Positions 1 to 64,000 of a stretch of DNA of 64,000 nucleotides are shown piece by piece. The stretch is from Mycobacterium intracellulare ATCC 13950. GTDB taxonomy: Bacteria > Actinomycetota > Actinomycetes > Mycobacteriales > Mycobacteriaceae. Position numbers and translations under genes: made by a program. Numbering within the stretch: position 1 is the first letter of the stretch; every line of letters begins with the position of its first letter. A model generated the notes under the pieces. That model had not been told where the DNA came from, did not search any database, and worked only from the letters and a program-made list of their open reading frames with translations. The DNA is taken from NCBI RefSeq assembly GCF_000277125.1, contig NC_016946.1:806001-870000 (forward strand), written 5' to 3'.

Positions 1-71
1 AAATTCTGATGGAACTCGGACTCGATTGGGACCGCATCATCGAGCTCAAGACGGCCGGCGCCGTCACCTAG
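1..71 (+). CDS. C-terminal end of a probable CaiB/BaiF family CoA-transferase (partial)
   Basis: Only the last 22 codons lie in the window, ending at TAG 69-71. The peptide ends with a leucine-glycine-leucine-aspartate stretch followed by IIELKTAGAVT. This resembles the usual tail of family III CoA-transferases (ELGY...I..L...G.I), which move CoA between organic acids. The assignment rests on a short tail and is tentative. It lies just upstream of the mce operon and on its strand, where lipid CoA-activating genes are often found. Confidence 0.4.
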   Translation, partial: ILMELGLDWDRIIELKTAGAVT

Positions 72-443
72 GACTGGAGTTTGCCTGATGCCGAACATGT
101 TTGTTGCGACCCACCCGTGCCGCGTCGCCGTTCCGACGTTGCGGAGTCCGATAACGGTTATGCCTTTTTCGCTCCGCCGGGACGGCGCATGAGTCATAAT
201 CTCCGGACGCTTCAAGACGTGGGGCCACCCGTTTTGCAGCGCCGACTCCCGCAGCAGAACGGAGGACTGGCGTGACCGAGGTCGCGGCTGTCGTACCGGA
301 TGTCGACTCCGAAATGCGGCCGCCCGCTGCGCTTTTCGCCATCGGCGGCACGGCTTCGCGGGCGCCGGTTCTGCCGAATCTACCGCAGGCCTTGCGCCGG
401 AACAAGACTGGCAGTCTCGTAATGCCGAAAGGGTGTTGTTCCC
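72..443 (+). promoter_or_regulatory. Upstream region of the mce operon, with a possible small ORF
   Basis: This 372-bp gap has no recognisable conserved gene. It probably holds the mce promoter; CATAAT at about 193-198 is a possible -10 element. A small reading frame (272-454, GTG start, 60 codons) has a very good ribosome binding site (CGGAGG at 261-266) and runs 11 bases into the first yrbE gene. It is listed separately. Confidence 0.4.
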
Positions 444-454
444 ATGGCGAATAA
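272..454 (+). CDS. Possible small leader ORF ahead of the mce operon
   Basis: A 60-residue frame starts at GTG 272, preceded by GGAGG with ideal spacing, and overlaps the start of the first yrbE gene (444) by 11 bases. That layout would suit translational coupling. The product has no signal peptide, no membrane segment and no motif I recognise. Its third codon positions are fairly GC-rich, as in real genes here. Its GTG also overlaps the TGA of another short frame (81-275). It could be a leader peptide, a small protein, or chance. Confidence 0.25.
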   Translation: MTEVAAVVPDVDSEMRPPAALFAIGGTASRAPVLPNLPQALRRNKTGSLVMPKGCCSHGE

Positions 455-1250
455 AGGGGCTGACCGCTGGTCACCCGGGATTATGTTGGGGCGCGGCTCC
501 AAGCCGGCACAGGCGATCGGTGGGTTGTTCGCGATGTCGGCGGACGCGGTCAAGTTCTTGTTCCAGCGCCCGTTCCAGTGGCGTGAGTTTCTCGAGCAGT
601 CGTGGTTCATCGCGCGGGTCGCGATTGCGCCGACATTGTTGGTGGCCATCCCGTTCACCGTTCTGGTCAGCTTCACCCTGAACATCTTGCTGCGGGAACT
701 CGGTGCCGCGGACCTTTCCGGCGCGGGCGCGGCGTTCGGTGCCGTCACTCAGATCGGCCCCATGGTGACCGTGTTGATCGTGGCCGGCGCCGGCTCCACG
801 GCGATGTGCGCGGACTTGGGGTCGCGAACCATCCGAGAAGAGATCGACGCGATGGAGGTGCTCGGCATCAATCCGGTGCAGCGCCTGGTGACTCCGCGCA
901 TGCTGGCCGCGGGGCTGGTGGCCCTGTTGCTGAACAGTCTGGTCGTCATCATCGGCATCGTCGGTGGCTACGCCTTCTCGGTGTTCATTCAAGACGTCAA
1001 CCCAGGCGCGTTCGCTGCGGGCATCACCTTGCTCACCGGCGTGCCGGAAGTGATCATTTCTTGCGTCAAGGCAGCGCTTTTCGGCCTTATTGCCGGATTG
1101 GTCGCGTGCTATCGCGGGTTGACGATCACCGGCGGTGGCGCCAAGGCCGTCGGCAACGCCGTCAACGAAACCGTGGTGTATGCGTTCATGTCCCTGATGG
1201 TCGTCAACGTGGTTGTCACCGCCATCGGCATCCGATTTTCGGCCAAGTAG
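444..1250 (+). CDS. yrbEA: YrbE/MlaE-family ABC transporter permease (first YrbE of the mce operon)
   Basis: Integral membrane permease of the Mce lipid-import complex; it pairs with the second YrbE and an ATPase encoded elsewhere. The 268-residue protein has the typical features: RPFQWREF near residue 40, LNILLRELGAADLSGAGAA, the cytoplasmic EIDAMEVLGINP segment, and a hydrophobic remainder with about five or six membrane spans. Many stretches resemble YrbE4A more than YrbE1A as I remember them, but this is not proof of an mce4-type locus. ATG 444 lacks an obvious Shine-Dalgarno and may be translated by coupling to the small upstream frame. The symbol is positional only. Confidence 0.93.
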   Translation: MANKGADRWSPGIMLGRGSKPAQAIGGLFAMSADAVKFLFQRPFQWREFLEQSWFIARVAIAPTLLVAIPFTVLVSFTLNILLRELGAADLSGAGAAFGAVTQIGPMVTVLIVAGAGSTAMCADLGSRTIREEIDAMEVLGINPVQRLVTPRMLAAGLVALLLNSLVVIIGIVGGYAFSVFIQDVNPGAFAAGITLLTGVPEVIISCVKAALFGLIAGLVACYRGLTITGGGAKAVGNAVNETVVYAFMSLMVVNVVVTAIGIRFSAK

Positions 1251-1287
1251 CGGCCAAGTAGTGACGAAGGAGGTGTAAGGACAGATC

Positions 1288-2136
1288 GTGATAGCCCTAC
1301 GCGCTACCTACCCGCGTCTGACGCGGCAGCTTGAGAAGCCCGTCAGCACGTTGAGCCGGATCGGCGATCACACGCTGTTCTACGCCAGGGCGCTGGCCGG
1401 GGTGCCGTTCGCGACGGCCCACTACCGCCGCGAGATCATTCGCCTCATTGCCGAAATCAGCATGGGGGCGGGCACATTGGCGATGATCGGCGGCACGCTG
1501 GGAATCGTCGGCTTCATGACACTCGCCGCCGGTGGCGTGCTGGCCGTCCAGGGCTATAGCTCGCTGGGCAATATCGGCATCGAGGCGCTGACCGGATTCC
1601 TATCGGCCTTCATCAACGTGCGGATTGCCGCGCCGATCGTCGCAGGCATCGGCTTGGCGGCCACGTTCGGCGCCGGCGTGACCGCGCAGCTGGGCGCCAT
1701 GCGGATCAACGAAGAAATCGACGCCCTGGAATCCATGGCTATCCGGCCGGTTTCGTATCTGGTCAGCACCCGGATCGTCGCCGGGATGCTCGCGGTGACC
1801 CCGCTCTATTCCATCGCCGTCATCTTGTCGTTCGTGGCCAGTCAGTTCATCACGGTGTTTATGTTCGGTCAGTCAAGCGGTTTGTATCAGCACTACTTCA
1901 CCACGTTCCTCAACCCCATCGACTTGTTGTGGTCATTCCTGCAAGCCGTTTTGATGGCGCTGACCGTCTTGTTGATCCATACCTACTTCGGTTACTTTGC
2001 CTCCGGCGGCCCGGCCGGCGTCGGCGTCGCGACCGGCAACGCGGTGCGCACCTCGCTGGTCGTGGTGGTATCCGTGACGCTGCTGGTCTCGCTGTCGATC
2101 TACGGCTCCAACGGCAACTTCAACTTGTCCGGGTAG
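1288..2136 (+). CDS. yrbEB: YrbE/MlaE-family ABC transporter permease (second YrbE)
   Basis: Second permease of the Mce importer, 282 residues, with the MlaE signature (GVTAQLGAMRINEEIDALESM) and about five hydrophobic segments. The GTG start at 1288 has a strong AAGGAGG ribosome site at 1266-1272. The 37-bp gap to the previous gene contains a direct duplication of the preceding stop region. It would form the heterodimeric membrane channel with the first YrbE, receiving lipid from the Mce protein tunnel. The symbol is positional. Confidence 0.93.
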   Translation: MIALRATYPRLTRQLEKPVSTLSRIGDHTLFYARALAGVPFATAHYRREIIRLIAEISMGAGTLAMIGGTLGIVGFMTLAAGGVLAVQGYSSLGNIGIEALTGFLSAFINVRIAAPIVAGIGLAATFGAGVTAQLGAMRINEEIDALESMAIRPVSYLVSTRIVAGMLAVTPLYSIAVILSFVASQFITVFMFGQSSGLYQHYFTTFLNPIDLLWSFLQAVLMALTVLLIHTYFGYFASGGPAGVGVATGNAVRTSLVVVVSVTLLVSLSIYGSNGNFNLSG

Positions 2137-2151
2137 GGGAGGAGACCTGAC

Positions 2152-3429
2152 GTGACGGACCGCCTCGGACCCGGCCCTATCGACCGTTCGGAAACAGCCA
2201 GCAGCGCAGCGCCTGTCGCGGCGTCACCCGGTGGCAACTTCGGCGCGCAATCGTATGCGCGCCCCCTGGCCGGTTTGGCGACCGTCGCCGTGGTCGCCGT
2301 GATCGTCGCCGTTGCCGTTGGCCTGTTTCGGGGCTCTTTCACCGAAACCGTGCCGGTGACCGTGATTTCGCAACGAGCCGGCCTGGTCATGAACCCGGAC
2401 GCCAAGGTCAAGATGCGCGGCGTGCAGGTGGGCAAGGTCGCCTCGATCGACCCGCTGCCCAACGGCCAAGCGGCCATCCACTTGGCGATGGACCCGTCCC
2501 AGTTGCACTTCATCCCCGGCAACGTGCTCGTCGACATCGCGTCCTCGACGGTGTTCGGCGCCAAGTCCATCCTGCTCGTAGAACCGGCCCAACCCTCGGC
2601 GCAGCGGCTACACAGCGGCCAGACGCTGCAGGGCCAGCACGTCATGGTCGAAATCAACACGGTGTTCCAGCAACTGGTGTCGGTCCTGAGCCACATCGAT
2701 CCGCCCAAGCTCAACGAGTCGCTGGGTGCGCTGGCACAGGCGTTCAGTGGGCGGGGTCCACAGCTTGGCCAATCGCTGAGCGACCTGGATTCCTTTCTCG
2801 CCAGGCTGGAGCCGAGCCTGCCCGCTTTCCGGCATGACCTCGCGGTCTTACCGGTGGTGTCCAACGCCTACGCCGACGCGGCGCCCGACCTGATGAAGAC
2901 CGCCTCGAACGCGACGCGGATCAGCAAGACGATCGTCGACGAGCAACGCAACCTGGATGCGTTGCTGATCAGCGCGATCGGCCTGGCCGACATCGGCAAC
3001 GACGTCTTGTCGACGAACCGTCAACCGCTGACGGACGTGGTGCATCTGCTGGCGCCGACCACGGATCTGACCAATGAGTACGCCCCGGCGCTCAACTGTG
3101 CGTTCGCCGGGCTCGTACAGATAACGCACGGGGCGCCGTTGTCGGAACCGAGCATCAACATCTCGGCGAGCCTCACGTGGGGCGCAGAACGTTATCGGTA
3201 TCCGACGAACCTGCCCAAGGTCGCGGCGACGGGCGGCCCGCAATGTGTGGGCCTGCCGAAGCTGCCGTTCAATACCGCCCCGCCGCAGTTGATTGCCGAC
3301 ATCGGCGCCAACCCGGTGAACTACGGAAACCCGCAGCTGTTGCTCAACTTCGACGGGCTGAAGCAGCTGTTGTACGGGCCGATCGCCGGCCCGCCGCGCA
3401 ACCCCGCCCAGATCGGACAACAGGGATGA
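2152..3429 (+). CDS. mceA: MceA-type MCE family protein
   Basis: First of six MCE proteins thought to form a periplasmic lipid-conducting hexamer. The 425-residue protein has a cytoplasmic tail (about 1-38), one membrane anchor (about 39-62), an MCE/MlaD domain (about 66-146, with MRGVQVGKVASI) and a long helical C-terminal domain. GTG 2152 follows GGGGAGGAGACC at good spacing. The stop overlaps the next start (ATGA). The subtype cannot be settled by eye; the letter is given by position in the operon. Confidence 0.92.
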   Translation: MTDRLGPGPIDRSETASSAAPVAASPGGNFGAQSYARPLAGLATVAVVAVIVAVAVGLFRGSFTETVPVTVISQRAGLVMNPDAKVKMRGVQVGKVASIDPLPNGQAAIHLAMDPSQLHFIPGNVLVDIASSTVFGAKSILLVEPAQPSAQRLHSGQTLQGQHVMVEINTVFQQLVSVLSHIDPPKLNESLGALAQAFSGRGPQLGQSLSDLDSFLARLEPSLPAFRHDLAVLPVVSNAYADAAPDLMKTASNATRISKTIVDEQRNLDALLISAIGLADIGNDVLSTNRQPLTDVVHLLAPTTDLTNEYAPALNCAFAGLVQITHGAPLSEPSINISASLTWGAERYRYPTNLPKVAATGGPQCVGLPKLPFNTAPPQLIADIGANPVNYGNPQLLLNFDGLKQLLYGPIAGPPRNPAQIGQQG

Positions 3430-4448
3430 GAACGCGCGCAACGCTCATCAAGTTCGCGACCTTTGCGGTCGTGATGGCGGTGCTGACCGCCTTCCTGTTC
3501 TTCATCTTCGGCCAGTACCGGACGGGCGCGACGACCGGGTATTCGGCGGTGTTCAACGACGTGTCGCGGCTGAAACCGGGCGAGTCGGTGCGCGTCGCCG
3601 GGATTCGCGTCGGCACGGTCGACAGCGTTTCGTTGCGGCCCGACAAAAAAGTCGTGGTGAAGTTCGATGCCGACCGCAACGTCGTCCTCACCGAGGGCAG
3701 CAGGGCGGCGGTCCGCTACCTGAACCTGGTGGGCGACCGCTACCTCGAACTGCTCGATGGTCCGGGCTCGCCCAAACGGCTGCCCGCCGGCGGTCAGATT
3801 CCCGTCAGCCGCACCGCGCCCGCGCTTGACCTCGACCTCCTCCTCGGCGGACTGAAACCCGTTACGCAGGGGCTGAATCCGCACGATGTCAACGCGTTGA
3901 CCGCAGGGCTGCTGCAGGTCTTCCAGGGTCAGGGCGGGACGATCGAGTCGCTATTCACCAAGACGACGTCGTTTTCGAACGCCTTGGCCGACAACGATCA
4001 AACCGTGCAGCAGCTGATCGACAACCTCAACACGGTGATCGGCACGATCGCCAAGGACGGCAAACAGTTCTCCGGCGCAATCGATCGCCTCGAGCAGCTT
4101 GTCAGCGGGCTGTCGAATGACCGCGACACGATCGGGTCCGCGATTGACGCCCTGGACAAGGGAACCGCCTCGCTGGCGGATCTGCTTGCCGAGGCTCGCC
4201 CGCCGCTGTCGGGGACCATCGCTCAGCTGAATCGACTGGCACCCATTCTCGACAACGACAAGGACCGCATCGACACCGCAATTCAGAAGGCGCCCAGGAA
4301 CTACCGCAAGCTGGTTCGACTCGGCGTGAACGGCGCCACCATCCCGTACTACATCTGCCAGTTCGGGCTCCGCGGTACGGATCTCAACGGCAAGACCGTG
4401 CGCGCCAATATCTTCAGGTCAGATGCAGGAAGGTGCACGGAACCCTAA
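3426..4448 (+). CDS. mceB: MceB-type MCE family protein
   Basis: Second MCE subunit, 340 residues: short N terminus, membrane anchor at about 10-30, MCE domain with VRVAGIRVGTVDSVSL, then a helical region rich in LxxL..N repeats and an RKLVRLGVNGATIPYY tail typical of MceB. The start at ATG 3426 overlaps the mceA stop by 4 bases. The frame stays open further upstream inside mceA, but that part is a shadow. It ends in TAA that shares its last base with the proposed mceC ATG. Confidence 0.92.
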   Translation: MRTRATLIKFATFAVVMAVLTAFLFFIFGQYRTGATTGYSAVFNDVSRLKPGESVRVAGIRVGTVDSVSLRPDKKVVVKFDADRNVVLTEGSRAAVRYLNLVGDRYLELLDGPGSPKRLPAGGQIPVSRTAPALDLDLLLGGLKPVTQGLNPHDVNALTAGLLQVFQGQGGTIESLFTKTTSFSNALADNDQTVQQLIDNLNTVIGTIAKDGKQFSGAIDRLEQLVSGLSNDRDTIGSAIDALDKGTASLADLLAEARPPLSGTIAQLNRLAPILDNDKDRIDTAIQKAPRNYRKLVRLGVNGATIPYYICQFGLRGTDLNGKTVRANIFRSDAGRCTEP

Positions 4449-5566
4449 TGCTCAAGTATCGCGGAGCCGGGCTGGTCAAAGCCGGACTCATCGGCACCGT
4501 CCTGGCGGTGATGGTCATCCTGGTGGGGCTGTCGCCCGACCGATTCGTCGCATGGGCGACGATGGTCAGGTACCAGGCGCTGTTCACCGAAGCCGGGGGC
4601 CTTGCGGCGGGCAACCCCGTCATCGTGTCGGGGATGAAGGTCGGCACGGTGTCGGATGTGAAGCTGCGCCATGGCGATGCGCTGGTGACGTTCGCGATGA
4701 AGGGCAACGTCCTGCTCGGCTCGGAGACCTCCGCGCACATCCGCACGGGCACGCTGCTGGGCGAGCGGATGCTCGCTGTGGAGTCCGCCGGCAGCGGCAC
4801 GATGCACCCGATGGCCCTCATCCCCGTCTCGCGCACGTCCTCGCCGTATTCGTTGACCGAAGCGGTCAGCGACCTGACCACCGACACCGCGGGAACCAAT
4901 ACCGCGGCGCTGAATCAGTCGCTGGACACGCTGGCGGCGACGCTGGATCAGATTGCGCCCCAAATGGGCCCGGCCTTCGACGCGCTCACTCGGTTATCGC
5001 GCACCCTCAACAGTCGCAACAAGAACCTGGGAGACCTTTTCAAGAGCGCCGGCGACGTCACGGGGGTTCTTTCCGAACGCAGCCAGCAGGTCAACAAGCT
5101 CATCCTCAACTCCGACTCCCTGCTCCAAGTCCTGGTGGCGCGGCGTCAAGAGATCGTCGACCTGCTGGCCAACACGTCGGCGGTGGCCAAGCAGCTGACG
5201 GCATTGGTGCACGACAACGAAAGCACGTTGGCGCCGACGCTGGAGAGACTGAATTCGGTGACCGCGATGCTGGAAAAGAACCGCGACAACATCGCCAAGT
5301 CGCTGGCGGGCCTCAAGAAATTTCAGATCACGGTCGGTGAGGCCATCGCCGGTATGTACGCCTACCAGGCGTTCGCCCCGAACTTCCTTATCCCGCAACT
5401 CTTCCAGGAGTTGTTCGACTACCTCTGGGGATTCCGCACCTTCGATACGTCGAAGGGTCCCGGCTTCCCATCGCCGGTGCCTCGGGCGCTGACCCCCTGG
5501 CCCTACAACTCCATTCCAATGTGCCCTGGCTGCACGTTGGGCGGACGGGTCGGAGGGTCACAGTGA
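4448..5566 (+). CDS. mceC: MceC-type MCE family protein
   Basis: Third MCE subunit, 372 residues: membrane anchor about 8-28, MCE domain with VIVSGMKVGTVSDVKL, then a helical coiled region and a proline-rich end. ATG 4448 overlaps the mceB stop by one base and has AGGAAGG at 4427-4433, a long spacer. GTG 4433, five codons earlier in the same frame, is an alternative. The start was chosen because it leaves the short pre-anchor tail usual for MceC. Confidence 0.9.
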   Translation: MLKYRGAGLVKAGLIGTVLAVMVILVGLSPDRFVAWATMVRYQALFTEAGGLAAGNPVIVSGMKVGTVSDVKLRHGDALVTFAMKGNVLLGSETSAHIRTGTLLGERMLAVESAGSGTMHPMALIPVSRTSSPYSLTEAVSDLTTDTAGTNTAALNQSLDTLAATLDQIAPQMGPAFDALTRLSRTLNSRNKNLGDLFKSAGDVTGVLSERSQQVNKLILNSDSLLQVLVARRQEIVDLLANTSAVAKQLTALVHDNESTLAPTLERLNSVTAMLEKNRDNIAKSLAGLKKFQITVGEAIAGMYAYQAFAPNFLIPQLFQELFDYLWGFRTFDTSKGPGFPSPVPRALTPWPYNSIPMCPGCTLGGRVGGSQ

Positions 5567-6990
5567 CCTCCTGGACCTCTCGGATCCCGCGCAAGCGGCT
5601 CGCGGCCGTGACGGCGGTTGCCTTGGTCGGGCTCCTGCTTGCCGGAGCGGCCGTGGTCGTCCGCAATACGTTCTTCGGGCAGAAGACGATCACGGCCTAT
5701 TTCACCACCGCCACCGCGATCTATCCCCACGACGAGGTGCGGGTTTCGGGTGTCAAAGTCGGCACCATCAAATCCATTCAGCCGCAGGGCACCCAGGCCA
5801 AGATGATCCTCAAGGTCGACCATGACGTGCCGATTCCGGCGGACGCGAAGGCGGTGATCGTCGCCTCGAACCTGGTGTCCGCCCGTTACGTTCAGCTCGC
5901 CCCGGCCTATCGAGACAGCGGGCCGGTCATGCGGGACGGCGCGGTCATACCGGTCGAACGGACCGCGGTGCCGGTCGAGTGGGACGAGGTCAAAACCCAG
6001 TTGATGCGGCTGGCAACGGATTTGGGACCCAAAAGCGGGGTATCGGGCACATCCGTCGGCCGGTTCATCGACAGCGCCGCCAACGCCCTCGACGGCAACG
6101 GCGACAAGCTGCGGCAAACGCTCGGTCAGCTCTCGGGCGTCGGCCGGATCCTCGCCAACGGCAGCGGCAACATCGTCGACATCATCAAAAACCTGCAGAC
6201 GTTCATCGGCGCGCTACGCGACAGCAACGTGCAGATCGAGCAGTTCAACGGTCGCCTGGCCACGCTCACCAGCGTCGTCAACGACAGCAAATCCGACCTG
6301 GACGCGGCGCTGACCGATCTGTCGACGGCGGTCGGCGAGGTACAGCGATTCATCGCCGGCACGCGCAACCAGACCAGCGAACAGATCGCCCGATTGGCCG
6401 ACGTCACGCAGAACCTGGTCGATCACCACCTGGACCTGGAGAACATCCTGCACGCAGCGCCGAACGCGTTCGGCAACTTCTTCAACGACTACAACGCCGA
6501 CACCGGAACCATCGTCGGAGGATTCGGGCTCATGAACATGTCGAATCCCACATGGGGCGGTCAGGTTCTGTTATCCGTACCGGGCTGCACGCAAATCGGC
6601 GCCATCGGGAACATCACCTCGGTCGAAACGGGCAAGCTCTGCTCCCTGTTCATTGGTCCTGGATTGCGGCAGACCAGCTGGAATAACTCGCCCCTTCCGC
6701 TAAACCCGTTCATATCCAAGTCGATTGACCCGGCCAGGGTTCTCTACACCGAACCGCGCCTGGCACCCGGCGGGGAGGGCCCGAAGCCCACGGCACCCGA
6801 GATCCCGCCCGCGGTGTCGGCCTACACCGGTCTGCCGGGTGACCCGGTGGGACCGCCGGGGGCGGTGCCACCGGCGCGGATACCGGGCGCGGCGATGCCG
6901 CTGCCGCCCCCACCGTCGACACCGGCGCCACCACCGCCGGCGCCGAGTGCCTCGGAGATGCTGTTGCCGACAGACGGGCCGCAACAATGA
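5563..6990 (+). CDS. mceD: MceD-type MCE family protein
   Basis: Fourth MCE subunit, 475 residues: basic N terminus, anchor about 12-33, MCE domain (VRVSGVKVGTIKSI), helical domain, and a C-terminal tail of about 90 residues rich in proline (PPPPSTPAPPPPAP). GTG 5563 overlaps the mceC TGA by 4 bases. An upstream in-frame GTG at 5521 would add 14 residues inside mceC and is less likely. Proline-rich tails are usual for MceD and MceF and may contact the cell wall or partner proteins. Confidence 0.92.
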   Translation: MTSWTSRIPRKRLAAVTAVALVGLLLAGAAVVVRNTFFGQKTITAYFTTATAIYPHDEVRVSGVKVGTIKSIQPQGTQAKMILKVDHDVPIPADAKAVIVASNLVSARYVQLAPAYRDSGPVMRDGAVIPVERTAVPVEWDEVKTQLMRLATDLGPKSGVSGTSVGRFIDSAANALDGNGDKLRQTLGQLSGVGRILANGSGNIVDIIKNLQTFIGALRDSNVQIEQFNGRLATLTSVVNDSKSDLDAALTDLSTAVGEVQRFIAGTRNQTSEQIARLADVTQNLVDHHLDLENILHAAPNAFGNFFNDYNADTGTIVGGFGLMNMSNPTWGGQVLLSVPGCTQIGAIGNITSVETGKLCSLFIGPGLRQTSWNNSPLPLNPFISKSIDPARVLYTEPRLAPGGEGPKPTAPEIPPAVSAYTGLPGDPVGPPGAVPPARIPGAAMPLPPPPSTPAPPPPAPSASEMLLPTDGPQQ

Positions 6991-8273
6991 TCGCCCGGGC
7001 AGCGGCACGGCGGGTGTTCACCGTCGGCTGTTGCGTGGTGTTGACGGCGACGGGATGCGCGTTCCACGGCCTGAATTCACTACCCCTGCCGGGCGCGGTC
7101 GGACGCGGGCCGGGGGCCAACATCTACCACGTCGAACTCCCCAATGTCGGTACGATGGAGTCGAATTCGCCGGTGATGATCAACGACGTCGTGGTCGGCA
7201 GTGTCGGCACGATGAGGGTGCATGGCTGGCACGCCGACGTCGAGATCTCCGTCAAGCGCGACGTGGTGGTCCCGGCCAATGTGGTGGCCACCGTCGGTCA
7301 GACCAGCCTGCTGGGCTCGATGCATGTGGAGCTCAATACCCCGCTGGGCCAGCAGGGCAGCGGACGGCTGCAACCGGGCGCCACCATCCCGCTGAGCCGG
7401 TCCTCGGCCTACCCGTCGACCGAGCAGACGCTGTCATCGCTGGGTGCGGTCGTCAACGGCGGTGGACTGGGTCAGATCGGGGAGGTCATCCACAATTTCT
7501 CGGCCGCCCTGTCCGGGCACGAGGGTGCGGTGCGTGACCTGATCACCCGCCTGGACACGTTCGTGGGAACTCTGGACGACCAGCAGGACAACATCATTGC
7601 CTCCATCCAGGCGCTGAATCGGCTGTCGGCCACCTTCGCCGACCAGCGCGACGTTGTCACCGACGCGCTGCGCAAGATACCGCCGGCGCTCGAGGTGTTG
7701 ATCAAGGAGCGGCCGCGTCTGACGGCGGCGCTGGATCACCTCCGCGTGTTCAGCAACACCGCCAACCGGCTGGTCAACGACGCCCAGGCCGACCTGGTGA
7801 GGAACCTCAAAAACTTGGAGCCGACCATCAAAGCGCTCGCCGACGTCGGACCGGATTTCGGCGCGGCCATCGCGGCGTCGTTCGTGTTCCCGTTCACCCA
7901 GAACTTCGTCGACCGAGCCGTCCGAGGCGACTTCTTCAACCTGCATTTCGATTTCGACCTGACGATCCCAAGGCTCAAGAAGGGATTGTTCCTGGGAACC
8001 CACTGGGGGCAACTCGATATGCCGGTGCCGCCGGTGCCCGGGGATCCGTATCGCATGAATTACACGCTCGATCCCTTGCATAACCCGCTGAGGCCACCGT
8101 GGGTCGATCCCGACGCGTTGCCGTTGCCCCCGCCACCGCCGGGTGCGGTGCCGGGACCGGGGAACTATGGACCTCGTCCGGGGCCTGCTCCGGCTGAGGC
8201 GCCGATGCCTGACGCGAATCTGGGTCAAACGCCACCGCCGGCGGAGGCACCTTCGACGGGAGCGGGTGGATAG
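6987..8273 (+). CDS. mceE: MceE-type MCE family lipoprotein (LprK/LprN-like)
   Basis: Fifth MCE subunit, and the lipid-anchored one. The 428-residue product has a short basic N terminus, a hydrophobic stretch and a lipobox-like ending at Cys24 (LTATGC), followed by the LprK-like motif GLNSLPLPG. An MCE domain with VMINDVVVGSVGTM, a helical region and a proline-rich tail (PPPPPGAVPGPG) follow. ATG 6987 overlaps the mceD stop by 4 bases. The lipobox has alanine at -3 rather than leucine, a slightly unusual form. Confidence 0.9.
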   Translation: MIARAAARRVFTVGCCVVLTATGCAFHGLNSLPLPGAVGRGPGANIYHVELPNVGTMESNSPVMINDVVVGSVGTMRVHGWHADVEISVKRDVVVPANVVATVGQTSLLGSMHVELNTPLGQQGSGRLQPGATIPLSRSSAYPSTEQTLSSLGAVVNGGGLGQIGEVIHNFSAALSGHEGAVRDLITRLDTFVGTLDDQQDNIIASIQALNRLSATFADQRDVVTDALRKIPPALEVLIKERPRLTAALDHLRVFSNTANRLVNDAQADLVRNLKNLEPTIKALADVGPDFGAAIAASFVFPFTQNFVDRAVRGDFFNLHFDFDLTIPRLKKGLFLGTHWGQLDMPVPPVPGDPYRMNYTLDPLHNPLRPPWVDPDALPLPPPPPGAVPGPGNYGPRPGPAPAEAPMPDANLGQTPPPAEAPSTGAGG

Positions 8274-10013
8274 ATGCTGACGCGCTTCGTTCGAATTCAG
8301 CTGGGGATTTTTTTGGTCGCCGGGATCATCGGCGTGGTCGCGATGGTGCTCTTCTACATTCAGGCGCCGACCCTGCTCGGCATCGGCCGGATGACGGTGA
8401 CGCTGGAGTTGCCGGCCACCGGCGGGCTGTACCGGTTTTCCAACGTGACCTACCGCGGTGTTCAGCTCGGCAAGGTCACCGCGGTGGGTTTGACGCCGAC
8501 GGGCGCGAAAGCGACGCTGTCGCTGAGCACTTCACCAAAAGTCCCCGCGGACCTGACCGCCGAGGTGCTCAGTGTCTCCGCGGTGGGTGAGCAGTACGTG
8601 GACCTGCGGCCCAAAACCAATTCGCCGCCCTACCTGCACGACGGCTCGGTAATCTCCGTGCGCGACACCACGATTCCGCAGCCGGTCGCCCCGATGCTCG
8701 AGCAGGTCAATGCCATGGTTCAAAGCATCCCGAAGGCCAAACTCGGCCAATTGCTCGACGAGTCCTTCGAGGGCTTCAACGGCACCGGTTACGACCTGGG
8801 CTCACTGATCGATTCCTCGAAGACCCTGTCGCGCGACGCCAACGGCGTCGTCGATCGCACCCGGGCCCTCACCGAAGACACCGGGCCGCTGCTGGATACC
8901 CAGGCGCACACCACCGACTCGATCAGAACGTGGGCGCGCAGCTTCGCCGGCATCTCGGATGTGTTGGTGAACAACGATTCCCACTTCCGGACCATCCTGG
9001 AGAAGGGTCCGGACACCGCGAACGAAGCATCCCGGCTTCTCGAACAGATCAAGCCGACGCTGCCGGTGTTGCTCGCCAACCTGACCACCATCGGGCAGAT
9101 CGGCATCACCTACCACCCCTCGATCGAGCAGCTGCTGGTGCTGCTGCCCTCGGGGGTCGCAATCGAGCAGGCCGCTACGGGTGAAAACCACCCCGACGGT
9201 AGGGCTTACGGCGACTTCGCGGCCACGGTCGACGATCCGCCGATCTGCACCGTCGGCTTCATGCCGCCCAACACCTGGCGATCCCCGGACGACCTCAGCG
9301 ACATCGACACACCGGACGGGTTGTATTGCAAACTCCCGCAGGATTCGCCGATCGCGGTTCGCGGTGCCCGCAACTATCCCTGCATGGGTCACCCGGGCAA
9401 GCGCGCGCCCACCGTCGAAATCTGCAACAGCGACAAGCCGTACATGCCGCTGGCGATGCGCCAGCACACCACGGGGCCCTACCCATTGGATCCGAACCTG
9501 ATTTCCCAGGGCGTCCCGCCCGATGACCGGATTACCGTCAACGACAGGATCTTCGGCCCGGTCGAGGGCACGCCGCTGCCCCCGGGGGCGGTGCCTCGCG
9601 GCGACGCGGCGGGGCCGCGGGGAGAAAATCCACCGCCGGGCACGGCGGGGGCAGCTGTGCCCCCCATGCCGTCGTCGGGACCAACGCTGGCGCCGATGAC
9701 GAGAATGTCGGCTGACATCCCGGCTTTTGCGCCGCTCGATGTCGCTGCCCCGGGCGAGCTTCCGACGCCACCGCCGCCACCACCGGTGCCCGCACTAGCG
9801 CCTGCACCGCTGGATCAGGTCGACGGTGGACAGCCCCAGGCCGCGCCAAGCTCGTTCGGCGCCAACACATCTAAGCCCGCGCCCTCGGTCGTGGTGGCGA
9901 AGTACGATCCGCACACCGGTCGTTATGTCGGGCCGGACGGAAAGTTGTACCAGCAGTCGGATCTCGTCGCTCAGAAGGCGCCCAAGACGTGGAAGGACAT
10001 GCTCCCCACCTGA
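8274..10013 (+). CDS. mceF: MceF-type MCE family protein with long proline-rich tail
   Basis: Last MCE subunit. The start ATG abuts the mceE stop. It is 579 residues, long for an MCE protein: anchor about 8-28, MCE domain with VTYRGVQLGKVTAVGL, helical domain, cysteine-containing region (four or more Cys between about residues 323 and 385), then a proline/alanine-rich stretch of about 130 residues. The C terminus YDPHTGRYVGPDG...TWKDMLPT matches the conserved MceF end. It closes the operon; the next gene is on the other strand, 46 bp away. Confidence 0.92.
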   Translation: MLTRFVRIQLGIFLVAGIIGVVAMVLFYIQAPTLLGIGRMTVTLELPATGGLYRFSNVTYRGVQLGKVTAVGLTPTGAKATLSLSTSPKVPADLTAEVLSVSAVGEQYVDLRPKTNSPPYLHDGSVISVRDTTIPQPVAPMLEQVNAMVQSIPKAKLGQLLDESFEGFNGTGYDLGSLIDSSKTLSRDANGVVDRTRALTEDTGPLLDTQAHTTDSIRTWARSFAGISDVLVNNDSHFRTILEKGPDTANEASRLLEQIKPTLPVLLANLTTIGQIGITYHPSIEQLLVLLPSGVAIEQAATGENHPDGRAYGDFAATVDDPPICTVGFMPPNTWRSPDDLSDIDTPDGLYCKLPQDSPIAVRGARNYPCMGHPGKRAPTVEICNSDKPYMPLAMRQHTTGPYPLDPNLISQGVPPDDRITVNDRIFGPVEGTPLPPGAVPRGDAAGPRGENPPPGTAGAAVPPMPSSGPTLAPMTRMSADIPAFAPLDVAAPGELPTPPPPPPVPALAPAPLDQVDGGQPQAAPSSFGANTSKPAPSVVVAKYDPHTGRYVGPDGKLYQQSDLVAQKAPKTWKDMLPT

Positions 10014-10058
10014 ATCCACCCGGAGGCGAAGCGCGGGAACGACGTTATGGCCGCCCGG

Positions 10059-10580
10059 TCAGGACAGCTGGTCCAGGCGCAACGGCATCGCAACATCAAG
10101 CCACTGGTTCTGCCCGCAGGCACCGCTGGGGCCGACCGTCTTGTCCTTGCCCGAGAAGACTCGAGACCCGAGTTGCCATCCGCCGTTGTCGTTTACGGGG
10201 TAGAAAAAGTAGGTCTGCACTCCGGTGAACGTGGTGCCGTCTTCACACCGTTCCCAGTTCGGCACTTCGCGTCTCACCTTCCACATCTCCCCATCGTTCA
10301 TGTACAGGGGGGCGGTCCAGCCCTGGTCGCTCGTCACCTGGCCATGGCATTCCTGGGTTGAGTCGCACGTGGAAGTGATGGTCCATACCTGGTAGACCGT
10401 CGGCTCACCCTTGTACTGATCGTTGGTCTGGGCATAATCGCCAATGGACGTGGCCCGGAAAGTTCCGTTGATCGCCACGTCTTCTTTGGTTATTGCCCGG
10501 GCCGTGGGGGCAGCGCTCAAACCGCCGAATGCAGTGGCGGCCACCAGCGTTGCGGTGGTGAGTGTTTTGACTGAACGCAT
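10059..10580 (-). CDS. Exported conserved mycobacterial protein
   Basis: The 173-residue protein has a clear Sec signal peptide (basic start, hydrophobic core, cleavage probably after TARA at about residue 29). The mature part has Cys pairs (CDSTQEC, ERCEDG, SGACGQ) and several tryptophans, suggesting a small disulfide-bonded beta domain. The family is uncharacterised to my knowledge. It converges on mceF and sits downstream of two Mce-associated genes on the same strand, 131 bp from the nearest. A role with the Mce system is possible only by position. Confidence 0.8.
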   Translation of the reverse strand: MRSVKTLTTATLVAATAFGGLSAAPTARAITKEDVAINGTFRATSIGDYAQTNDQYKGEPTVYQVWTITSTCDSTQECHGQVTSDQGWTAPLYMNDGEMWKVRREVPNWERCEDGTTFTGVQTYFFYPVNDNGGWQLGSRVFSGKDKTVGPSGACGQNQWLDVAMPLRLDQLS

Positions 10581-10711
10581 CAGGTGCTCCTCGAAGCGCG
10601 TAATCCGAGAGTGCCTGTGGCACCTTTCCGCCGTCGGTTGCGGCGTCCTCGAGCGATGACGTTACACCGCTTCGGTCGGCCCGGTAACGGTTAGGACAAG
10701 ATCCGCTGGGC

Positions 10712-11329
10712 TCACCCCGCCGGGTCGAATTTCGAGATCAGCCAGGAACCGTCGACTTTTGTCATCGTGACCAGGATGCTGCTCTGCGTCTTCTCGGGAT
10801 CTTTCTTTTTCACGCTTGCCGTGGTCTGGTCGATGAAAACCAGCACGGTGGCCGAATTGGGATGCAATTCCGAGACCGCGGCCCGAATCACCTTGGCGCT
10901 GGCCGTCAGTTGCCCCTTCTGCGCCGTCGGCGCCACCACCTCCTCGGCGAATTTGCTGTAGTAGGTGAGAAAGTCGCCGGTGAGATGGGACTTCGCGTTG
11001 TTGAAATCGCGGTTCAAATGCTCGTACGAATACGACAACGCCGCCGTGGCACCATCCGACGCCGCCTGGATTGCCCGGCGCGCCGCCGCGTCGCCGACCT
11101 GCTGATCGGGCCGATACAGAAAGAAGTACACGCCGGCAGCGACTCCCACCGCGGCAATGACCAACGTCGTCGCGACCATCGAACGCCACCGTGCCAAATA
11201 CCGGTGCGCGCGACGCCGAATCGCTGCCAGCCGACCCGAGCGTGCCGGACCCTCGCCGGCAGGTGAAGTCTCCGCGTCGTCAACCGGCTTGGCGGTGCCG
11301 TTCGGCGACGAGCCATGTTCCTCGGTCAT
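10712..11329 (-). CDS. Mce-associated membrane protein (Mas), shorter paralogue
   Basis: 205 residues: acidic cytoplasmic tail, basic stretch, one membrane span (51-72, ending VYFFLYRPDQ), then a periplasmic NTF2-like domain with conserved SYSYEHLNRDFNNAKSHLTG and DGSWLISKFDPAG. These are hallmarks of Mas proteins, which accompany mce operons and are thought to stabilise or assist the importer. Its ATG overlaps the stop of the longer Mas gene by 4 bases, so the two are co-transcribed. Unusually they run against the mce operon. Confidence 0.88.
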   Translation of the reverse strand: MTEEHGSSPNGTAKPVDDAETSPAGEGPARSGRLAAIRRRAHRYLARWRSMVATTLVIAAVGVAAGVYFFLYRPDQQVGDAAARRAIQAASDGATAALSYSYEHLNRDFNNAKSHLTGDFLTYYSKFAEEVVAPTAQKGQLTASAKVIRAAVSELHPNSATVLVFIDQTTASVKKKDPEKTQSSILVTMTKVDGSWLISKFDPAG

Positions 11330-12138
11330 CGCAAGAAATCAACTTTCGACATCTTGAGTTGGCCGTCGTCGCGGTCCATGTTGACGCTGAGCCGAAACAA
11401 GGCCGGTGGCGGTTTGGCGTTATCCGGTCCGGTGGGAATGGTTTTCGCCGCCACCAGCACGACGCCGGAATTGTCGCTCAGCGACTCGACGGCGACGGCT
11501 TCGATGGTGACCTTGGTGCCGACCTTCGTTTCCTGGGCCTTGTTGACGATCAGGGGCGACAGCACCGATAGCTGGTTCTTCTGGTCGCCCGTCGAGGCAT
11601 CGATCGAGCGCTGAACATCCTCCCGGGCATGATCGGGGTCAATCGACATCAGTGCCGTGACCCCTTGCCGGGCGGCCGCACTGAACTCCGCGGCGAGGTG
11701 GTGGTTATGCACCGCGATGCGGTGCTGCCACAGCATGTAGCCGCTCGCGGCGAGCGACGTGGAGGCGAGCACGATGCCGACGCCGGCGGCTATCGTTTTC
11801 CGCCCTGGGCGCCGGAGCCACCCCGGACGTCGAAGCCGCCCCAACCGCAGCCGTTTCCGGGCCCACTTGGCGGGGCGCTGCTCGGCATCTTCGGTGTCGT
11901 CCGCGCCCGCGGTTTCGGTTGCCCCGCGCAGCTTCAGCAGGCGTGCCAGGGCCGCCTCGGCGCGCGCTTCGGCCTTGGCAACTTCGTCTTCTACGTCCGA
12001 TTCTGAGGGGGCCGCTACGTCGTCGCTGTCGGCCCCTGCGCCCGACTGTGGTGCGTCAGGATCGACTGCGTCCCTCGGGTCATTACGATCGTCGACGTTA
12101 GGTCCCTCCGGGTCGTGCACGGAGAAGCAGCTTATCAC
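11326..12138 (-). CDS. Mce-associated membrane protein (Mas), longer paralogue
   Basis: 270 residues with a long acidic/alanine-rich cytoplasmic region (1-95), a cluster of basic residues (RKRLRLGRLRRPGWLRRPGRK), one membrane span (115-138) and a periplasmic domain like that of its neighbour. The C terminus DGQLKMSKVDFLR is the usual Mas ending. The first eight residues look atypical; a GTG a few codons downstream could be the true start. It is the first gene of the minus-strand pair. Confidence 0.85.
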   Translation of the reverse strand: MISCFSVHDPEGPNVDDRNDPRDAVDPDAPQSGAGADSDDVAAPSESDVEDEVAKAEARAEAALARLLKLRGATETAGADDTEDAEQRPAKWARKRLRLGRLRRPGWLRRPGRKTIAAGVGIVLASTSLAASGYMLWQHRIAVHNHHLAAEFSAAARQGVTALMSIDPDHAREDVQRSIDASTGDQKNQLSVLSPLIVNKAQETKVGTKVTIEAVAVESLSDNSGVVLVAAKTIPTGPDNAKPPPALFRLSVNMDRDDGQLKMSKVDFLR

Positions 12139-12302
12139 TGGAACCTGGGCTCAACGCCGTCGCCGGACGGCCGCCTTCGTGGCTCTTACGTGCGGAAATG
12201 CGCGCTGGCAGGGGGACGGGGCTTCCATGCGTTCGGGAGGGCCCGGCGCCACCACCGTTAGGTAATGGAGATCTTCTCCAACCAGGAGAATTTTCTTTTC
12301 AG

Positions 12303-12722
12303 GTGTGGCAGAGTAATCGGGTGCGATCAATCGTGCCTCTGGTTGCCGCGTTGCTGGGCGCCGGTGTGGTGGCGGCGCCGCCAGCCTCGGCAGGACCGAC
12401 CGTCTGCGACTACCCCGCCTGCACCCCGGGCATCATGCCCCATCAGGTTCTCGGCGCGCCGTGTGACAACACCACCTACTACGCCTTCGGTGTCGCCGAC
12501 GGCTACGTCTCCTTCGCCTCGGAACCCGGACGGTTGATGTTCTGCGGGTCGCCAAGGCGATACCAGCCTCGATGGTTCCGCTCCCCGCCCATGGCTGGGG
12601 TCAAGGAAGAAAACGCCGACTGCACGAACTATCTGAACTATGTCGCGCAGGCGCCCGATGGCCTGTTCCTGATCTGTATTGCTCACGACGGCATATCGAG
12701 CTGGGTCCGCGCCGACACGTAG
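12303..12722 (+). CDS. Small exported protein
   Basis: From GTG 12303 the product is about 139 residues; GTG 12321 would give 133. Either way it begins with a Sec signal peptide (VRSIVPLVAALLGAGVVAA, cleavage near PPASA). The mature part has six Cys, several of them paired (VCDYPAC, APCDN, FCGSP, ADCTN, LICIA), suggesting a disulfide-stabilised secreted domain. AGGAG at 12283-12288 lies about 15 bases before the first GTG. No family recognised beyond a conserved mycobacterial exported protein. It stands alone between opposing genes. Confidence 0.72.
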   Translation: MWQSNRVRSIVPLVAALLGAGVVAAPPASAGPTVCDYPACTPGIMPHQVLGAPCDNTTYYAFGVADGYVSFASEPGRLMFCGSPRRYQPRWFRSPPMAGVKEENADCTNYLNYVAQAPDGLFLICIAHDGISSWVRADT

Positions 12723-12727
12723 CTTCG

Positions 12728-13330
12728 TCAGTCGCGGGTCTGCCGAGGCAGACCCAGCAGTCGGCGGCTCAGATCGGTAACCCGGTCGAGCAGTGTGTCG
12801 TCGTCGATGTCGGCGACCAGCGGATGCATGACCGCGGTGCTCAGCGCGCCGGAGAACATCGCCGCCTCGATCCGGCCGTCGAGGCCCGCATCGCTCAGTA
12901 GCACCCGGTACAGGCGGTCCATGAAAAGCTGAAACGGCTTGTGCTCGGCCAGCAGCCGGACGACGACGGGGTCGAATTGCAGCGTGCGCACCAACCGGCG
13001 GTCGCGAACGGCCATCTCAATGACGCCCACCAGCAAGGCATCTCGTGCTTGAGGGCCGTCGTCGTAGGCTTCGGCCGCCTCGAGCGCGGGCGCGAGGCGG
13101 CCGAGTTCGCGCTCGGTCACGGCGATGACGATCTGCTCTTTGGTGCGGAACTGATGGTAGACAGCAGCTTTCGTGATGCCGACGGCGTCGGCGATCATCT
13201 GCAGCGACGTACCGCTGACCCCGTGGGTGGCGATCAGGTCCAAGGCGGCGTCGAGCACGCGCGTCCGGGCCGCGCTGTGCGCGATCAGCCAGAATTGCTC
13301 TCCGGCGACCGGCTGGCGTGCTGTTCCCAC
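12728..13330 (-). CDS. TetR-family transcriptional regulator (divergent to the CoxIII-like operon)
   Basis: 200 residues with a TetR helix-turn-helix near residues 20-65 (GVSGTSLQMIADAVGITKAAVYHQF, of which ITKAAVYHQF is the recognition part) and a helical ligand-binding domain. It faces the four-gene membrane operon starting at 13432. A perfect 18-bp palindrome lies between the two genes, so it probably represses that operon and perhaps itself. The effector is unknown. Confidence 0.92.
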   Translation of the reverse strand: MGTARQPVAGEQFWLIAHSAARTRVLDAALDLIATHGVSGTSLQMIADAVGITKAAVYHQFRTKEQIVIAVTERELGRLAPALEAAEAYDDGPQARDALLVGVIEMAVRDRRLVRTLQFDPVVVRLLAEHKPFQLFMDRLYRVLLSDAGLDGRIEAAMFSGALSTAVMHPLVADIDDDTLLDRVTDLSRRLLGLPRQTRD

Positions 13331-13352
13331 GCACCGAGACTAGACGACGCTA

Positions 13353-13381
13353 TTGACCGAGGCTAGCCGATCGGCTAGCTT
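13353..13381 (+). promoter_or_regulatory. Promoter with overlapping TetR operator palindrome
   Basis: TTGACC (13353-13358) and TAGCTT (13376-13381) are 17 bp apart and read toward the membrane operon at 13432. A perfect 18-bp palindrome, GCTAGCCGATCGGCTAGC (13362-13379), covers the spacer and most of the -10. A bound repressor there would block RNA polymerase. The adjacent divergent TetR gene is the obvious candidate regulator. Confidence 0.7.
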
Positions 13382-13431
13382 CGCTCACGAGCCGAGCTCG
13401 TGCGGTGATCTCGTGCGGGGAAGGAGTATCG

Positions 13432-14217
13432 ATGTCCGACGTCGGACGAAACGATGCAGGCGGTCGCCAGCCTGCGCGCACCGCGCCCCGGCGGACGGAC
13501 GGCGAGGTGATCCTGCTCTGGACGTTGCCGGTGGCGCTGATCCTGTGGATCGCCTCCTTTTTCCTGTTTCCCGGCTTCAACCCGCCGATGTCGCCCACCA
13601 TGCCGGCGGACCAGGTTGCCGCGTTCTATCGCGATCCGGCCCACCTCCCAGAGATCCGCTACAGCATGATCCTGTTCAACTGGTTCGGCGTGTGCCTGGT
13701 CCCGATCCTGGCCCTGATCGTGCTGCAGATCCGCCGCATGGCACATCGGACGCCGATCTTCTCGTACGCGATGCTGGGTTGCGCGGCCGGCGGTCCGACG
13801 CTGTTTCTCGTCGCCAACGTCTGCTGGTTACTGGCCGCTTTTCGACCGGAACGCAGCCCGGCGCTGACCCAGCTGCTCAACGACCTGGGCTGGATGACCT
13901 TCACCATCCTCGTCCCGTTCCTGATCGGCCAAAGCGTAATCCTGGCCTTGGCAATCTATTTCGACGATCAGCCGCGTCCGGTATTCCGCCACTGGGTGGC
14001 CCACTTCAATCTCGTGGTGGCGGCCGCGCTGGTTCCCGCCGCTTTCGTCGGCGTGTCGTTGACCGGCCCGCTGGCCTGGGACGGGCTCTTGTCCTTCTGG
14101 GTCAAAAACGTGGCGATCGCCGTCTGGATCGTCGTGACGGGCGTGGTGTTGGGGCAAGCCGTCCACCGGGAGCGCGCCGAGAACGCCAGGCGCGCAGAGG
14201 AACTGGTCGGCGCATGA
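13432..14217 (+). CDS. Polytopic membrane protein, first of a CoxIII/IV-like operon
   Basis: 261 residues with about six hydrophobic segments starting near residue 25. It is related to the product of the next gene: both share a PERxP motif followed by L.D......F....FLIG..I...AI..D and an aromatic W.....NL segment. It ends in a basic cytoplasmic tail (HRERAENARRAEEL). ATG 13432 follows GGAAGGAG. Its function is unknown. Its place in an operon with oxidase subunit III- and IV-like genes suggests a respiratory or redox membrane complex. Confidence 0.8.
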   Translation: MSDVGRNDAGGRQPARTAPRRTDGEVILLWTLPVALILWIASFFLFPGFNPPMSPTMPADQVAAFYRDPAHLPEIRYSMILFNWFGVCLVPILALIVLQIRRMAHRTPIFSYAMLGCAAGGPTLFLVANVCWLLAAFRPERSPALTQLLNDLGWMTFTILVPFLIGQSVILALAIYFDDQPRPVFRHWVAHFNLVVAAALVPAAFVGVSLTGPLAWDGLLSFWVKNVAIAVWIVVTGVVLGQAVHRERAENARRAEELVGA

Positions 14218-15029
14218 GTGCGGTGATCACACCGCCGTCCGTTCCGGCCACGCCGCCCGCCGGACCCCTGCACCAGCGATTCGCCTGGCACCTGCGCCAC
14301 AACCCCAAACGCGAACTCTGGTTGGCGTGGTGGACGCTCGTGGTGTTCTACAACATCTTCTTTCCGATGTTCTTCATCGTGGCCCAAGTCCAGCCGCCGC
14401 CGCAGCCCACCTGGGATCTGGCGACGCAAGCCCATTGGTTCTCGGAGCGCCACCTCGGCATACCGTTTGGCTTCGGCGTCATCTTCGCCATCAGCGGCAT
14501 GATCGCGATCAACAACGCCCTCATCGCGTATTCCATGCGGCGCATGTCCGTCAGTCCCGCGTTCGGCTACAGCTATCTGATCATCTACTCGCTCAGCGCG
14601 GTTCCCGGCATGCTGCTGCTCAACATCGCGCTCATCGTGGGGACGCTGCGACCCGAGCGAGACCCCGAAGCGCTGGGCTGGCTCTACGACTTCGCGTTCC
14701 TGTCTTTCGACGGGACCATGGGGGTGTTCCTGATCGGATCGCTGATCTGGATGGTCGCGATCCTGCTCGACAGGAATCGCGTGTTCCCCAAGTGGTTCGG
14801 CTATCTCAACCTGTGCAACGCGCTGACCGAGGTCGTCGTGGCTCCGTGCTGGATCTTTCGGCGGGGCATCTTGGCCTGGAACGGCCAGATCGCCTGGTGG
14901 CTGGACATGGTGGTGTTCGGCATCTACCAGGTCACGTTCATCGTCATGCTGTTCCAGATGATCCGGCGCGAAGACTTCGGCACCGGGCCGCTGCCCGACC
15001 GTCCCCGCAAGGAGGCGGCCACACGATGA
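14214..15029 (+). CDS. Polytopic membrane protein, paralogue of the preceding gene
   Basis: 271 residues, about six membrane spans, with the PERDP motif and the FLIGSLIWMVAILLD segment shared with the upstream protein, indicating an ancient duplication. The N terminus carries HNPKRELWLAWW just before the first span. ATG 14214 overlaps the upstream stop by 4 bases and its own stop overlaps the next start by 4, so the operon is translationally coupled. No catalytic motif recognised. Confidence 0.8.
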   Translation: MSAVITPPSVPATPPAGPLHQRFAWHLRHNPKRELWLAWWTLVVFYNIFFPMFFIVAQVQPPPQPTWDLATQAHWFSERHLGIPFGFGVIFAISGMIAINNALIAYSMRRMSVSPAFGYSYLIIYSLSAVPGMLLLNIALIVGTLRPERDPEALGWLYDFAFLSFDGTMGVFLIGSLIWMVAILLDRNRVFPKWFGYLNLCNALTEVVVAPCWIFRRGILAWNGQIAWWLDMVVFGIYQVTFIVMLFQMIRREDFGTGPLPDRPRKEAATR

Positions 15030-15616
15030 CGGACCTCGCCGATTCGAACAAGCGCGCCGTGCCGGGCCAGCCGGACATGTGGGCCTTCGTGCTGTTCGAA
15101 ACGCTGGTCTTCACAGCGTATTTCGGGTTCTACTTGTTCTACCGCGCCCACAATCCCGAGCTCTTCTTGCACTCGCAGGCGCAGCTGGATTTGCGGATCG
15201 GGGTCTTCAACACGCTCGTCTTGTTGCTGAGCTCCTGGTCGGTGGCGCGCTGCGTCCAGTCGGCCCGGGCCGGCGCCTACCGGGCGGCGCTCAAGGACGT
15301 GTACATCACGGCCGCCTTCGCCGCAATGTTCCTCTTTTTCAAGGTGTTGGAGTGGGCCCGGCTGGTCGGCATCGGGCACGGGTTCGACAGCGACGACTTC
15401 TTCACCTATTACTTCTTTCTCACCGGCATCCACTTCGTGCACCTGCTGATCGGCTTCGTCGCGCTCGGCGTCATCGTCTACCAAATCCGCAGGGCGGCGC
15501 GAAAAGCGCAGGGGCCCGTCCAAGCCCAGCAACTCGTCGAAACCTGCGCTACCTATTGGCACACCGTTGATTTCCTGTGGGTGCTCATCTTTGCGCTGCT
15601 GTACGTGGTGAGGTGA
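15026..15616 (+). CDS. Cytochrome c oxidase subunit III-like protein (NorE-like)
   Basis: 196 residues and about five membrane spans, with hallmarks of the CoxIII family: an N-terminal MWAFVLFETLVFTAYFG span, E in KVLEWARL, the GIHFVHLLIGF segment and a C-terminal YWHTVDFLWVLIFALLYV. The short five-span form resembles NorE or CtaE. No subunit I or II gene is nearby, so it either serves an oxidase encoded elsewhere or a different complex with the two upstream membrane proteins. Confidence 0.88.
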   Translation: MTDLADSNKRAVPGQPDMWAFVLFETLVFTAYFGFYLFYRAHNPELFLHSQAQLDLRIGVFNTLVLLLSSWSVARCVQSARAGAYRAALKDVYITAAFAAMFLFFKVLEWARLVGIGHGFDSDDFFTYYFFLTGIHFVHLLIGFVALGVIVYQIRRAARKAQGPVQAQQLVETCATYWHTVDFLWVLIFALLYVVR

Positions 15617-15900
15617 TCGCAATCAAATTCAACAAGCGGCTGACGTTCGTATGGCTCGTCCTCTCGGCGCTGACGCTGGCCTACCTATGGATAGATCACT
15701 CCGCCGGCGGATTGCTGAAGTCCAGCGCGGTGGTGACGTCGAGCGTCATCGTGATCGCACTCATCAAGGTGCGCATCATTTTTCGCGAGTTCATGGAGGT
15801 GCGAAACGCTCCGGTCCTGCTGTGCCGACTCACCGATGCGTGGGTGGCGCTGGTCGGCGCCGTCTTGCTCGGCTGTTACTTCGTCGGCATGCAGGTCTGA
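15613..15900 (+). CDS. Cytochrome c oxidase subunit IV-like small membrane protein
   Basis: 95 residues from GTG 15613, which overlaps the CoxIII-like stop by 4 bases. Three predicted spans and the VVTSSVIVIALIKVRIIFREFMEVR segment fit the prokaryotic cytochrome c oxidase subunit IV / NorF group, which accompanies CoxIII-like proteins. It is the last gene of the TetR-facing operon; its stop is one base from the stop of the P450 on the other strand. Confidence 0.82.
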   Translation: MIAIKFNKRLTFVWLVLSALTLAYLWIDHSAGGLLKSSAVVTSSVIVIALIKVRIIFREFMEVRNAPVLLCRLTDAWVALVGAVLLGCYFVGMQV

Positions 15901-15901
15901 C

Positions 15902-17197
15902 TCAGGCCACGGGTGCGACGGCGTCGGCGGTCGTGAACGTCAGGTGCAGCTCGCTCAGACCCCGCAGGATGTACGTCGGCTCGTAGGTGTAACGACGCTC
16001 GGTGGCCGGCCCGTGGTGGGCCTCGTTGATTTCGATGTGCGGCATGCGATCCAGGATCCGCTCGATCGACACGCGTCCCTCGACGCGGGCCAGGGGGCCA
16101 CCGGGGCAGGAGTGCACGCCGCGCGCGAACGCCATGTGTTCGCGGACGTTCTTGCGGCGCAGGTCGAACTCGTGCGGGTTGTCGAATCGGCGCGGGTCGC
16201 GGTTGGCGGCGCCCGGCAGGATCATGACCACGGTGCCGGCGGGGATGTCGACTCCGCCGATGCTGGTCGACTTGCGGGCCAGGCGTGAGTCGCTCTTCAC
16301 CGGGCTGTCCATCCGCAGCGACTCCTCGATGAAGCCCGGAATCAGGCTGCGGTCCTCACGCAGCTGCTGCTGGATGTCCGGCCGATCGCCGAGCACCTGC
16401 AGGGCGGCACTGAGCAGTTTGGCCGTGGTTTCCTGGCCGGCGGCGAAGAGGAACGTCGCCGAGCGGACGACCTCGATCACCGGGGGCGTCGAGCCGTCCG
16501 GGTACTTCGCTTCGGCGAGGAAGGTCAGGACGTCGCCGCGCGGCTCGCGACGCCGATCCTCGATGTAGTGACAGAACTTGTCGTCGAGCCACTCCAACGG
16601 GTTGATGCCGACCGACTCGTGGTCTAGGGCGCCCACCCGCGCGCCAGGACGATCGGCACCCAGGACGGTGCGGAACTCCTTGTGGTCCTCCTCCGGCACA
16701 CCGAGCAGGTCCGCGATCACCAAGGTGGCGAACGGCTTTGAGTATTCGGCGATGAACTCGCACTCACCGAGGCCGAGGAACTCGTCGAGCTGACGGTCGG
16801 CGAGGCGCCACATGAACTCCTCGTTCTGCTTGAGTCGGCTCGGGGTCAGCAGCTTGGCGAGCACCGACCGGGCCTTGGTGTGGTCCGGCGGATCCATGGT
16901 GACCATGTGCTCGAACATCGGGAACGAACTGCGGTGCGCGTCGATCTGTGCGCTGATGTCGTCGCCTTCGGGGGTGAACGGCAGCGGAGGGAACGGCCCG
17001 CCGAGCGCGACGATGTTCGAGAACGTCTCGGGATCCTTGTAGACCTCGCAGGCTTCGTCGTAGCCGGTGATCGCAACGACGCCGTAGTGCGGCAGCCGCA
17101 GCACTGGGTTCTGGCTGCGCAGATAGTCGAAGTAAGGGTGCGGATCTGGGACCAGAGACGGATCGGTGAAGAAGTCGATCGACTCGAAGGTGCTCAT
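15902..17197 (-). CDS. Cytochrome P450
   Basis: Heme monooxygenase of 431 residues. Visible motifs: I-helix AGQETT (253-258), ExxR (Glu292-Arg295), and the heme-binding loop FARGVHSC with ligand Cys364. It is soluble, with no membrane anchor, as is usual for mycobacterial P450s fed by ferredoxin and reductase. The substrate is unknown. The I-helix has Gln-Glu in place of the common Gly-His/Asp-Glu, keeping the acid-threonine pair. A divergent TetR gene with a double operator-like site (17280-17299) lies upstream. No ferredoxin gene is adjacent. Confidence 0.95.
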   Translation of the reverse strand: MSTFESIDFFTDPSLVPDPHPYFDYLRSQNPVLRLPHYGVVAITGYDEACEVYKDPETFSNIVALGGPFPPLPFTPEGDDISAQIDAHRSSFPMFEHMVTMDPPDHTKARSVLAKLLTPSRLKQNEEFMWRLADRQLDEFLGLGECEFIAEYSKPFATLVIADLLGVPEEDHKEFRTVLGADRPGARVGALDHESVGINPLEWLDDKFCHYIEDRRREPRGDVLTFLAEAKYPDGSTPPVIEVVRSATFLFAAGQETTAKLLSAALQVLGDRPDIQQQLREDRSLIPGFIEESLRMDSPVKSDSRLARKSTSIGGVDIPAGTVVMILPGAANRDPRRFDNPHEFDLRRKNVREHMAFARGVHSCPGGPLARVEGRVSIERILDRMPHIEINEAHHGPATERRYTYEPTYILRGLSELHLTFTTADAVAPVA

Positions 17198-17279
17198 CGG
17201 ATTGCGTCTCCCTGGGCTGGGTTTACCGGTGGTATCGGCGGCAAGCGGTACCGCCGCGGTGAATTCGAAATCGGAAATG

Positions 17280-17299
17280 TGCTGAGCACCTGCTTAGCA
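17280..17299. promoter_or_regulatory. Paired operator-like repeats between P450 and TetR
   Basis: Two copies of the palindrome TGCTnAGCA (17280-17288 and 17291-17299) are separated by two bases, about one helical turn apart. They lie 83 bp upstream of the P450 start and 93 bp upstream of the TetR start. The arrangement fits a TetR-family operator that controls both genes. Confidence 0.5.
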
Positions 17300-17391
17300 T
17301 GGCGGTAATGTCAGGGTCAAGATCGAGGGTGCCGCGCCACGATACGATCCGTGTGGTCGGCACGGGATGGCACACAGTACGGAGCAGGGAC

Positions 17392-18093
17392 ATGACATCT
17401 GCCCGCAGGATCGGGGCGCCGGACGCGAAAAATCGCGGGTTGTTGCTCGACGCCGCCGAGCAATTGATGCTCGAAGAGGGCTATGCCGCGGTGACCTCGC
17501 GCCGCCTCGCGAACAAGGCGGGGCTGAAGCCTCAGCTCGTGCACTACTACTTCCGCACCATGGAGGAGTTGTTCCTCGAGGTCTTCCGCCGCCGCGCCGA
17601 GGAAGCGCTCGACGTGCATGCGCGACTGCTGCAATCGCCGCAGCCGCTGTGGGCGTTGTGGCGGTTCGGCACCGACCCCGCGTTCACCCGGATCTCCATG
17701 GAATTCATGGCGCTGGCAAACCACCGCAAGGAGATGCGTGCCGAAATCGCCTATTACGCCCAGCGCCTCCGCGAGGATCAGCGCCAGGCGGTGACGGCCG
17801 CGTTGGAGCGGTATGGGGAAGTCAGGGAAGACATGCCGCCGGTGGTGTGGACGGTCCTGATGAGCAGCCTGTCGTGGTTCCTGGTGCTCGAGCAGGCGGT
17901 GGGCATTCATGGTGGCCACGCCGAAACCGTGGCACTGGTCGAAAGTTATCTGCGTCGCCTGGAAGGCGAACCGCGCCCCATGGAAGATATCCCGCAAACC
18001 TGGGTGGTTCACCAATGCCGCAGCGAGCAGAGCACACCCTTGGGACCGTCCTTGGATACGACGACAGCGCCGTCGACCGCCAAGTCGCAGTGA
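17392..18093 (+). CDS. TetR-family transcriptional regulator (divergent to P450)
   Basis: 233 residues; N-terminal helix-turn-helix at about 22-65 (SRRLANKAGLKPQLVHYYF), then an all-helical domain. ATG 17392 follows GAGCAGGGA; an in-frame start at 17299 would add 31 residues with no domain. Its last 85 bp overlap the end of the convergent gene at 18009-18449, so the C-terminal tail, rich in Ser and Thr, is probably unstructured. Likely regulator of the P450 through the operator at 17280. Confidence 0.88.
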   Translation: MTSARRIGAPDAKNRGLLLDAAEQLMLEEGYAAVTSRRLANKAGLKPQLVHYYFRTMEELFLEVFRRRAEEALDVHARLLQSPQPLWALWRFGTDPAFTRISMEFMALANHRKEMRAEIAYYAQRLREDQRQAVTAALERYGEVREDMPPVVWTVLMSSLSWFLVLEQAVGIHGGHAETVALVESYLRRLEGEPRPMEDIPQTWVVHQCRSEQSTPLGPSLDTTTAPSTAKSQ

Positions 18094-18449
18094 AGGTTTG
18101 GCGTTCCGGGTTCGGTACCGGTGCTTGCCACGACCATCGCATACACGTCGGGTTTTGACAGGTCCAGCTCGTAACTCCACGGCTTGCCCGGTGCGAGGTC
18201 GACGTCGACGTGCGGCGTGAACGAGTAAGGGTTGTGGCTGTAGTCGGCGAAAATGGCCGGCTCATGGTCCAGGTAATAGATGCTGGTGTAGATCGGGTTC
18301 TGCGTGGAGACCGTGTACTTGACGTGGTGCATGACGAGGTCGTCGGCATGTGCCCGGCCGCTTCCCGCCAGCACACCCGCTGCGACCAAGAGGGAAGCCG
18401 ACGACAGGACCGACCCGACGCGCATCGCCGTCCTCACTTTGATCGTCAT
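18009..18449 (-). CDS. Exported protein downstream of the enoyl-CoA hydratase
   Basis: 146 residues with a Sec signal peptide (SSASLLVAAGVLAGSGRAHA, cleavage near residue 36) and a mature part with many Tyr and two Cys near the end (LHCDL, VLCSL), likely disulfide bonded. A strong GGAGGAGCG site precedes ATG 18449, which overlaps the hydratase stop by 4 bases, so both come from one transcript. It resembles small conserved mycobacterial exported proteins of unknown function. Its 3' end overlaps the convergent TetR gene by 85 bp. Confidence 0.78.
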   Translation of the reverse strand: MTIKVRTAMRVGSVLSSASLLVAAGVLAGSGRAHADDLVMHHVKYTVSTQNPIYTSIYYLDHEPAIFADYSHNPYSFTPHVDVDLAPGKPWSYELDLSKPDVYAMVVASTGTEPGTPNLHCDLAVDGAVVVSKDGPKGVLCSLRHW

Positions 18450-19201
18450 GACGCTCCTCCGGCCGCCGGGCGAGGTTTGCTGTTGCGGGTCATGACCCGT
18501 TCCGCAGCCTGCCAGTGCGGGTCGGCAACCCATAACCGTGCAAAGGATGCTATCGCCTCCTCGGGGGAAACTCCGCGGATCACCCGCTTTATCTCGGTCG
18601 CCGGGAGGCGGGCGAGCGACCGCGCCACAGAACGCCACCCCTCGTCGGGCGAGTCGAAGACGGCGCGAGGCAACACCTTGTCCACCAGGCCGAGTCGCTC
18701 GGCGTCCGCCGCGCTCAGCGCGGTTCCCGAGCCGGCCAACAAGAGTGCCTTGCTCTTTCCGACCAGCGCGGCCAACCGCTCGGCCCCGCCCCACGCGGGC
18801 ATGATCTCGAGCTGCACCTGGTTGAAGGCGATCTTGATGTCGTCGGCGGCCACCCGGATGTCGGCGGCGACGGCGACCTCGGCACCCCCACCGAAGGCAT
18901 GACCGTTGAGCGCGGCGACGACGGGAGCGGGGAAGTCCGCCAACTGATCGCAGATGGACCGCATGCGCCGGGCCATCGCCGCCGCGTCTTCTTCGGTCCG
19001 CAGCGCGCTCAGTTCCTTGAGGTCACCGCCGGAGACGAAAGCGTGCTCTCCGGCGCCCTTGATCACCAGCGCCTGGGCGCCCGCCGCCGCATCGAGCGCC
19101 TTCTCCAGCTGGTCCATGGTGTCCAGGCCGATCGCGTTGCGCGCGTGCGGACGGTCGATGGTGACCACCGCCAGCCCGCCGTCGATCTCCAGGTCCACCA
19201 T
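18446..19201 (-). CDS. Enoyl-CoA hydratase/isomerase family protein
   Basis: 251 residues of the crotonase fold. Oxyanion-hole segments are visible (VSGGDLKEL near residue 56 and NGHAFGGGAEV near 98). At the usual second acid position (IMPAWGGAERL, near 133) there is Ala-Trp-Gly-Gly, with no Glu directly preceding as in classical hydratases, so the reaction may be isomerase or another crotonase chemistry. Divergent from the LpqH-like gene, with a shared inverted repeat at 19236-19256 between them. Confidence 0.9.
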   Translation of the reverse strand: MVDLEIDGGLAVVTIDRPHARNAIGLDTMDQLEKALDAAAGAQALVIKGAGEHAFVSGGDLKELSALRTEEDAAAMARRMRSICDQLADFPAPVVAALNGHAFGGGAEVAVAADIRVAADDIKIAFNQVQLEIMPAWGGAERLAALVGKSKALLLAGSGTALSAADAERLGLVDKVLPRAVFDSPDEGWRSVARSLARLPATEIKRVIRGVSPEEAIASFARLWVADPHWQAAERVMTRNSKPRPAAGGAS

Positions 19202-19235
19202 GCGTCATCGCTCCTCGACACCAACCCGATATTGG

Positions 19236-19256
19236 CATTCTCTTTTCGCGAGAATA
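19236..19256. promoter_or_regulatory. ATTCTC/GAGAAT inverted repeat, copy 1
   Basis: CATTCTC (19236-19242) and GAGAATA (19250-19256) face each other across 7 bases, between the divergent hydratase and LpqH-like genes. The same half site in the opposite arrangement lies ahead of the amidohydrolase at 19783-19797, suggesting one regulator for both. Confidence 0.45.
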
Positions 19257-19308
19257 ACATCATCGCTGCAGGCAAAAGAATTTTCGCTGGGAGGATGGAG
19301 GTGACTCG

Positions 19309-19728
19309 GTGCGGAACCGAACAGTGGCCGCCGGCGCGGTCCTCACCGCTGCCTTGCTCGGGGCATGCACTTCGCATCCACCGACCCACATCTCCAGCAC
19401 GGCATCAGTGACCGTGAACGGTCACGATCGAACCTTCCACATCGTCAAGTGTGGTCAGGTGCAGTGGACTCGGATGATCGACATCGGCAGCGAATTCTCC
19501 GGCGCCAAGGTCGTCGTCGACGAGAACGCGCAGCCGGCGACGACCCAGTCCGTGCGCATCCGGAACGTGGGTGGGTTCAGCGGGATGTACTCGCAGGGCG
19601 GCGACGGCAACGCCGACATGAGCATGACCGGCGACAAATTCACCGTCAGCGGCACCGCCAACGGCTACCAGACCGACAAACCCAGTGAACCCGCCGCCGC
19701 CACGTTCAAAATCGTCGTGACGTGCTGA
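19309..19728 (+). CDS. LpqH-family (19-kDa antigen-like) lipoprotein
   Basis: 139 residues with a lipobox LLGAC (lipid-modified Cys near residue 20) after a short signal peptide. The mature domain carries the LpqH-type features: VTVNGHDRTFHIVKCGQ near 36-52, a GSEFSGAKVVVD strand and a C-terminal TFKIVVTC whose Cys may pair with the internal one. Such lipoproteins are surface exposed, and family members are TLR2 agonists and glycosylated. GTG 19309 is preceded by GGAGGTGA. LpqH itself is encoded elsewhere in mycobacteria; this is a paralogue. Confidence 0.85.
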   Translation: MRNRTVAAGAVLTAALLGACTSHPPTHISSTASVTVNGHDRTFHIVKCGQVQWTRMIDIGSEFSGAKVVVDENAQPATTQSVRIRNVGGFSGMYSQGGDGNADMSMTGDKFTVSGTANGYQTDKPSEPAAATFKIVVTC

Positions 19729-19782
19729 CATCGCGCCGAACCGGGCTCGGCGGGGCCCACACGTTGCGGTTGGGCACCTGTA

Positions 19783-19797
19783 GAGAATAGTATTCTC
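19783..19797. promoter_or_regulatory. GAGAATA-g-TATTCTC palindrome ahead of the amidohydrolase
   Basis: A perfect inverted repeat with 7-bp arms around a single central base, ending 22 bases before the amidohydrolase ATG and 11 before its AAGGAGGA site. It probably overlaps the promoter or transcript start. It shares its half site with the repeat at 19236-19256. Confidence 0.55.
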
Positions 19798-19819
19798 ACA
19801 AATCAAGAAGGAGGATTCC

Positions 19820-21010
19820 ATGGGCCAGTTGTCCCACAAGGTGGACGTTCCGTTCCCGATCTTCGACGCGGATAACCACCTCTACGAGCCGCCGGAGGCG
19901 CTGACCAAGTTCCTGCCTAAGGAGTACAAGGACTACGTCCAGTACGTGCAGGTCAACGGTCGCACCAAGATCGCCATCCGCGGCCAGATCAGCAACTACA
20001 TTCCCAACCCGACCTTCGAGGTCGTCGCCCGGCCGGGCGCCTGGGAGGAGTACTTCAAGTACGGCAACCCGGACGGCAAGAGCAAGCGTGAGCTGTTCGG
20101 CGAGCCGATGCGCGCCATCCCGGCGTTCTTCGAGCCCGGCCCGCGCCTGGAGACGATGAACGAGCTGGGCCTGGACAAGACGCTGATGTTCCCGACGTTG
20201 GCCAGCCTCCTGGAGGAGCGTCTGCGTGACGACCCGGTCGCCATCCACGTCCTGGTGCACGCGCTGAACCAGTGGCTGGACGAGGTCTGGGGCTTCAACT
20301 ACCAGAACCGAATCTTCACCACACCCGTCATCACGTTGCCGATCGTCGAGAAGGCGATCGAGGAGCTGGAGTGGGCGGTCAAGCGTGGCGCTCGCGCCAT
20401 CCTCATCCGCCCGGCTCCGGTCCCCGGCTTCCGTGGTCCGCGGTCGTTCGCGGTGCCCGAGTTCGACCCGTTCTGGGAGCGGGTCGTCGAGCACGACGTG
20501 CTGGTCGGCATGCACTCGTCCGACAGCGGCTACTCCCGGTACACCTCCGAGTGGGACGGCGCCGACCAGGAGATGCTGCCGTTCCAGACCAACGCGATGG
20601 GCATCCTCAACGAGTGGCGGCCGATCCAGGACTCGGTGGGGTCGTGGGTGATTCACGGCGCGCTCTACCGGCATCCCAAGCTGAAGGTCGCGATCGTCGA
20701 GGCCGGCTCGAAGTGGATGACCCCGCTGCTGGACGGCCTGGCGGAGGTCTTCCGCAAGGCCCCGGAGGCGTTCCCGAGCGACCCGGTCGAGATGGTCAAG
20801 AGCCGGATTCACGTCAGCCCGTTCTTCGAGGACGGCATCGACGATCTGGTCAACCTGGTCGGTGTGGACCAGGTGCTCTACGGGTCGGACTGGCCGCACC
20901 CGGAGGGGCTGGCGGAGCCGACCTATTACATCGAGGCGCTGTCGCACCTGTCCACTGAAGACCAGGCAAAGATCATGGGCGGCAACCTCGGTCGACTCGT
21001 CACGGTGTGA
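19820..21010 (+). CDS. Amidohydrolase family 2 (metal-dependent hydrolase/decarboxylase)
   Basis: 396 residues of the TIM-barrel amidohydrolase-2 family. The N-terminal FDADNHLYEPPE (15-26) holds the metal-binding DxD/H motif, and the C-terminal VLYGSDWPHPEG (about 352-363) supplies the catalytic Asp. Related proteins hydrolyse or decarboxylate ring compounds. The substrate here is unknown. ATG 19820 has a strong AAGGAGGA site. An upstream palindrome suggests regulated expression. Four MIRU-like repeats begin 3 bp after its stop. Confidence 0.88.
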   Translation: MGQLSHKVDVPFPIFDADNHLYEPPEALTKFLPKEYKDYVQYVQVNGRTKIAIRGQISNYIPNPTFEVVARPGAWEEYFKYGNPDGKSKRELFGEPMRAIPAFFEPGPRLETMNELGLDKTLMFPTLASLLEERLRDDPVAIHVLVHALNQWLDEVWGFNYQNRIFTTPVITLPIVEKAIEELEWAVKRGARAILIRPAPVPGFRGPRSFAVPEFDPFWERVVEHDVLVGMHSSDSGYSRYTSEWDGADQEMLPFQTNAMGILNEWRPIQDSVGSWVIHGALYRHPKLKVAIVEAGSKWMTPLLDGLAEVFRKAPEAFPSDPVEMVKSRIHVSPFFEDGIDDLVNLVGVDQVLYGSDWPHPEGLAEPTYYIEALSHLSTEDQAKIMGGNLGRLVTV

Positions 21011-21012
21011 GG

Positions 21013-21244
21013 CCCGGTCGGCGACGATGCAGAGCGCGCAGCGCGATGAGGAGGAGCCGGCCAATCGAGCCCCGGTCGGCGACGATGCAGAGCGCGCAGC
21101 GCGATGAGGAGGAGCCGGCCAATCGAGCCCCGGTCGGCGACGATGCAGAGCGCGCAGCGCGATGAGGAGGAGCTGACCAATCGAGCCCCGGTCGGCGACG
21201 ATGCAGAGCGCGCAGCGCGATGAGGAGGAGCTGACCAATCGAGC
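21013..21244 (+). repeat. Four tandem 58-bp MIRU-like repeats
   Basis: Units start at about 21015, 21073, 21131 and 21189 (each counted from CGGTCGGCGACGATGCAGAG), a constant period of 58 bp. Each contains GCGCAGCGCGATGAGGAGGA. The first two units end in GAGCCGGCCAATCGAG and the last two in GAGCTGACCAATCGAG, so there are two subtypes in order. The ATG/TGA and GAGGAGGAGC content resembles mycobacterial interspersed repetitive units (MIRU), which sit between genes of operons. Copy number is probably variable between strains. Confidence 0.92.
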
Positions 21245-21267
21245 CTGAGTGGCGGACCATCCCCGAG

Positions 21268-22671
21268 ATGGTCTTGAGCGCGGCGGACCGCTTCGGCGAC
21301 GCGGAAGCAGTCGTCGACGGTCCGCTGCGCCTCACCTTCACCGAAGTCGTCGAGCGGATACGCTGTGCCGCAGGCGCTTTCGCGGAACTCGGCATCGACA
21401 AGGGCGACCGGGTCGCGATCTGGGCGCCCAATTCGGCCGAGTGGATCATCGCGGCGTTCGGGTTGCTCACGGCCGGCGGCGTGCTTGTCCCGGTCAACAC
21501 CCGGTTCAAGACCGAGGAAGCCGGCGACATCATCGTCCGCAGCAAGGTGAAGGCCGTCCTGGTCCAAAAGGGCTTTCTGGACCAGGATTACACCGCGCCG
21601 GCCGGGACACCGGTCATCGATCTGAAGTCCGACTTCTTGTCCAGCGGTTCGCCCTTCGAGCGGCCGGTCAGCGGCACCGACATCTCCGACATCATCTTCA
21701 CCTCGGGCACAACGGGCCGCCCCAAGGGGGCGATGCTGAACCACGGCCAAACGCTGCGGATGTACGAGGAGTGGGCGACGCTTGCGGATCTGCGCGAGGG
21801 CGATCGCTACCTGCAGATCAACCCGTACTTCCACACGTTCGGCTTGAAGGCGGGGCTGGTGACGTCCTTTCTGCGCGGCGCGACGATGCTGCCGGTCGCG
21901 GTCTTCGACATCGACACCGTGGTGGAACTCATTGAACGCGAACGCATCACGATGCTTCCGGGGCCGCCGACGCTGTACCACTCATTGCTGAGCGTCGGCG
22001 ACAAGTCCAAGCTGTCGACGCTGCGGGCGGCGGTGACCGGCGCCGCCGACATCCCGGTCGAACTCGTCCGTCGCATCCACGGCGAACTGCCGTTCGAGAC
22101 GTTGATGACCGGCTACGGACTCACCGAGGCCGGCAACGTGACGCTGTCGCGGCCCGGGGATTCCTTCGAGGATGTCGCCACCACCGCCGGCCTACCCTGC
22201 GACGGAGTCGAGGTGCGCATCGCCGACGACGGCGAAGTGGTGGTCCGCGGCTACGGCGTCATGCAGGGCTACCTCGACGACCCGGCCGCCACGGCCCAGG
22301 CGATCGACGCCGAGGGGTGGCTGCACACCGGGGACCTGGGAAGTTTCGACGACGCCGGGCGGCTGCGCATCGTCGGCCGCAAGAAGGACATGTTCATCGT
22401 CGGCGGCTTCAACGCCTATCCCGCCGAGATCGAAGGTTTCCTGCTCAACCACCCCGCCGTCGCGCAGGCCGCCGTCATCGGTATCCCCGACGAACGGATG
22501 GGCCAGGTGGGCAAGGCGTTCGTGGTCCGCAAGGGCGAGGTCAGCGCCGACGAATTGATCGGCTGGTGCCGCGACCGCATGGCCGGGTTCAAGGTGCCGC
22601 GCGCGGTACAGTTCCTTGATTCACTCCCACTCAACGCGACGGGGAAAGTGATGAAGGACCAACTTCGATGA
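21268..22671 (+). CDS. FadD-type acyl-CoA synthetase (FadD3-like)
   Basis: Adenylate-forming enzyme that activates a carboxylic acid to its CoA thioester. The 467 residues contain the P-loop FTSGTTGRPKGAM (about 142-154), YGLTEAG (about 286), a GWLHTGDLG hinge region and the C-terminal catalytic Lys in LPLNATGKVMK. The position matches Rv0852 (fadD16); the length and motifs also recall FadD3-type ligases. ATG 21268 is the only start after the in-frame stop at 21232. Upstream codons read EWRTIPE, the usual N-terminal motif of the family, so the repeat array may have cut off the original start. No clear ribosome site. Confidence 0.9.
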   Translation: MVLSAADRFGDAEAVVDGPLRLTFTEVVERIRCAAGAFAELGIDKGDRVAIWAPNSAEWIIAAFGLLTAGGVLVPVNTRFKTEEAGDIIVRSKVKAVLVQKGFLDQDYTAPAGTPVIDLKSDFLSSGSPFERPVSGTDISDIIFTSGTTGRPKGAMLNHGQTLRMYEEWATLADLREGDRYLQINPYFHTFGLKAGLVTSFLRGATMLPVAVFDIDTVVELIERERITMLPGPPTLYHSLLSVGDKSKLSTLRAAVTGAADIPVELVRRIHGELPFETLMTGYGLTEAGNVTLSRPGDSFEDVATTAGLPCDGVEVRIADDGEVVVRGYGVMQGYLDDPAATAQAIDAEGWLHTGDLGSFDDAGRLRIVGRKKDMFIVGGFNAYPAEIEGFLLNHPAVAQAAVIGIPDERMGQVGKAFVVRKGEVSADELIGWCRDRMAGFKVPRAVQFLDSLPLNATGKVMKDQLR

Positions 22672-23294
22672 ATAACGGCGATATTCATTCGATGGTGATC
22701 GCGTCGGACTACCGCGTCCCCGATCCGTCGCGAGTATGGCCGCTGCTGGAACGCAACAAGGCGGCCCTGGCCGACATCGGCGCGCACCACGTGCTCGTCT
22801 ACACCTCGACCCACGACTACGGCCGGGTCCTGGTGATGATCGGGGTCCACAGCCGTGAGCCGATCGTCGAGCTGCTGCGCTCGCGGGTCTTCTTCGATTG
22901 GTTCGACGAAGCCGGTGTCGACGACATCCCCGCGGTGTTCGCCGGCGAGATCATCGACCGGTTCATTGCCCAGCCGCCGCAAACCCCGGCAGCGCCGGGC
23001 GTCGTGGTGGCCGCCATCGCGTCGGTCAACGACGTGACCCTGCTGACCTCCGAAGTCAGCACGGCGATCGACAGGTTCACCACGGCCGGCATCCGAAAGA
23101 CCTGGGTGTTCCAGGCTTTCGACGACGACCACGAGGTGCTGATCCTGCAGGAGTTCCCCGACGAAGAACGCGCGCGAGAGTGGATCGACCACCCGGACGC
23201 CGCGGCGCAGTGGATGTCGGGAGCGGGCATCGGCGCCTACCCCCCGCTGTTCGTCGGCCGGTTCTCCGACATGATGCGCATCGAGGCGGACTGA
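22668..23294 (+). CDS. Two-domain alpha/beta-barrel-like conserved protein
   Basis: 208 residues, starting with a 4-base overlap on the fadD stop. Two halves can be aligned by eye: about 12-100 (SDYRVPDPSRVWPLL...) and about 108-205 (VVVAAIASVNDVTLL...). Each ends in a phrase like FFDWFDEAG...PAVFAG or AAQWMSGAG...PPLFVG. This suggests a tandem ferredoxin-like or ABM-type dimeric barrel. No catalytic residues recognised. Its operon with an acyl-CoA ligase and a [2Fe-2S] protein suggests a helper role in lipid or redox metabolism. Confidence 0.7.
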   Translation: MNNGDIHSMVIASDYRVPDPSRVWPLLERNKAALADIGAHHVLVYTSTHDYGRVLVMIGVHSREPIVELLRSRVFFDWFDEAGVDDIPAVFAGEIIDRFIAQPPQTPAAPGVVVAAIASVNDVTLLTSEVSTAIDRFTTAGIRKTWVFQAFDDDHEVLILQEFPDEERAREWIDHPDAAAQWMSGAGIGAYPPLFVGRFSDMMRIEAD

Positions 23295-23303
23295 GGTTCG
23301 CCG

Positions 23304-23489
23304 GTGTTCGTGTGCCTGTGTAACGGGGTCACCAGCCAGACCGTGACCGAGGCCGTCGAGTGCGGGGCGTCGACCACCAACGAAGTCGCCCAGGCGTGCG
23401 GAGCGGGCACCGACTGCGGTCGCTGCCGGCGGACGGTGCAAGCCATCCTGCGATCATCGTCCCCGGAGCGGACGCCGAATCCGCGCTAG
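23304..23489 (+). CDS. bfd: Bacterioferritin-associated ferredoxin-like [2Fe-2S] protein
   Basis: 61 residues with the Bfd signature: CLC near the N terminus (Cys4, Cys6) and CGRC near residues 38-41, which together bind a [2Fe-2S] cluster. Bfd proteins reduce bacterioferritin and release iron. Here the gene follows fadD and the two-domain protein by 9 bp, not a bacterioferritin gene, so it may serve another partner. It starts at GTG 23304. The tail SSSPERTPNPR is probably disordered. Confidence 0.85.
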   Translation: MFVCLCNGVTSQTVTEAVECGASTTNEVAQACGAGTDCGRCRRTVQAILRSSSPERTPNPR

Positions 23490-23493
23490 AACT

Positions 23494-25179
23494 TCAGCGG
23501 CGCGGACTGCCGTCCGGTGACGTCGGTTGCACGAGTTCGACCAGCAGGTGGGGAATCTCGAGCCGCGGCAGCACCACCTCGACGAAAACCATGCGGTCTT
23601 TGTGTTCGGCGGCGGCGGTCAGCGCGTCGTCGAGCTCCCCGTAGGTCTGGACCCGGAACGCCAGGTGGTCGGTGACGCCCAGCGCGTGCGGGACGTCCGT
23701 CCACTTCCAACTGACGATGTCGTTGTAGGGCGCTGTCTCGCCGTGGATGGCGCGCTCGACGGTGTAGCCGTCGTTGTTGACCACCACGATGACGGGGGAG
23801 AGCCCCTCGCGTGAGAAGGTGCCGAGCTCCTGGACGGTCAGTTGCGCGGCGCCGTCCCCGATCAGCAACACCGTGCGGCGGTCGGGATGCGCGACGGCGG
23901 CCCCCAGCGCGGCGGGCAACGTGTAACCGATTGAGCCCCAAAGAGGTTGGCCGATGAAGGTGACACCGTGCGGCAGCCGGTGATCGGCCATGCCGTAGAA
24001 GGAGGTGCCCTGGTCGGCCAGCACCACGTTGCCCGGTGTGAGGGCCCGGCAAACCCGATCCCACAGCATTTTTTGGGTCAGGGGTTGATCGCGGGGCGGG
24101 GGCGGCGGGAGCGGTGCGGCCGGCGGCGACGCCACCGGTGGCGACGCGGTCCCGCGACGGGCCAGGATGGTGGCCAGCGCCTCGAGCGCGGCGCCCATCT
24201 CCAACGGCGCGAAGACTTCTCCGGCGACGCTGCTTTGGTATTGCCCGACGTCGATGGTCCGGGCCGGGTCGATCCGCTGGCTGAAGAAGCCGCTCACCAT
24301 GTCGGTGAACACCACCCCGGCGGTGACCAGCACGGGTGCCTCTTCGATCGCGGTGCGCACCGCCGGCGCGCTGGCCGATCCCGCGTAGATCCCCAGGAAA
24401 TTCGGTGAGCTCTCGTCGAGCAGGCTCTTCCCCCACATCAGCGTGGCGTGCGGCACGACGTCCGCGGCCAACAACGCCTCGAGTTCTTTGATCGCCTGCA
24501 GGCGGTGGACCAGCAGGTCGGCGAGGACGGTCAACCGGCGGCCGCCGATGAGCTCGGTCGCGGCCTCGACGAACATCGCCAGCGCGCGCGGGCTGGTGCC
24601 GCCGCTGTAGCGGGGCAGCGGAGCTTCGGGCGGCTCGGTGGGGAAGCGGGCCACGTCGGTGGACAGCAGGATGTATCCGGGTCGCTTCTGCTCGCGCACC
24701 TCGCACAGCACCCGGTCGATCTCCCGGCGGGCCGTTGCGGGCATGAGATTGGCCTGGGCGCAGGTGATTTCGCGGCTGACCCGGAAGAAGTGTTCGAAGT
24801 CCCCGTCGCCGAGGGAGTGGTGCAGCGCCCGGCGGGTGCCCTGCGCGTCCTTGGACGGGCCGCCGACGATGTGCACGACGGGCACCTGCTCGGCGTAACT
24901 GCCCGCGATCGCGTTGGCCGCGGACAGCTCACCGACGCCGAATGTCGTTACCAACGCCGACATTCCGCGCAGCCGTCCATACCCGTCGGCGGCGTAGCCG
25001 GCGTTCAGCTCGTTGGCGTTGCCGACCCAGCGCAGGCTGGGGTGGGCGATGATGTGGTCGAGGAACTCCAGGTTGTAATCACCGGGAACGCCGAAGATCT
25101 CGGACACGCCGAGTTCGGCGAGACGGTCCAACAGGTAGTCACCGACGGTGTAAGCGGGATCGGTCGCGGCATCAGTCAC
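23494..25179 (-). CDS. kdc: Alpha-keto acid decarboxylase (thiamine diphosphate dependent)
   Basis: Decarboxylates branched or aromatic 2-keto acids to aldehydes; counterpart of Rv0853c (pdc/kdc). 561 residues from GTG 25179, chosen because [20 protein letters not shown] matches the family's N terminus; GTG 25251 or ATG 25209 would add an unrelated tail. Motifs: [13 protein letters not shown] with the ThDP-activating Glu, the His-His pair in [11 protein letters not shown], and the cofactor loop IGDGAAQ...VVVNNDGYT. It ends 5 bp from the bfd stop, convergent. Confidence 0.93.
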
Positions 25180-25231
25180 AGGCACGACGGTACGCTCGGC
25201 CGAATCCATTCCGGGCGGGACGCCGGGCCAG

Positions 25232-25247
25232 TATCGTGCGGGCCATG
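25232..25247 (+). promoter_or_regulatory. Leaderless-type promoter of the first SRPBCC gene
   Basis: TATCGT (25232-25237) ends 7 bases before ATG 25245, the spacing expected if transcription starts at the A of the start codon. No Shine-Dalgarno is visible. The same arrangement occurs before the SRPBCC genes at 26832 (TAAATT) and 27346 (TAACTT). Confidence 0.45.
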
Positions 25248-25688
25248 GCACTCAAAGAATCCCGCGACATCGTGATCGAAGCCAGTCCCGAGGAGATTCT
25301 GGACGTCATCGCCGATTTCGAATCGATGCCCGAATGGTCGGAACCGCACCAGAGCGCGGAGGTCCTCGAGACCGGCGACGACGGGCGGCCCCGCCAAGTC
25401 AGGATGAGGGTCAAGGTCGCCGGGATCACCGACGAACAGGTGGTCGCCTACACCTGGGCGGACAACGCCGTGAGTTGGACGCTGGTGAGTTCCTCGCAGC
25501 AGAAGGCGCAGGACGGGAAGTACACCCTGATACCGCAGGGCGACAAGACCCTGGTGAAGTTCGAGCTGCTGGCGGACCCGAACGTGCCGCTGCCCGGCTT
25601 CGTGCTGAAGCGTGCCGTGAAGGGGACGATCGACTCCGCCACCAAGGCCCTGCGCGAGCGGGTGCTCACGGTCAAGAAGGGCAAGTAG
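25245..25688 (+). CDS. SRPBCC (START-like) family protein
   Basis: 147 residues of the helix-grip fold that binds hydrophobic ligands; counterpart of Rv0854. N-terminal [21 protein letters not shown], central VSWTLVSS and C-terminal long helix with [13 protein letters not shown] are typical. It probably starts without a leader at ATG 25245. It is followed 5 bp later by the racemase gene, an association suggesting handling of a lipid or polyketide-like CoA substrate, but the ligand is unknown. Confidence 0.88.
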
Positions 25689-25693
25689 TCACG

Positions 25694-26773
25694 GTGGGCG
25701 GCGGCCCGCTGGCCGGGGTGCGGGTCATCGAACTCGGCGGCATCGGACCGGGGCCGCACGCGGGAATGCTGCTGGCGGACCTGGGCGCCGACGTGGTGCG
25801 GGTGCGGCGGCCGTCGGGCGGCCTCGAAATGCCGGCCGAGGGCCGGGACTTGTTGCATCGCGGCAAGCGGATCGTCGACCTCGACGTCAAGACGCAACCG
25901 CAGGCCCTGCTCGAGCTGACCGCCAAGGCCGACGTGTTGCTGGACTGCTTTCGCCCCGGCACGTGCGAGCGGCTCGGAATCGGTCCCGACGACTGCGCGG
26001 CGGCCAATCCGCGCCTGATCTTCGCGCGGATCACCGGCTGGGGGCAGGACGGGCCGCTGGCGCGCACGGCGGGTCACGACATCAACTACCTGTCGCAGAC
26101 CGGCGCGCTCTCGGCGCTCGGCTACGCCGACCGTCCGCCGATTCCGCCGCTGAACCTGGTCGCCGACTTCGGTGGCGGCTCGATGCTGGTGGTGTTCGGC
26201 ATCGCCGTCGCCCTCTACGAACGGGAACGGTCGGGCAAGGGTCAGGTCATCGACGCGGCGATGGTCGACGGGGTGAGTCTGTTGGCCCAGATGATGTGGA
26301 CGATGAAGTCCACTGGCGCACTGCGCGACCGACGCCAATCCTTCCTGCTCGACGGCGGCGCCCCGTTCTACGGCTGCTACGAGACCGCCGACGGAGGATA
26401 CGTGGCCGTCGGCGCCATCGAGCCGCAATTCTTCGCGGCGTTGCTCGCCGGGCTCGGCCTGTCACCCGAGGACGTGCCCGGCCAGCTCGACAAGGATTCC
26501 TACCCACGGATGCGCGAGATCTTCACGAAACGGTTCGCGAGCCGAACCCGCGACGAATGGGCGCGCACGTTCGCCGGCACCGATGCGTGCGTCACCCCGG
26601 TGCTGACATGGACCGAAGCCGCGACCGACGACCACCTGCGGACGCGGTCCACCGTCATCACCGCCCACGGCGTCGACCAGGCCGCACCCGCCCCGCGCTT
26701 TTCGCGAACACCCACCGGGCCGGTCGAGCCACCCCCGGCGGCGACGACACCGCTTGACGAAATCAACTGGTAG
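25694..26773 (+). CDS. far: Alpha-methylacyl-CoA racemase-like CoA-transferase family III protein
   Basis: 359 residues; counterpart of Rv0855 (far). It keeps the three catalytic positions known from the M. tuberculosis racemase MCR: His in GHDINYLS, Asp in DAAMVDG and Glu in VGAIEPQFF. It therefore likely racemises 2-methylacyl-CoA so beta-oxidation of branched or sterol-derived chains can proceed. GTG 25694 was chosen because GPLAGVRVIELGGIGPGP is the family's N terminus; the frame is open further upstream inside the SRPBCC gene. Confidence 0.92.
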   Translation: MGGGPLAGVRVIELGGIGPGPHAGMLLADLGADVVRVRRPSGGLEMPAEGRDLLHRGKRIVDLDVKTQPQALLELTAKADVLLDCFRPGTCERLGIGPDDCAAANPRLIFARITGWGQDGPLARTAGHDINYLSQTGALSALGYADRPPIPPLNLVADFGGGSMLVVFGIAVALYERERSGKGQVIDAAMVDGVSLLAQMMWTMKSTGALRDRRQSFLLDGGAPFYGCYETADGGYVAVGAIEPQFFAALLAGLGLSPEDVPGQLDKDSYPRMREIFTKRFASRTRDEWARTFAGTDACVTPVLTWTEAATDDHLRTRSTVITAHGVDQAAPAPRFSRTPTGPVEPPPAATTPLDEINW

Positions 26774-26831
26774 GCCATCGATTACGACGAACCGATCCAT
26801 GCCCGGGCCGGCGTTGCTAAATTTGATCCCA

Positions 26832-27287
26832 GTGGCCGTAAAAGCATCTCGCGAATTTGTCGTCAACGCGCCGCCAGAAGTGGTCATGGAGGCGCTGACA
26901 GATGTCGGCGTCCTCTCGTCCTGGTCACCGCTGCACAAGAACATCGAGGTGATCGACCGGTATCCCGACGGCCGGCCCCACCACGTCAAGACCACCATCA
27001 AGATCCTGGGGCTCGTCGACAAGGAGATCCTGGAATATCACTGGGGCCCGGACTGGGTCTGCTACGACGCCAAAGGAACCTCCCAGCAGCACGGTCAGCA
27101 CGTCGAATACAACCTCAAACCCGAAGGCGTCGGCCAGACCCGAGTGCGCTTCGACATCACCGTCGAACCGGGCCGGCCCATGCCCGCGTTCATCGTCCGG
27201 CGGGCCAGCGAAAGCGCCCTCGACGGGGCGGAAAAGGGATTGCGCGAAATGGTGATGCGCGGCACCCGTCCCGCGGAGCCCGAATAG
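26832..27287 (+). CDS. SRPBCC family protein, tandem paralogue 1
   Basis: 151 residues from GTG 26832. It is closely related to the next gene: both begin VAV-K/Q-AS, share APPEV.MEAL, GRPHHVK and EYHWGPDW...QQHGQH.EYNL, and end in a long helix. Counterpart of Rv0856. A -10-like TAAATT (26818-26823) lies 8 bases before the GTG, pointing to a leaderless transcript. ATG 26799 is an alternative start but lacks a counterpart in the paralogue. Confidence 0.87.
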   Translation: MAVKASREFVVNAPPEVVMEALTDVGVLSSWSPLHKNIEVIDRYPDGRPHHVKTTIKILGLVDKEILEYHWGPDWVCYDAKGTSQQHGQHVEYNLKPEGVGQTRVRFDITVEPGRPMPAFIVRRASESALDGAEKGLREMVMRGTRPAEPE

Positions 27288-27345
27288 CCGGCGTCTGTGG
27301 TTTTCGGCCCTCGCCGGCCGCGGCGCTGTAGTTAACTTGTTAGCA

Positions 27346-27801
27346 GTGGCTGTACAAGCATCGTCGGAAATCGTGATCGATGCGCCTCCGGAGGTCATCA
27401 TGGAGGCGCTCGCCGATATGGACGCGGTGCCGTCATGGTCGTCGGTGCACAAGCGGGTCGAGGTCATCGACAAGCACCCCGACGGGCGACCGCACCACGT
27501 GAAGGTCACGATCGCGGTGACCGGCATCCACGACACCGAACTGCTCGAATACCACTGGGGGCCCGACTGGATGGTGTGGGACGCCCACAAGACGGCCCAG
27601 CAACACGGCCAGCACGGGGAGTACAACCTGAGCCGGCTGGGCGACGACCGGACGAGGGTGCGGTTCACCATCACCGTCGAACCGTGGGCCCCGCTGCCGG
27701 AGTTCTGGGTCGCGCGGGCCCGCAAGAAGATCCTGCACTCCGCGCTGGAGGGCTTGCGCAAGCGGGTGATGGGGCCTCGGGGCTTCGGCCCGGCTAGGTA
27801 G
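27346..27801 (+). CDS. SRPBCC family protein, tandem paralogue 2
   Basis: 151 residues, the same length as its upstream paralogue, about half identical by eye. GTG 27346 is preceded at 7 bases by TAACTT, a likely -10, with no ribosome site. TTG 27337 in the same frame is less likely. Counterpart of Rv0857. The conserved WGPDW...HGQH motif is not found in the 25245 and 57551 SRPBCC proteins, so these two form a subfamily. The stop overlaps the end of the convergent aminotransferase by 8 bp. Confidence 0.87.
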   Translation: MAVQASSEIVIDAPPEVIMEALADMDAVPSWSSVHKRVEVIDKHPDGRPHHVKVTIAVTGIHDTELLEYHWGPDWMVWDAHKTAQQHGQHGEYNLSRLGDDRTRVRFTITVEPWAPLPEFWVARARKKILHSALEGLRKRVMGPRGFGPAR

Positions 27802-28975
27802 CGTCGCGCAGTGCGGCCAGTCGCTTGATCGCCTCATCGAGCGTGTCGTCGCGTTTACAGAAGGTGAAGCGCACCAAGTGATTCCACACGTCGGCCGGCC
27901 CGCGTGCCGTGTCCGGGTCGCAGAAGGCCGACATCGGGATGGCGGCGACCCCCACCTTTTCGGGTAGCGCCGCGCAGAACGCGGCGCTGTCGTCGTAGCC
28001 CAGCGGGCGGGGATCGGCGCACAAGAAGTACGTGCCGGCGCTGTCGTGCACCTCGAACCCGACGTCGATCAGCCCGGCGGCCAGCCGATCGCGCCTGGCC
28101 TGCAACGTGGCGCGCAGGTCGTCCACCCAGGCGCCCTCCTGCTCGAGCGCCAAGGCCACGGCCGGCTGGAACGGCGCGCCGCCGACATAGCTCAGATACT
28201 GTTTGGCCGCACGCATCCCGGCGATGAGTTGCGCTGGGCCGCAAGCCCATCCGATCTTCCAGCCGGTGCAGTTGAACATCTTGGCCGCGCTGGAGATCGT
28301 GATGGTCCGCTCGGCCATGCCGTCGAAGCCGGCCAGCGGCACGTGTTGGCGCCCGTCGAACACCAGGTGTTCGTACACCTCATCGGTGATCACCAACAGG
28401 TCGGCCGCGACGGCGATCTCGGCGATGGTGGCCAGCTCGGCCGCGCTGAGCACCGTGCCGGTCGGGTTGTGCGGCGAGTTGACGATCAGCGCGCGGGTCC
28501 GTGGCGTCACCGCCCGGCGCAGCGCGTCGGCGTCCAGGGCGAAGCCGCGACCGTGGGGGACCAGCGGCACGGCGACCCGCCGCGCGGAGGCCATCGCCAC
28601 CACGGGCGAGTAGGAGTCGTAGAACGGCTCGATGAGCAGGACCTCCGAGCCGGGTTCGATCAGGCCGATCACCGCCGAGGCGATGGCCTCGGTCGCCCCG
28701 ACCGTCACCAGCACCTCGGTGTCGGGGTCGTACTCGATGCCGTACTGGCGGTGGCGCTGGGCGGCGATCGCGTATCGCAGCGGCGCGATGCCGATCCCCG
28801 GCGGGTACTGGTTGACGCCGTCGGCGATGGCCTCCTGGGCGGCCTTCAGCATGGCCGGCGGCCCGTCCTCGTCGGGAAACCCCTGGCCGAGGTTCACCGC
28901 TCCGATCCGCGCAGCCAGCGCCGACATCTCGGCGAACACCGTGGTCGCGTACGGGCGCAGTCGCGAGACCGTCAT
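27794..28975 (-). CDS. dapC: Pyridoxal-phosphate aminotransferase (DapC-like)
   Basis: 393 residues, fold type I class I/II; counterpart of Rv0858c, annotated as N-succinyldiaminopimelate aminotransferase in lysine/peptidoglycan biosynthesis. Motifs: NLGQGFPDEDGP, NSPHNPTG, ITDEVYEHLVFDG and the PLP lysine in SSAAKMFNCTGWKIGW. The family also includes KATs and methionine-related transaminases, so the substrate is inferred from synteny. ATG 28975 faces the divergent fadA with a large palindrome between them. Confidence 0.9.
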   Translation of the reverse strand: MTVSRLRPYATTVFAEMSALAARIGAVNLGQGFPDEDGPPAMLKAAQEAIADGVNQYPPGIGIAPLRYAIAAQRHRQYGIEYDPDTEVLVTVGATEAIASAVIGLIEPGSEVLLIEPFYDSYSPVVAMASARRVAVPLVPHGRGFALDADALRRAVTPRTRALIVNSPHNPTGTVLSAAELATIAEIAVAADLLVITDEVYEHLVFDGRQHVPLAGFDGMAERTITISSAAKMFNCTGWKIGWACGPAQLIAGMRAAKQYLSYVGGAPFQPAVALALEQEGAWVDDLRATLQARRDRLAAGLIDVGFEVHDSAGTYFLCADPRPLGYDDSAAFCAALPEKVGVAAIPMSAFCDPDTARGPADVWNHLVRFTFCKRDDTLDEAIKRLAALRDAT

Positions 28976-29003
28976 GGTCGTCGAGCTTAACTTCCTGCGC
29001 CCA

Positions 29004-29053
29004 GCGTGACTGCACCGTCACGTTCGGCGCCGAACGTGACTGTCGCGTCACGC
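29004..29053. promoter_or_regulatory. Large nested inverted repeat between dapC and fadA
   Basis: A perfect 24-bp palindrome at 29017-29040 (half site GTCACGTTCGGC) is flanked symmetrically by GCGTGAC (29004-29010) and GTCACGC (29047-29053), all centred on 29028/29029. A second inverted repeat with 9-bp arms, GCCAACCTG (29071-29079) and CAGGTTGGC (29089-29097), follows. The site lies 29 bp from the dapC start and 123 bp from fadA. It may be a regulatory site or a dispersed palindromic repeat. Confidence 0.6.
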
Positions 29054-29175
29054 TCGAGGCTCTGACCAGCGCCAACCTGCTCAACCAACAGGTTGGCCGG
29101 GCCTGCTGTTAGGGTGGTGCGGGACCTAGTCCTGAAGACGGGATTCGAACCCTATTCGCGAACAAGGAAGTCGTC

Positions 29176-30387
<1,212 letters not shown>

Positions 30388-30391
30388 GACC

Positions 30392-32536
30392 ATGGCAGAG
30401 AACACCATTGCGTGGGATAAGGACGCCGACGGCATCGTCACCCTGACGCTTGACGACCCCACCGGGTCGGCCAACGTGATGAACGAGCATTACAGCGAGT
30501 CCATGCACAACGCCGTCGAACGCCTTGCCGCCGAGAAGGATTCGATCACCGGCGTGGTGATCACCAGCGCGAAGAAGACCTTCTTCGCCGGTGGTGACCT
30601 GAAGGGCATGATCAACCTCGGCCCCGAGAACGCCGGCGAGGCGTTCGACACCGTCGAGTCGGTCAAGCGCGACCTGCGTGCGCTGGAGACCCTGGGCAAG
30701 CCGGTGGTGGCCGCCATCAACGGCGCCGCACTGGGCGGCGGCCTGGAGATCGCGCTGGCCTGCCACCACCGGATCGCCGCCGACGTGAAGGGCAGCGTCC
30801 TGGGTCTGCCCGAGGTGACGCTGGGCCTGCTGCCGGGCGGCGGCGGGGTGACCCGCACCGTGCGGATGTTCGGCATCCAGAAGGCATTCATGGAGGTGTT
30901 GAGCCAGGGCACCCGCTTCAAGCCGGCCAAGGCCAAGGAGATCGGCCTGGTCGACGAGCTCGTCGGCTCGGTCGACGAACTGGTGCCCGCCGCCAAGGCG
31001 TGGATCAAGGCCAACCCCGATTCGCACGAACAGCCCTGGGACAAAAAGGGTTACAAGATGCCCGGCGGCACCCCGTCCAGCCCCGCGCTGGCCGGCATCC
31101 TGCCGTCGTTCCCGGCGCTGCTCAAGAAGCAACTCAAGGGAGCCCCGATGCCGGCGCCGCGGGCCATCCTGGACGCGGCCGTCGAGGGCGCGCAGGTGGA
31201 CTTCGACACGGCCAGCCGCATCGAAAGCCGTTACTTCACCCAGCTGGTCACCGGCCAGGTCGCCAAGAACATGATCCAGGCGTTCTTTTTCGACCTGCAG
31301 CACATCAACGGCGGCGGTTCGCGCCCCGACGGCATCGAGCCGGTCAAGATCAACAAGATCGGTGTGCTGGGCGCGGGCATGATGGGCGCCGGCATCGCCT
31401 ACGTGTCGGCCAAGGCCGGCTTCGACGTGGTGCTCAAGGACGTCGATATCGAGGCCGCCCAGAAGGGCAAGGGTTACTCGGAAAAGCTTGAGGCCAAGGC
31501 ACTTCAGCGTGGCAAGACCACCGAGGAGAAGAGCAAGGCGCTGCTGGACCGCATCACGCCGACTGCCGACCCCGCCGACCTGGCGGGCGTCGACTTCGTG
31601 ATCGAGGCGGTGTTCGAGAACCAGGAGCTCAAGCACAAGGTGTTCCAGGAGATCGAGGACATCGTCGAACCCAACGCGCTGCTCGGGTCGAACACCTCAA
31701 CCCTGCCGATCACCGGTCTGGCGACCGGCGTCAAGCGGCAGGAGGACTTCATCGGAATCCACTTCTTCTCGCCGGTCGACAAGATGCCGCTGGTGGAAAT
31801 CATCAAGGGCGAGAAGACTTCCGACGAGGCCCTGGCCCGGGTGTTCGACTACACGCTGGCGATCGGCAAGACGCCGATCGTGGTCAACGACAGCCGCGGG
31901 TTTTTCACCAGCCGCGTGATCGGCACGTTCGTGAACGAGGCGCTGGCGATGCTCGGCGAGGGCGTGGCCCCGGCCAGCATCGAGCACGCCGGTTCGCAGG
32001 CCGGCTACCCGGCGCCGCCGCTGCAGCTGTCCGACGAGCTCAACCTGGAGCTGATGCACAAGATCGCCGCGGCCACCCGCAAGGGCGTCGAGGACGCGGG
32101 CGGCACCTACGAGCCGCACCCGGCCGAGGCCGTCGTCGACAAGATGATCGAAATCGGACGGCCCAGCCGCTTGAAGGGCGCCGGCTTCTACGAGTACGTG
32201 GACGGCAAGCGGACCCGCCTGTGGCCCGGCCTGCAGGAGACGTTCAAGTCGGGCAGCGCGGAGATTCCGTTGCAGGACATGATCGATCGCATGCTGTTCG
32301 CCGAGGCGCTCGAGACGCAGAAGTGTCTGGACGAGGGCGTGCTGACCTCGACCGCCGACGCCAACATCGGCTCGATCATGGGCATCGGCTTCCCGCCGTA
32401 CACCGGTGGTAGCGCGCAGTTCATCGTCGGTTACTCCGGTGCCGGCGGCACGGGCAAGGATGCGTTCGTGGCCCGCGCCAAGGAACTGGCGGCCAAGTAC
32501 GGCGAGCGGTTCCTGCCGCCGAAGTCACTGAGTTAA
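30392..32536 (+). CDS. fadB: Trifunctional enzyme alpha subunit: enoyl-CoA hydratase / 3-hydroxyacyl-CoA dehydrogenase
   Basis: 714 residues, counterpart of Rv0860. N-terminal crotonase domain (about 1-190; FFAGGDLKGM, NGAALGGGLEIALA, GLPEVTLGLLPGGGG with both catalytic Glu), linker, then NAD-binding domain from about residue 325 (IGVLGAGMMGAGIAY) and the C-terminal dehydrogenase domain (IGIHFFSPVDKMPLVE with catalytic His; NDSRGFFTSRV). Together with FadA it forms the alpha2beta2 beta-oxidation complex. ATG 30392 was chosen over an upstream in-frame codon inside fadA. Confidence 0.96.
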   Translation: MAENTIAWDKDADGIVTLTLDDPTGSANVMNEHYSESMHNAVERLAAEKDSITGVVITSAKKTFFAGGDLKGMINLGPENAGEAFDTVESVKRDLRALETLGKPVVAAINGAALGGGLEIALACHHRIAADVKGSVLGLPEVTLGLLPGGGGVTRTVRMFGIQKAFMEVLSQGTRFKPAKAKEIGLVDELVGSVDELVPAAKAWIKANPDSHEQPWDKKGYKMPGGTPSSPALAGILPSFPALLKKQLKGAPMPAPRAILDAAVEGAQVDFDTASRIESRYFTQLVTGQVAKNMIQAFFFDLQHINGGGSRPDGIEPVKINKIGVLGAGMMGAGIAYVSAKAGFDVVLKDVDIEAAQKGKGYSEKLEAKALQRGKTTEEKSKALLDRITPTADPADLAGVDFVIEAVFENQELKHKVFQEIEDIVEPNALLGSNTSTLPITGLATGVKRQEDFIGIHFFSPVDKMPLVEIIKGEKTSDEALARVFDYTLAIGKTPIVVNDSRGFFTSRVIGTFVNEALAMLGEGVAPASIEHAGSQAGYPAPPLQLSDELNLELMHKIAAATRKGVEDAGGTYEPHPAEAVVDKMIEIGRPSRLKGAGFYEYVDGKRTRLWPGLQETFKSGSAEIPLQDMIDRMLFAEALETQKCLDEGVLTSTADANIGSIMGIGFPPYTGGSAQFIVGYSGAGGTGKDAFVARAKELAAKYGERFLPPKSLS

Positions 32537-32552
32537 GTCCTGCCACGAGCGG

Positions 32553-32596
32553 ACGTAAAAACCCTCGCACGCACGGCGTGTCGGGGGTTTTTACGT
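32553..32596. terminator. Bidirectional hairpin terminator after fadB
   Basis: ACGTAAAAACCC (32553-32564) pairs with GGGTTTTTACGT (32585-32596). The stem continues inward through a GU pair, and the loop itself contains CACGC/GCGTG. With A-runs on one side and T-runs on the other it can stop transcription from fadB and from the convergent methyltransferase. Confidence 0.85.
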
Positions 32597-32607
32597 CTGC
32601 TCGCCGG

Positions 32608-33213
32608 TCAGGTGCGCCGTTGGAACAGGTAGTACCGAGCCGGGGTCTTCTCGGCGCGGTCCAGTTCGCGTTCCGCGCCCGCGGACAGCAACGTCCAGTT
32701 GGGAGTGAAGCGCCGTTCCATCTCGGCGTGGTCGATGCCGCGCACCCCGACGCGGCCGCCGGGCACGAACGCGATGATGAGCAGCCGGGCATGCGGGGCC
32801 GCCACGGCGCTGACCTCGCGGACGTAGGCGTCGCGATCCGCGTCGCTCATGTTGTGCAGGCAGGCGTTGTCGACGATCAGCTCGAAGTTCGCGCCGATCC
32901 CGGCCCGGCTCAGCTGGGTGACGTCGGCCTGGACGAAGTCGACGGCCGCGCCGGCCTTGGCGGCCTTGGCCCGCGCCCGCTCCAGGGGTTTGGCCACGAA
33001 ATCCACCGCGGTGACGCGCCAGCCGTGCTGAGCGAGGTAGATCGAGCAGTCACCGGTACCGCATCCGAGTTCGAGGGCGGACCCGGCGGCAAGCGCGGCC
33101 GTGTCGCCGGTTCCCTCGACCAGGTCCCGCACACTGCGGGCCAGCGGGTGACCGTCCCATGGGGTGAAACCGATGCGGTAGAAGATCCGAAACAGCATCT
33201 GTTTGGAAGCCAT
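32608..33213 (-). CDS. Class I SAM-dependent methyltransferase
   Basis: 201 residues with motif I LELGCGTGDCSIYLA (about 46-60), motif II acidic AVDFVAKP, and the DNACLHNM segment characteristic of small thiopurine- or tellurite-resistance-like methyltransferases. Substrate unknown. An in-frame ATG at the next codons would not change the domain. It begins a block of genes that have no counterpart between Rv0860 and Rv0861c. Confidence 0.87.
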   Translation of the reverse strand: MASKQMLFRIFYRIGFTPWDGHPLARSVRDLVEGTGDTAALAAGSALELGCGTGDCSIYLAQHGWRVTAVDFVAKPLERARAKAAKAGAAVDFVQADVTQLSRAGIGANFELIVDNACLHNMSDADRDAYVREVSAVAAPHARLLIIAFVPGGRVGVRGIDHAEMERRFTPNWTLLSAGAERELDRAEKTPARYYLFQRRT

Positions 33214-33245
33214 AGCTCACCCTATGCCGCGCGGCGGATCACCTG

Positions 33246-34106
33246 CTATCGGCAGGCGGCGGCGATTCGGCGCCATTCCTCGCGCGGGAAGGCTCTCGGA
33301 TCGGCCCGCAACACCTGGACGCAGACGTGATCGGCTCCGGCGGAACGATGTTCGGCGACCCTGCCCATGATGGCGTCTTCGTCACCCCAGGCGATGATCG
33401 CGTTGAACAGTCGATCGCTCACCTGCGCCACATCGTCTTCGGAGAAGCCGCTGCGCAGCAGGTTGTTCGCGTAGTTGGGCAACGCCAAATAGGACCGCAG
33501 CCACTCGGTTCCGATCTGACGCGCCTCGTCGGCGCTGTCGGTCAGGATGACCGTCTGCTCCGGCAGGAGCAGGGGGCCCTGGCCCAAAGTCGAACGGGCA
33601 GAAGCGGTGTGGTCGGGGGTGACCAGGTAGGGGTGGGCGCCCGCGGCGCGGCTCGCGGACAGCTTCAGCATCTTCGGTCCGAGCGCGGCAAGAACCCGGC
33701 GCCCGGTGGGAACCGGCCGCGGCGCGGCATCCAACCCGTCCAGGAACGACGCCGTGGCCGCGAGCGGTTTGCGGTAGCGTCCGGGCTGGCCGGCGTCGAT
33801 CAGCGGTGCGTGGCTGACGCCGATTCCGAGCAGGAAGCGGTCGCCGTGCTCCGCGGTGAGCGCCGCATAGGATTCGGCGACGTCGCCGGGCCCATGCATC
33901 CATAGATTCAGGATGCCGGTGGCGATCACGGTCCGCTTGGTCGCGGCGAGCAGATGACCGACCGAGTCGAACACCGGCCCACCGACGTCGGGAATCCACA
34001 GCGCAGGGAAGCCGAGTTCATCGAGTTCGGCTGCGGCGTCGGCGGATTCGGCCGGGTCGCCGTAGCGCAGTTGACTGCTCCAGATCCCAACACCGGTCAG
34101 TTCCAT
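33246..34106 (-). CDS. LLM-class F420-dependent oxidoreductase
   Basis: 286 residues of the luciferase-like monooxygenase fold, resembling the TIGR03620 subfamily of F420-dependent enzymes (GVGIWSSQLRYGDP start, ELGFPALWIPDVGG, GDRFLLGIGVSHAPLID). Members likely use coenzyme F420 rather than FMN; the substrate is unknown. A second LLM protein of another subfamily lies at 36024. It follows the FAD monooxygenase gene on the same strand by 63 bp and could share its transcript. Confidence 0.87.
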   Translation of the reverse strand: MELTGVGIWSSQLRYGDPAESADAAAELDELGFPALWIPDVGGPVFDSVGHLLAATKRTVIATGILNLWMHGPGDVAESYAALTAEHGDRFLLGIGVSHAPLIDAGQPGRYRKPLAATASFLDGLDAAPRPVPTGRRVLAALGPKMLKLSASRAAGAHPYLVTPDHTASARSTLGQGPLLLPEQTVILTDSADEARQIGTEWLRSYLALPNYANNLLRSGFSEDDVAQVSDRLFNAIIAWGDEDAIMGRVAEHRSAGADHVCVQVLRADPRAFPREEWRRIAAACR

Positions 34107-34169
34107 CTGAGGCCTTCCCTTCGTGGCACGCGCGCGGCCGCTCGGGTCCGCGGCCTACTGGACATGCTG

Positions 34170-35378
34170 TCAGACGTCGCTTCCGGCGTAGTCGGGGACC
34201 GGCATCGAGTCGTGCATGCGGACGCCCTTGGTGTTCAGCTTGGCCAGCGACCGGGACAGCGACCCCGGCATCGCCGAGATCAGTTGGGCTCCACGGGTTA
34301 ACGCCCAGACTCCGGCGCGGGAACCGGGGATGATGCCCTTGGCCGCGCCGCGGGCGAAGGACCGGCTGCGATGCACCGGTTCGCGCATCTGCAGTTCGTA
34401 GGCGGCGAAGGCGCGCAGGTGGTCGCCGTCGGCGCGGGCGAGTTCTCCGGCGAGCACGTAGGCGCCGAGGACGGCGAGGCTGGTGCTGCCGCCCACCGCC
34501 GGCCCGGGGCAGTATCCGGCATCGCCGACCAGGGTGACGCGGCGGCGCGACCACCTGTCCGTGCGGAGCTGGGTGATGGAGTCGAAGTAGAAGGTGGGCG
34601 TGCGCTCGATTTCGGCCAGCCAGCCGTCCACCTGGTCATGCATCCCGGTGAACGCGTCGCGCAGTAACTCCTTCTGCCGCAACACATCGCGGTGGTCGTA
34701 GTCGGGTTCTTCCCGTCTGCGAAACAGAAACACCACCCGCGCGTCGTCCAGGTGGTCCGCCGTGTAGATACCGGCGAAGCGGCCGACGCCGACGTGGCCG
34801 ACCATCTCGCCGGCCCGCACCAGCGCCTTGGGCGCCGACAGCACCGACAGGTATCCCCCGAGGAAGCGCGTCAGGCCGGCTTCCTCGCCGAAGGTCAGGC
34901 GCCGAACGTTGGAGTGCAGGCCGTCGGCGCCGACGATGACGTCGAAGGTGCGTGCCTCGGAGCGCTCGAACGCCACGGTGCCGTCGTGCTCGATCTCGGT
35001 TATCGAGTCGCCGAACAGGTACTCGACGTCGTCGCGGGCGGCGTCGTAGTAGATCTCGCTGAGGTCGTCGCGCATGATCTCCACGTGCCGGTCGGAGCTG
35101 GCGGCGTAGATCTTGGTGAGGTCGATGTCGGTGGCCCGCGCCCGGCCTTCTCGGTACAGCGCCAGGCGGGTGGTTCCGGTGGCCAGGGCCTCGATGCGGG
35201 GCAGGACGCCCATCTTCGCCGAGATCTCCATCGCCGGACGGAACAAGTCGACGGCGTGGCCGCCGGTTTTGCGCAGCGTCGGGGCGCGCTCGACGACGGT
35301 GACGTCGAAGCCGTAGCGGGACAGCCAGTACGCCAGCACCGGGCCGGCGACGCTGGCGCCGGAAATGAGTATCCGCAC
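34170..35378 (-). CDS. FAD-dependent aromatic-type monooxygenase
   Basis: 402 residues of the PHBH/UbiH group: N-terminal ISGASVAGPVLAYWLSRYG (FAD-binding GxGxxG variant), mid DVIVGADGLHSNVR (the DG motif), and VGDAGYCPGPAVGGST (GD motif). The family hydroxylates aromatic or polyketide-like compounds with NAD(P)H and O2. GTG 35378 is preceded by GGGAGGTGG; a 16-residue upstream extension is possible but would overlap the operator region. Divergent from a TetR gene, which probably represses it. Confidence 0.9.
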   Translation of the reverse strand: MRILISGASVAGPVLAYWLSRYGFDVTVVERAPTLRKTGGHAVDLFRPAMEISAKMGVLPRIEALATGTTRLALYREGRARATDIDLTKIYAASSDRHVEIMRDDLSEIYYDAARDDVEYLFGDSITEIEHDGTVAFERSEARTFDVIVGADGLHSNVRRLTFGEEAGLTRFLGGYLSVLSAPKALVRAGEMVGHVGVGRFAGIYTADHLDDARVVFLFRRREEPDYDHRDVLRQKELLRDAFTGMHDQVDGWLAEIERTPTFYFDSITQLRTDRWSRRRVTLVGDAGYCPGPAVGGSTSLAVLGAYVLAGELARADGDHLRAFAAYELQMREPVHRSRSFARGAAKGIIPGSRAGVWALTRGAQLISAMPGSLSRSLAKLNTKGVRMHDSMPVPDYAGSDV

Positions 35379-35396
35379 GATCCACCTCCCGCACTT

Positions 35397-35414
35397 ACTT
35401 AACGTTCGGTAAGC
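35397..35414. promoter_or_regulatory. Secondary TetR operator, imperfect
   Basis: ACTTAACGTTCGGTAAGC matches the perfect palindrome at 35425-35442 in 15 of 18 positions. It lies 19-36 bp upstream of the monooxygenase start codon, so occupancy would shut that gene. Centre-to-centre distance to the main operator is 28 bp. Confidence 0.6.
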
Positions 35415-35424
35415 ATAGCATCCC

Positions 35425-35442
35425 ACTTACCGATCGGTAAGT
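35425..35442. promoter_or_regulatory. TetR operator, perfect 18-bp palindrome
   Basis: ACTTACCGATCGGTAAGT is fully symmetric. It lies 18-35 bp upstream of the TetR start codon. A -10-like TAAACT (35447-35452) sits 7 bases from that GTG, so the palindrome covers the -35 region of a probably leaderless TetR promoter. Confidence 0.72.
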
Positions 35443-35459
35443 CAGATAAACTCGGGCGG

Positions 35460-35996
35460 GTGAGCAGGCCCCGGTCAGACACGCGCGAGCGGATTCAGGA
35501 GGTCGCTCGCGAGCTGTTTTTGCAGCGCGGCGTGCAGCGCACCAGCCTGCAGGACATCGCCAACCAGCTGGGCATCACCAAACCCGCGCTGTACTACCAC
35601 TTTCCGTCACGCGAGGACCTGGTGCGCAGCATCCTGGTGCCGCTGATCGACGAGGGCGAGCGGTTCGTCGCCGACCACGAGGGCCGCGGCGCCGTCGATG
35701 TTCGCGAGTTGTTGGAGGGCTATTTCGATTTCCACTACCGGCACCGCCGGGACCTGGTGCTGTTGCTGACCGAGTTGTCGACGCTGATCGACCTCGACCT
35801 CATCGACACCGTGCTGGCGTGGCGAGAGCGGTTGGCGCGGCTGGTGTTCGGGGAGACGCCGACGCTCGCACAGTCCACCCGCGCGGTCGTCGCGTTCGGC
35901 GGCTTGCAGGACTGCTGCGTGCAGTTCGTCGACGCGCCGCAGGAGGAACTGCGCGAGAAGTCGGTCGCGGCCGCGTTCGACGCGCTGAATGGCTGA
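35460..35996 (+). CDS. TetR-family transcriptional regulator (divergent to FAD monooxygenase)
   Basis: 178 residues; helix-turn-helix at about 8-52 (TSLQDIANQLGITKPALYYHF) and a short helical effector domain. GTG 35460 has no ribosome site but a well-placed -10 element, so the mRNA is probably leaderless. The twin operators upstream suggest autoregulation and control of the monooxygenase and LLM genes on the other strand. Confidence 0.92.
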   Translation: MSRPRSDTRERIQEVARELFLQRGVQRTSLQDIANQLGITKPALYYHFPSREDLVRSILVPLIDEGERFVADHEGRGAVDVRELLEGYFDFHYRHRRDLVLLLTELSTLIDLDLIDTVLAWRERLARLVFGETPTLAQSTRAVVAFGGLQDCCVQFVDAPQEELREKSVAAAFDALNG

Positions 35997-36023
35997 ATAG
36001 TGGCGGGGCTAAAGTCCGTTGGT

Positions 36024-37013
36024 ATGCGCTTCGGTCTCTTCATTCCGCAAGGCTGGCGGATGGATCTGGTCGGCATCGAACCCGACACACACTGGGCGGT
36101 GATGCGCGATCTGGCCGATCACGCGGACCGCGGCCGGTGGGACTCGCTGTGGGTCTACGACCACTTCCACACCGTCCCGGTGCCCACCGGGGAAGCCACC
36201 CACGAGGCGTGGTCGCTCATGTCCGCGTACGCGGCCACCACGTCGCGCATCAAGCTCGGCCAGATGTGCACGGCCATGAGCTACCGCAACCCGGTCTACC
36301 TCGCCAAGGTGGCCGCGACGGCCGACATCATCTCCGGTGGCCGGATTCAGATGGGGATCGGCGGCGGCTGGTACGAACATGAATGGCGCGCTTACGGTTA
36401 CGGATTCCCGTCGGCGGGCGTCCGGTTGGGTCGCCTCGACGAAGGCGTCCAGATCATGCGCGACGCCTGGCGCGACGGCAAGGTCAGCTTCGACGGCAAG
36501 CACTACCAGGTGGACGGCGCGATCGTCGCCCCTAAGCCACTGCAGGACAACGGGATTCCGCTGTGGATCGCCGGCGGCGGCGAGAAGGTGACCTTGCGTA
36601 TCGCCGCCCGGTACGCGCAGTACACCAACTTCACGCCCGAGCCGGCCGCGTTCGCCCACAAGTCGCAGGTGCTGGCCGGGCACTGCCGCGAAGTGGGCAC
36701 CGACTTCGACGCCATCGTGCGTTCGGTCAACGTCAACGCCGTCGTCGGCCCGTCGGAGGCCGACGTCAAAGACCGGCTGCAACGGGTCCGCGGCCGCATG
36801 GCCGATTACGTCGGGGAGGCCGCCGCGGACGCGATGATCGCCGGCACCAGCGGGCCGGACTCGGCCACCGGCACGCCGGAACAGGTCGTCGAGCGTCTGA
36901 CCAAGCTCCGAGATCTCGGATGCGACTACGCCATCTGCTATTTCCCCGAGGCCGCCTACGACCGTTCCGGCATCGAGCTGTTCGAAGGAGAGGTCATTCC
37001 CGCACTGAGCTAG
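36024..37013 (+). CDS. LLM-class F420-dependent oxidoreductase (TIGR03560-like)
   Basis: 329 residues: starts MRFGLFIPQGWRMDL, with WDSLWVYDHFHTVP, GQMCTAMSYRNP and the GGRIQMGIGGGWYEHEW segment of the luciferase-like fold. Such proteins transfer hydride to or from F420; the substrate is unknown. ATG 36024 has TAAAGT 8 bases upstream, a leaderless arrangement; GTG 36000 is an unlikely alternative. It follows the TetR gene by 27 bp. Its stop overlaps the stop of the convergent DUF1772 gene by 4 bp. Confidence 0.87.
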   Translation: MRFGLFIPQGWRMDLVGIEPDTHWAVMRDLADHADRGRWDSLWVYDHFHTVPVPTGEATHEAWSLMSAYAATTSRIKLGQMCTAMSYRNPVYLAKVAATADIISGGRIQMGIGGGWYEHEWRAYGYGFPSAGVRLGRLDEGVQIMRDAWRDGKVSFDGKHYQVDGAIVAPKPLQDNGIPLWIAGGGEKVTLRIAARYAQYTNFTPEPAAFAHKSQVLAGHCREVGTDFDAIVRSVNVNAVVGPSEADVKDRLQRVRGRMADYVGEAAADAMIAGTSGPDSATGTPEQVVERLTKLRDLGCDYAICYFPEAAYDRSGIELFEGEVIPALS

Positions 37014-37504
37014 CGGCAGCGCAGCCCGACCAGCATCAGTGCGGCGCCGAGGAACGCGGTGACGGTGCGGACATGGTTCCATGCCGTCCACGTGGAGAAG
37101 TACGTCTGCCATTCGCGCGCGGCGTCGGCGGCCGACAGCCCCACCGGGTCTACGCCGTCGAGACGGTTGTTCAGCGGCACGTTGAACGCCACCGTGATGA
37201 TCGCGGCGAGGATCGCGAAAACCGCTCCCGCCAACAGCCACCAGCTGCCGGGTTGGCGCAACTGCGTCACCGCGACGACGCCGACCGCCAAGGCGAGGAT
37301 CGCCGCACCAAAATACGCGAGCAGAAACGCGGGACTGGAATTCGCTGCGACGTTGATACCGCGCATCGCGGCAATCGCCTCGCGCGAATCGATGCCATTC
37401 AGGCCGCGCATCACGAATGTGGAGAACACGTACATCATTCCGCCGGCGGCGGCGCCGACGATCGTGGCGATGGAGGTCAGGATGACAACCGGACTTGCGT
37501 TCAT
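37010..37504 (-). CDS. DUF1772 (anthrone oxygenase-like) membrane protein
   Basis: 164 residues with four predicted membrane spans. The conserved NVPLNNRLDGVDP followed by W..Y...WTAWNHVRT is the DUF1772 signature, a family that includes fungal anthrone oxygenases. Activity here is unproven. Divergent from the AraC regulator 82 bp away, a common pairing that suggests AraC control. Confidence 0.85.
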   Translation of the reverse strand: MNASPVVILTSIATIVGAAAGGMMYVFSTFVMRGLNGIDSREAIAAMRGINVAANSSPAFLLAYFGAAILALAVGVVAVTQLRQPGSWWLLAGAVFAILAAIITVAFNVPLNNRLDGVDPVGLSAADAAREWQTYFSTWTAWNHVRTVTAFLGAALMLVGLRCR

Positions 37505-37586
37505 GGCCTGAAGTCAACCGCGGGCCGGCTGAGACCATCCATCGCTATCCGTCCCGATTACATATGCGCCCGTCTACGATCCCGTT

Positions 37587-38519
37587 GTGGACGCCGTGGT
37601 GGGATTGCTCGACGGCGTTCGGGCGCGCGGGGCATTTGTGTTGCGCATGATGATGGACCCGCCGTGGTCGCTGCGCATCCAGGACGACGCGCCGCTGGCG
37701 ATCATCTGCCAGACGCATGGCAGCGCCGTCATCGTCGGCGACGACAGCGGCACCGATTGGCTACGTCCCGGGGACATTGCGCTCACCCGCGGCACCCAGC
37801 ATTACGTCTTCGCGGACGACCCCGGGACCGCCCCGATGGCGGTGATCCATCCGGGTCAACGGTGCACCACGCAGACCGGGGACGACTTGCACTTCGAAAT
37901 GTCGTTGGGCGTGCGGACGTGGGGTAACAGTCCCTCGGGTGCGTCCCGCTCCATCGTCTGCGCGTACGAGGGACGCAGCGAGGTCAGCGCCCGGTTGCTC
38001 GACGCGCTGCCCGCCGTGCTGGTGTTGCGCGCGGACGAATGGGACAGTCCGCTGGTTCCGCTGTTGGCCAGCGAGGCCGGCCGTGGCGGCCCCGGCCAAG
38101 AGGCGTATCTGGATCGGCTGCTCGACTTGCTGCTCATCGGGGTGCTGCGCATCTGGTTCGACAACGACGTCAACGCGCCCGCCTGGTGGCACGCCGAACA
38201 CGACGCGGTGGTGGGGCCGGCCTTGAAGCTGATCTACAGCAACCCCGCGCACCCCTGGACCGTCGCGAATCTCGCTGCGGCAGTTGGCGCGTCACGCGCA
38301 GCGTTCGCCCGCCGGTTCACCGAGCAGGTGGGCGAGCCGCCGATCGCTTTCCTCACCGGTTGGCGGCTTGCGTTGGCCGCCGATCTGCTGCGGTCCAGCC
38401 AGGCGACCATCGCCGCCGTCGCCCGAGAGGTCGGCTACGCCACCCCGTTCGCGTTGAGTACCGCCTTCAAACGCGCCTACGGGGTGAGCCCGAATACCCA
38501 CCGCGCCGGCGCGGGCTGA
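37587..38519 (+). CDS. AraC-family transcriptional regulator
   Basis: 310 residues: N-terminal cupin-type sensor domain (about 1-180, with WLRPGDIALTRGTQHY), then two helix-turn-helix motifs in the last 100 residues (VANLAAAVGASRAAFARRF and AREVGYATPFALSTAFKRAY). GTG 37587 has TACGAT six bases upstream and no ribosome site, so it may be leaderless. Probable target: the divergent DUF1772 gene. Confidence 0.92.
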   Translation: MDAVVGLLDGVRARGAFVLRMMMDPPWSLRIQDDAPLAIICQTHGSAVIVGDDSGTDWLRPGDIALTRGTQHYVFADDPGTAPMAVIHPGQRCTTQTGDDLHFEMSLGVRTWGNSPSGASRSIVCAYEGRSEVSARLLDALPAVLVLRADEWDSPLVPLLASEAGRGGPGQEAYLDRLLDLLLIGVLRIWFDNDVNAPAWWHAEHDAVVGPALKLIYSNPAHPWTVANLAAAVGASRAAFARRFTEQVGEPPIAFLTGWRLALAADLLRSSQATIAAVAREVGYATPFALSTAFKRAYGVSPNTHRAGAG

Positions 38520-38533
38520 TCGGCCGGCGCGAG

Positions 38534-38827
38534 CTACACGTCGCTGGTGAGGTACCTGGTCTTGGCCGGGGGCGCGGCCAGCAGCGGGGGAAGCTGCGTC
38601 AGCTTGCCCTCGCCCGCGCGGAACGCGCGGTAAGCCTCGTCGTGCTCGACCGTCTCCCAAATTTCGTAAATCAACCAGTGCGCTTCATCGTCTTCGTCGA
38701 CGAGCACGTCGGTGCGGACGTTCCCGTCGAACGCGCGGGTGTCCTGCAGCGCCCGGCCCATCAGCTCGCGCCCCGCGGCGACCTCGTCGGGCTTGAACCT
38801 GAGCTCGAGTATCACGGTGACCGTCAT
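38534..38827 (-). CDS. Antibiotic biosynthesis monooxygenase (ABM) domain protein
   Basis: 97 residues forming one ferredoxin-like ABM domain: VTVILELRFKPDEV start, central FDGNVRTDVLVDEDD, and HWLIYEIWETVEHDEAYRAF. Members act as dimers on quinone-like substrates or serve as small barrels without known activity. ATG 38827 was chosen because the family begins at this residue; an upstream in-frame ATG would add 15 unrelated residues. Confidence 0.84.
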   Translation of the reverse strand: MTVTVILELRFKPDEVAAGRELMGRALQDTRAFDGNVRTDVLVDEDDEAHWLIYEIWETVEHDEAYRAFRAGEGKLTQLPPLLAAPPAKTRYLTSDV

Positions 38828-38971
38828 GGCGCCAACATATCTTCCCCGCGCCCGATGCCAGCCCTCGCCCATTGCGCGGAGGCGAGAATGCGGTTTCCAC
38901 TTTTCGGAAAGCTGTTATACGGTTCAGTGAGTTCTGTTGGCGGATTGTCGACGTTCCTGGAGGACCCCCCG

Positions 38972-39388
38972 ATGCAGAAGGCACTTGCCCCCGAGATCTC
39001 TACCTGGCCCGATGAGAGCCCGCAGCTCATCGGCAGCCGATGCGGCAGCTGCGAGGCGACCACCTTCCCGGTGCAGCAGTGGTGCCCGCGCTGCAGCGGC
39101 GGCGAGATGTCTGACGTGCTGTTGCCCCGGCGCGGAACGCTGGTGGCGTGGACGACCCAGGGCTTTCCCCCTGGAGCCCCTTACATCGGCCCGGCCGGTA
39201 AGGACTTCGTGCCCTTCGGAGTGGGACTGGTCCAGCTCGGTGATGTGATCCGCGTCGAAGGCCGCCTGACCGAGAACGACCCGGCCAAGTTGAAGTTCGG
39301 CCAGGAAGTCGAACTCACCATGGTGCCGTTCGCCACCGACGACGAGGGCGCCGAAATCATCACCTTCGCGTTCCAGCCCGTCGCCTGA
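38972..39388 (+). CDS. Zn-ribbon and OB-fold DUF35 protein (thiolase partner)
   Basis: 138 residues. A zinc ribbon is formed by CGSC and CPRC (about 24-41), followed by an OB-fold with GVGLVQLGDVIRVEGRL. DUF35 proteins pair with thiolase-like SCP2 proteins, and in steroid side-chain cleavage some form aldolase or hydratase complexes. The thiolase-like gene begins 16 bp downstream. ATG 38972 has TGGAGGA upstream; the frame runs far upstream, but that part is the shadow of the AraC gene. Confidence 0.88.
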   Translation: MQKALAPEISTWPDESPQLIGSRCGSCEATTFPVQQWCPRCSGGEMSDVLLPRRGTLVAWTTQGFPPGAPYIGPAGKDFVPFGVGLVQLGDVIRVEGRLTENDPAKLKFGQEVELTMVPFATDDEGAEIITFAFQPVA

Positions 39389-39403
39389 GTCAGGAGGATT
39401 GAG

Positions 39404-40549
39404 ATGACCAACGACGTCGCCATCATCGGCGTGGGCCTGCACCCGTTCGGCAGGTTCGAAAAGACGGCGATGCAGATGGGCGCCGAGGCCGTCCAGCTCG
39501 CACTCAAAGACGCCGGAGTGGACTGGAAAGACATCCAATTCGGGTTCGGCGGCAGCTACGAGGTCTCCAACCCCGACGCCGTGACCCGCCTGGTCGGCCT
39601 GACCGGCATCACGTTCACCAACGTGTTCAACGCCTGCGCCACCGCGGCCAGCGCCATCCAGCAGACCGCCGACACCATCCGGTTGGGCAAGTACGACATC
39701 GGCATTGCCATCGGCCTCGACAAGCATCCGCGCGGTGCCTTCACCGACGACCCCGCCAAGCTGGCGCTGCCGCAGTGGTACGCCAACAACGGGCAGTTCG
39801 TCACCACCAAGTTCTTCGGCATGAAGGCCAACAAGTACATCCACGACCACAACATCTCCCAGGAGACGCTGGCGCGGGTGGCCAACAAGAACTTCCGCAA
39901 CGGTGCGCTGAACCCGAATGCCTTCCGGCGCAAGGAGATCTCCGTCGAGGAGATCCTCGCCTCGCCCGCGCTGAACTACCCGTTGACGCAGTACATGTTC
40001 TGCGCGCCCGACGAGGGGGCGGCCGCGGTCATCATGTGTCGCGCCGACATGGCCGAGAAGTTCACCGACAAGCCGGTCTATGTGCGCGCCTGCGAGATTC
40101 GCACCCGGCGCTTCGGCGCCTACGAGGTGCACGCCACGTCGGCGCCGCTGGACGAGGACGCGTCACCGACCGTGTACGCGGCGAAGGCCGCCTACGAGGC
40201 GGCCGGCATCGGACCCGAAGACGTCGACGTCGCGCAGTTGCAGGACACCGACGCCGGCGCCGAGGTGATCCACATGGCCGAGACCGGATTGTGCGCGGAC
40301 GGCGAACAGGAGAAGCTGCTGGCCGACGGCGCCACCGAGATCCACGGCTCGATTCCCGTCAACACCGACGGCGGGCTGATCGCCAACGGCGAGCCGATCG
40401 GCGCGTCGGGGCTGCGGCAGATGCACGAACTGGTGCGCCAGTTGCGCGGCGAGGCGGGGGAGCGTCAGGTCCCCGGCGATCCGCGCGTCGGCCTGGCCCA
40501 GGTGTACGGCGCGCCCGGCACCGCCTCGGCGACCATCCTGTCTCGGTAG
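39404..40549 (+). CDS. Thiolase-like lipid-transfer protein (SCP2/Ltp type)
   Basis: 381 residues of the thiolase superfamily. The nucleophile region reads NACATAASA (Cys near 79). The usual C-terminal catalytic GHPxGxTG is replaced by GEPIGASGLRQ in NTDGGLIANGEPIGASG, and the usual Cys of the last motif is absent (LAQVYGAPGTASA). It is therefore probably not a classical thiolase. Paired with DUF35 it resembles Ltp-type complexes. ATG 39404 follows AGGAGG. The terminator at 40562 ends the unit. Confidence 0.88.
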   Translation: MTNDVAIIGVGLHPFGRFEKTAMQMGAEAVQLALKDAGVDWKDIQFGFGGSYEVSNPDAVTRLVGLTGITFTNVFNACATAASAIQQTADTIRLGKYDIGIAIGLDKHPRGAFTDDPAKLALPQWYANNGQFVTTKFFGMKANKYIHDHNISQETLARVANKNFRNGALNPNAFRRKEISVEEILASPALNYPLTQYMFCAPDEGAAAVIMCRADMAEKFTDKPVYVRACEIRTRRFGAYEVHATSAPLDEDASPTVYAAKAAYEAAGIGPEDVDVAQLQDTDAGAEVIHMAETGLCADGEQEKLLADGATEIHGSIPVNTDGGLIANGEPIGASGLRQMHELVRQLRGEAGERQVPGDPRVGLAQVYGAPGTASATILSR

Positions 40550-40561
40550 CGCCGCCAGACA

Positions 40562-40599
40562 CAAAAGCCCCCGAAACAACGGAGTTTCGGGGGCTTTTG
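40562..40599. terminator. Bidirectional hairpin terminator
   Basis: CAAAAGCCCCCGAAAC (40562-40577) and GTTTCGGGGGCTTTTG (40584-40599) form a perfect 16-bp stem with a six-base loop and A/T runs at both ends. It separates the thiolase-like gene from the convergent helicase gene. Confidence 0.93.
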
Positions 40600-40609
40600 C
40601 GTTCGCTCG

Positions 40610-42259
40610 CTAGATGGCCGGACCCAGGAGGTCGTCGGCGTCGCGGATGATGTAGCCGTAACCCTGCTCGGCCAGGAAACGCTGCCGGTGGGCGGCGTAT
40701 TCGGCGTCCAGGCTGTCGCGCGCCACCACGGAATAGAAGATGGCGCCGCCGCCGTCGGCCTTGGGCCGCAGCAACCGGCCCAGCCGCTGCGCCTCTTCCT
40801 GGCGCGAGCCGAAGGTTCCCGAAACCTGCACGGCCACCGCGGCTTCCGGCAAGTCGATGGAGAAGTTGGCGACCTTGGACACCACCAGCGTGTTCACCTC
40901 GCCGCGGCGGAAGCCGTCGAACAGCTCCTCGCGTTCCTTGGTCCGCGTGGAGCCTTGGATCACCGGGGCGCCCAGCTCGGCGCCCAGCTCGTCGAGCTGA
41001 TCGAGGTACGCGCCGATCACCAGGGTCTGCTCACCCGGATGCTTCGCCAGAATCGATTTGACCACAGCGATTTTGGTGTGAACCGTCGAGCACAGCTTGT
41101 AGCGCTCTTCGGGCTCGGCGGTGGCGTACATCATCCGCTCGTTGTCGGTCATGGTGACCCGCACCTCGACGCACTCCGCCGGCGCGATCCACCCCTGCGC
41201 CTCGATGTCCTTCCACGGCGCGTCATAGCGTTTCGGGCCGATCAGGGAGAACACGTCGCCCTCGCGGCCGTCCTCGCGGACCAGCGTGGCGGTCAGCCCC
41301 AGACGCCGCTTGGATTGCAGATCGGCGGTCATCCGAAACACCGGCGCCGGCAACAAGTGGACCTCGTCGTAGATGATCAGCCCCCAGTCGCGGCTGTCGA
41401 AGAGCTCGAGGTGGCGGTACTCGCCCTTGGTGCGGCGAGTGATCATCTGGTACGTCGAGATGGTCACCGGCCGAATTTCCTTGCGCTCACCGGAGTATTC
41501 GCCGATCTCGTCCTCGGTGAGCGAGGTGCGGGCGATCAGCTCACGCTTCCACTGCCGCGCCGCGACGATGTTGGTGACCAAAATCAGCGTTGTCGCACCG
41601 GCTTTCGCCATCGCGGCGGCCCCCACCAACGTCTTGCCGGCGCCGCAGGGAAGCACCACCACGCCGGAGCCACCCGACCAGAACGAGTCGGTGGCCATCT
41701 GCTGGTAGTCGCGCAGGTGCCAGCCGTCCTGGGCCAGGCTGATCGGATGCGCCTCGCCGTCGACGTAGCCAGCGAGATCCTCTGCGGGCCAACCGATCTT
41801 GAGTAGCATTTGCTTGACCCGGCCGCGCTCGCTGGGGTGAACGATGACCGTGTCGTCGTCGATCCGGGCGCCGAGCATCGGGGCGATCTTCTTGTTGCGC
41901 AGCACTTCCTCGAGCACCGCGCGGTCCAGGCTCACCAGCGTCAGGCCGTGCGCCGGGTTTTTCACCAGCTGTAAGCGGCCGTAGCGGGCCATGGTGTCGA
42001 CGATGTCGACCAGCAGCGGCTGCGGCACCGCGTAGCGGGAGAAGGAGACCAGCGCGTCGACGACCTGTTCGGCGTCGTGCCCGGCGGCGCGGGCGTTCCA
42101 CAGTGCCAGCGGTGTGATGCGGTAGGTGTGCACGTGCTCGGGTGCGCGTTCCAGCTCGGCGAACGGCGCGATCGCGGCCCGCGCCGCGCCGGCCTGTTCG
42201 TGCTCCACCTCGAGCAGCACCGTCTTGTCTGACTGCACGATCAACGGTCCGTCAGACAT
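40610..42259 (-). CDS. ercc3: XPB/ERCC3-type DNA helicase
   Basis: 549 residues of superfamily 2, counterpart of Rv0861c; 3'-5' helicase related to eukaryotic XPB. Walker A LPCGAGKTLVG (about 205-215), DEVH box IIYDEVHLLPA (about 300), and the motif VI region AQRLGRLLRPK. The N-terminal damage-recognition-like domain is present. ATG 42259 was chosen; GTG 42271 would add four residues. The downstream-reading partner at 42314 is upstream on the same strand, and the pair is likely co-transcribed. Role in DNA repair inferred from the family. Confidence 0.94.
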   Translation of the reverse strand: MSDGPLIVQSDKTVLLEVEHEQAGAARAAIAPFAELERAPEHVHTYRITPLALWNARAAGHDAEQVVDALVSFSRYAVPQPLLVDIVDTMARYGRLQLVKNPAHGLTLVSLDRAVLEEVLRNKKIAPMLGARIDDDTVIVHPSERGRVKQMLLKIGWPAEDLAGYVDGEAHPISLAQDGWHLRDYQQMATDSFWSGGSGVVVLPCGAGKTLVGAAAMAKAGATTLILVTNIVAARQWKRELIARTSLTEDEIGEYSGERKEIRPVTISTYQMITRRTKGEYRHLELFDSRDWGLIIYDEVHLLPAPVFRMTADLQSKRRLGLTATLVREDGREGDVFSLIGPKRYDAPWKDIEAQGWIAPAECVEVRVTMTDNERMMYATAEPEERYKLCSTVHTKIAVVKSILAKHPGEQTLVIGAYLDQLDELGAELGAPVIQGSTRTKEREELFDGFRRGEVNTLVVSKVANFSIDLPEAAVAVQVSGTFGSRQEEAQRLGRLLRPKADGGGAIFYSVVARDSLDAEYAAHRQRFLAEQGYGYIIRDADDLLGPAI

Positions 42260-42313
42260 AGATGGCGCCACTCCTCATCGCTTCGCCCTGCATAAGCTCC
42301 GGCATGCCGTCCA

Positions 42314-44572
42314 TTATCGGCCCGAGCCCGACACCACCGACGTGATGCGGTGGATGGCGAAGTCGCGCAGCCTGCCCGATGCCGAATCAAAGGCCACCAG
42401 CTGACCGCCCCGGACGGTGATCGGCGACACGACGCGCTGGGTGGCCACGCCGGCCGCGTCTAGATAACCGATCACCAGGGTGTCTTGTTCCCGGGCGGCG
42501 CGCTGCAACAGCGTCATGGTGGCCGCCGGATCGACGCGAACATTGCCGAACGGTGCGGCGGTGACCTTGCGCAGCACCGCGACCACCGCGTGGAGGCTGT
42601 CGCTGTTGGGACGGCGCAGCGGGCGATAGGGACGGCGTTGTTGCGGTGTGGCCACCCGGGCGCCCCGGGGCCGGACGTCGACGATGGCGCCGGTCGAGTC
42701 TTCGGCCGCCGGAGCGAAGCCCGCGGCTCGCAGCGCGGCGAGCACCTCGCCGATCGGCGCCGGCGACACCGCCACCGTGGGGGCCAGGGCGCGCAACTGC
42801 ACCTCTTCGGTCGCGGGAGCGGCCACGGCCTGGGCCAGCAGCGCCGGATCCTCGCACCGCACGAACGACGCGGCCATGCCGATCCGCAGCTGCCCGTGCC
42901 TGCGCGCGACGTCGTCGATGAGATAGGTAAGCCCTTGGGGCACCGGCGTTTTGGAGTGCTTGGCGAACAGGGCGTGCATCCAGTCGCTGGTCTTACCGAC
43001 GTCGAGCGCATGCCGGATCGACTGCTCGCTGACGCGGTACACCATCGCCGTGCCCGCCGATTCGACGGTGGCCACGGTGGCGAGTTGCTCGGCCAGGTCG
43101 CGCTGCAGCGGACCCGGCACGACAACCGTCAGGTCCGCCTGCACCAGGAAGTGATCGACCGGTTCGGGCAGCGCCCTGGTCATGGCGTCGATCGCGGCCT
43201 GCGGATCTTTGTCCTCGTCCAGCAGCGCCCGGCCGGGCGTGCTGATCGCCCCGCGCCCCACCAGCCCCATGGCGTGGCCTTCGGCGAGCAGATCCCCGAC
43301 GGGCCCCGGCTGTAACCGCTTGGCCCACCGCGGACGCCGCCAGATCAGCGCGGCCGATGCTTCCGCCGCGTCGACGCCGGCCCCGGGCGGGAGCCCGGAC
43401 AGCATGCCGAGCAACAGGCGGCGGTCCAGCGGCGCGGCGGTGGAATACAGGGCATCGGTAAGGGCCCCATAAGGTTTGGCGTCGGGACCGCGCGTGCCGA
43501 TCAGCGCCGGCCGGCTGGGCAGGTCGAGCCAGCTGCTGGCCAACAGGTGCCAACGCTCGGCGGCGGACAGCGCGGCGAACCGATCGGTGGCGACCGTCGG
43601 CGCCCAGTACGGTGCCTCGCCGGCGGCCGGTTCGGGGTCGGGCATGCCGCTGGCGATCAACCCGGCCGCGGCGGCGACTTCGAGGATCAAACCCAGCCGT
43701 GACTCGTCGATCCCGGTCACCTTGCTCAGCCGCTTGGCGTCCCGGATTCCCAGGCCCCCGCTGCGCAGCTCGGAAACCGGTGCGGCGGAAAGCGTTTCGA
43801 GCAGAACGTCGAGCTCCCGCAGCAGGTCGATGGCGGCTCCGGCGGCCGTCGCGTCGACGTCGTCGGCGGTGGTGGTCGACACCACCGGGTTCGGCGCGGT
43901 CAGTTGCATCGGGCCGGGCCGCTCGCCGCGCAGCACCTGTCCCACGTGGCGGGGCAGGATCACGGTCTCGGCGTCGATGCGCCGCAACAGGCCCATGGCC
44001 AGCAGCTGGGGCACCGGGCGGTCCACCGCCGCGCCCGGCGCCGCGTCGCGGGTGCGGCCCATCGGGGAGCCTTCGAGGAGTTTCTCCAGCACCTCGAGCT
44101 GCGCCCGGTCGAGGTCGTCGATCAGGGCCGCGATCTGCTCGGCGTCGCGCGAGGTGTCCTCGAGCATGACCTGCCCCGGATGCCACGGCATTCCCGTCCC
44201 GGCGTCGGGGGCGACCCGCAGCGCGGTCTCGCCCCAGACCAGGACGCGTTGCCGGAGGTCGTCGACCGCGTCGAGGACGTCGCCTTCGGGGGCGCGATCA
44301 CCGATCAGCGCCAGCAGCTTCGCGGTCGGCACCGGTTCCGCGTCGGCCCGCAGCACCAGCAGCGCGTCGAGCACCGCCAGCCGCAGGAAGTCGAGGTCGT
44401 CGGTGGCGGCCTTGATCGACTGGCGGGCCTGGGCTCGGGCCGCCAGTGCGGCGATGCTGCCGGGCGGGGGCTGGGCGAGGTCCGGCCGCAATTCCAGCAG
44501 CCGGATCAGGCGCTCATCGGACAACTCGGCCAGCCACGACCCCAGCGGGATATCCGGGGTGTTGTCGGTCAT
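42314..44572 (-). CDS. Helicase-associated (XPB C-terminal-like) DNA-binding protein
   Basis: 752 residues, counterpart of Rv0862c. It has no Walker motifs. The N-terminal half is rich in short helices resembling winged-helix repeats ([18 protein letters not shown]), and the C-terminal region ([18 protein letters not shown]...) matches the helicase-conserved C-terminal XPB_3 family. It ends 55 bp before the helicase start and probably works with it. No catalytic motif recognised. Confidence 0.88.
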
Positions 44573-44672
44573 CGCTGACCAGCGTAAAGCAGGTCGTGGA
44601 TGCCGAGCAGATCGCGAAGGGGCGGCGCGAACCTACGGTCTTGCGCCACGCGCTCCTGGGTCACCTGTCAGA

Positions 44673-44882
44673 ATGGACCTCGTGGCTGACACTGCTGAGG
44701 GCAAAGCTCGCAAAACCAAGTATGTCGACAACGGCTGGCCGACGACGGACCCCGACGACCACGCGGTCAGTGAACTCGTCACCGACCGGACGGGTGCGCT
44801 GTCGCCCTTCGGCGAGCTGACGTTCCCGCTGCCCTCCACCGAGCTGCCCTACCTGCACCCGGTCACCGTCGTCAATCGGTAG
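44673..44882 (+). CDS. Conserved small mycobacterial protein (Rv0863-like)
   Basis: 69 residues from ATG 44673; GTG 44682 is an alternative three codons later. The conserved core is [19 protein letters not shown] and the C terminus [17 protein letters not shown]. No signal peptide or membrane span; function unknown. It stands 9 bp before moaC2 on the same strand, so it probably starts that operon. The frame is open far upstream, but that part lies opposite the helicase partner gene. Confidence 0.8.
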
Positions 44883-44890
44883 GTCTTTCC

Positions 44891-45421
44891 ATGGCTAGGG
44901 CCTCTGAGGCCTCGAAAGCCTCGGCGACCTGGGCGTCGGGAGAATCCCGCTCGGGTGCGCTGTCACACGTGGACGACCAGGGGGCGGCCCACATGGTCGA
45001 CGTCAGCGAGAAGGTAGCCACCAAGCGGACCGCCGTCGCCGCGGGCGCCCTGCGCACATCGGCACACGTGGTGGAGCTGATCTCGACCGGGGGCCTGCCC
45101 AAGGGCGACGCGCTTGCCACCGCCCGGGTAGCGGGTATCCAAGCGGCGAAGCGCACCAGCGAGCTCATCCCGCTCTGCCATCAGCTGGCGCTGACCGGGG
45201 TCGACATCGACTTCGACGTGGCGGAGTCGGACATCGAGATCACCGCGACGGTGCGCAGCACCGACCGCACGGGGGTGGAGATGGAAGCGCTGAGCGCCGT
45301 CAGCGTCGCGGCCCTGACGCTCTACGACATGATCAAAGCGGTCGACCCGGCCGCGCGGATCGATGACATTCGAGTCCTGCGCAAGGAAGGCGGCAAAACC
45401 GGAATGTGGACGCGGTCATGA
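44891..45421 (+). CDS. moaC2: Cyclic pyranopterin monophosphate synthase MoaC
   Basis: 176 residues. It converts 3',8-cyclo-GTP made by MoaA to cyclic pyranopterin monophosphate in molybdenum cofactor synthesis. Motifs: [30 protein letters not shown] and [20 protein letters not shown] (with the catalytic Asp-Met region). The first 25 residues are an Ala/Ser-rich extension; a later ATG at AHMVDVS would cut into the domain. The stop overlaps mog by 4 bases. Confidence 0.95.
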
Positions 45422-45900
45422 GCACCCGATCGGCCCGCGTCATCATCGCCTCGACCCGGGCGTCGGCCGGACAGTACGAAGACCGATGCGGGCCGATCAT
45501 CACCGAATGGCTGACCCAGCGGGGCTTTTCGGCCGGGGAGCCGGAGGTGGTCGCCGACGGGTCGCCGGTCGGTGATGCGCTGCGCAACGCGATCGATGAC
45601 GACGTCGACGTCATCCTCACCTCCGGCGGCACCGGCATCTCACCCAGTGACAGCACCCCGGACCAGACCGTGGCCGTCATCGATTACCTCATCCCCGGCC
45701 TGGCGGAGGCGATCCGCCAGTCGGGCCTGCCCAAGGTGCCGACGTCGGTGTTGTCCCGCAGCGTGTGCGGGGTGGCCGGACGGACCCTGATCGTCAACCT
45801 GCCGGGTTCACCCGGTGGGGTGCGCGACGGGCTCGGGGTGCTCGCCGACGTGCTCGACCACGCGCTCGATCAACTCGCCGGTAAAGACCATCAGCGATGA
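45418..45900 (+). CDS. mog: Molybdopterin adenylyltransferase-like protein MogA/MoaB
   Basis: 160 residues: [17 protein letters not shown] start and the MPT-binding [17 protein letters not shown] (about 70-87), then [15 protein letters not shown] near the end. It adenylates molybdopterin before metal insertion. ATG 45418 overlaps moaC2, and its stop overlaps moaE2, by 4 bases each. Counterpart of Rv0865. Confidence 0.94.
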
Positions 45901-46322
45901 CGCTGGTCGTGCGCGCAGCCATGACCGAGCAGCCGATTCTTCTGGCTGAGCACGAAGAGCTGGTGGGCCATCAGTCGGCGGGGGCCATCGTCGGGTTCGT
46001 CGGCATGATCCGCGACCACGACGTGGGGCGCCGGGTGGTGCGGCTGGAGTACTCGGCGCACCCCTCGGCCGCCCAGGTCATGGCCGACGTGGTTGCCGAT
46101 GTGGCGGCGCAGTCCAGCGGCGTCCGCGCCGTCGCCGCCAGCCACCGCGTCGGTGTGCTGCACATCGGAGAGGCGGCATTGGTCGCGGCCGTCGCCGCCG
46201 ACCATCGCCAGGCGGCGTTCACCACCTGTGCGCGACTCGTCGACACCATCAAGGCGCGGCTACCGGTGTGGAAGCACCAGTTCTTCGCCGACGGCACCGA
46301 GGAGTGGGTGGGCTCGGCCTGA
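45897..46322 (+). CDS. moaE2: Molybdopterin synthase large subunit MoaE
   Basis: 141 residues. [25 protein letters not shown] and the C-terminal [18 protein letters not shown] carry the catalytic Lys of MoaE. It transfers sulfur from thiocarboxylated MoaD to precursor Z. Its MoaD partner is encoded on the other strand at 47647. The hairpin at 46366 ends the operon. Confidence 0.95.
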
Positions 46323-46365
46323 CGCCGTAGCCAGCTGAGTCCGGGAGTTGGTGCGCCGTGCCCAA

Positions 46366-46397
46366 CACGCCCCGAACAGGAGGGTTTTCGGGGCGTG
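46366..46397. terminator. Hairpin terminator between moaE2 and rpfA
   Basis: CACGCCCCGAA (46366-46376) pairs with TTCGGGGCGTG (46387-46397), an 11-bp stem with a ten-base loop. It lies between convergent genes. T-runs after the stem are weak, so termination may be partial or intrinsic by mycobacterial standards. Confidence 0.7.
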
Positions 46398-46422
46398 CGG
46401 GGAATCTGGTGGCGCTAGAGCC

Positions 46423-47455
<1,033 letters not shown>

Positions 47456-47581
47456 GGGATGGCTGGCGAGCCTTCGGAGACCGTAACGGTTTCTGTTGGT
47501 CTCGTCACGTGTCGCGAAACCTGGCGTTTCGCTCTCGGTCATCCGCGAAAACCGCAGCAACACACGGTGTTTGCGCAGGTC

Positions 47582-47587
47582 ATTACA
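47582..47587 (-). promoter_or_regulatory. Probable -10 element for rpfA
   Basis: On the minus strand TGTAAT (47587 to 47582) fits a mycobacterial -10. Transcription would begin near 47575, giving a leader of about 358 bases that contains the riboswitch. No good -35 hexamer is visible, consistent with activator dependence. Confidence 0.45.
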
Positions 47588-47627
47588 CTCGAGATTGGAG
47601 CGTGACCGCGCCGTTATCGTTCCGTTA

Positions 47628-47643
47628 TGTGAGATGTTTCACA
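47628..47643. promoter_or_regulatory. CRP (Rv3676-type) binding site upstream of rpfA
   Basis: TGTGAGATGTTTCACA matches the consensus TGTGA-N6-TCACA exactly. Its centre is about 60 bp upstream of the proposed start, a class I activator position. From memory, H37Rv rpfA is a CRP target. The site also lies 4 bp from the moaD2 stop, so it serves rpfA rather than moaD2. Confidence 0.8.
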
Positions 47644-47646
47644 GTT

Positions 47647-47925
47647 TCAGCCGCCGGAAAACGGCGGCAAGACATCGATCGTGTCACCGGATCGCAACGC
47701 GGTGGTCTCGTCGCGCACGGCGACCCCGTCGCACAGGTACGAGCATCGGCTCAAGACGGTGGCAAGGCGTGATCCGCGCGCGGCCAGCCGCTCGACCAGC
47801 TCGCCGACAGTGGTGCCGGGGCGCACCACCAGCGTCTCGGCTTCGACGCCCGCGGCCGCCTGGGCGGCCGCGAAGTAGCGCACCGTCACTCCGATGCCGG
47901 TCTCCTGGGCGGGGGACTGCCCCAT
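47647..47925 (-). CDS. moaD2: Molybdopterin synthase sulfur carrier subunit MoaD
   Basis: 92 residues from ATG 47925; GTG 47937 would add four. Ubiquitin-like fold (VTVRYFAAAQAAAG, DTIDVLPPFSGG) ending in the C-terminal Gly-Gly that is thiocarboxylated. Partner of MoaE2. It follows the moaA2 stop by 4 bp, so the two are co-transcribed. rpfA is downstream with its own promoter. Confidence 0.92.
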   Translation of the reverse strand: MGQSPAQETGIGVTVRYFAAAQAAAGVEAETLVVRPGTTVGELVERLAARGSRLATVLSRCSYLCDGVAVRDETTALRSGDTIDVLPPFSGG

Positions 47926-47929
47926 GGGG

Positions 47930-49024
47930 CTAGCCACCGATCGCGCTCATCGGGCGGTCGGGCTGGATGAAGTTCGGGTCGTTGATGCCGTGGCCGGCGG
48001 GCTTGCCCCACATCGCGGTGCGCCACGCCGCCTCGATCGCCTCGTCGGGTGCGCCGTTGCGCAGCAGCGCCCGAAGGTCCGTCTCTTCCTTGGCGAACAG
48101 GCAGCTGCGGATCTGGCCGTCGGCCGTCAACCGGGTGCGGTCACACGTCGAGCAAAACGCGTGCGAGACCGACGCGATAACACCCACCTTGCCGGCCGGC
48201 GTGCCGGGTCCCTCGTCGACCAGCCACAGCTCGGCGGGAGCGGATCCCCGCGGCGCCGGGTCCGGTCGCAGCCGGAAATGCGGGCGCAGCGCGGCCAGCA
48301 CGTCCTCGGCGCTCAACGCCGCGTCGCGCCGCCATTGGTGCCCGGCGTCGAGCGGCATCTGCTCGATGACACGTAACTGGTAGCCGTGCTCGAGGCAGAA
48401 CCGCAACAGGTCCACCACGTCCTCGCGTCCCGTCGCGGGGTCGAGCACGGCGTTCACCTTCACCGGCGCCAGGCCGGCCTCGTGGGCGGCGGCCAGCCCG
48501 GCCAGCACGTCGTCGAGCCGATCACGGCGGGTGATGGCCGCGAAATGCTGCCGATCCACGCTGTCCAGCGAGACGTTGACGCGGTCCAGGCCCGCCCGGG
48601 CGAGCCCGGCGGCCCGCCGTGCCAGCCCGACGCCGTTGGTCGTCAGGGAGATCTCGGGGCGGGGCCGTAGCCCGGCCGCCGCGGCGATCACCTCTTCGAG
48701 GTGGCGCGCCAGCAACGGCTCACCGCCGGTGAACCGAACGTTGGTGACCCCCAGCCGGGTGACCGCGATGTCCATCAGCCTGGCCAGCTCGCCGGCAGTC
48801 AGCAGCTGCTCGCCCGGCAACCAGTCCAGGCCCTCGGCGGGCATGCAGTAGGTGCAGCGCAGGTTGCAGCGATCGGTGAGCGAGATCCGCAGATCCGTGG
48901 CGACCCGCCCGTAGGTGTCCACCAGTGGGCCCGCGGACGGCGCCGTCCCAGCAACGGCACGCCCGCCGGCCGGGCCGTCAGGGCGGCTCCGCACCGTCGG
49001 GAAACCCAACGCCGTCAGGGTCAT
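47930..49024 (-). CDS. moaA2: GTP 3',8-cyclase MoaA
   Basis: 364-residue radical SAM enzyme for the first step of moco synthesis. N-terminal [4Fe-4S] cluster motif CNLRCTYC (near residue 60) and C-terminal cluster CSTC...RSC ([15 protein letters not shown]), with the GG end (SAIGG) needed for activity. The first 35 residues form a flexible extension. ATG 49024 overlaps the stop of the YccF-like gene by 4 bases; the frame is open further upstream as a shadow. Confidence 0.95.
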
Positions 49025-49428
49025 GCGGCCACCGGCGGCGCGTAATGAACCGGCGAGTCGACGGGAACGATCTCCTTGCCCAGCGGCATCAGCGACACCG
49101 GAATCAGTTTGAGATTGGCCAGCGCCAGCGGAATGCCGACGATCGTCAGCGCCATCGTCACCGCACTGACCAGATGACCGATCGCGAGCCAGAGCCCGAA
49201 CAGCACCACCCAGATGATGTTTCCGATCAAGGCGCCCGACCCCGAGGTCGGCTTGTCGACGATCGTGCGGCCGAACGGCCACAGCGCGTACGAGGCGATG
49301 CGCAGCGACGCGAAGCCGAACGGGATGGTGATGATCAGCAGAAAGCTGACGAGCGCCGCGACGAGGTATCCGGCGGCCATCCATAGGCCGCCGAACAGAA
49401 GCCAGATGATGTTCAGGATCAGGCGCAT
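49021..49428 (-). CDS. YccF-like membrane protein
   Basis: 135 residues with two pairs of hydrophobic segments ([16 protein letters not shown] and [18 protein letters not shown]), an internal repeat typical of the YccF domain family; counterpart of Rv0870c. Function unknown. ATG 49428 follows GGAGGTGAT. It begins the moaA2-moaD2 transcript. Divergent from cspB. Confidence 0.88.
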
Positions 49429-49514
49429 ATCACCTCCGCGGGTAATACCAAGCGTACCGAGTGGCCAATAACGGGGGTGCTCGTTAGGGCCGCATCCGAG
49501 TAGGATCAGACTCT

Positions 49515-49535
49515 TAATACGGCGTCCTGCGCAGG
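49515..49535 (+). promoter_or_regulatory. Candidate cspB promoter and leader hairpin
   Basis: TAATAC (49515-49520) is a plausible -10; transcription from about 49527 would give a leader of roughly 67 bases. The palindrome CCTGCGCAGG (49526-49535) lies at its 5' end, as hairpins often do in cold-shock mRNAs. Confidence 0.35.
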
Positions 49536-49593
49536 CGGGACGCTTATTGTGTTGCCTATTTCTATTGATCCGTAAGACAAGCAGGTGAGACCA

Positions 49594-50001
49594 GTGCCGA
49601 CCGGCAAGGTTAAGTGGTACGACGCTGACAAGGGCTTCGGCTTCCTGTCGCAAGAGGACGGCGAAGACGTCTACGTCCGCTCGTCGGCGCTGCCCGCTGG
49701 GGTCGAGGGGCTCAAGGCGGGCCAGCGGGTGGAATTCGGTATCGCTTCGGGACGGCGCGGACCGCAGGCGTTGAGCCTCAAGCTGATTGAGCCGCCGCCC
49801 AGCCTGACCAAGGCGCGGCGCGACGCGCCCGCCGAACACAAGCACAACCCCGACGAACTGCACGGCATGGTCGAGGACATGATCACGCTGCTGGAGAGCA
49901 CCGTGCAGCCCGAGCTGCGCAAGGGTCGCTACCCGGACCGCAAGACCGCGCGCCGGGTGTCCGAGGTCGTCAAGGCCGTGGCGCGGGAGCTCGACGCCTA
50001 A
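49594..50001 (+). CDS. cspB: Cold-shock domain protein CspB
   Basis: 135 residues: N-terminal cold-shock domain (1-67) with RNP1 KGFGFLS and RNP2 VYVRSSAL, then an actinobacterial C-terminal helical extension ([16 protein letters not shown]...) that is longer than in classical Csp. Binds single-stranded RNA/DNA. GTG 49594 gives [10 protein letters not shown], the usual start; AGGTGAG precedes it. GTG 49585 is the alternative. Unlike in H37Rv, the next gene is fadE10, with no PE_PGRS gene between. Confidence 0.93.
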
Positions 50002-50098
50002 CGCGCGAAACGCAGCCAATTCGCAGGCGACGGCTCGGTGGCGAGCCGCAGATGGGGTACTCCACACCCCATGACGGTCGTCTAGCAAGGAGGCTGCG

Positions 50099-52051
50099 AT
50101 GGCACAGCAAGCGCAGGTCACCGAGGAACAGGCGAGAGCGCTCGCCGAGGAGTCTCGCGAAACAGGTTGGGATAAACCGTCCTTCGCGAAAGAACTATTT
50201 CTCGGTCGTTTTCCGCTGGAGCTGATACACCCGTTCCCCACCCCCGCGGAAGCCGACGAGACCCGCACCCGCGCGTTTCTCGACAGCGTGCGCGAATTCC
50301 TGGAGACCGTCGATGGCAGCGTCATCGAACGCGACGCCCAAATTCCCGACGAGTACGTGAAGGGTTTGGCCGACCTGGGCTGCTTCGGGATGAAGATTCC
50401 CACCGAATACGGCGGCCTGGGGATGTCGCAGGTCGCCTACAACCGGGCGCTGATGATGGTGACGAGCGTTCATCCCAGTCTGGGCGCACTGCTGTCGGCC
50501 CATCAATCCATCGGGGTGCCCGAGCCGCTCAAACTCGCCGGGACCCCGGAGCAGAAAGAGAAGTTTTTGCCGCGCTGCGCCGCCGGCGCCATATCGGCGT
50601 TTTTGCTGACCGAACCCGACGTCGGCTCCGATCCCGCCCGATTGGCGTCGACGGCGACCCCCATCGACGACGGGCAGGCCTACGAGCTCGACGGCGTGAA
50701 GCTGTGGACTACCAACGGCGTGGTCGCCGAACTGCTGGTGATCATGGCGCGGGTGCCGAAGAGCGAAGGGCGCCGCGGCGGCATCAGCGCCTTCGTCGTC
50801 GAGGCCGATTCGCCCGGAATCACCGTGGAGCGGCGCAACAAATTCATGGGCCTGCGCGGCATCGAAAACGGCGTGACCCGGATGCACCGCGTTCGGGTCC
50901 CGCGCGAAAACCTGATCGGCTCCGAGGGAGACGGTTTGAAGATCGCGTTGACCACGCTCAACGCCGGACGGTTGTCGATCCCCGCGAGCGCGACGGGCTC
51001 GTCGAAGTGGGCGTTGAAGATCGCGCGCGAATGGTCCGGCGAGCGTGTGCAGTGGGGCAAGCCGCTGGCCGAGCACGAAGCGGTGGCCCGCAAGCTCTCG
51101 TTCATCGCCGCGACCGTCTATGCGCTCGACGCCGTGCTCGAGCTGTCCGCGCAGATGGCCGACGAAGGGCGCAACGACATCCGGATCGAGGCGGCGCTGG
51201 CCAAGCTGTGGTCCAGCGAGATGGCCTGCGTGATCGCCGACGAGGTCATGCAGATCCGGGGCGGGCGGGGCTACGAAACCGCGGAGTCTCTGGCCGCACG
51301 CGGCGAACGCGCCGTGCCCGTCGAGCAGGCGTTGCGGGACCTGCGGATCAACCGCATCTTCGAGGGTTCCAGCGAGATCATGAGGTTGCTCATCGCGCGC
51401 GAGGCGGTCGACGCGCACCTTGCCGCGGCCGGCGACCTCGCCAAGCCCGACACGGGGTTGCGGCAGAAGGCCGCCGCGGCGGTCGGTGCGAGCGGATTCT
51501 ATGCAAAGTGGTTGCCGCAGTTGGTGTTCGGTGAAGGACAGCGGCCGCGGGCCTACCACGAGTTCGGTCCGCTGGCGGCGCACCTGCGGTTCATCGAACG
51601 CTCCAGCCGCAAGCTCGCACGAAACACCTTCTATGGCATGGCGCGCTGGCAGGCCAAGCTGGAGCAGCGGCAGGGGTTCCTCGGGCGCGTCGTCGACATC
51701 GGTGCCGAGCTGTTCGCGATGTCCGCGGCGTGCGTGCACGCGGAGTCGCAACGCGCCGCCGATCCGGTGGTGGGGCAACAGGCCTACGAGCTGGCCGAGG
51801 CGTTCTGCGCCCAGGCGACCGTGCGGGTGGAGGCGCTGTTTCGCGGGTTGTGGGACAACACCGACGCAAGCGATGTGCAGCTGACGCGCAACCTGCTGCA
51901 GGGCCGGTACGGCTGGCTCGAGGCCGGGATCATCGATCAGTCCGAGGGCACCGGGCCGTGGATCGCCCACTGGGAAGAGGGTGAGTCGACCGAGGCCAAT
52001 CTGGCCCGGCGGTTCTCATCCGGCGACCGTTCGGCAACGAGTCCGCGTTGA
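50099..52051 (+). CDS. fadE10: Acyl-CoA dehydrogenase FadE10
   Basis: 650 residues; longer than a standard dehydrogenase (about 380), with the extra part at the C terminus (from about residue 450), as in Rv0873. FAD-binding segments FLLTEPDVGSDPARL and KLWTTNGVVAELLV, and the C-terminal RGGRGYETAESL and RINRIFEGSSEIMRL. ATG 50099 follows AAGGAGG. The substrate is unknown. Confidence 0.94.
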   Translation: MAQQAQVTEEQARALAEESRETGWDKPSFAKELFLGRFPLELIHPFPTPAEADETRTRAFLDSVREFLETVDGSVIERDAQIPDEYVKGLADLGCFGMKIPTEYGGLGMSQVAYNRALMMVTSVHPSLGALLSAHQSIGVPEPLKLAGTPEQKEKFLPRCAAGAISAFLLTEPDVGSDPARLASTATPIDDGQAYELDGVKLWTTNGVVAELLVIMARVPKSEGRRGGISAFVVEADSPGITVERRNKFMGLRGIENGVTRMHRVRVPRENLIGSEGDGLKIALTTLNAGRLSIPASATGSSKWALKIAREWSGERVQWGKPLAEHEAVARKLSFIAATVYALDAVLELSAQMADEGRNDIRIEAALAKLWSSEMACVIADEVMQIRGGRGYETAESLAARGERAVPVEQALRDLRINRIFEGSSEIMRLLIAREAVDAHLAAAGDLAKPDTGLRQKAAAAVGASGFYAKWLPQLVFGEGQRPRAYHEFGPLAAHLRFIERSSRKLARNTFYGMARWQAKLEQRQGFLGRVVDIGAELFAMSAACVHAESQRAADPVVGQQAYELAEAFCAQATVRVEALFRGLWDNTDASDVQLTRNLLQGRYGWLEAGIIDQSEGTGPWIAHWEEGESTEANLARRFSSGDRSATSPR

Positions 52052-52057
52052 GCCACG

Positions 52058-53071
52058 ATGGAACACATGGCTTCCTACATCGCCCAAGAAGGCGAGTTCA
52101 ATCGCGACACCGACTACATCACCACCCGCATCACCGCCGATGGCCGTGACGGCTACCCGGTCGAGCCCGATCGGTACCGGCTCGTCGTGGCGCGCGCGTG
52201 CCCGTGGGCCAACCGCGCCATCATCGTCCGCCGGTTGTTGGGCCTCGAAGGCGTTCTCTCCATTGGCTTTTGCGGCCCGACGCACGACGAGCGCAGTTGG
52301 ACGTTCGATCTCGATCCCGGTGGTGTGGACCCGGTCTTGAAGATCCCGCGGCTGCAGGACGCCTACTTCAAGCGGTTCCCCGATTACCCCAAGGGCATCA
52401 CGGTTCCCGCGATCGTCGATGTGCCGAGTGGGGCGGTGGTCACCAACGACTTCGCGCAGATGACGTTGGACCTGTCGACGGAGTGGTCGGCCTTTCATCG
52501 CGACGGCGCGCCCGAGCTCTACCCGGAGCGGCTACGCGCGGAGATCGACGAGGTCAACAAGCGGGTCTACACCGAAATCAACAACGGCGTATACCGGTGC
52601 GGCTTCGCCGGCTCGCAGGAGGCCTACGAGTCCGCCTACGACCGGCTGTTCGCCGCGCTGGATTGGGTGAGCGATCGGCTGGGCGGCCAGCGCTATCTGG
52701 TGGGCGACACCATCACCGAGGCCGACGTGCGGTTGTTCACCACGTTGGTCCGCTTCGACCCGGTGTATCACGGGCATTTCAAGTGCAATCGCAGCAAATT
52801 GAGCGAGATGCCGGTGCTGTGGGCTTACGCGCGCGACCTGTTCCAGACGCCGGGTTTCGGGGACACCGTCGACTTCGTCCAGATCAAGCAGCACTACTAC
52901 ATCGTCCACGCCGACATCAACCCCACCCGCATCGTGCCCAAGGGTCCCGACCTGTCCGGGTGGCTATCGCCGCACGGGCGAGAGAGCTTGGGCGGCAAGC
53001 CCTTCGGGGAGGGGACGCCCCCGGGTCCGCCCGTCGAAGGCGAACGGGTACCGCCCGGCCACGGTGCGTGA
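52058..53071 (+). CDS. Xi-type glutathione S-transferase / glutathionyl-hydroquinone reductase-like
   Basis: 337 residues. N-terminal thioredoxin-like half with catalytic Cys in ARACPWANRAIIVRRLLGL, and a helical C-terminal half with INNGVYRCGFAGSQEAYE and YLVGDTITEADVRLFTTLVRFD. These match Xi-class GSTs, which reduce glutathionyl-hydroquinones. Mycobacteria lack glutathione, so mycothiol or another thiol probably takes its place. It replaces Rv0874c in the local order. ATG 52067 is an alternative start. Confidence 0.9.
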   Translation: MEHMASYIAQEGEFNRDTDYITTRITADGRDGYPVEPDRYRLVVARACPWANRAIIVRRLLGLEGVLSIGFCGPTHDERSWTFDLDPGGVDPVLKIPRLQDAYFKRFPDYPKGITVPAIVDVPSGAVVTNDFAQMTLDLSTEWSAFHRDGAPELYPERLRAEIDEVNKRVYTEINNGVYRCGFAGSQEAYESAYDRLFAALDWVSDRLGGQRYLVGDTITEADVRLFTTLVRFDPVYHGHFKCNRSKLSEMPVLWAYARDLFQTPGFGDTVDFVQIKQHYYIVHADINPTRIVPKGPDLSGWLSPHGRESLGGKPFGEGTPPGPPVEGERVPPGHGA

Positions 53072-53072
53072 C

Positions 53073-53215
53073 CCACCCCCTACCGCCGAGCGTGGCCCAC
53101 CCCCTACCGCCGAACGTGGACCACCCCCTACCGCCGAACGTGGCCCACCCCCTACCGCCGAACGTGGCCCACCCCCTACCGCCGAGCGTGGCCCACCCCT
53201 ACCGCCGAACGTGGA
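53073..53215 (+). repeat. Six tandem 24-bp repeats left of the DUF559 gene
   Basis: Unit CCACCCCCTACCGCCGAACG plus TGGC or TGGA repeats at 53073, 53097, 53121, 53145, 53169 and 53193; the last is 23 bp, one C shorter. Units 1, 2 and 5 or others differ by A/G and A/C. Being a multiple of three, the unit reads as an 8-residue repeat (GPPPTAER) but is not convincingly a gene. It begins 1 bp after the GST stop. Confidence 0.95.
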
Positions 53216-54134
53216 GTTGTGGCGGGAAATCACGGCGTTTTGGCCCAACAAGTCCACGCTCGGCGGCTGAGACCGGGCAACCCGCCGCGACCAAAGCGCC
53301 GCGGGCGCGCTCCACGACGACGTACGGCCGGTACCGCAGCATCTCGGCGCTCACCCGGATGATTGACCAGCCCTGGGCTTCGAGTTCTGCCAGGCGATCG
53401 ATGTCTCGGGCCCGCTGCGCCGGGTCGGTCCAGTGATGCGCGCCGTCGAATTCCACACCGGCCTTCCATTCCTCCCAGCCCATATCGATGCGCGCCAGCA
53501 CCGCGCCCCATTCGTTGAGCACTTCGATCTGGGTTTGTGGCCGCGGCAATCCGCTGCCGGCGAGTAGTAACCGGGTCCTCGTCTCGTACGGCGATTCAGC
53601 GCCCCCGTCGACCATGGTCAGAGCAGTTCGCAACTGCACCAGGCCGCGGGCGCCACGATGGCGGTCGGCCAGCAGTTCGACGTCGGCTGGCTTCAAGTCT
53701 GTTGCATGCATGAGGGCATCGAGCCGAATCACCGCTGTGGTCAAGCCCTTTCGCCTACCAAGGTCGAACGCCGTGCGCGCCGGCGTGGTCAGGCGCATCC
53801 CGTCGCGCGTGCATATTTCGTCGTCGTCCAAGGTGTCGCTGTGCACGATGATGCCCCGTGCTTTGTCGCGGCCGGCACGGTTGAGCTCGGCCGGCAGCCA
53901 GTCGTCGATCCACTTGGTGCGGTGTAGCGCCGCCGCGGATAGCCCCGCCAGCGTTGCGGTCCTTCCAGACCACAGCCAGGCGGCGACCGCTCGGGTCACC
54001 GGCGTCAACATTTGTCCACGGCGGATGTAGACGTTGCGATGAACCATCTCGAATTCGGTTCGCAATCGGTGCCGAGTAATAACTCCAGCGGCCAGTGCGT
54101 CGGTGCCTCGAAATGGCCAGTCCGGGATTTCCAT
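53199..54134 (-). CDS. DUF559-type nuclease-fold protein
   Basis: 311 residues. The N-terminal half resembles AbiEi-like antitoxin/wHTH-type proteins (HRLRTEFEMVHRNVYIRRG, TWLAGLSAAALHR region). The C-terminal half has a PD-(D/E)XK layout: E in ESPYETRTR, D in ARIDMGWEE, and VEFDGAHHW, then IDRLAELEAQGW. Such proteins are widespread in mycobacteria, with unknown function, and related to Vsr/DUF559 endonucleases. Its last 23 codons and stop lie within repeat R1 and the final tandem unit. It has no counterpart in the H37Rv order here. Confidence 0.85.
   Translation of the reverse strand: MEIPDWPFRGTDALAAGVITRHRLRTEFEMVHRNVYIRRGQMLTPVTRAVAAWLWSGRTATLAGLSAAALHRTKWIDDWLPAELNRAGRDKARGIIVHSDTLDDDEICTRDGMRLTTPARTAFDLGRRKGLTTAVIRLDALMHATDLKPADVELLADRHRGARGLVQLRTALTMVDGGAESPYETRTRLLLAGSGLPRPQTQIEVLNEWGAVLARIDMGWEEWKAGVEFDGAHHWTDPAQRARDIDRLAELEAQGWSIIRVSAEMLRYRPYVVVERARGALVAAGCPVSAAERGLVGPKRRDFPPQLHVRR
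53206..53265 (+). repeat. Direct repeat R1 (left flank of the DUF559 gene)
   Basis: 60 bp beginning CGAACGTGGAGTTGTGGCGG and ending CAACAAGTCCACGCTCGGCG. It matches R2 (54171-54230) at 50 of 60 positions without gaps and in the same orientation. It encodes the C terminus of the DUF559 protein on the other strand. Confidence 0.9.
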
Positions 54135-54170
54135 GGGGACACGGTGCCGGTCGGCACCGACACGTCTGGT

Positions 54171-54230
54171 CGAACGTGGGGTTGTGGCGGGAATTTGCGG
54201 CGTGTCGTCGCAACAAGTCGACGCTGGGCG
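54171..54230 (+). repeat. Direct repeat R2 (right flank of the DUF559 gene)
   Basis: 60 bp beginning CGAACGTGGGGTTGTGGCGG and ending CAACAAGTCGACGCTGGGCG, 36 bp upstream of the DUF559 start codon (minus strand). Same length and orientation as R1, 50 of 60 identical. Mismatches cluster in the middle 20 bases. Confidence 0.9.
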
Positions 54231-54292
54231 CGGAGGGTGGCGACGCTGGGCGCGGAGGGTGTCGAACGTGGGCGCGGAGGGCGGCGAACGTT
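54219..54292 (+). repeat. 22-bp tandem repeats right of R2
   Basis: Units at 54219, 54241 and 54263, with a partial fourth from 54285, each like CGACGCTGGGCGCGGAGGGT plus two bases. The third and fourth change CGACGC to CGAACG, returning toward the R1/R2 core CGAACGTGG. The first unit overlaps the end of R2. Confidence 0.88.
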
Positions 54293-54305
54293 CGGCGGAA
54301 AAGAC

Positions 54306-54806
54306 CTAGAAGACGAGCCGCACAGACCATTCCGCGTGCGGGACATCGCGGAGCTCGCCGGCCGGGTCCACCGCCAAAGTCAGTAACTGCACGACGATCC
54401 CGGCGAGGCGACCGCGATGCGGGTCCACCGGCGGAATGGTCACGGCGAGTCGGGTGCCCGGCCGAAAGATGGTGCTGGTGCTGTTCGTTGGATCCTCATA
54501 CACCTGCACCAGGCGCCACGGCGCCCGATAGATGGCATCGGGCACCGAGAGCTGAATCGGATACCGCTCGCTGACCTGGAGCTCGCCCTGGGTCTGCGGC
54601 GTCGCGCAGTCTTCAAGGTTGAGCACGTTGCAATAGAGGTAGGGCCCCACCCGGGTCAGGTGTCCATGCGAGTACGCGCTGATCTCCGGGCGTTGCGGAC
54701 CGGAGCGGCCCACCAGCAGCCAGGTGCCGACCCCGACGCCCACACAAAGCAGGGCCATCAGGCAGGCCAGCAACACGGCCGTGCCGCGGTTGATTCGGGA
54801 TTTCAC
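54306..54806 (-). CDS. DUF2771-type exported protein
   Basis: 166 residues, counterpart of Rv0875c. A hydrophobic N-terminal segment (about 10-33) serves as signal or membrane anchor; the remainder is extracytoplasmic with VYEDPTNSTSTIFRPGTRLAVTIP and a conserved YCNVLNLEDCAT pair of Cys. It overlaps the MFS gene stop by 4 bases, forming an operon with it. Function unknown. Confidence 0.85.
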   Translation of the reverse strand: MKSRINRGTAVLLACLMALLCVGVGVGTWLLVGRSGPQRPEISAYSHGHLTRVGPYLYCNVLNLEDCATPQTQGELQVSERYPIQLSVPDAIYRAPWRLVQVYEDPTNSTSTIFRPGTRLAVTIPPVDPHRGRLAGIVVQLLTLAVDPAGELRDVPHAEWSVRLVF

Positions 54807-56485
54807 TCGGCGACCACCGCCGGGCTGCCGACACGGCGACGCGCGCCCTCCTGCTCGACCATGATGGGCCTATTACCTCCCAGGCCGGGAATCAGCGAGT
54901 TGCCGCGGAAGCTGACGAGCGTCTGCGCCAGGCCCAGGATGAGCAGCGCAGTGACCGCGGTGAAACCGACCCACAGTTCGGTGTACACCAGCACCCCCAC
55001 GGCGCCGCCGAGGACCCAGGCCAACTGCAGCGTCGACTCCGAGCGCCCGAACCCCGAAGCGCGGGATTCCTCCGGCAGGTCGTTCTGCAACGAGGCGTCC
55101 AGGGAGGCCTTCGCGATCGCGCTGGCCCCCGACGTCACCAACGTGGCGATCGCGGCCAGCATCAGGTTGCCGCCCACCGAGGCCGCCAACGCGACCGCGC
55201 TCACCGCCAGCGTGCAGCGCACCACCAGCACGGCGGGCCGGCCCAGTTTCAAACGTGCGCTGGTGAAGTTGCCGACGAAGTTGCCGATGCCGGCCGCTGC
55301 GCCGATCACCCCGAGTATGGCGACCTGCGCCCACCCGCTAGCGTCATGCGCCTTGGCGACGAATGCCGGATACAAGAACAGAAACCCCACCATGACCTTG
55401 ATGGTGCAGTTACCCCACAGCGAAGTAATGATGTTGCGGCCCAACGGTTGCCGAAGTGCCCCGCTGACCTCCCTGTGCCAGCTTCGGCGCAGGGGTTCGC
55501 TGTCGTGGCGGTAGCTCAAGGTGGCGGGCACCTCCCCGGCGGTCACCTCGACCCAGCGCGGAATCCGCATGGACAGCGACGCCCCGGCGACGGTGACGGC
55601 TACGACGACGAACAATGCGCCGGGCAGCTTGAACAGGTGGGTGCAGACGAATTCGACGCCCCCGGCGATGGCGCCCCCGGCGATGGTGCCGCCCAGTAGA
55701 CCGAACATGGTCAGCCGCGAGTTGACCCGCACCAGGTCGATGGTCGGCGGCATCACCCTGGGCGTCACCGCGCTGCGCAGCACGCTGAACGACTTCGAGA
55801 ACACCATCATGGCCAGCGCGCACGGGTACAGCACCATCGACGGGTAGCTCCCGCTGGCGCCGTCGTAGTTCAGGATCAGCACCAGCGCCAACGCCGTGCG
55901 CAGGGCGAACGACGCGGCGAGCGCGACGCGGCGGCCGTGCTGCAGCCGGTCCAGCGCCGGACCGATGAGGGGCGCGATCACCGCGAACGGCGCGATGGTG
56001 ATCAGCAGATACAGCGCGACGCGGCCCTTGCTCTCCCCGGTCGCCGCGGCGAAGAACAACGTGTTGGCCAGCGCGACGGCCATCGCGGCGTCGACCGCGA
56101 AGTTGGCCACCGTGGGCCACGTCAGCGCCGTCAGGCCGGACTTGTCGGCGCCGTCGGCCGTCGCCGCGCGCTGCACCATCCAATACATCCGCGAACCCAT
56201 CTCGCGGCTGCGCAGCGCCGCGGCGCGGGTGACGGTGATCCGCTCGCCCGAAGACGGCCCGCGAGGGGGCGCGCTGCTGCCACGGTCCGGCTCCGTCTGC
56301 TGGCCCAGCGGGGGCAGATAGCGGTTGGCGCTCGGCATCGGCGGCGGGCGGCGCGTTCGGCGCTGCGCACCGTCGCCGGCGGGGTAGTTGGCCGCGCCCG
56401 GATGTTGTGCGGCCACGCCATTAGGGGCCCGGCGGCCCGGCTTGGAGGCCACCCGGCCCGGATCGTGTTGCCGCCGCCCAGACAC
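54803..56485 (-). CDS. MFS-family membrane transporter
   Basis: 560 residues, counterpart of Rv0876c. A proline/arginine-rich cytoplasmic tail (about 1-95) precedes about twelve membrane spans. MFS features include GPALDRLQHGRR between early spans and a central loop (RWVEVTAGEVPATLSY...). Likely substrate unknown. GTG or ATG codons a little downstream could trim the tail, which is low complexity. Divergent from the DUF3027 gene. Confidence 0.9.
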   Translation of the reverse strand: MSGRRQHDPGRVASKPGRRAPNGVAAQHPGAANYPAGDGAQRRTRRPPPMPSANRYLPPLGQQTEPDRGSSAPPRGPSSGERITVTRAAALRSREMGSRMYWMVQRAATADGADKSGLTALTWPTVANFAVDAAMAVALANTLFFAAATGESKGRVALYLLITIAPFAVIAPLIGPALDRLQHGRRVALAASFALRTALALVLILNYDGASGSYPSMVLYPCALAMMVFSKSFSVLRSAVTPRVMPPTIDLVRVNSRLTMFGLLGGTIAGGAIAGGVEFVCTHLFKLPGALFVVVAVTVAGASLSMRIPRWVEVTAGEVPATLSYRHDSEPLRRSWHREVSGALRQPLGRNIITSLWGNCTIKVMVGFLFLYPAFVAKAHDASGWAQVAILGVIGAAAGIGNFVGNFTSARLKLGRPAVLVVRCTLAVSAVALAASVGGNLMLAAIATLVTSGASAIAKASLDASLQNDLPEESRASGFGRSESTLQLAWVLGGAVGVLVYTELWVGFTAVTALLILGLAQTLVSFRGNSLIPGLGGNRPIMVEQEGARRRVGSPAVVAE

Positions 56486-56564
56486 TCCCCGATTCTCCCC
56501 TATGCCGGCGACATGCGTCTGCAGGTAACGGGGCGTGGCTCGTCAACCTAGTATTGGAACCGCA

Positions 56565-57554
56565 ATGCAGACAGAAGACAACGTGACCAGACCCACCGAA
56601 GGATCCTCCGTGGCGACCGTGGACGAGTGGCCCGAAGGGCTGGCGGCGGTGCTCACGGGCGCGGCCGACCAGGCCAGGGCGGCTGTTGCGGAGTTCAGCG
56701 GACCGGAGATGGTCGGCGACTACCTGGGCGTCGGCTACGAAGACCCCAACACCGCCACCCACCGGTTCCTGGCGCACCTACCCGGCTACCAGGGGTGGCA
56801 GTGGGCCGTGGTCGTGGCCGCCTATCCCGGCGCCGATCACGCCACCGTCAGCGAGGTGGTGCTGGTCCCGGGGCCGACGGCTTTGCTGGCGCCGGAATGG
56901 GTGCCGTGGGAACACCGGGTGCGCCCCGGGGACCTCAGTCCCGGGGATTTGTTGGCGCCCGCCGCCGACGATCCCCGCCTGGTTCCCGGCTACACCGCCA
57001 GCGGCGACCCGCAGGTCGACGAGACCGCCGCCGAGATCGGGCTGGGCCGTCGCTGGGTGATGAGCGGCGAGGGCCGCGCGGCAGCGGCCGAACGCTGGCA
57101 CACCGGCGATTACGGCCCCGACTCGCCGATGGCACGATCCACCAAGCGCGTTTGCCGCGACTGCGGCTTCTTCCTGCCGCTATCGGGATCCCTCGGCGCG
57201 ATGTTCGGCGTGTGCGGCAACGAGCTGTCGGCCGACGGGCACATCGTCGACAAGCAGTATGGCTGCGGTGCGCACTCGGACACCCCGGCGCCCGCGGGCA
57301 CCGGGTCCCCCGCGTACGAGCCCTACGACGATGGCCTGCTGGACGTCACCCAGGCGCCGGTCGAGCCGACCGCGCCGTCCGAGCCGACGGAAGAGACGAC
57401 CGAGACCACGGAGGAGGCGGCCGAGCCGACGCAGGAGACGTCGGAAGCCCAGCCGGAGTCGGTGATCCGAGCGCCGGAGGCGCAGTCCGAGACCGAGACT
57501 GCCGAATCCGAGCAGCAGTCCGCACCCGAGCCCCAGAGCGAGTCGCTGGACTAG
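56565..57554 (+). CDS. DUF3027 family protein
   Basis: 329 residues, counterpart of Rv0877. The N-terminal domain (about 30-230) carries HRFLAHLPGYQGWQWAVVVAA, VPWEHRVRPGDLSPGDLL, and a probable zinc-binding CRDCGFF...VCGNELS...YGCGAHSD motif. The last 75 residues are acidic and rich in Glu, Thr and Pro (PTEETTETTEEAAEP). Function unknown. ATG 56565 lies ten bases after TAGTAT, so the leader would be very short. Confidence 0.86.
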   Translation: MQTEDNVTRPTEGSSVATVDEWPEGLAAVLTGAADQARAAVAEFSGPEMVGDYLGVGYEDPNTATHRFLAHLPGYQGWQWAVVVAAYPGADHATVSEVVLVPGPTALLAPEWVPWEHRVRPGDLSPGDLLAPAADDPRLVPGYTASGDPQVDETAAEIGLGRRWVMSGEGRAAAAERWHTGDYGPDSPMARSTKRVCRDCGFFLPLSGSLGAMFGVCGNELSADGHIVDKQYGCGAHSDTPAPAGTGSPAYEPYDDGLLDVTQAPVEPTAPSEPTEETTETTEEAAEPTQETSEAQPESVIRAPEAQSETETAESEQQSAPEPQSESLD

Positions 57555-58006
57555 CCCTTTTCTGCGGCGGCCTTGATGCGCGCCAGCGAGGCGTTCATGC
57601 CGTCGAGCAATTCGTGTTCGAAGTTGTCGGTGCCGCCGAAGAGCGCTTTGACCGACAGGTTCGAAAACGCGGTGACACCGTTTTCGGCGTGGCGGCTCTC
57701 GATCACCCGGGTGCCCTCGCCGGCCGGTTCGAGCTCATAGCTCCAGATTGTGTTGTTGGTGTCGACGCGGAACGCGAGTTTGCGGTCCGGGACGATCTCG
57801 ACCACCGTGCAGGTGGTCGGCCAGAACATCCGGTTGCGGCGGTTGAGGTTCAGGGTGCGCGTGCCCTGACGCAGCGGGCCGAACGGCTTCATCCAGCGGC
57901 ACTGCGGACTCCACTCCGGCATTCGCCGAAGGTCGGAAATCAATTCCCACACTTTGGCAACCGGTGCGTTGATGTCGACGTGCGCTTGCAATAGCGGGGC
58001 TACCAT
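57551..58006 (-). CDS. SRPBCC family protein (in the PPE13 position)
   Basis: 151 residues with the helix-grip pattern: VDINAPVAKVWELISDLRRMPEWSP, TRTLNLNRRNRMFW, and a long C-terminal helix (NFEHELLDGMNASLARIKAAA). Hydrophobic-ligand binding is inferred from the fold. In H37Rv this position has PPE13. It differs from the paralogues at 26.8-27.8 kb, lacking their WGPDW motif. The stop overlaps the DUF3027 stop by 4 bp, convergent. Confidence 0.85.
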   Translation of the reverse strand: MVAPLLQAHVDINAPVAKVWELISDLRRMPEWSPQCRWMKPFGPLRQGTRTLNLNRRNRMFWPTTCTVVEIVPDRKLAFRVDTNNTIWSYELEPAGEGTRVIESRHAENGVTAFSNLSVKALFGGTDNFEHELLDGMNASLARIKAAAEKG

Positions 58007-58029
58007 CGCTCCTCCAATGGGTCAGCGAA

Positions 58030-58305
58030 TCATTTTTCGTCGAGGTAGTTTTCGAGTCCGGCCTGGGCGCCGCGGGCGCCGCGGCGTGCCGCCGCGAGTT
58101 GGAGCAGGAAAATGGTCGTACCGAGCAGCCCCACGCCCAGACCGGCCAGCGTCACCGGGCGCCAGCTCGTCAGGGCGGGCACCAGGAACGCCGCGGCCGC
58201 CGCGGCGACCCAACCCAGCGCCCCGAGCGCGATGAACGCCCACGCGTGCACCAGTACCGCCGGCAGCGGCGGCGGTGCGCGGTGGTGATCAGGTTCGGCG
58301 GACAT
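58030..58305 (-). CDS. DUF2530 family membrane protein
   Basis: 91 residues from ATG 58305, counterpart of Rv0879c; two membrane spans (LVHAWAFIALGALGWVAAAAA and VTLAGLGVGLLGTTIFLLQLA). On the minus strand TATGTT lies 7 bases before this ATG, a leaderless arrangement, which decides it over the ATG at 58317. Function unknown. Confidence 0.82.
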   Translation of the reverse strand: MSAEPDHHRAPPPLPAVLVHAWAFIALGALGWVAAAAAAFLVPALTSWRPVTLAGLGVGLLGTTIFLLQLAAARRGARGAQAGLENYLDEK

Positions 58306-58455
58306 CGCGAATAACATAGCCCGCCGCCGGTCCCCGCCGGGCGCTCACCTACTTGCCGAAACTAAGCGCTTCGATGAAATTCCGCGGCATTTGGCGGAAC
58401 GAATCAAGAGCCGGTTGGTGTCCCGGTTTCTCAGGCTTGCGTGTAACCTCGCGCC

Positions 58456-58887
58456 ATGCCTGACAGCGATGCGCGGCTCGCCAGCGACCTGTCACTGGCT
58501 GTCATGCGGCTGGCCCGCCAGCTGCGGTTCCGCAACCCGTCGTCGCCGGTGTCACTGTCGCAGCTGTCGGCGCTGGCGATGCTGGCCAACGAAGGTCCGA
58601 TGACGCCGGGCGCCCTGGCGATTCGCGAACGGGTTCGGCCGCCGTCGATGACGCGGGTGATCGCGTCGCTGGCCGAGATGGGTTTGGTGGACCGCGTGCC
58701 GCATCCCGTCGACGGCCGGCAGGTGCTCGTCTCGGTGTCCGAATCCGGGGCCGAGTTGGTCAAGGCCAACCGTCGCGCCCGTCAGGAATGGCTGGCCAAG
58801 CGGCTGTCGACGTTGGACACCGAGCAGCGCGACATCCTGCGCAGCGCCGCCGATTTGATGTTGGCGCTGGTCGACGAAAGCCCGTGA
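58456..58887 (+). CDS. MarR-family transcriptional regulator
   Basis: 143 residues, counterpart of Rv0880. Winged helix-turn-helix with [38 protein letters not shown] and the wing [17 protein letters not shown] 58456 has TAACCT 6 bases upstream, suggesting a leaderless mRNA. The next gene overlaps its stop by 4 bases, so both are co-transcribed. Target not evident. Confidence 0.92.
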
Positions 58888-59729
58888 GCGCCGATGCCGG
58901 CAACGTCCAGGACGTCGAGGATCCCGATGACCCGAGGCTCGACGACTTCCGGGACCTGAACAGTGTCGATCGCCGTCCCGACCTGCCGTCGGGCAAGGGG
59001 CTGGTGATCGCCGAAGGCGTGCTGGTGGTTCAGCGCATGCTCGCGTCCCGGTTCCACCCGCATGCCCTGCTCGGCACCGACCGCCGGCTCACCGAGCTCA
59101 AAGACGACCTCGCCGGCAGCGCCGTCCCCTTCTACCGGACGTCCGCCGACGTCATGGCGCGCGTGGTCGGCTTCCACCTCAATCGCGGCGTGCTGGCGGC
59201 CGCCCGGCGGGTGGGGGAGCCCAGCGTGGCCGAGGTGATCGCCGGCGCTCGCACCGTCGCCGTGCTCGAAGGGGTCAACGATCACGAGAACCTGGGCTCG
59301 ATTTTCCGCAACGCGGCCGGGCTCGGCGTCGACGCCGTGGTATTCGGCAGTGGGTGCGCCGACCCGTTGTACCGCCGCGCCGTCCGGGTGTCGATGGGAC
59401 ACGCACTGCTGGTGCCGTATGCGCGCGCAACCTGTTGGCCGGCCGAGCTGATGACGTTGAAGGAGAACGGGTTTCGGCTGCTGGCTATGACCCCGCACGA
59501 GTCGGCGTGCCCGCTGGCCGAGGCGATGACGGCCGCGCGCGGCGAACGCGTCGCGGTGCTGGTGGGCGCCGAGGGTCCCGGGCTGACGCCGGCCACCTTG
59601 CGGTGCAGCGATGTGCGGGTGCGCGTTCCGATGTCGCGCGGCACCGACTCGCTCAACGTCGCGACCGCGGCTGCGCTGGCGTTCTACGAGCGCTCGGTGA
59701 CGAAAGGCGGCGATGAACGGTCAGGCTAG
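58884..59729 (+). CDS. SPOUT-family (TrmH/SpoU) RNA 2'-O-methyltransferase
   Basis: 281 residues, counterpart of Rv0881. N-terminal substrate-binding part, then SPOUT motifs: [15 protein letters not shown] (motif 1), LVGAEGPGL (motif 2) and [17 protein letters not shown] (motif 3). It modifies rRNA or tRNA 2'-OH; the target base is unknown. GTG 58884 overlaps the MarR stop by 4; the frame is open further upstream. Confidence 0.9.
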
Positions 59730-60018
59730 GCTTCGGCTGATGAAGGACGAGTCCGTGCCCTGGGCAACGGGTTTGACGGTGGCCGCGTTCGTCGCGGCGG
59801 TCACCGCCGCGGCGATCGTCGTGCTCACTCTGGGCTTGGTTCGCGTGCACCTGCTGCTGGCCGTCGGGCTCAACATCGTGGCCGCGGGGGGACTGGCGCC
59901 GACCCTGTGGGGGTGGCGGCGCACCCCGGTCCTGCGCTGGTTCGTGCTCGGCGCCGGAGTCGGCGTGACGGGAGCGTGGGTCGCGCTTCTCGCCCTGGCG
60001 GCCGCGGGCCGCGCCTAG
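59713..60018 (+). CDS. DUF2537 family membrane protein
   Basis: 101 residues, counterpart of Rv0882; three hydrophobic segments. ATG 59713 overlaps the methyltransferase gene by 17 bases. ATG 59740 (MKDESVPWATG) is an alternative that would avoid the overlap. Function unknown. Its last codons (GRA-stop) lie in a 15-bp sequence repeated just downstream. Confidence 0.8.
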   Translation: MNGQARLRLMKDESVPWATGLTVAAFVAAVTAAAIVVLTLGLVRVHLLLAVGLNIVAAGGLAPTLWGWRRTPVLRWFVLGAGVGVTGAWVALLALAAAGRA

Positions 60019-60065
60019 TGGTGATCGCGAGCGCGGCGCAGCCGGGCGAAGCGGGCCGCGCCTAG
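60004..60065 (+). repeat. 15-bp direct repeat spanning the DUF2537 stop
   Basis: GCGGGCCGCGCCTAG occurs at 60004-60018 and 60051-60065, 47 bp apart. The first copy holds the DUF2537 stop codon; the second lies next to the SepH stop. The intervening GTGATCGCGAGCGCGGCGCA resembles dispersed GC-rich mycobacterial repeats. Confidence 0.75.
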
Positions 60066-60069
60066 CGGG

Positions 60070-60840
60070 CTAGCGCTGCCCTCCCGAGCGCACGCCGAGC
60101 AGCACGTCCTCCCACGCCGGGATGACCGGCTTGCCCCGGCGCGTGTGCACGGGTTTTTCTTCCGGCTCCGGGGCCGGCTCCTGCGTGACGGGCGGCTTCG
60201 CGGGCTCTTCGAAGTCGACGTGGGCCACCCGCGCCACCGGCCGCAGCGGACGCTCGAAGGTCGGGTCGATCAACGCGCTGGCCGCGTCGTCGATGGCGGT
60301 GACGGTCCCGCCGTGGGCGCCGGGCGTGAAGCAGAAATGCGCGAGGTTGTCCGAACGGCCGACCTTCCACGCGAGCTGGACCGTCCACCGGTTGTCTTCG
60401 TTGCGCCAGGCGTCCCAGCTGAGTTTGTCGTGATCGAGGCCGCGCGTCACCAAGGCGGTGCTGACGGTCTCCAGCAGGGTCAGCACGGCGGGACCGTCGG
60501 CCAGCATGGGATGGGCGGCGGTTGCCAGCTCCGCGGCCCGGAACCGTTCCAACAGCACCGGGTGGGCAAAGCGGCGGATCCGCGACACGTCCGACCCCGA
60601 CGCCGCGGCGACCTGCTCGACGGACGCGCCGGCGCGGATCTTGGCCTGAATTTCTTTGGGGCTGAGCATGTTGGTGACTTCGATCTCGAGCTGCGGCTGC
60701 TCGGGGTGCTGGGCCGCGTCGCGCAGAACGGCCCGCAGGCGGTCGTCGGCCGCCAGCTTGAACTGCTCCGCGGGATCATCGCTCTCGCAGATGACATATT
60801 TGCTGTCGGCATCGAGCCCAACCACTTTGAGTTCCCGCAT
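60070..60840 (-). CDS. sepH: Septation protein SepH
   Basis: 256 residues, counterpart of Rv0883c. N-terminal DUF3071 domain with a helix-turn-helix-like segment (LSPKEIQAKIRAGASVEQVA) and C-terminal disordered basic/acidic tail ending in conserved RRGKPVIPAWEDVLLGV. SepH binds and promotes assembly of FtsZ in actinobacteria. ATG 60840 follows GAGGAGAT; in-frame upstream starts lack this site. Confidence 0.92.
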   Translation of the reverse strand: MRELKVVGLDADSKYVICESDDPAEQFKLAADDRLRAVLRDAAQHPEQPQLEIEVTNMLSPKEIQAKIRAGASVEQVAAASGSDVSRIRRFAHPVLLERFRAAELATAAHPMLADGPAVLTLLETVSTALVTRGLDHDKLSWDAWRNEDNRWTVQLAWKVGRSDNLAHFCFTPGAHGGTVTAIDDAASALIDPTFERPLRPVARVAHVDFEEPAKPPVTQEPAPEPEEKPVHTRRGKPVIPAWEDVLLGVRSGGQR

Positions 60841-60975
60841 GGCTATCTCCTCGCAGGCTCCGTGCAGATCAGCGACGGACCCGTCACGGCGCACTTTAGT
60901 CCAGCAACCGCCCATCATCTGTGCTGACACGCTGGGCGGCGGCGCGCCGATTACCGGCTGTTCAAGGGCGCGCGA

Positions 60976-62353
<1,378 letters not shown>

Positions 62354-63379
62354 ATGGCTAGGACGCGATTGGTCCGGCGTTGGCGCCGCAACATGGAAGT
62401 GCGCGACGACGCTGACTACGTCAACATGCTTGCCACACTGTCCGAGGGGTCGGTGCGGCGCAACTTCAACCCGTACACCGACATCGATTGGGACTCACCG
62501 GAATTCGCTGTCACCGAGAACGACCCTCGGTGGATCCTGCCGGAGACCGACCCGTTGGGCCGTCATCCCTGGTACCTGGCGCAGTCCGACGAGCGCAAGA
62601 TCAAGATCGGGATGTGGCGGCAGGCCAACGTGGCCAAGGTGGGACTGCACTTCGAATCCATCCTGATCCGCGGCCTGATGAACTACACGTTCTGGGTGCC
62701 CAACGGCTCGCCCGAATACCGGTACTGCCTGCACGAGTCGGTCGAAGAATGCAACCACACCATGATGTTCCAGGAGATGGTGAACCGGATCGGCGCCGAC
62801 GTCCCGGGCATGCCGCGGATGCTCAAGTGGCTGTCGCCGTTGGTTCCGCTGGTGGCGGGGCCGCTGCCGGTAGCGTTCTTCATCGGCGTGCTCGCCGGCG
62901 AGGAGCCCATCGACCACACACAGAAAAATGTGCTGCGCGAAGGCAAGTCCCTGCACCCGATCATGGAACGGGTGATGGCGATCCACGTCGCCGAGGAAGC
63001 GCGCCACATCTCGTTCGCTCACGAGTTCCTGCGCAAGCGGGTGCCGGAATTGACCAAGAGGCAGCGGTTCTGGACCGCGTTGTACCTGCCGCTGACCATG
63101 AAGGTGCTCTGCCGCGCGATTGTGGTGCCGCCCAAGGCTTTCTGGCAGGAGTTCGACATCCCGCGCGAGGTCAAGAAGGAACTGTTCTTCCGCTCGCCGG
63201 AATCGCGTAAGTGGCTCAGCGACATGTTCGGCGACGTGCGGATGCTGGCCTATGACACCGGCCTGATGGAGATGCGCTCGGCGCGGCTGATGTGGCGGTT
63301 GTGCAAGATCAACGGCAAGCCGTCGCGCTACCGCAGCGAGCCGCAGCGCCAGCACCTGGCCTCGGTCCCGGCCGCGTAA
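62354..63379 (+). CDS. AurF-like diiron oxygenase family protein
   Basis: 341 residues, counterpart of Rv0885, of the p-aminobenzoate N-oxygenase (AurF) family. Metal ligands visible as LHESVEECNHTMMFQEM (about 126-142) and IHVAEEARHISFAHEFL (about 213-229), two ExxH-type motifs. Non-heme diiron monooxygenase activity is inferred from the family. The ferredoxin-reductase gene fprB follows 22 bp downstream and could supply electrons. ATG 62354 has GAGGAGG nine bases upstream. Confidence 0.88.
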   Translation: MARTRLVRRWRRNMEVRDDADYVNMLATLSEGSVRRNFNPYTDIDWDSPEFAVTENDPRWILPETDPLGRHPWYLAQSDERKIKIGMWRQANVAKVGLHFESILIRGLMNYTFWVPNGSPEYRYCLHESVEECNHTMMFQEMVNRIGADVPGMPRMLKWLSPLVPLVAGPLPVAFFIGVLAGEEPIDHTQKNVLREGKSLHPIMERVMAIHVAEEARHISFAHEFLRKRVPELTKRQRFWTALYLPLTMKVLCRAIVVPPKAFWQEFDIPREVKKELFFRSPESRKWLSDMFGDVRMLAYDTGLMEMRSARLMWRLCKINGKPSRYRSEPQRQHLASVPAA

Positions 63380-63400
63380 CGAGTCCGGTCTGTAGGTTTC

Positions 63401-64000
63401 ATGCCGCACGTTATTACCCAGTCGTGCTGCAACGACGCGTCCTGTGTTTTCGCGTGTCCGGTGAATTGCATTCACCCCACGCCGGACGAGCCCGGCTTCG
63501 CCACCTCGGAGATGCTCTACATCGATCCGGCGGCCTGCGTGGACTGCGGCGCCTGCGTGAGCGCGTGCCCGGTCGGGGCCATCGCGCCCGACACCCGGTT
63601 GGACACCAACCAGCTGCCCTTCGTCGAAATCAACGCGTCGTTCTACCCGAAACGGCCCGAGGGTGAGAAGCTTCCGCCGACGTCGAAGCTGGCGCCGGTC
63701 ATCCCGGCCGCCGAAGTGCGGGCGCGCCGCCGGCCGCTGACCGTGGCCATCGTCGGATCGGGTCCGGCGGCGATGTATGCCGCCGACGAGCTACTCACCC
63801 AGCATGGCGTGCGCGTCAACGTCTTTGAGAAGTTGCCCACCCCGTACGGGTTGGTGCGGGCCGGGGTGGCGCCCGATCACCAGAACACCAAGCGGGTCAC
63901 CCGCCTCTTCGAGCGGGTCGCCGGCCACGAGCGCTTCCGCTTCTATCTCAACGTCGAGATCGGCGAACACCTCAGCCACGACGACCTGCTGGCTCACCAC
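63401..64000 (+). CDS. fprB: Ferredoxin/ferredoxin-NADP reductase FprB (5' part)
   Basis: The first 200 codons; the gene runs off the window. The N-terminal ferredoxin domain carries clusters of Cys (CCNDASCVFACPVNC and CVDCGACVSACPVG), a 7Fe/8Fe-type arrangement. The reductase part starts at about residue 112 with the FAD-binding VAIVGSGPAAMYAADEL and YGLVRAGVAPDH. Counterpart of Rv0886. The fusion delivers electrons from NADPH to its own or other ferredoxins and P450s or diiron enzymes. Confidence 0.95.
   Translation, partial: MPHVITQSCCNDASCVFACPVNCIHPTPDEPGFATSEMLYIDPAACVDCGACVSACPVGAIAPDTRLDTNQLPFVEINASFYPKRPEGEKLPPTSKLAPVIPAAEVRARRRPLTVAIVGSGPAAMYAADELLTQHGVRVNVFEKLPTPYGLVRAGVAPDHQNTKRVTRLFERVAGHERFRFYLNVEIGEHLSHDDLLAHH

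Follow-up and report, generated by a model that had tools for sequence, protein, structure and literature searches.

A nuclease gene of Mycobacterium intracellulare and its dispersed palindromes as a probable REPIN/RAYT-like system

Why is a nuclease-like gene of Mycobacterium intracellulare ATCC 13950 enclosed by two direct repeats and two tandem arrays? The gene lies in the window that we analyzed, a stretch of 64,000 nucleotides at positions 806001-870000 of the 5.40-Mb single-contig genome (the own genome, G000), and we compared it with relatives in the genus Mycobacterium. The initial annotation of the window proposed either a repeat-borne mobile cassette or a nuclease-repeat module. We think it likely that the locus (Table 1) belongs to a REPIN/RAYT-like system as one of its units, and that the enzyme joins a predicted DNA-binding, AbiEi-like region to a nuclease domain of PD-(D/E)XK type (DUF559/MTES_1575).

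Table 1. Features of the locus and a related palindrome, in positions of the window.
Feature	Position	Strand	Remark
R1, 57-bp type-A inverted-repeat element	53206..53262	.	3' side of DUF559 gene
R2, second 57-bp type-A element	54171..54227	.	5' side of DUF559 gene
DUF559/MTES_1575 nuclease gene, 311 aa	53199..54134	-	ORF and profile matches
24-bp tandem array, 6.2 copies, 94% matches	53067..53214	+	unit includes the element's outer end (CCGCCGAACGTGG)
22-bp tandem array, 3.1 copies, 87% matches	54219..54287	+	begins within the end of R2
DUF2771 gene	54306..54806	-	5'-side neighbour; anchor for the orthologous junction
Glutathione S-transferase-like (GST) gene	52058..53071	+	convergent 3'-side neighbour
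Doublet of a different palindrome	29001..29056	.	type flanking the DUF559 paralogue L018 of the own genome

The two repeats that bracket the gene are each an imperfect palindrome. R1 and R2 lie 965 bp apart in equal orientation and are identical at 47 of 57 positions, which is compatible with the 50 of 60 reported initially; both repeats and both arrays were present where they had been placed. The palindromic nature of R1 and R2 and the dispersed element family described below were missing from that annotation. A half-site pattern (up to 3 mismatches) matched twice in the window and never in 100 shuffles. The motif CGAACGTGG occurred seven times in the window, six of them at this locus (shuffle mean 1.8, with seven reached in 1 of 100 shuffles).

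The protein combines an AbiEi-like region (residues ~18-147) with a nuclease domain (~203-276). The N-terminal half matched AbiEi models (PADLOC, 2e-11), with a Pfam AbiEi_1 match below the cut-off. Among Pfam models MTES_1575 REase scored best (37.8, cut-off 38.2) and DUF559 was marginal (20.8 bits, cut-off 20.6). The description of the gene as DUF559 nuclease-like holds for the nuclease domain; the DUF559 label is borderline, and the AbiEi-like half has to be added. Scanned against Pfam, the window protein and nine relatives showed MTES_1575, DUF559 and AbiEi_1 matches and no Y1 transposase domain. The C-terminal domain, which we take to be Vsr-like, shares with Vsr-like/DUF559 and MTES_1575 nucleases conserved acidic and histidine residues, and its activity is predicted. 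E184, D217, H234 and D244 were invariant across 54 aligned proteins, making them candidate catalytic residues on sequence grounds. A structure model was poor (mean pLDDT 48, with only the winged-helix-like start at 79-89), and the best match of a PDB sequence search, a chain named 'Inactivate TOD6' (E 0.023), was not convincing.

The gene is under purifying selection. Comparison with 10 orthologues gave dN/dS of 0.09-0.14; one very close pair (L021/L024) gave 0.51, on little divergence. As annotated initially, the ORF runs on into R1 and the last 24-bp unit. Because 9 of 11 aligned intact relatives end at about residue 284-288 (the exceptions are L025 and L031), the last 23 residues look like read-through of a lost stop into R1. 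Besides the window gene, the own genome contains four DUF559 paralogues (one split over two frames), with 47-50% identity to the window protein over the matches (41% for the short split piece). DUF559 relatives were found in all 59 genomes of the genus, at 2 to 19 per genome, and in 46 of 59 genomes of the class (4 of them from this genus). We rejected phage or plasmid cargo: no close relative was found in viral contigs, and the 10 plasmid records that matched came from other genera, at 30-40% identity.

R1 and R2 belong to a dispersed family of near-constant length. The half-site pattern (up to 3 mismatches) had 14 matches in the own genome and none for the reversed control; one match (L014), within an ORF and without a second arm, was dropped as chance. 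With a broader pattern and the surrounding loci we defined 26 type-A elements, R1 and R2 included, of which 22 are 57 bp and 4 are 56 bp long. Conserved arms of ~20 bp enclose a variable middle of 17 bp, and conservation ceases within 2-3 bp of the unit's edges. Across the elements 82.9% of arm cells were paired, compared to 83.5% after shuffling, and the covariation score was 0.067, compared to 0.082 shuffled. We therefore rejected an RNA hairpin as the selected feature. Given this lack of covariation, each arm seems to be maintained as sequence, as would fit a half-site read by a protein. The elements may still act as terminators as a side effect.

Dispersed elements lie mainly at gene 3' ends. 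By our own ORF caller, 11 of the 21 dispersed elements of the own genome are in convergent gaps, 8 in tandem gaps and none in divergent gaps, with 2 inside called ORFs; the 366 background junctions comprised 85 convergent, 196 tandem and 85 divergent (convergent enrichment, one-sided p 0.002). This is not a rule for every palindrome family, since the doublet of a different palindrome in the window (Table 1) is in a divergent gap, between aminotransferase-like and thiolase-like genes (names by eye).

Tandem arrays were found within 150 bp of 7 of the 26 type-A elements and in 28 of 400 control windows (p 0.003). In 4 of these 7 cases, R1 and R2 among them, the array unit includes the element end (by eye); the arrays at the window locus therefore probably reflect a by-product that arises repeatedly at element ends. 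Elsewhere in the own genome, L214 (G000:C1:2530400-2533500) has an array of 40-bp units (linker plus part of an element) adjoining a complete element, and L210 (G000:C1:700300-704600) has three type-A elements ~515-640 bp apart with short genes in between. G040 (L224) has matches of a two-element cluster similar to L210.

AbiEi antitoxins bind inverted repeats at promoters, and the window protein could accordingly be a regulator that binds its inverted repeats and controls both itself and 3'-end sites serving as terminators or mRNA-end switches, the copies having spread by selection and recombination and not through a nuclease. The placement of the dispersed elements would suit such a regulator, as would a specificity that follows the N-terminal region (below). 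The absence of covariation argues against selection for an RNA hairpin, and the nuclease residues, invariant in 54 proteins, also count against a regulator. The near-constant length, a filled site with three empty relatives and the different families at the rplA 3' end (both below) look like insertion. We consider this explanation doubtful, and favour the REPIN/RAYT-like system.

The DUF559 genes are paired with elements of their own. Each of the five genes of the own genome has a shared element on both sides. In a five-by-five test of the flanks, own pairs scored 22.5-43.5 and the 20 mismatched pairs 9-14.5, with one exception at 21.5. The exception joins L016 with L019, whose elements are related (the L016 flank also has one type-D pattern match), so the gene-element pairs are not all fully separate.

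The pairing extended across the genus. We aligned the 5' flank to the 3' flank of 93 DUF559 genes (5 from the own genome) with a threshold score of 18; these were the best matches to the window protein among the matches listed, and distant members are thereby under-represented. The threshold was reached by 72 of 93 genes and by none of 91 outward-shifted windows. From 400 kb of sequence in the own genome we took 296 control genes; 4 reached the threshold, with alignments that by eye were coding similarity or low-complexity GC-rich sequence. Cross-pairs of genes reached 18 in 6 of 1200 cases below 55% protein identity, in 21 of 244 at 55-65% and in 29 of 56 at 65% or more; different DUF559 subfamilies have different flanking elements. 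In other genera of the class (26 loci, one without enough flank), 18 of 25 genes reached 18, compared to 0 of 21 shifted windows, and several of the 18 shared flanks look tandem and not palindromic.

Based on these results, we conclude that a cognate association of gene and element is well supported. The suggested nuclease-repeat module thus stands, and it generalizes to gene-specific pairing of DUF559 genes with palindromes. Copies of the repeat were expected beside other DUF559 genes; the paralogues are flanked, each by its own element type, and it is these paralogue-specific flanks that rescue the module, since copies of R1 and R2 themselves occur widely without a DUF559 gene nearby, which by the initial annotation's own rule counts as refuting a simple cassette. 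Several observations count against the REPIN/RAYT-like reading: the 21 of 93 genes below 18 (some with visible weaker palindromes), the related elements of L016 and L019, orphan element families, the tandem look of several shared flanks in other genera, and the lack of a definable target-site duplication.

In the two families tested, copy number followed the cognate gene, with exceptions (G040, G001, G036, G030). Among 59 genomes, the 8 with a type-A gene at 70% identity or more had 8-45 type-A half-sites each, and the 51 non-carriers a median of 1 (reversed controls at most 3 per genome; p 5e-6 after subtracting 4 flanking matches per carrier). The non-carriers with the most were G040 (23), G001 (8), and G011, G020 and G049 (5 each). 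Type-S half-sites were present in 14 of the 59 genomes, 11 of which have a DUF559 gene beside a type-S element (in G043 on one side only, from coordinates); G036 (5 matches), G030 (3) and G058 (1) had matches with no type-S-flanked gene found. This definition of a type-S carrier is partly circular, so we subtracted 4 matches per carrier before comparing the 11 carriers with the other 48 (p 9e-8). Type S was absent from every genome with at least 6 type-A matches. A type-D pattern had matches in 18 of the 59 genomes, up to 9 per genome.

Dispersal was also found outside the genus. G107, from another genus, had 125 matches of a 16-mer half-site with at most 1 mismatch, and G093, of the same genus as G107, had 41 (reversed control 0 in each). 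In 18 other genomes there were 0 or 1 matches in 17 and 2 in one, with reversed controls up to 2. One pair of G107 elements encloses a DUF559 gene. All 22 inspected G107 elements are 61 bp long, a length that is partly a matter of choice, 20 places having been picked mostly for both half-sites being listed. We make no claim about their location (9 'inside', 6 convergent, 4 tandem, 3 divergent), since ORF calling is unreliable in the high-GC genome of G107.

Element similarity tracks the N-terminal region and not the nuclease domain. For 54 genes, element similarity correlated with protein identity (Mantel 0.24, reached in 0 of 1000 permutations). The partial correlation for residues 1-180 given 181-285 was 0.25 (0 of 500 permutations), in contrast to -0.01 for the reverse (277 of 500). 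It is probably this N-terminal region with which the protein binds the 20-bp half-sites.

Gene and element differ in presence between species at the same sites. Among 30 loci at the DUF2771-GST junction, 7 had the gene with its 5' palindrome, 1 had a solo palindrome (G040), 1 was decayed (G015), 10 were empty (~0-22 bp between both genes), 1 was cut by a contig end (G042), and 10 were rearranged or without an adjacent GST gene. The sister genome G040 thus gave the predicted empty site, with a single palindrome but without the gene. A tree of the DUF2771 protein places G040 with G000 (support 99/93; the protein is short and many other branches are weak), and G042 carries a type-A gene, with GST beside it, on another short contig. 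The simplest reading is therefore that the gene was lost from G040 between the two repeats and one copy stayed behind, which would also explain the orphan type-A elements of that genome. A second site that holds an element in the own genome is empty in G040, G042 and G054, and a third element was found decayed in G040 and missing from G054. No target duplication was visible at the one clean filled/empty site. A further locus (L009) was left out of the empty sites; there, G040 lacks the element and has other sequence, and most relatives were not alignable.

These sites bear on whether the locus is a composite transposon that carries the gene and has R1 and R2 as its ends. Such an origin would account for direct repeats on both sides of the gene and for the single repeat without a gene in G040. 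In 12 of 13 named relatives, however, DUF2771 or GST or both could be recognized by eye next to the gene. The own genome has one repeat-gene-repeat copy and no second close copy (full paralogues are 47-50% identical), and no target duplication was seen at the clean site. Most copies of R have no gene. Because the surroundings of the gene are conserved and R is dispersed on its own, we rejected a plain composite transposon as very improbable. The mobile cassette of the initial annotation is not supported; the gene is syntenic and under purifying selection, the scattered part being the 57-bp palindrome alone.

We also consider very unlikely a self-tag or titration model, in which the nuclease would act as a toxin or in defence and the palindromes as protective tags or decoys whose loss is costly. 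The AbiEi-like region and the nuclease domain do resemble parts of toxin-antitoxin and defence systems, and relatives occur at 2 to 19 per genome in every genome of the genus. Against this, elements persist without the gene in G040, the gene decays (G015) or is lost (G040), viral contigs had no close relative, and the 10 matching plasmid records were from other genera.

The 3' end of rplA (a gene named by eye) carried several palindrome families. Among 30 loci inspected by eye (L013, L149-L178), 3 had type A, 2 type S, 6 the GAGCAGACGC type (L152, L154-L158) and 1 each of three further types, and 10 were empty with the same neighbouring gene; next to two of the loci with further types (L171, L173) lies another gene, and the rest were left unclassed. 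This gene end appears as a hotspot, with six palindrome families by eye across species.

As described in the available text of three papers (PMC3116915, PMC8049555, PMC3733652), the gene of a REPIN/RAYT system is inherited vertically, occurs as a single copy and has short palindromes of its own on its flanks, with further non-autonomous copies dispersed; several genes in one genome are each distinct, tandem clusters occur, and in E. coli there are more elements where the gene is present. Likewise, the gene here is flanked by a repeat that is also dispersed in the same genome, the genes are distinct, single-copy and in place (paralogues 41-50% identical, orthologues with the same neighbours), and the repeats are commoner where the gene is present (two families, 59 genomes, with the four exceptions above). 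Tandem clusters and gene-less elements remaining after gene loss are further likenesses, as far as the available text goes (PMC3116915, PMC8049555). In contrast to RAYTs, the enzyme has AbiEi-like and MTES_1575/DUF559 matches in place of a Y1/HUH match, so it does not belong to that family; the units are inverted repeats of 56-61 bp with arms that do not covary. As for recognition, GTAG-tagged REPs are read by RAYTs as single-strand hairpins, and no GTAG occurred in the consensus arms here. By analogy, then, the system appears to work like REPIN/RAYT, yet is not one.

Other known systems fit in part. The N-terminal half is like the AbiEi antitoxins of AbiE toxin-antitoxin systems, but here it is fused to a nuclease domain, the palindromes are scattered across the genome, and the window gene has DUF2771 and GST directly beside it, not an AbiEii nucleotidyltransferase toxin. 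MITEs, too, have inverted arms and depend on a partner enzyme for movement, as would be the case here; they are ~100-400 bp long in the available text of PMC3116915, and the elements here are shorter, with no target duplication seen and a partner that matches no transposase family.

We propose that the nuclease genes are distinct paralogues, each with two copies of its own inverted-repeat element around it, and that the one here was inherited in place. The protein, having bound the half-sites, probably cuts or nicks at the element, and repair or copying after cutting would leave gene-less 56-57-bp copies elsewhere, mainly at gene 3' ends; this protein, and not another enzyme, would be what spreads the element. 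We also lean, a little less firmly, towards a wider proposal: Actinobacteria may have a second, independently invented class of REPIN-like replicator, made up of many largely specific pairs of AbiEi-like PD-(D/E)XK nuclease and palindrome, with the nuclease inserting copies of the palindrome at gene ends and the N-terminal region determining specificity.

We found no link between DUF559 and palindromes in the available text of the open-access literature (an earlier description elsewhere is possible), and no REP-associated palindromes with a transposase in actinobacteria in that literature. For RAYT and repetitive extragenic palindromes in actinobacteria, the text available there matched only on HUH enzymes, and the repeat sequence was not found in the available part of rep-PCR work on M. 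intracellulare (PMC10117815). CGTC REPs, another large REP group, are said to lack a dedicated transposase (PMC3733652, in the text available).

Where the partner of REP-type palindromes is known, it is a HUH tyrosine transposase; the enzyme described here is not known to run such a system. A common and unexplained gene family, DUF559, gains a testable partner, and the names 'AbiEi antitoxin' and 'DUF559' may here be attached to proteins that act neither as an antitoxin nor in repair. If our proposal is correct, it would explain dispersed palindrome families in actinobacteria, it would mean that a domesticated nuclease plus a palindrome population arose more than once, and it would provide many nuclease-site pairs with comparable specificity regions.

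The window also contains a 58-bp tandem repeat at 21009-21245 (4.1 copies, 98% matches), which is presumably MIRU/VNTR-like.
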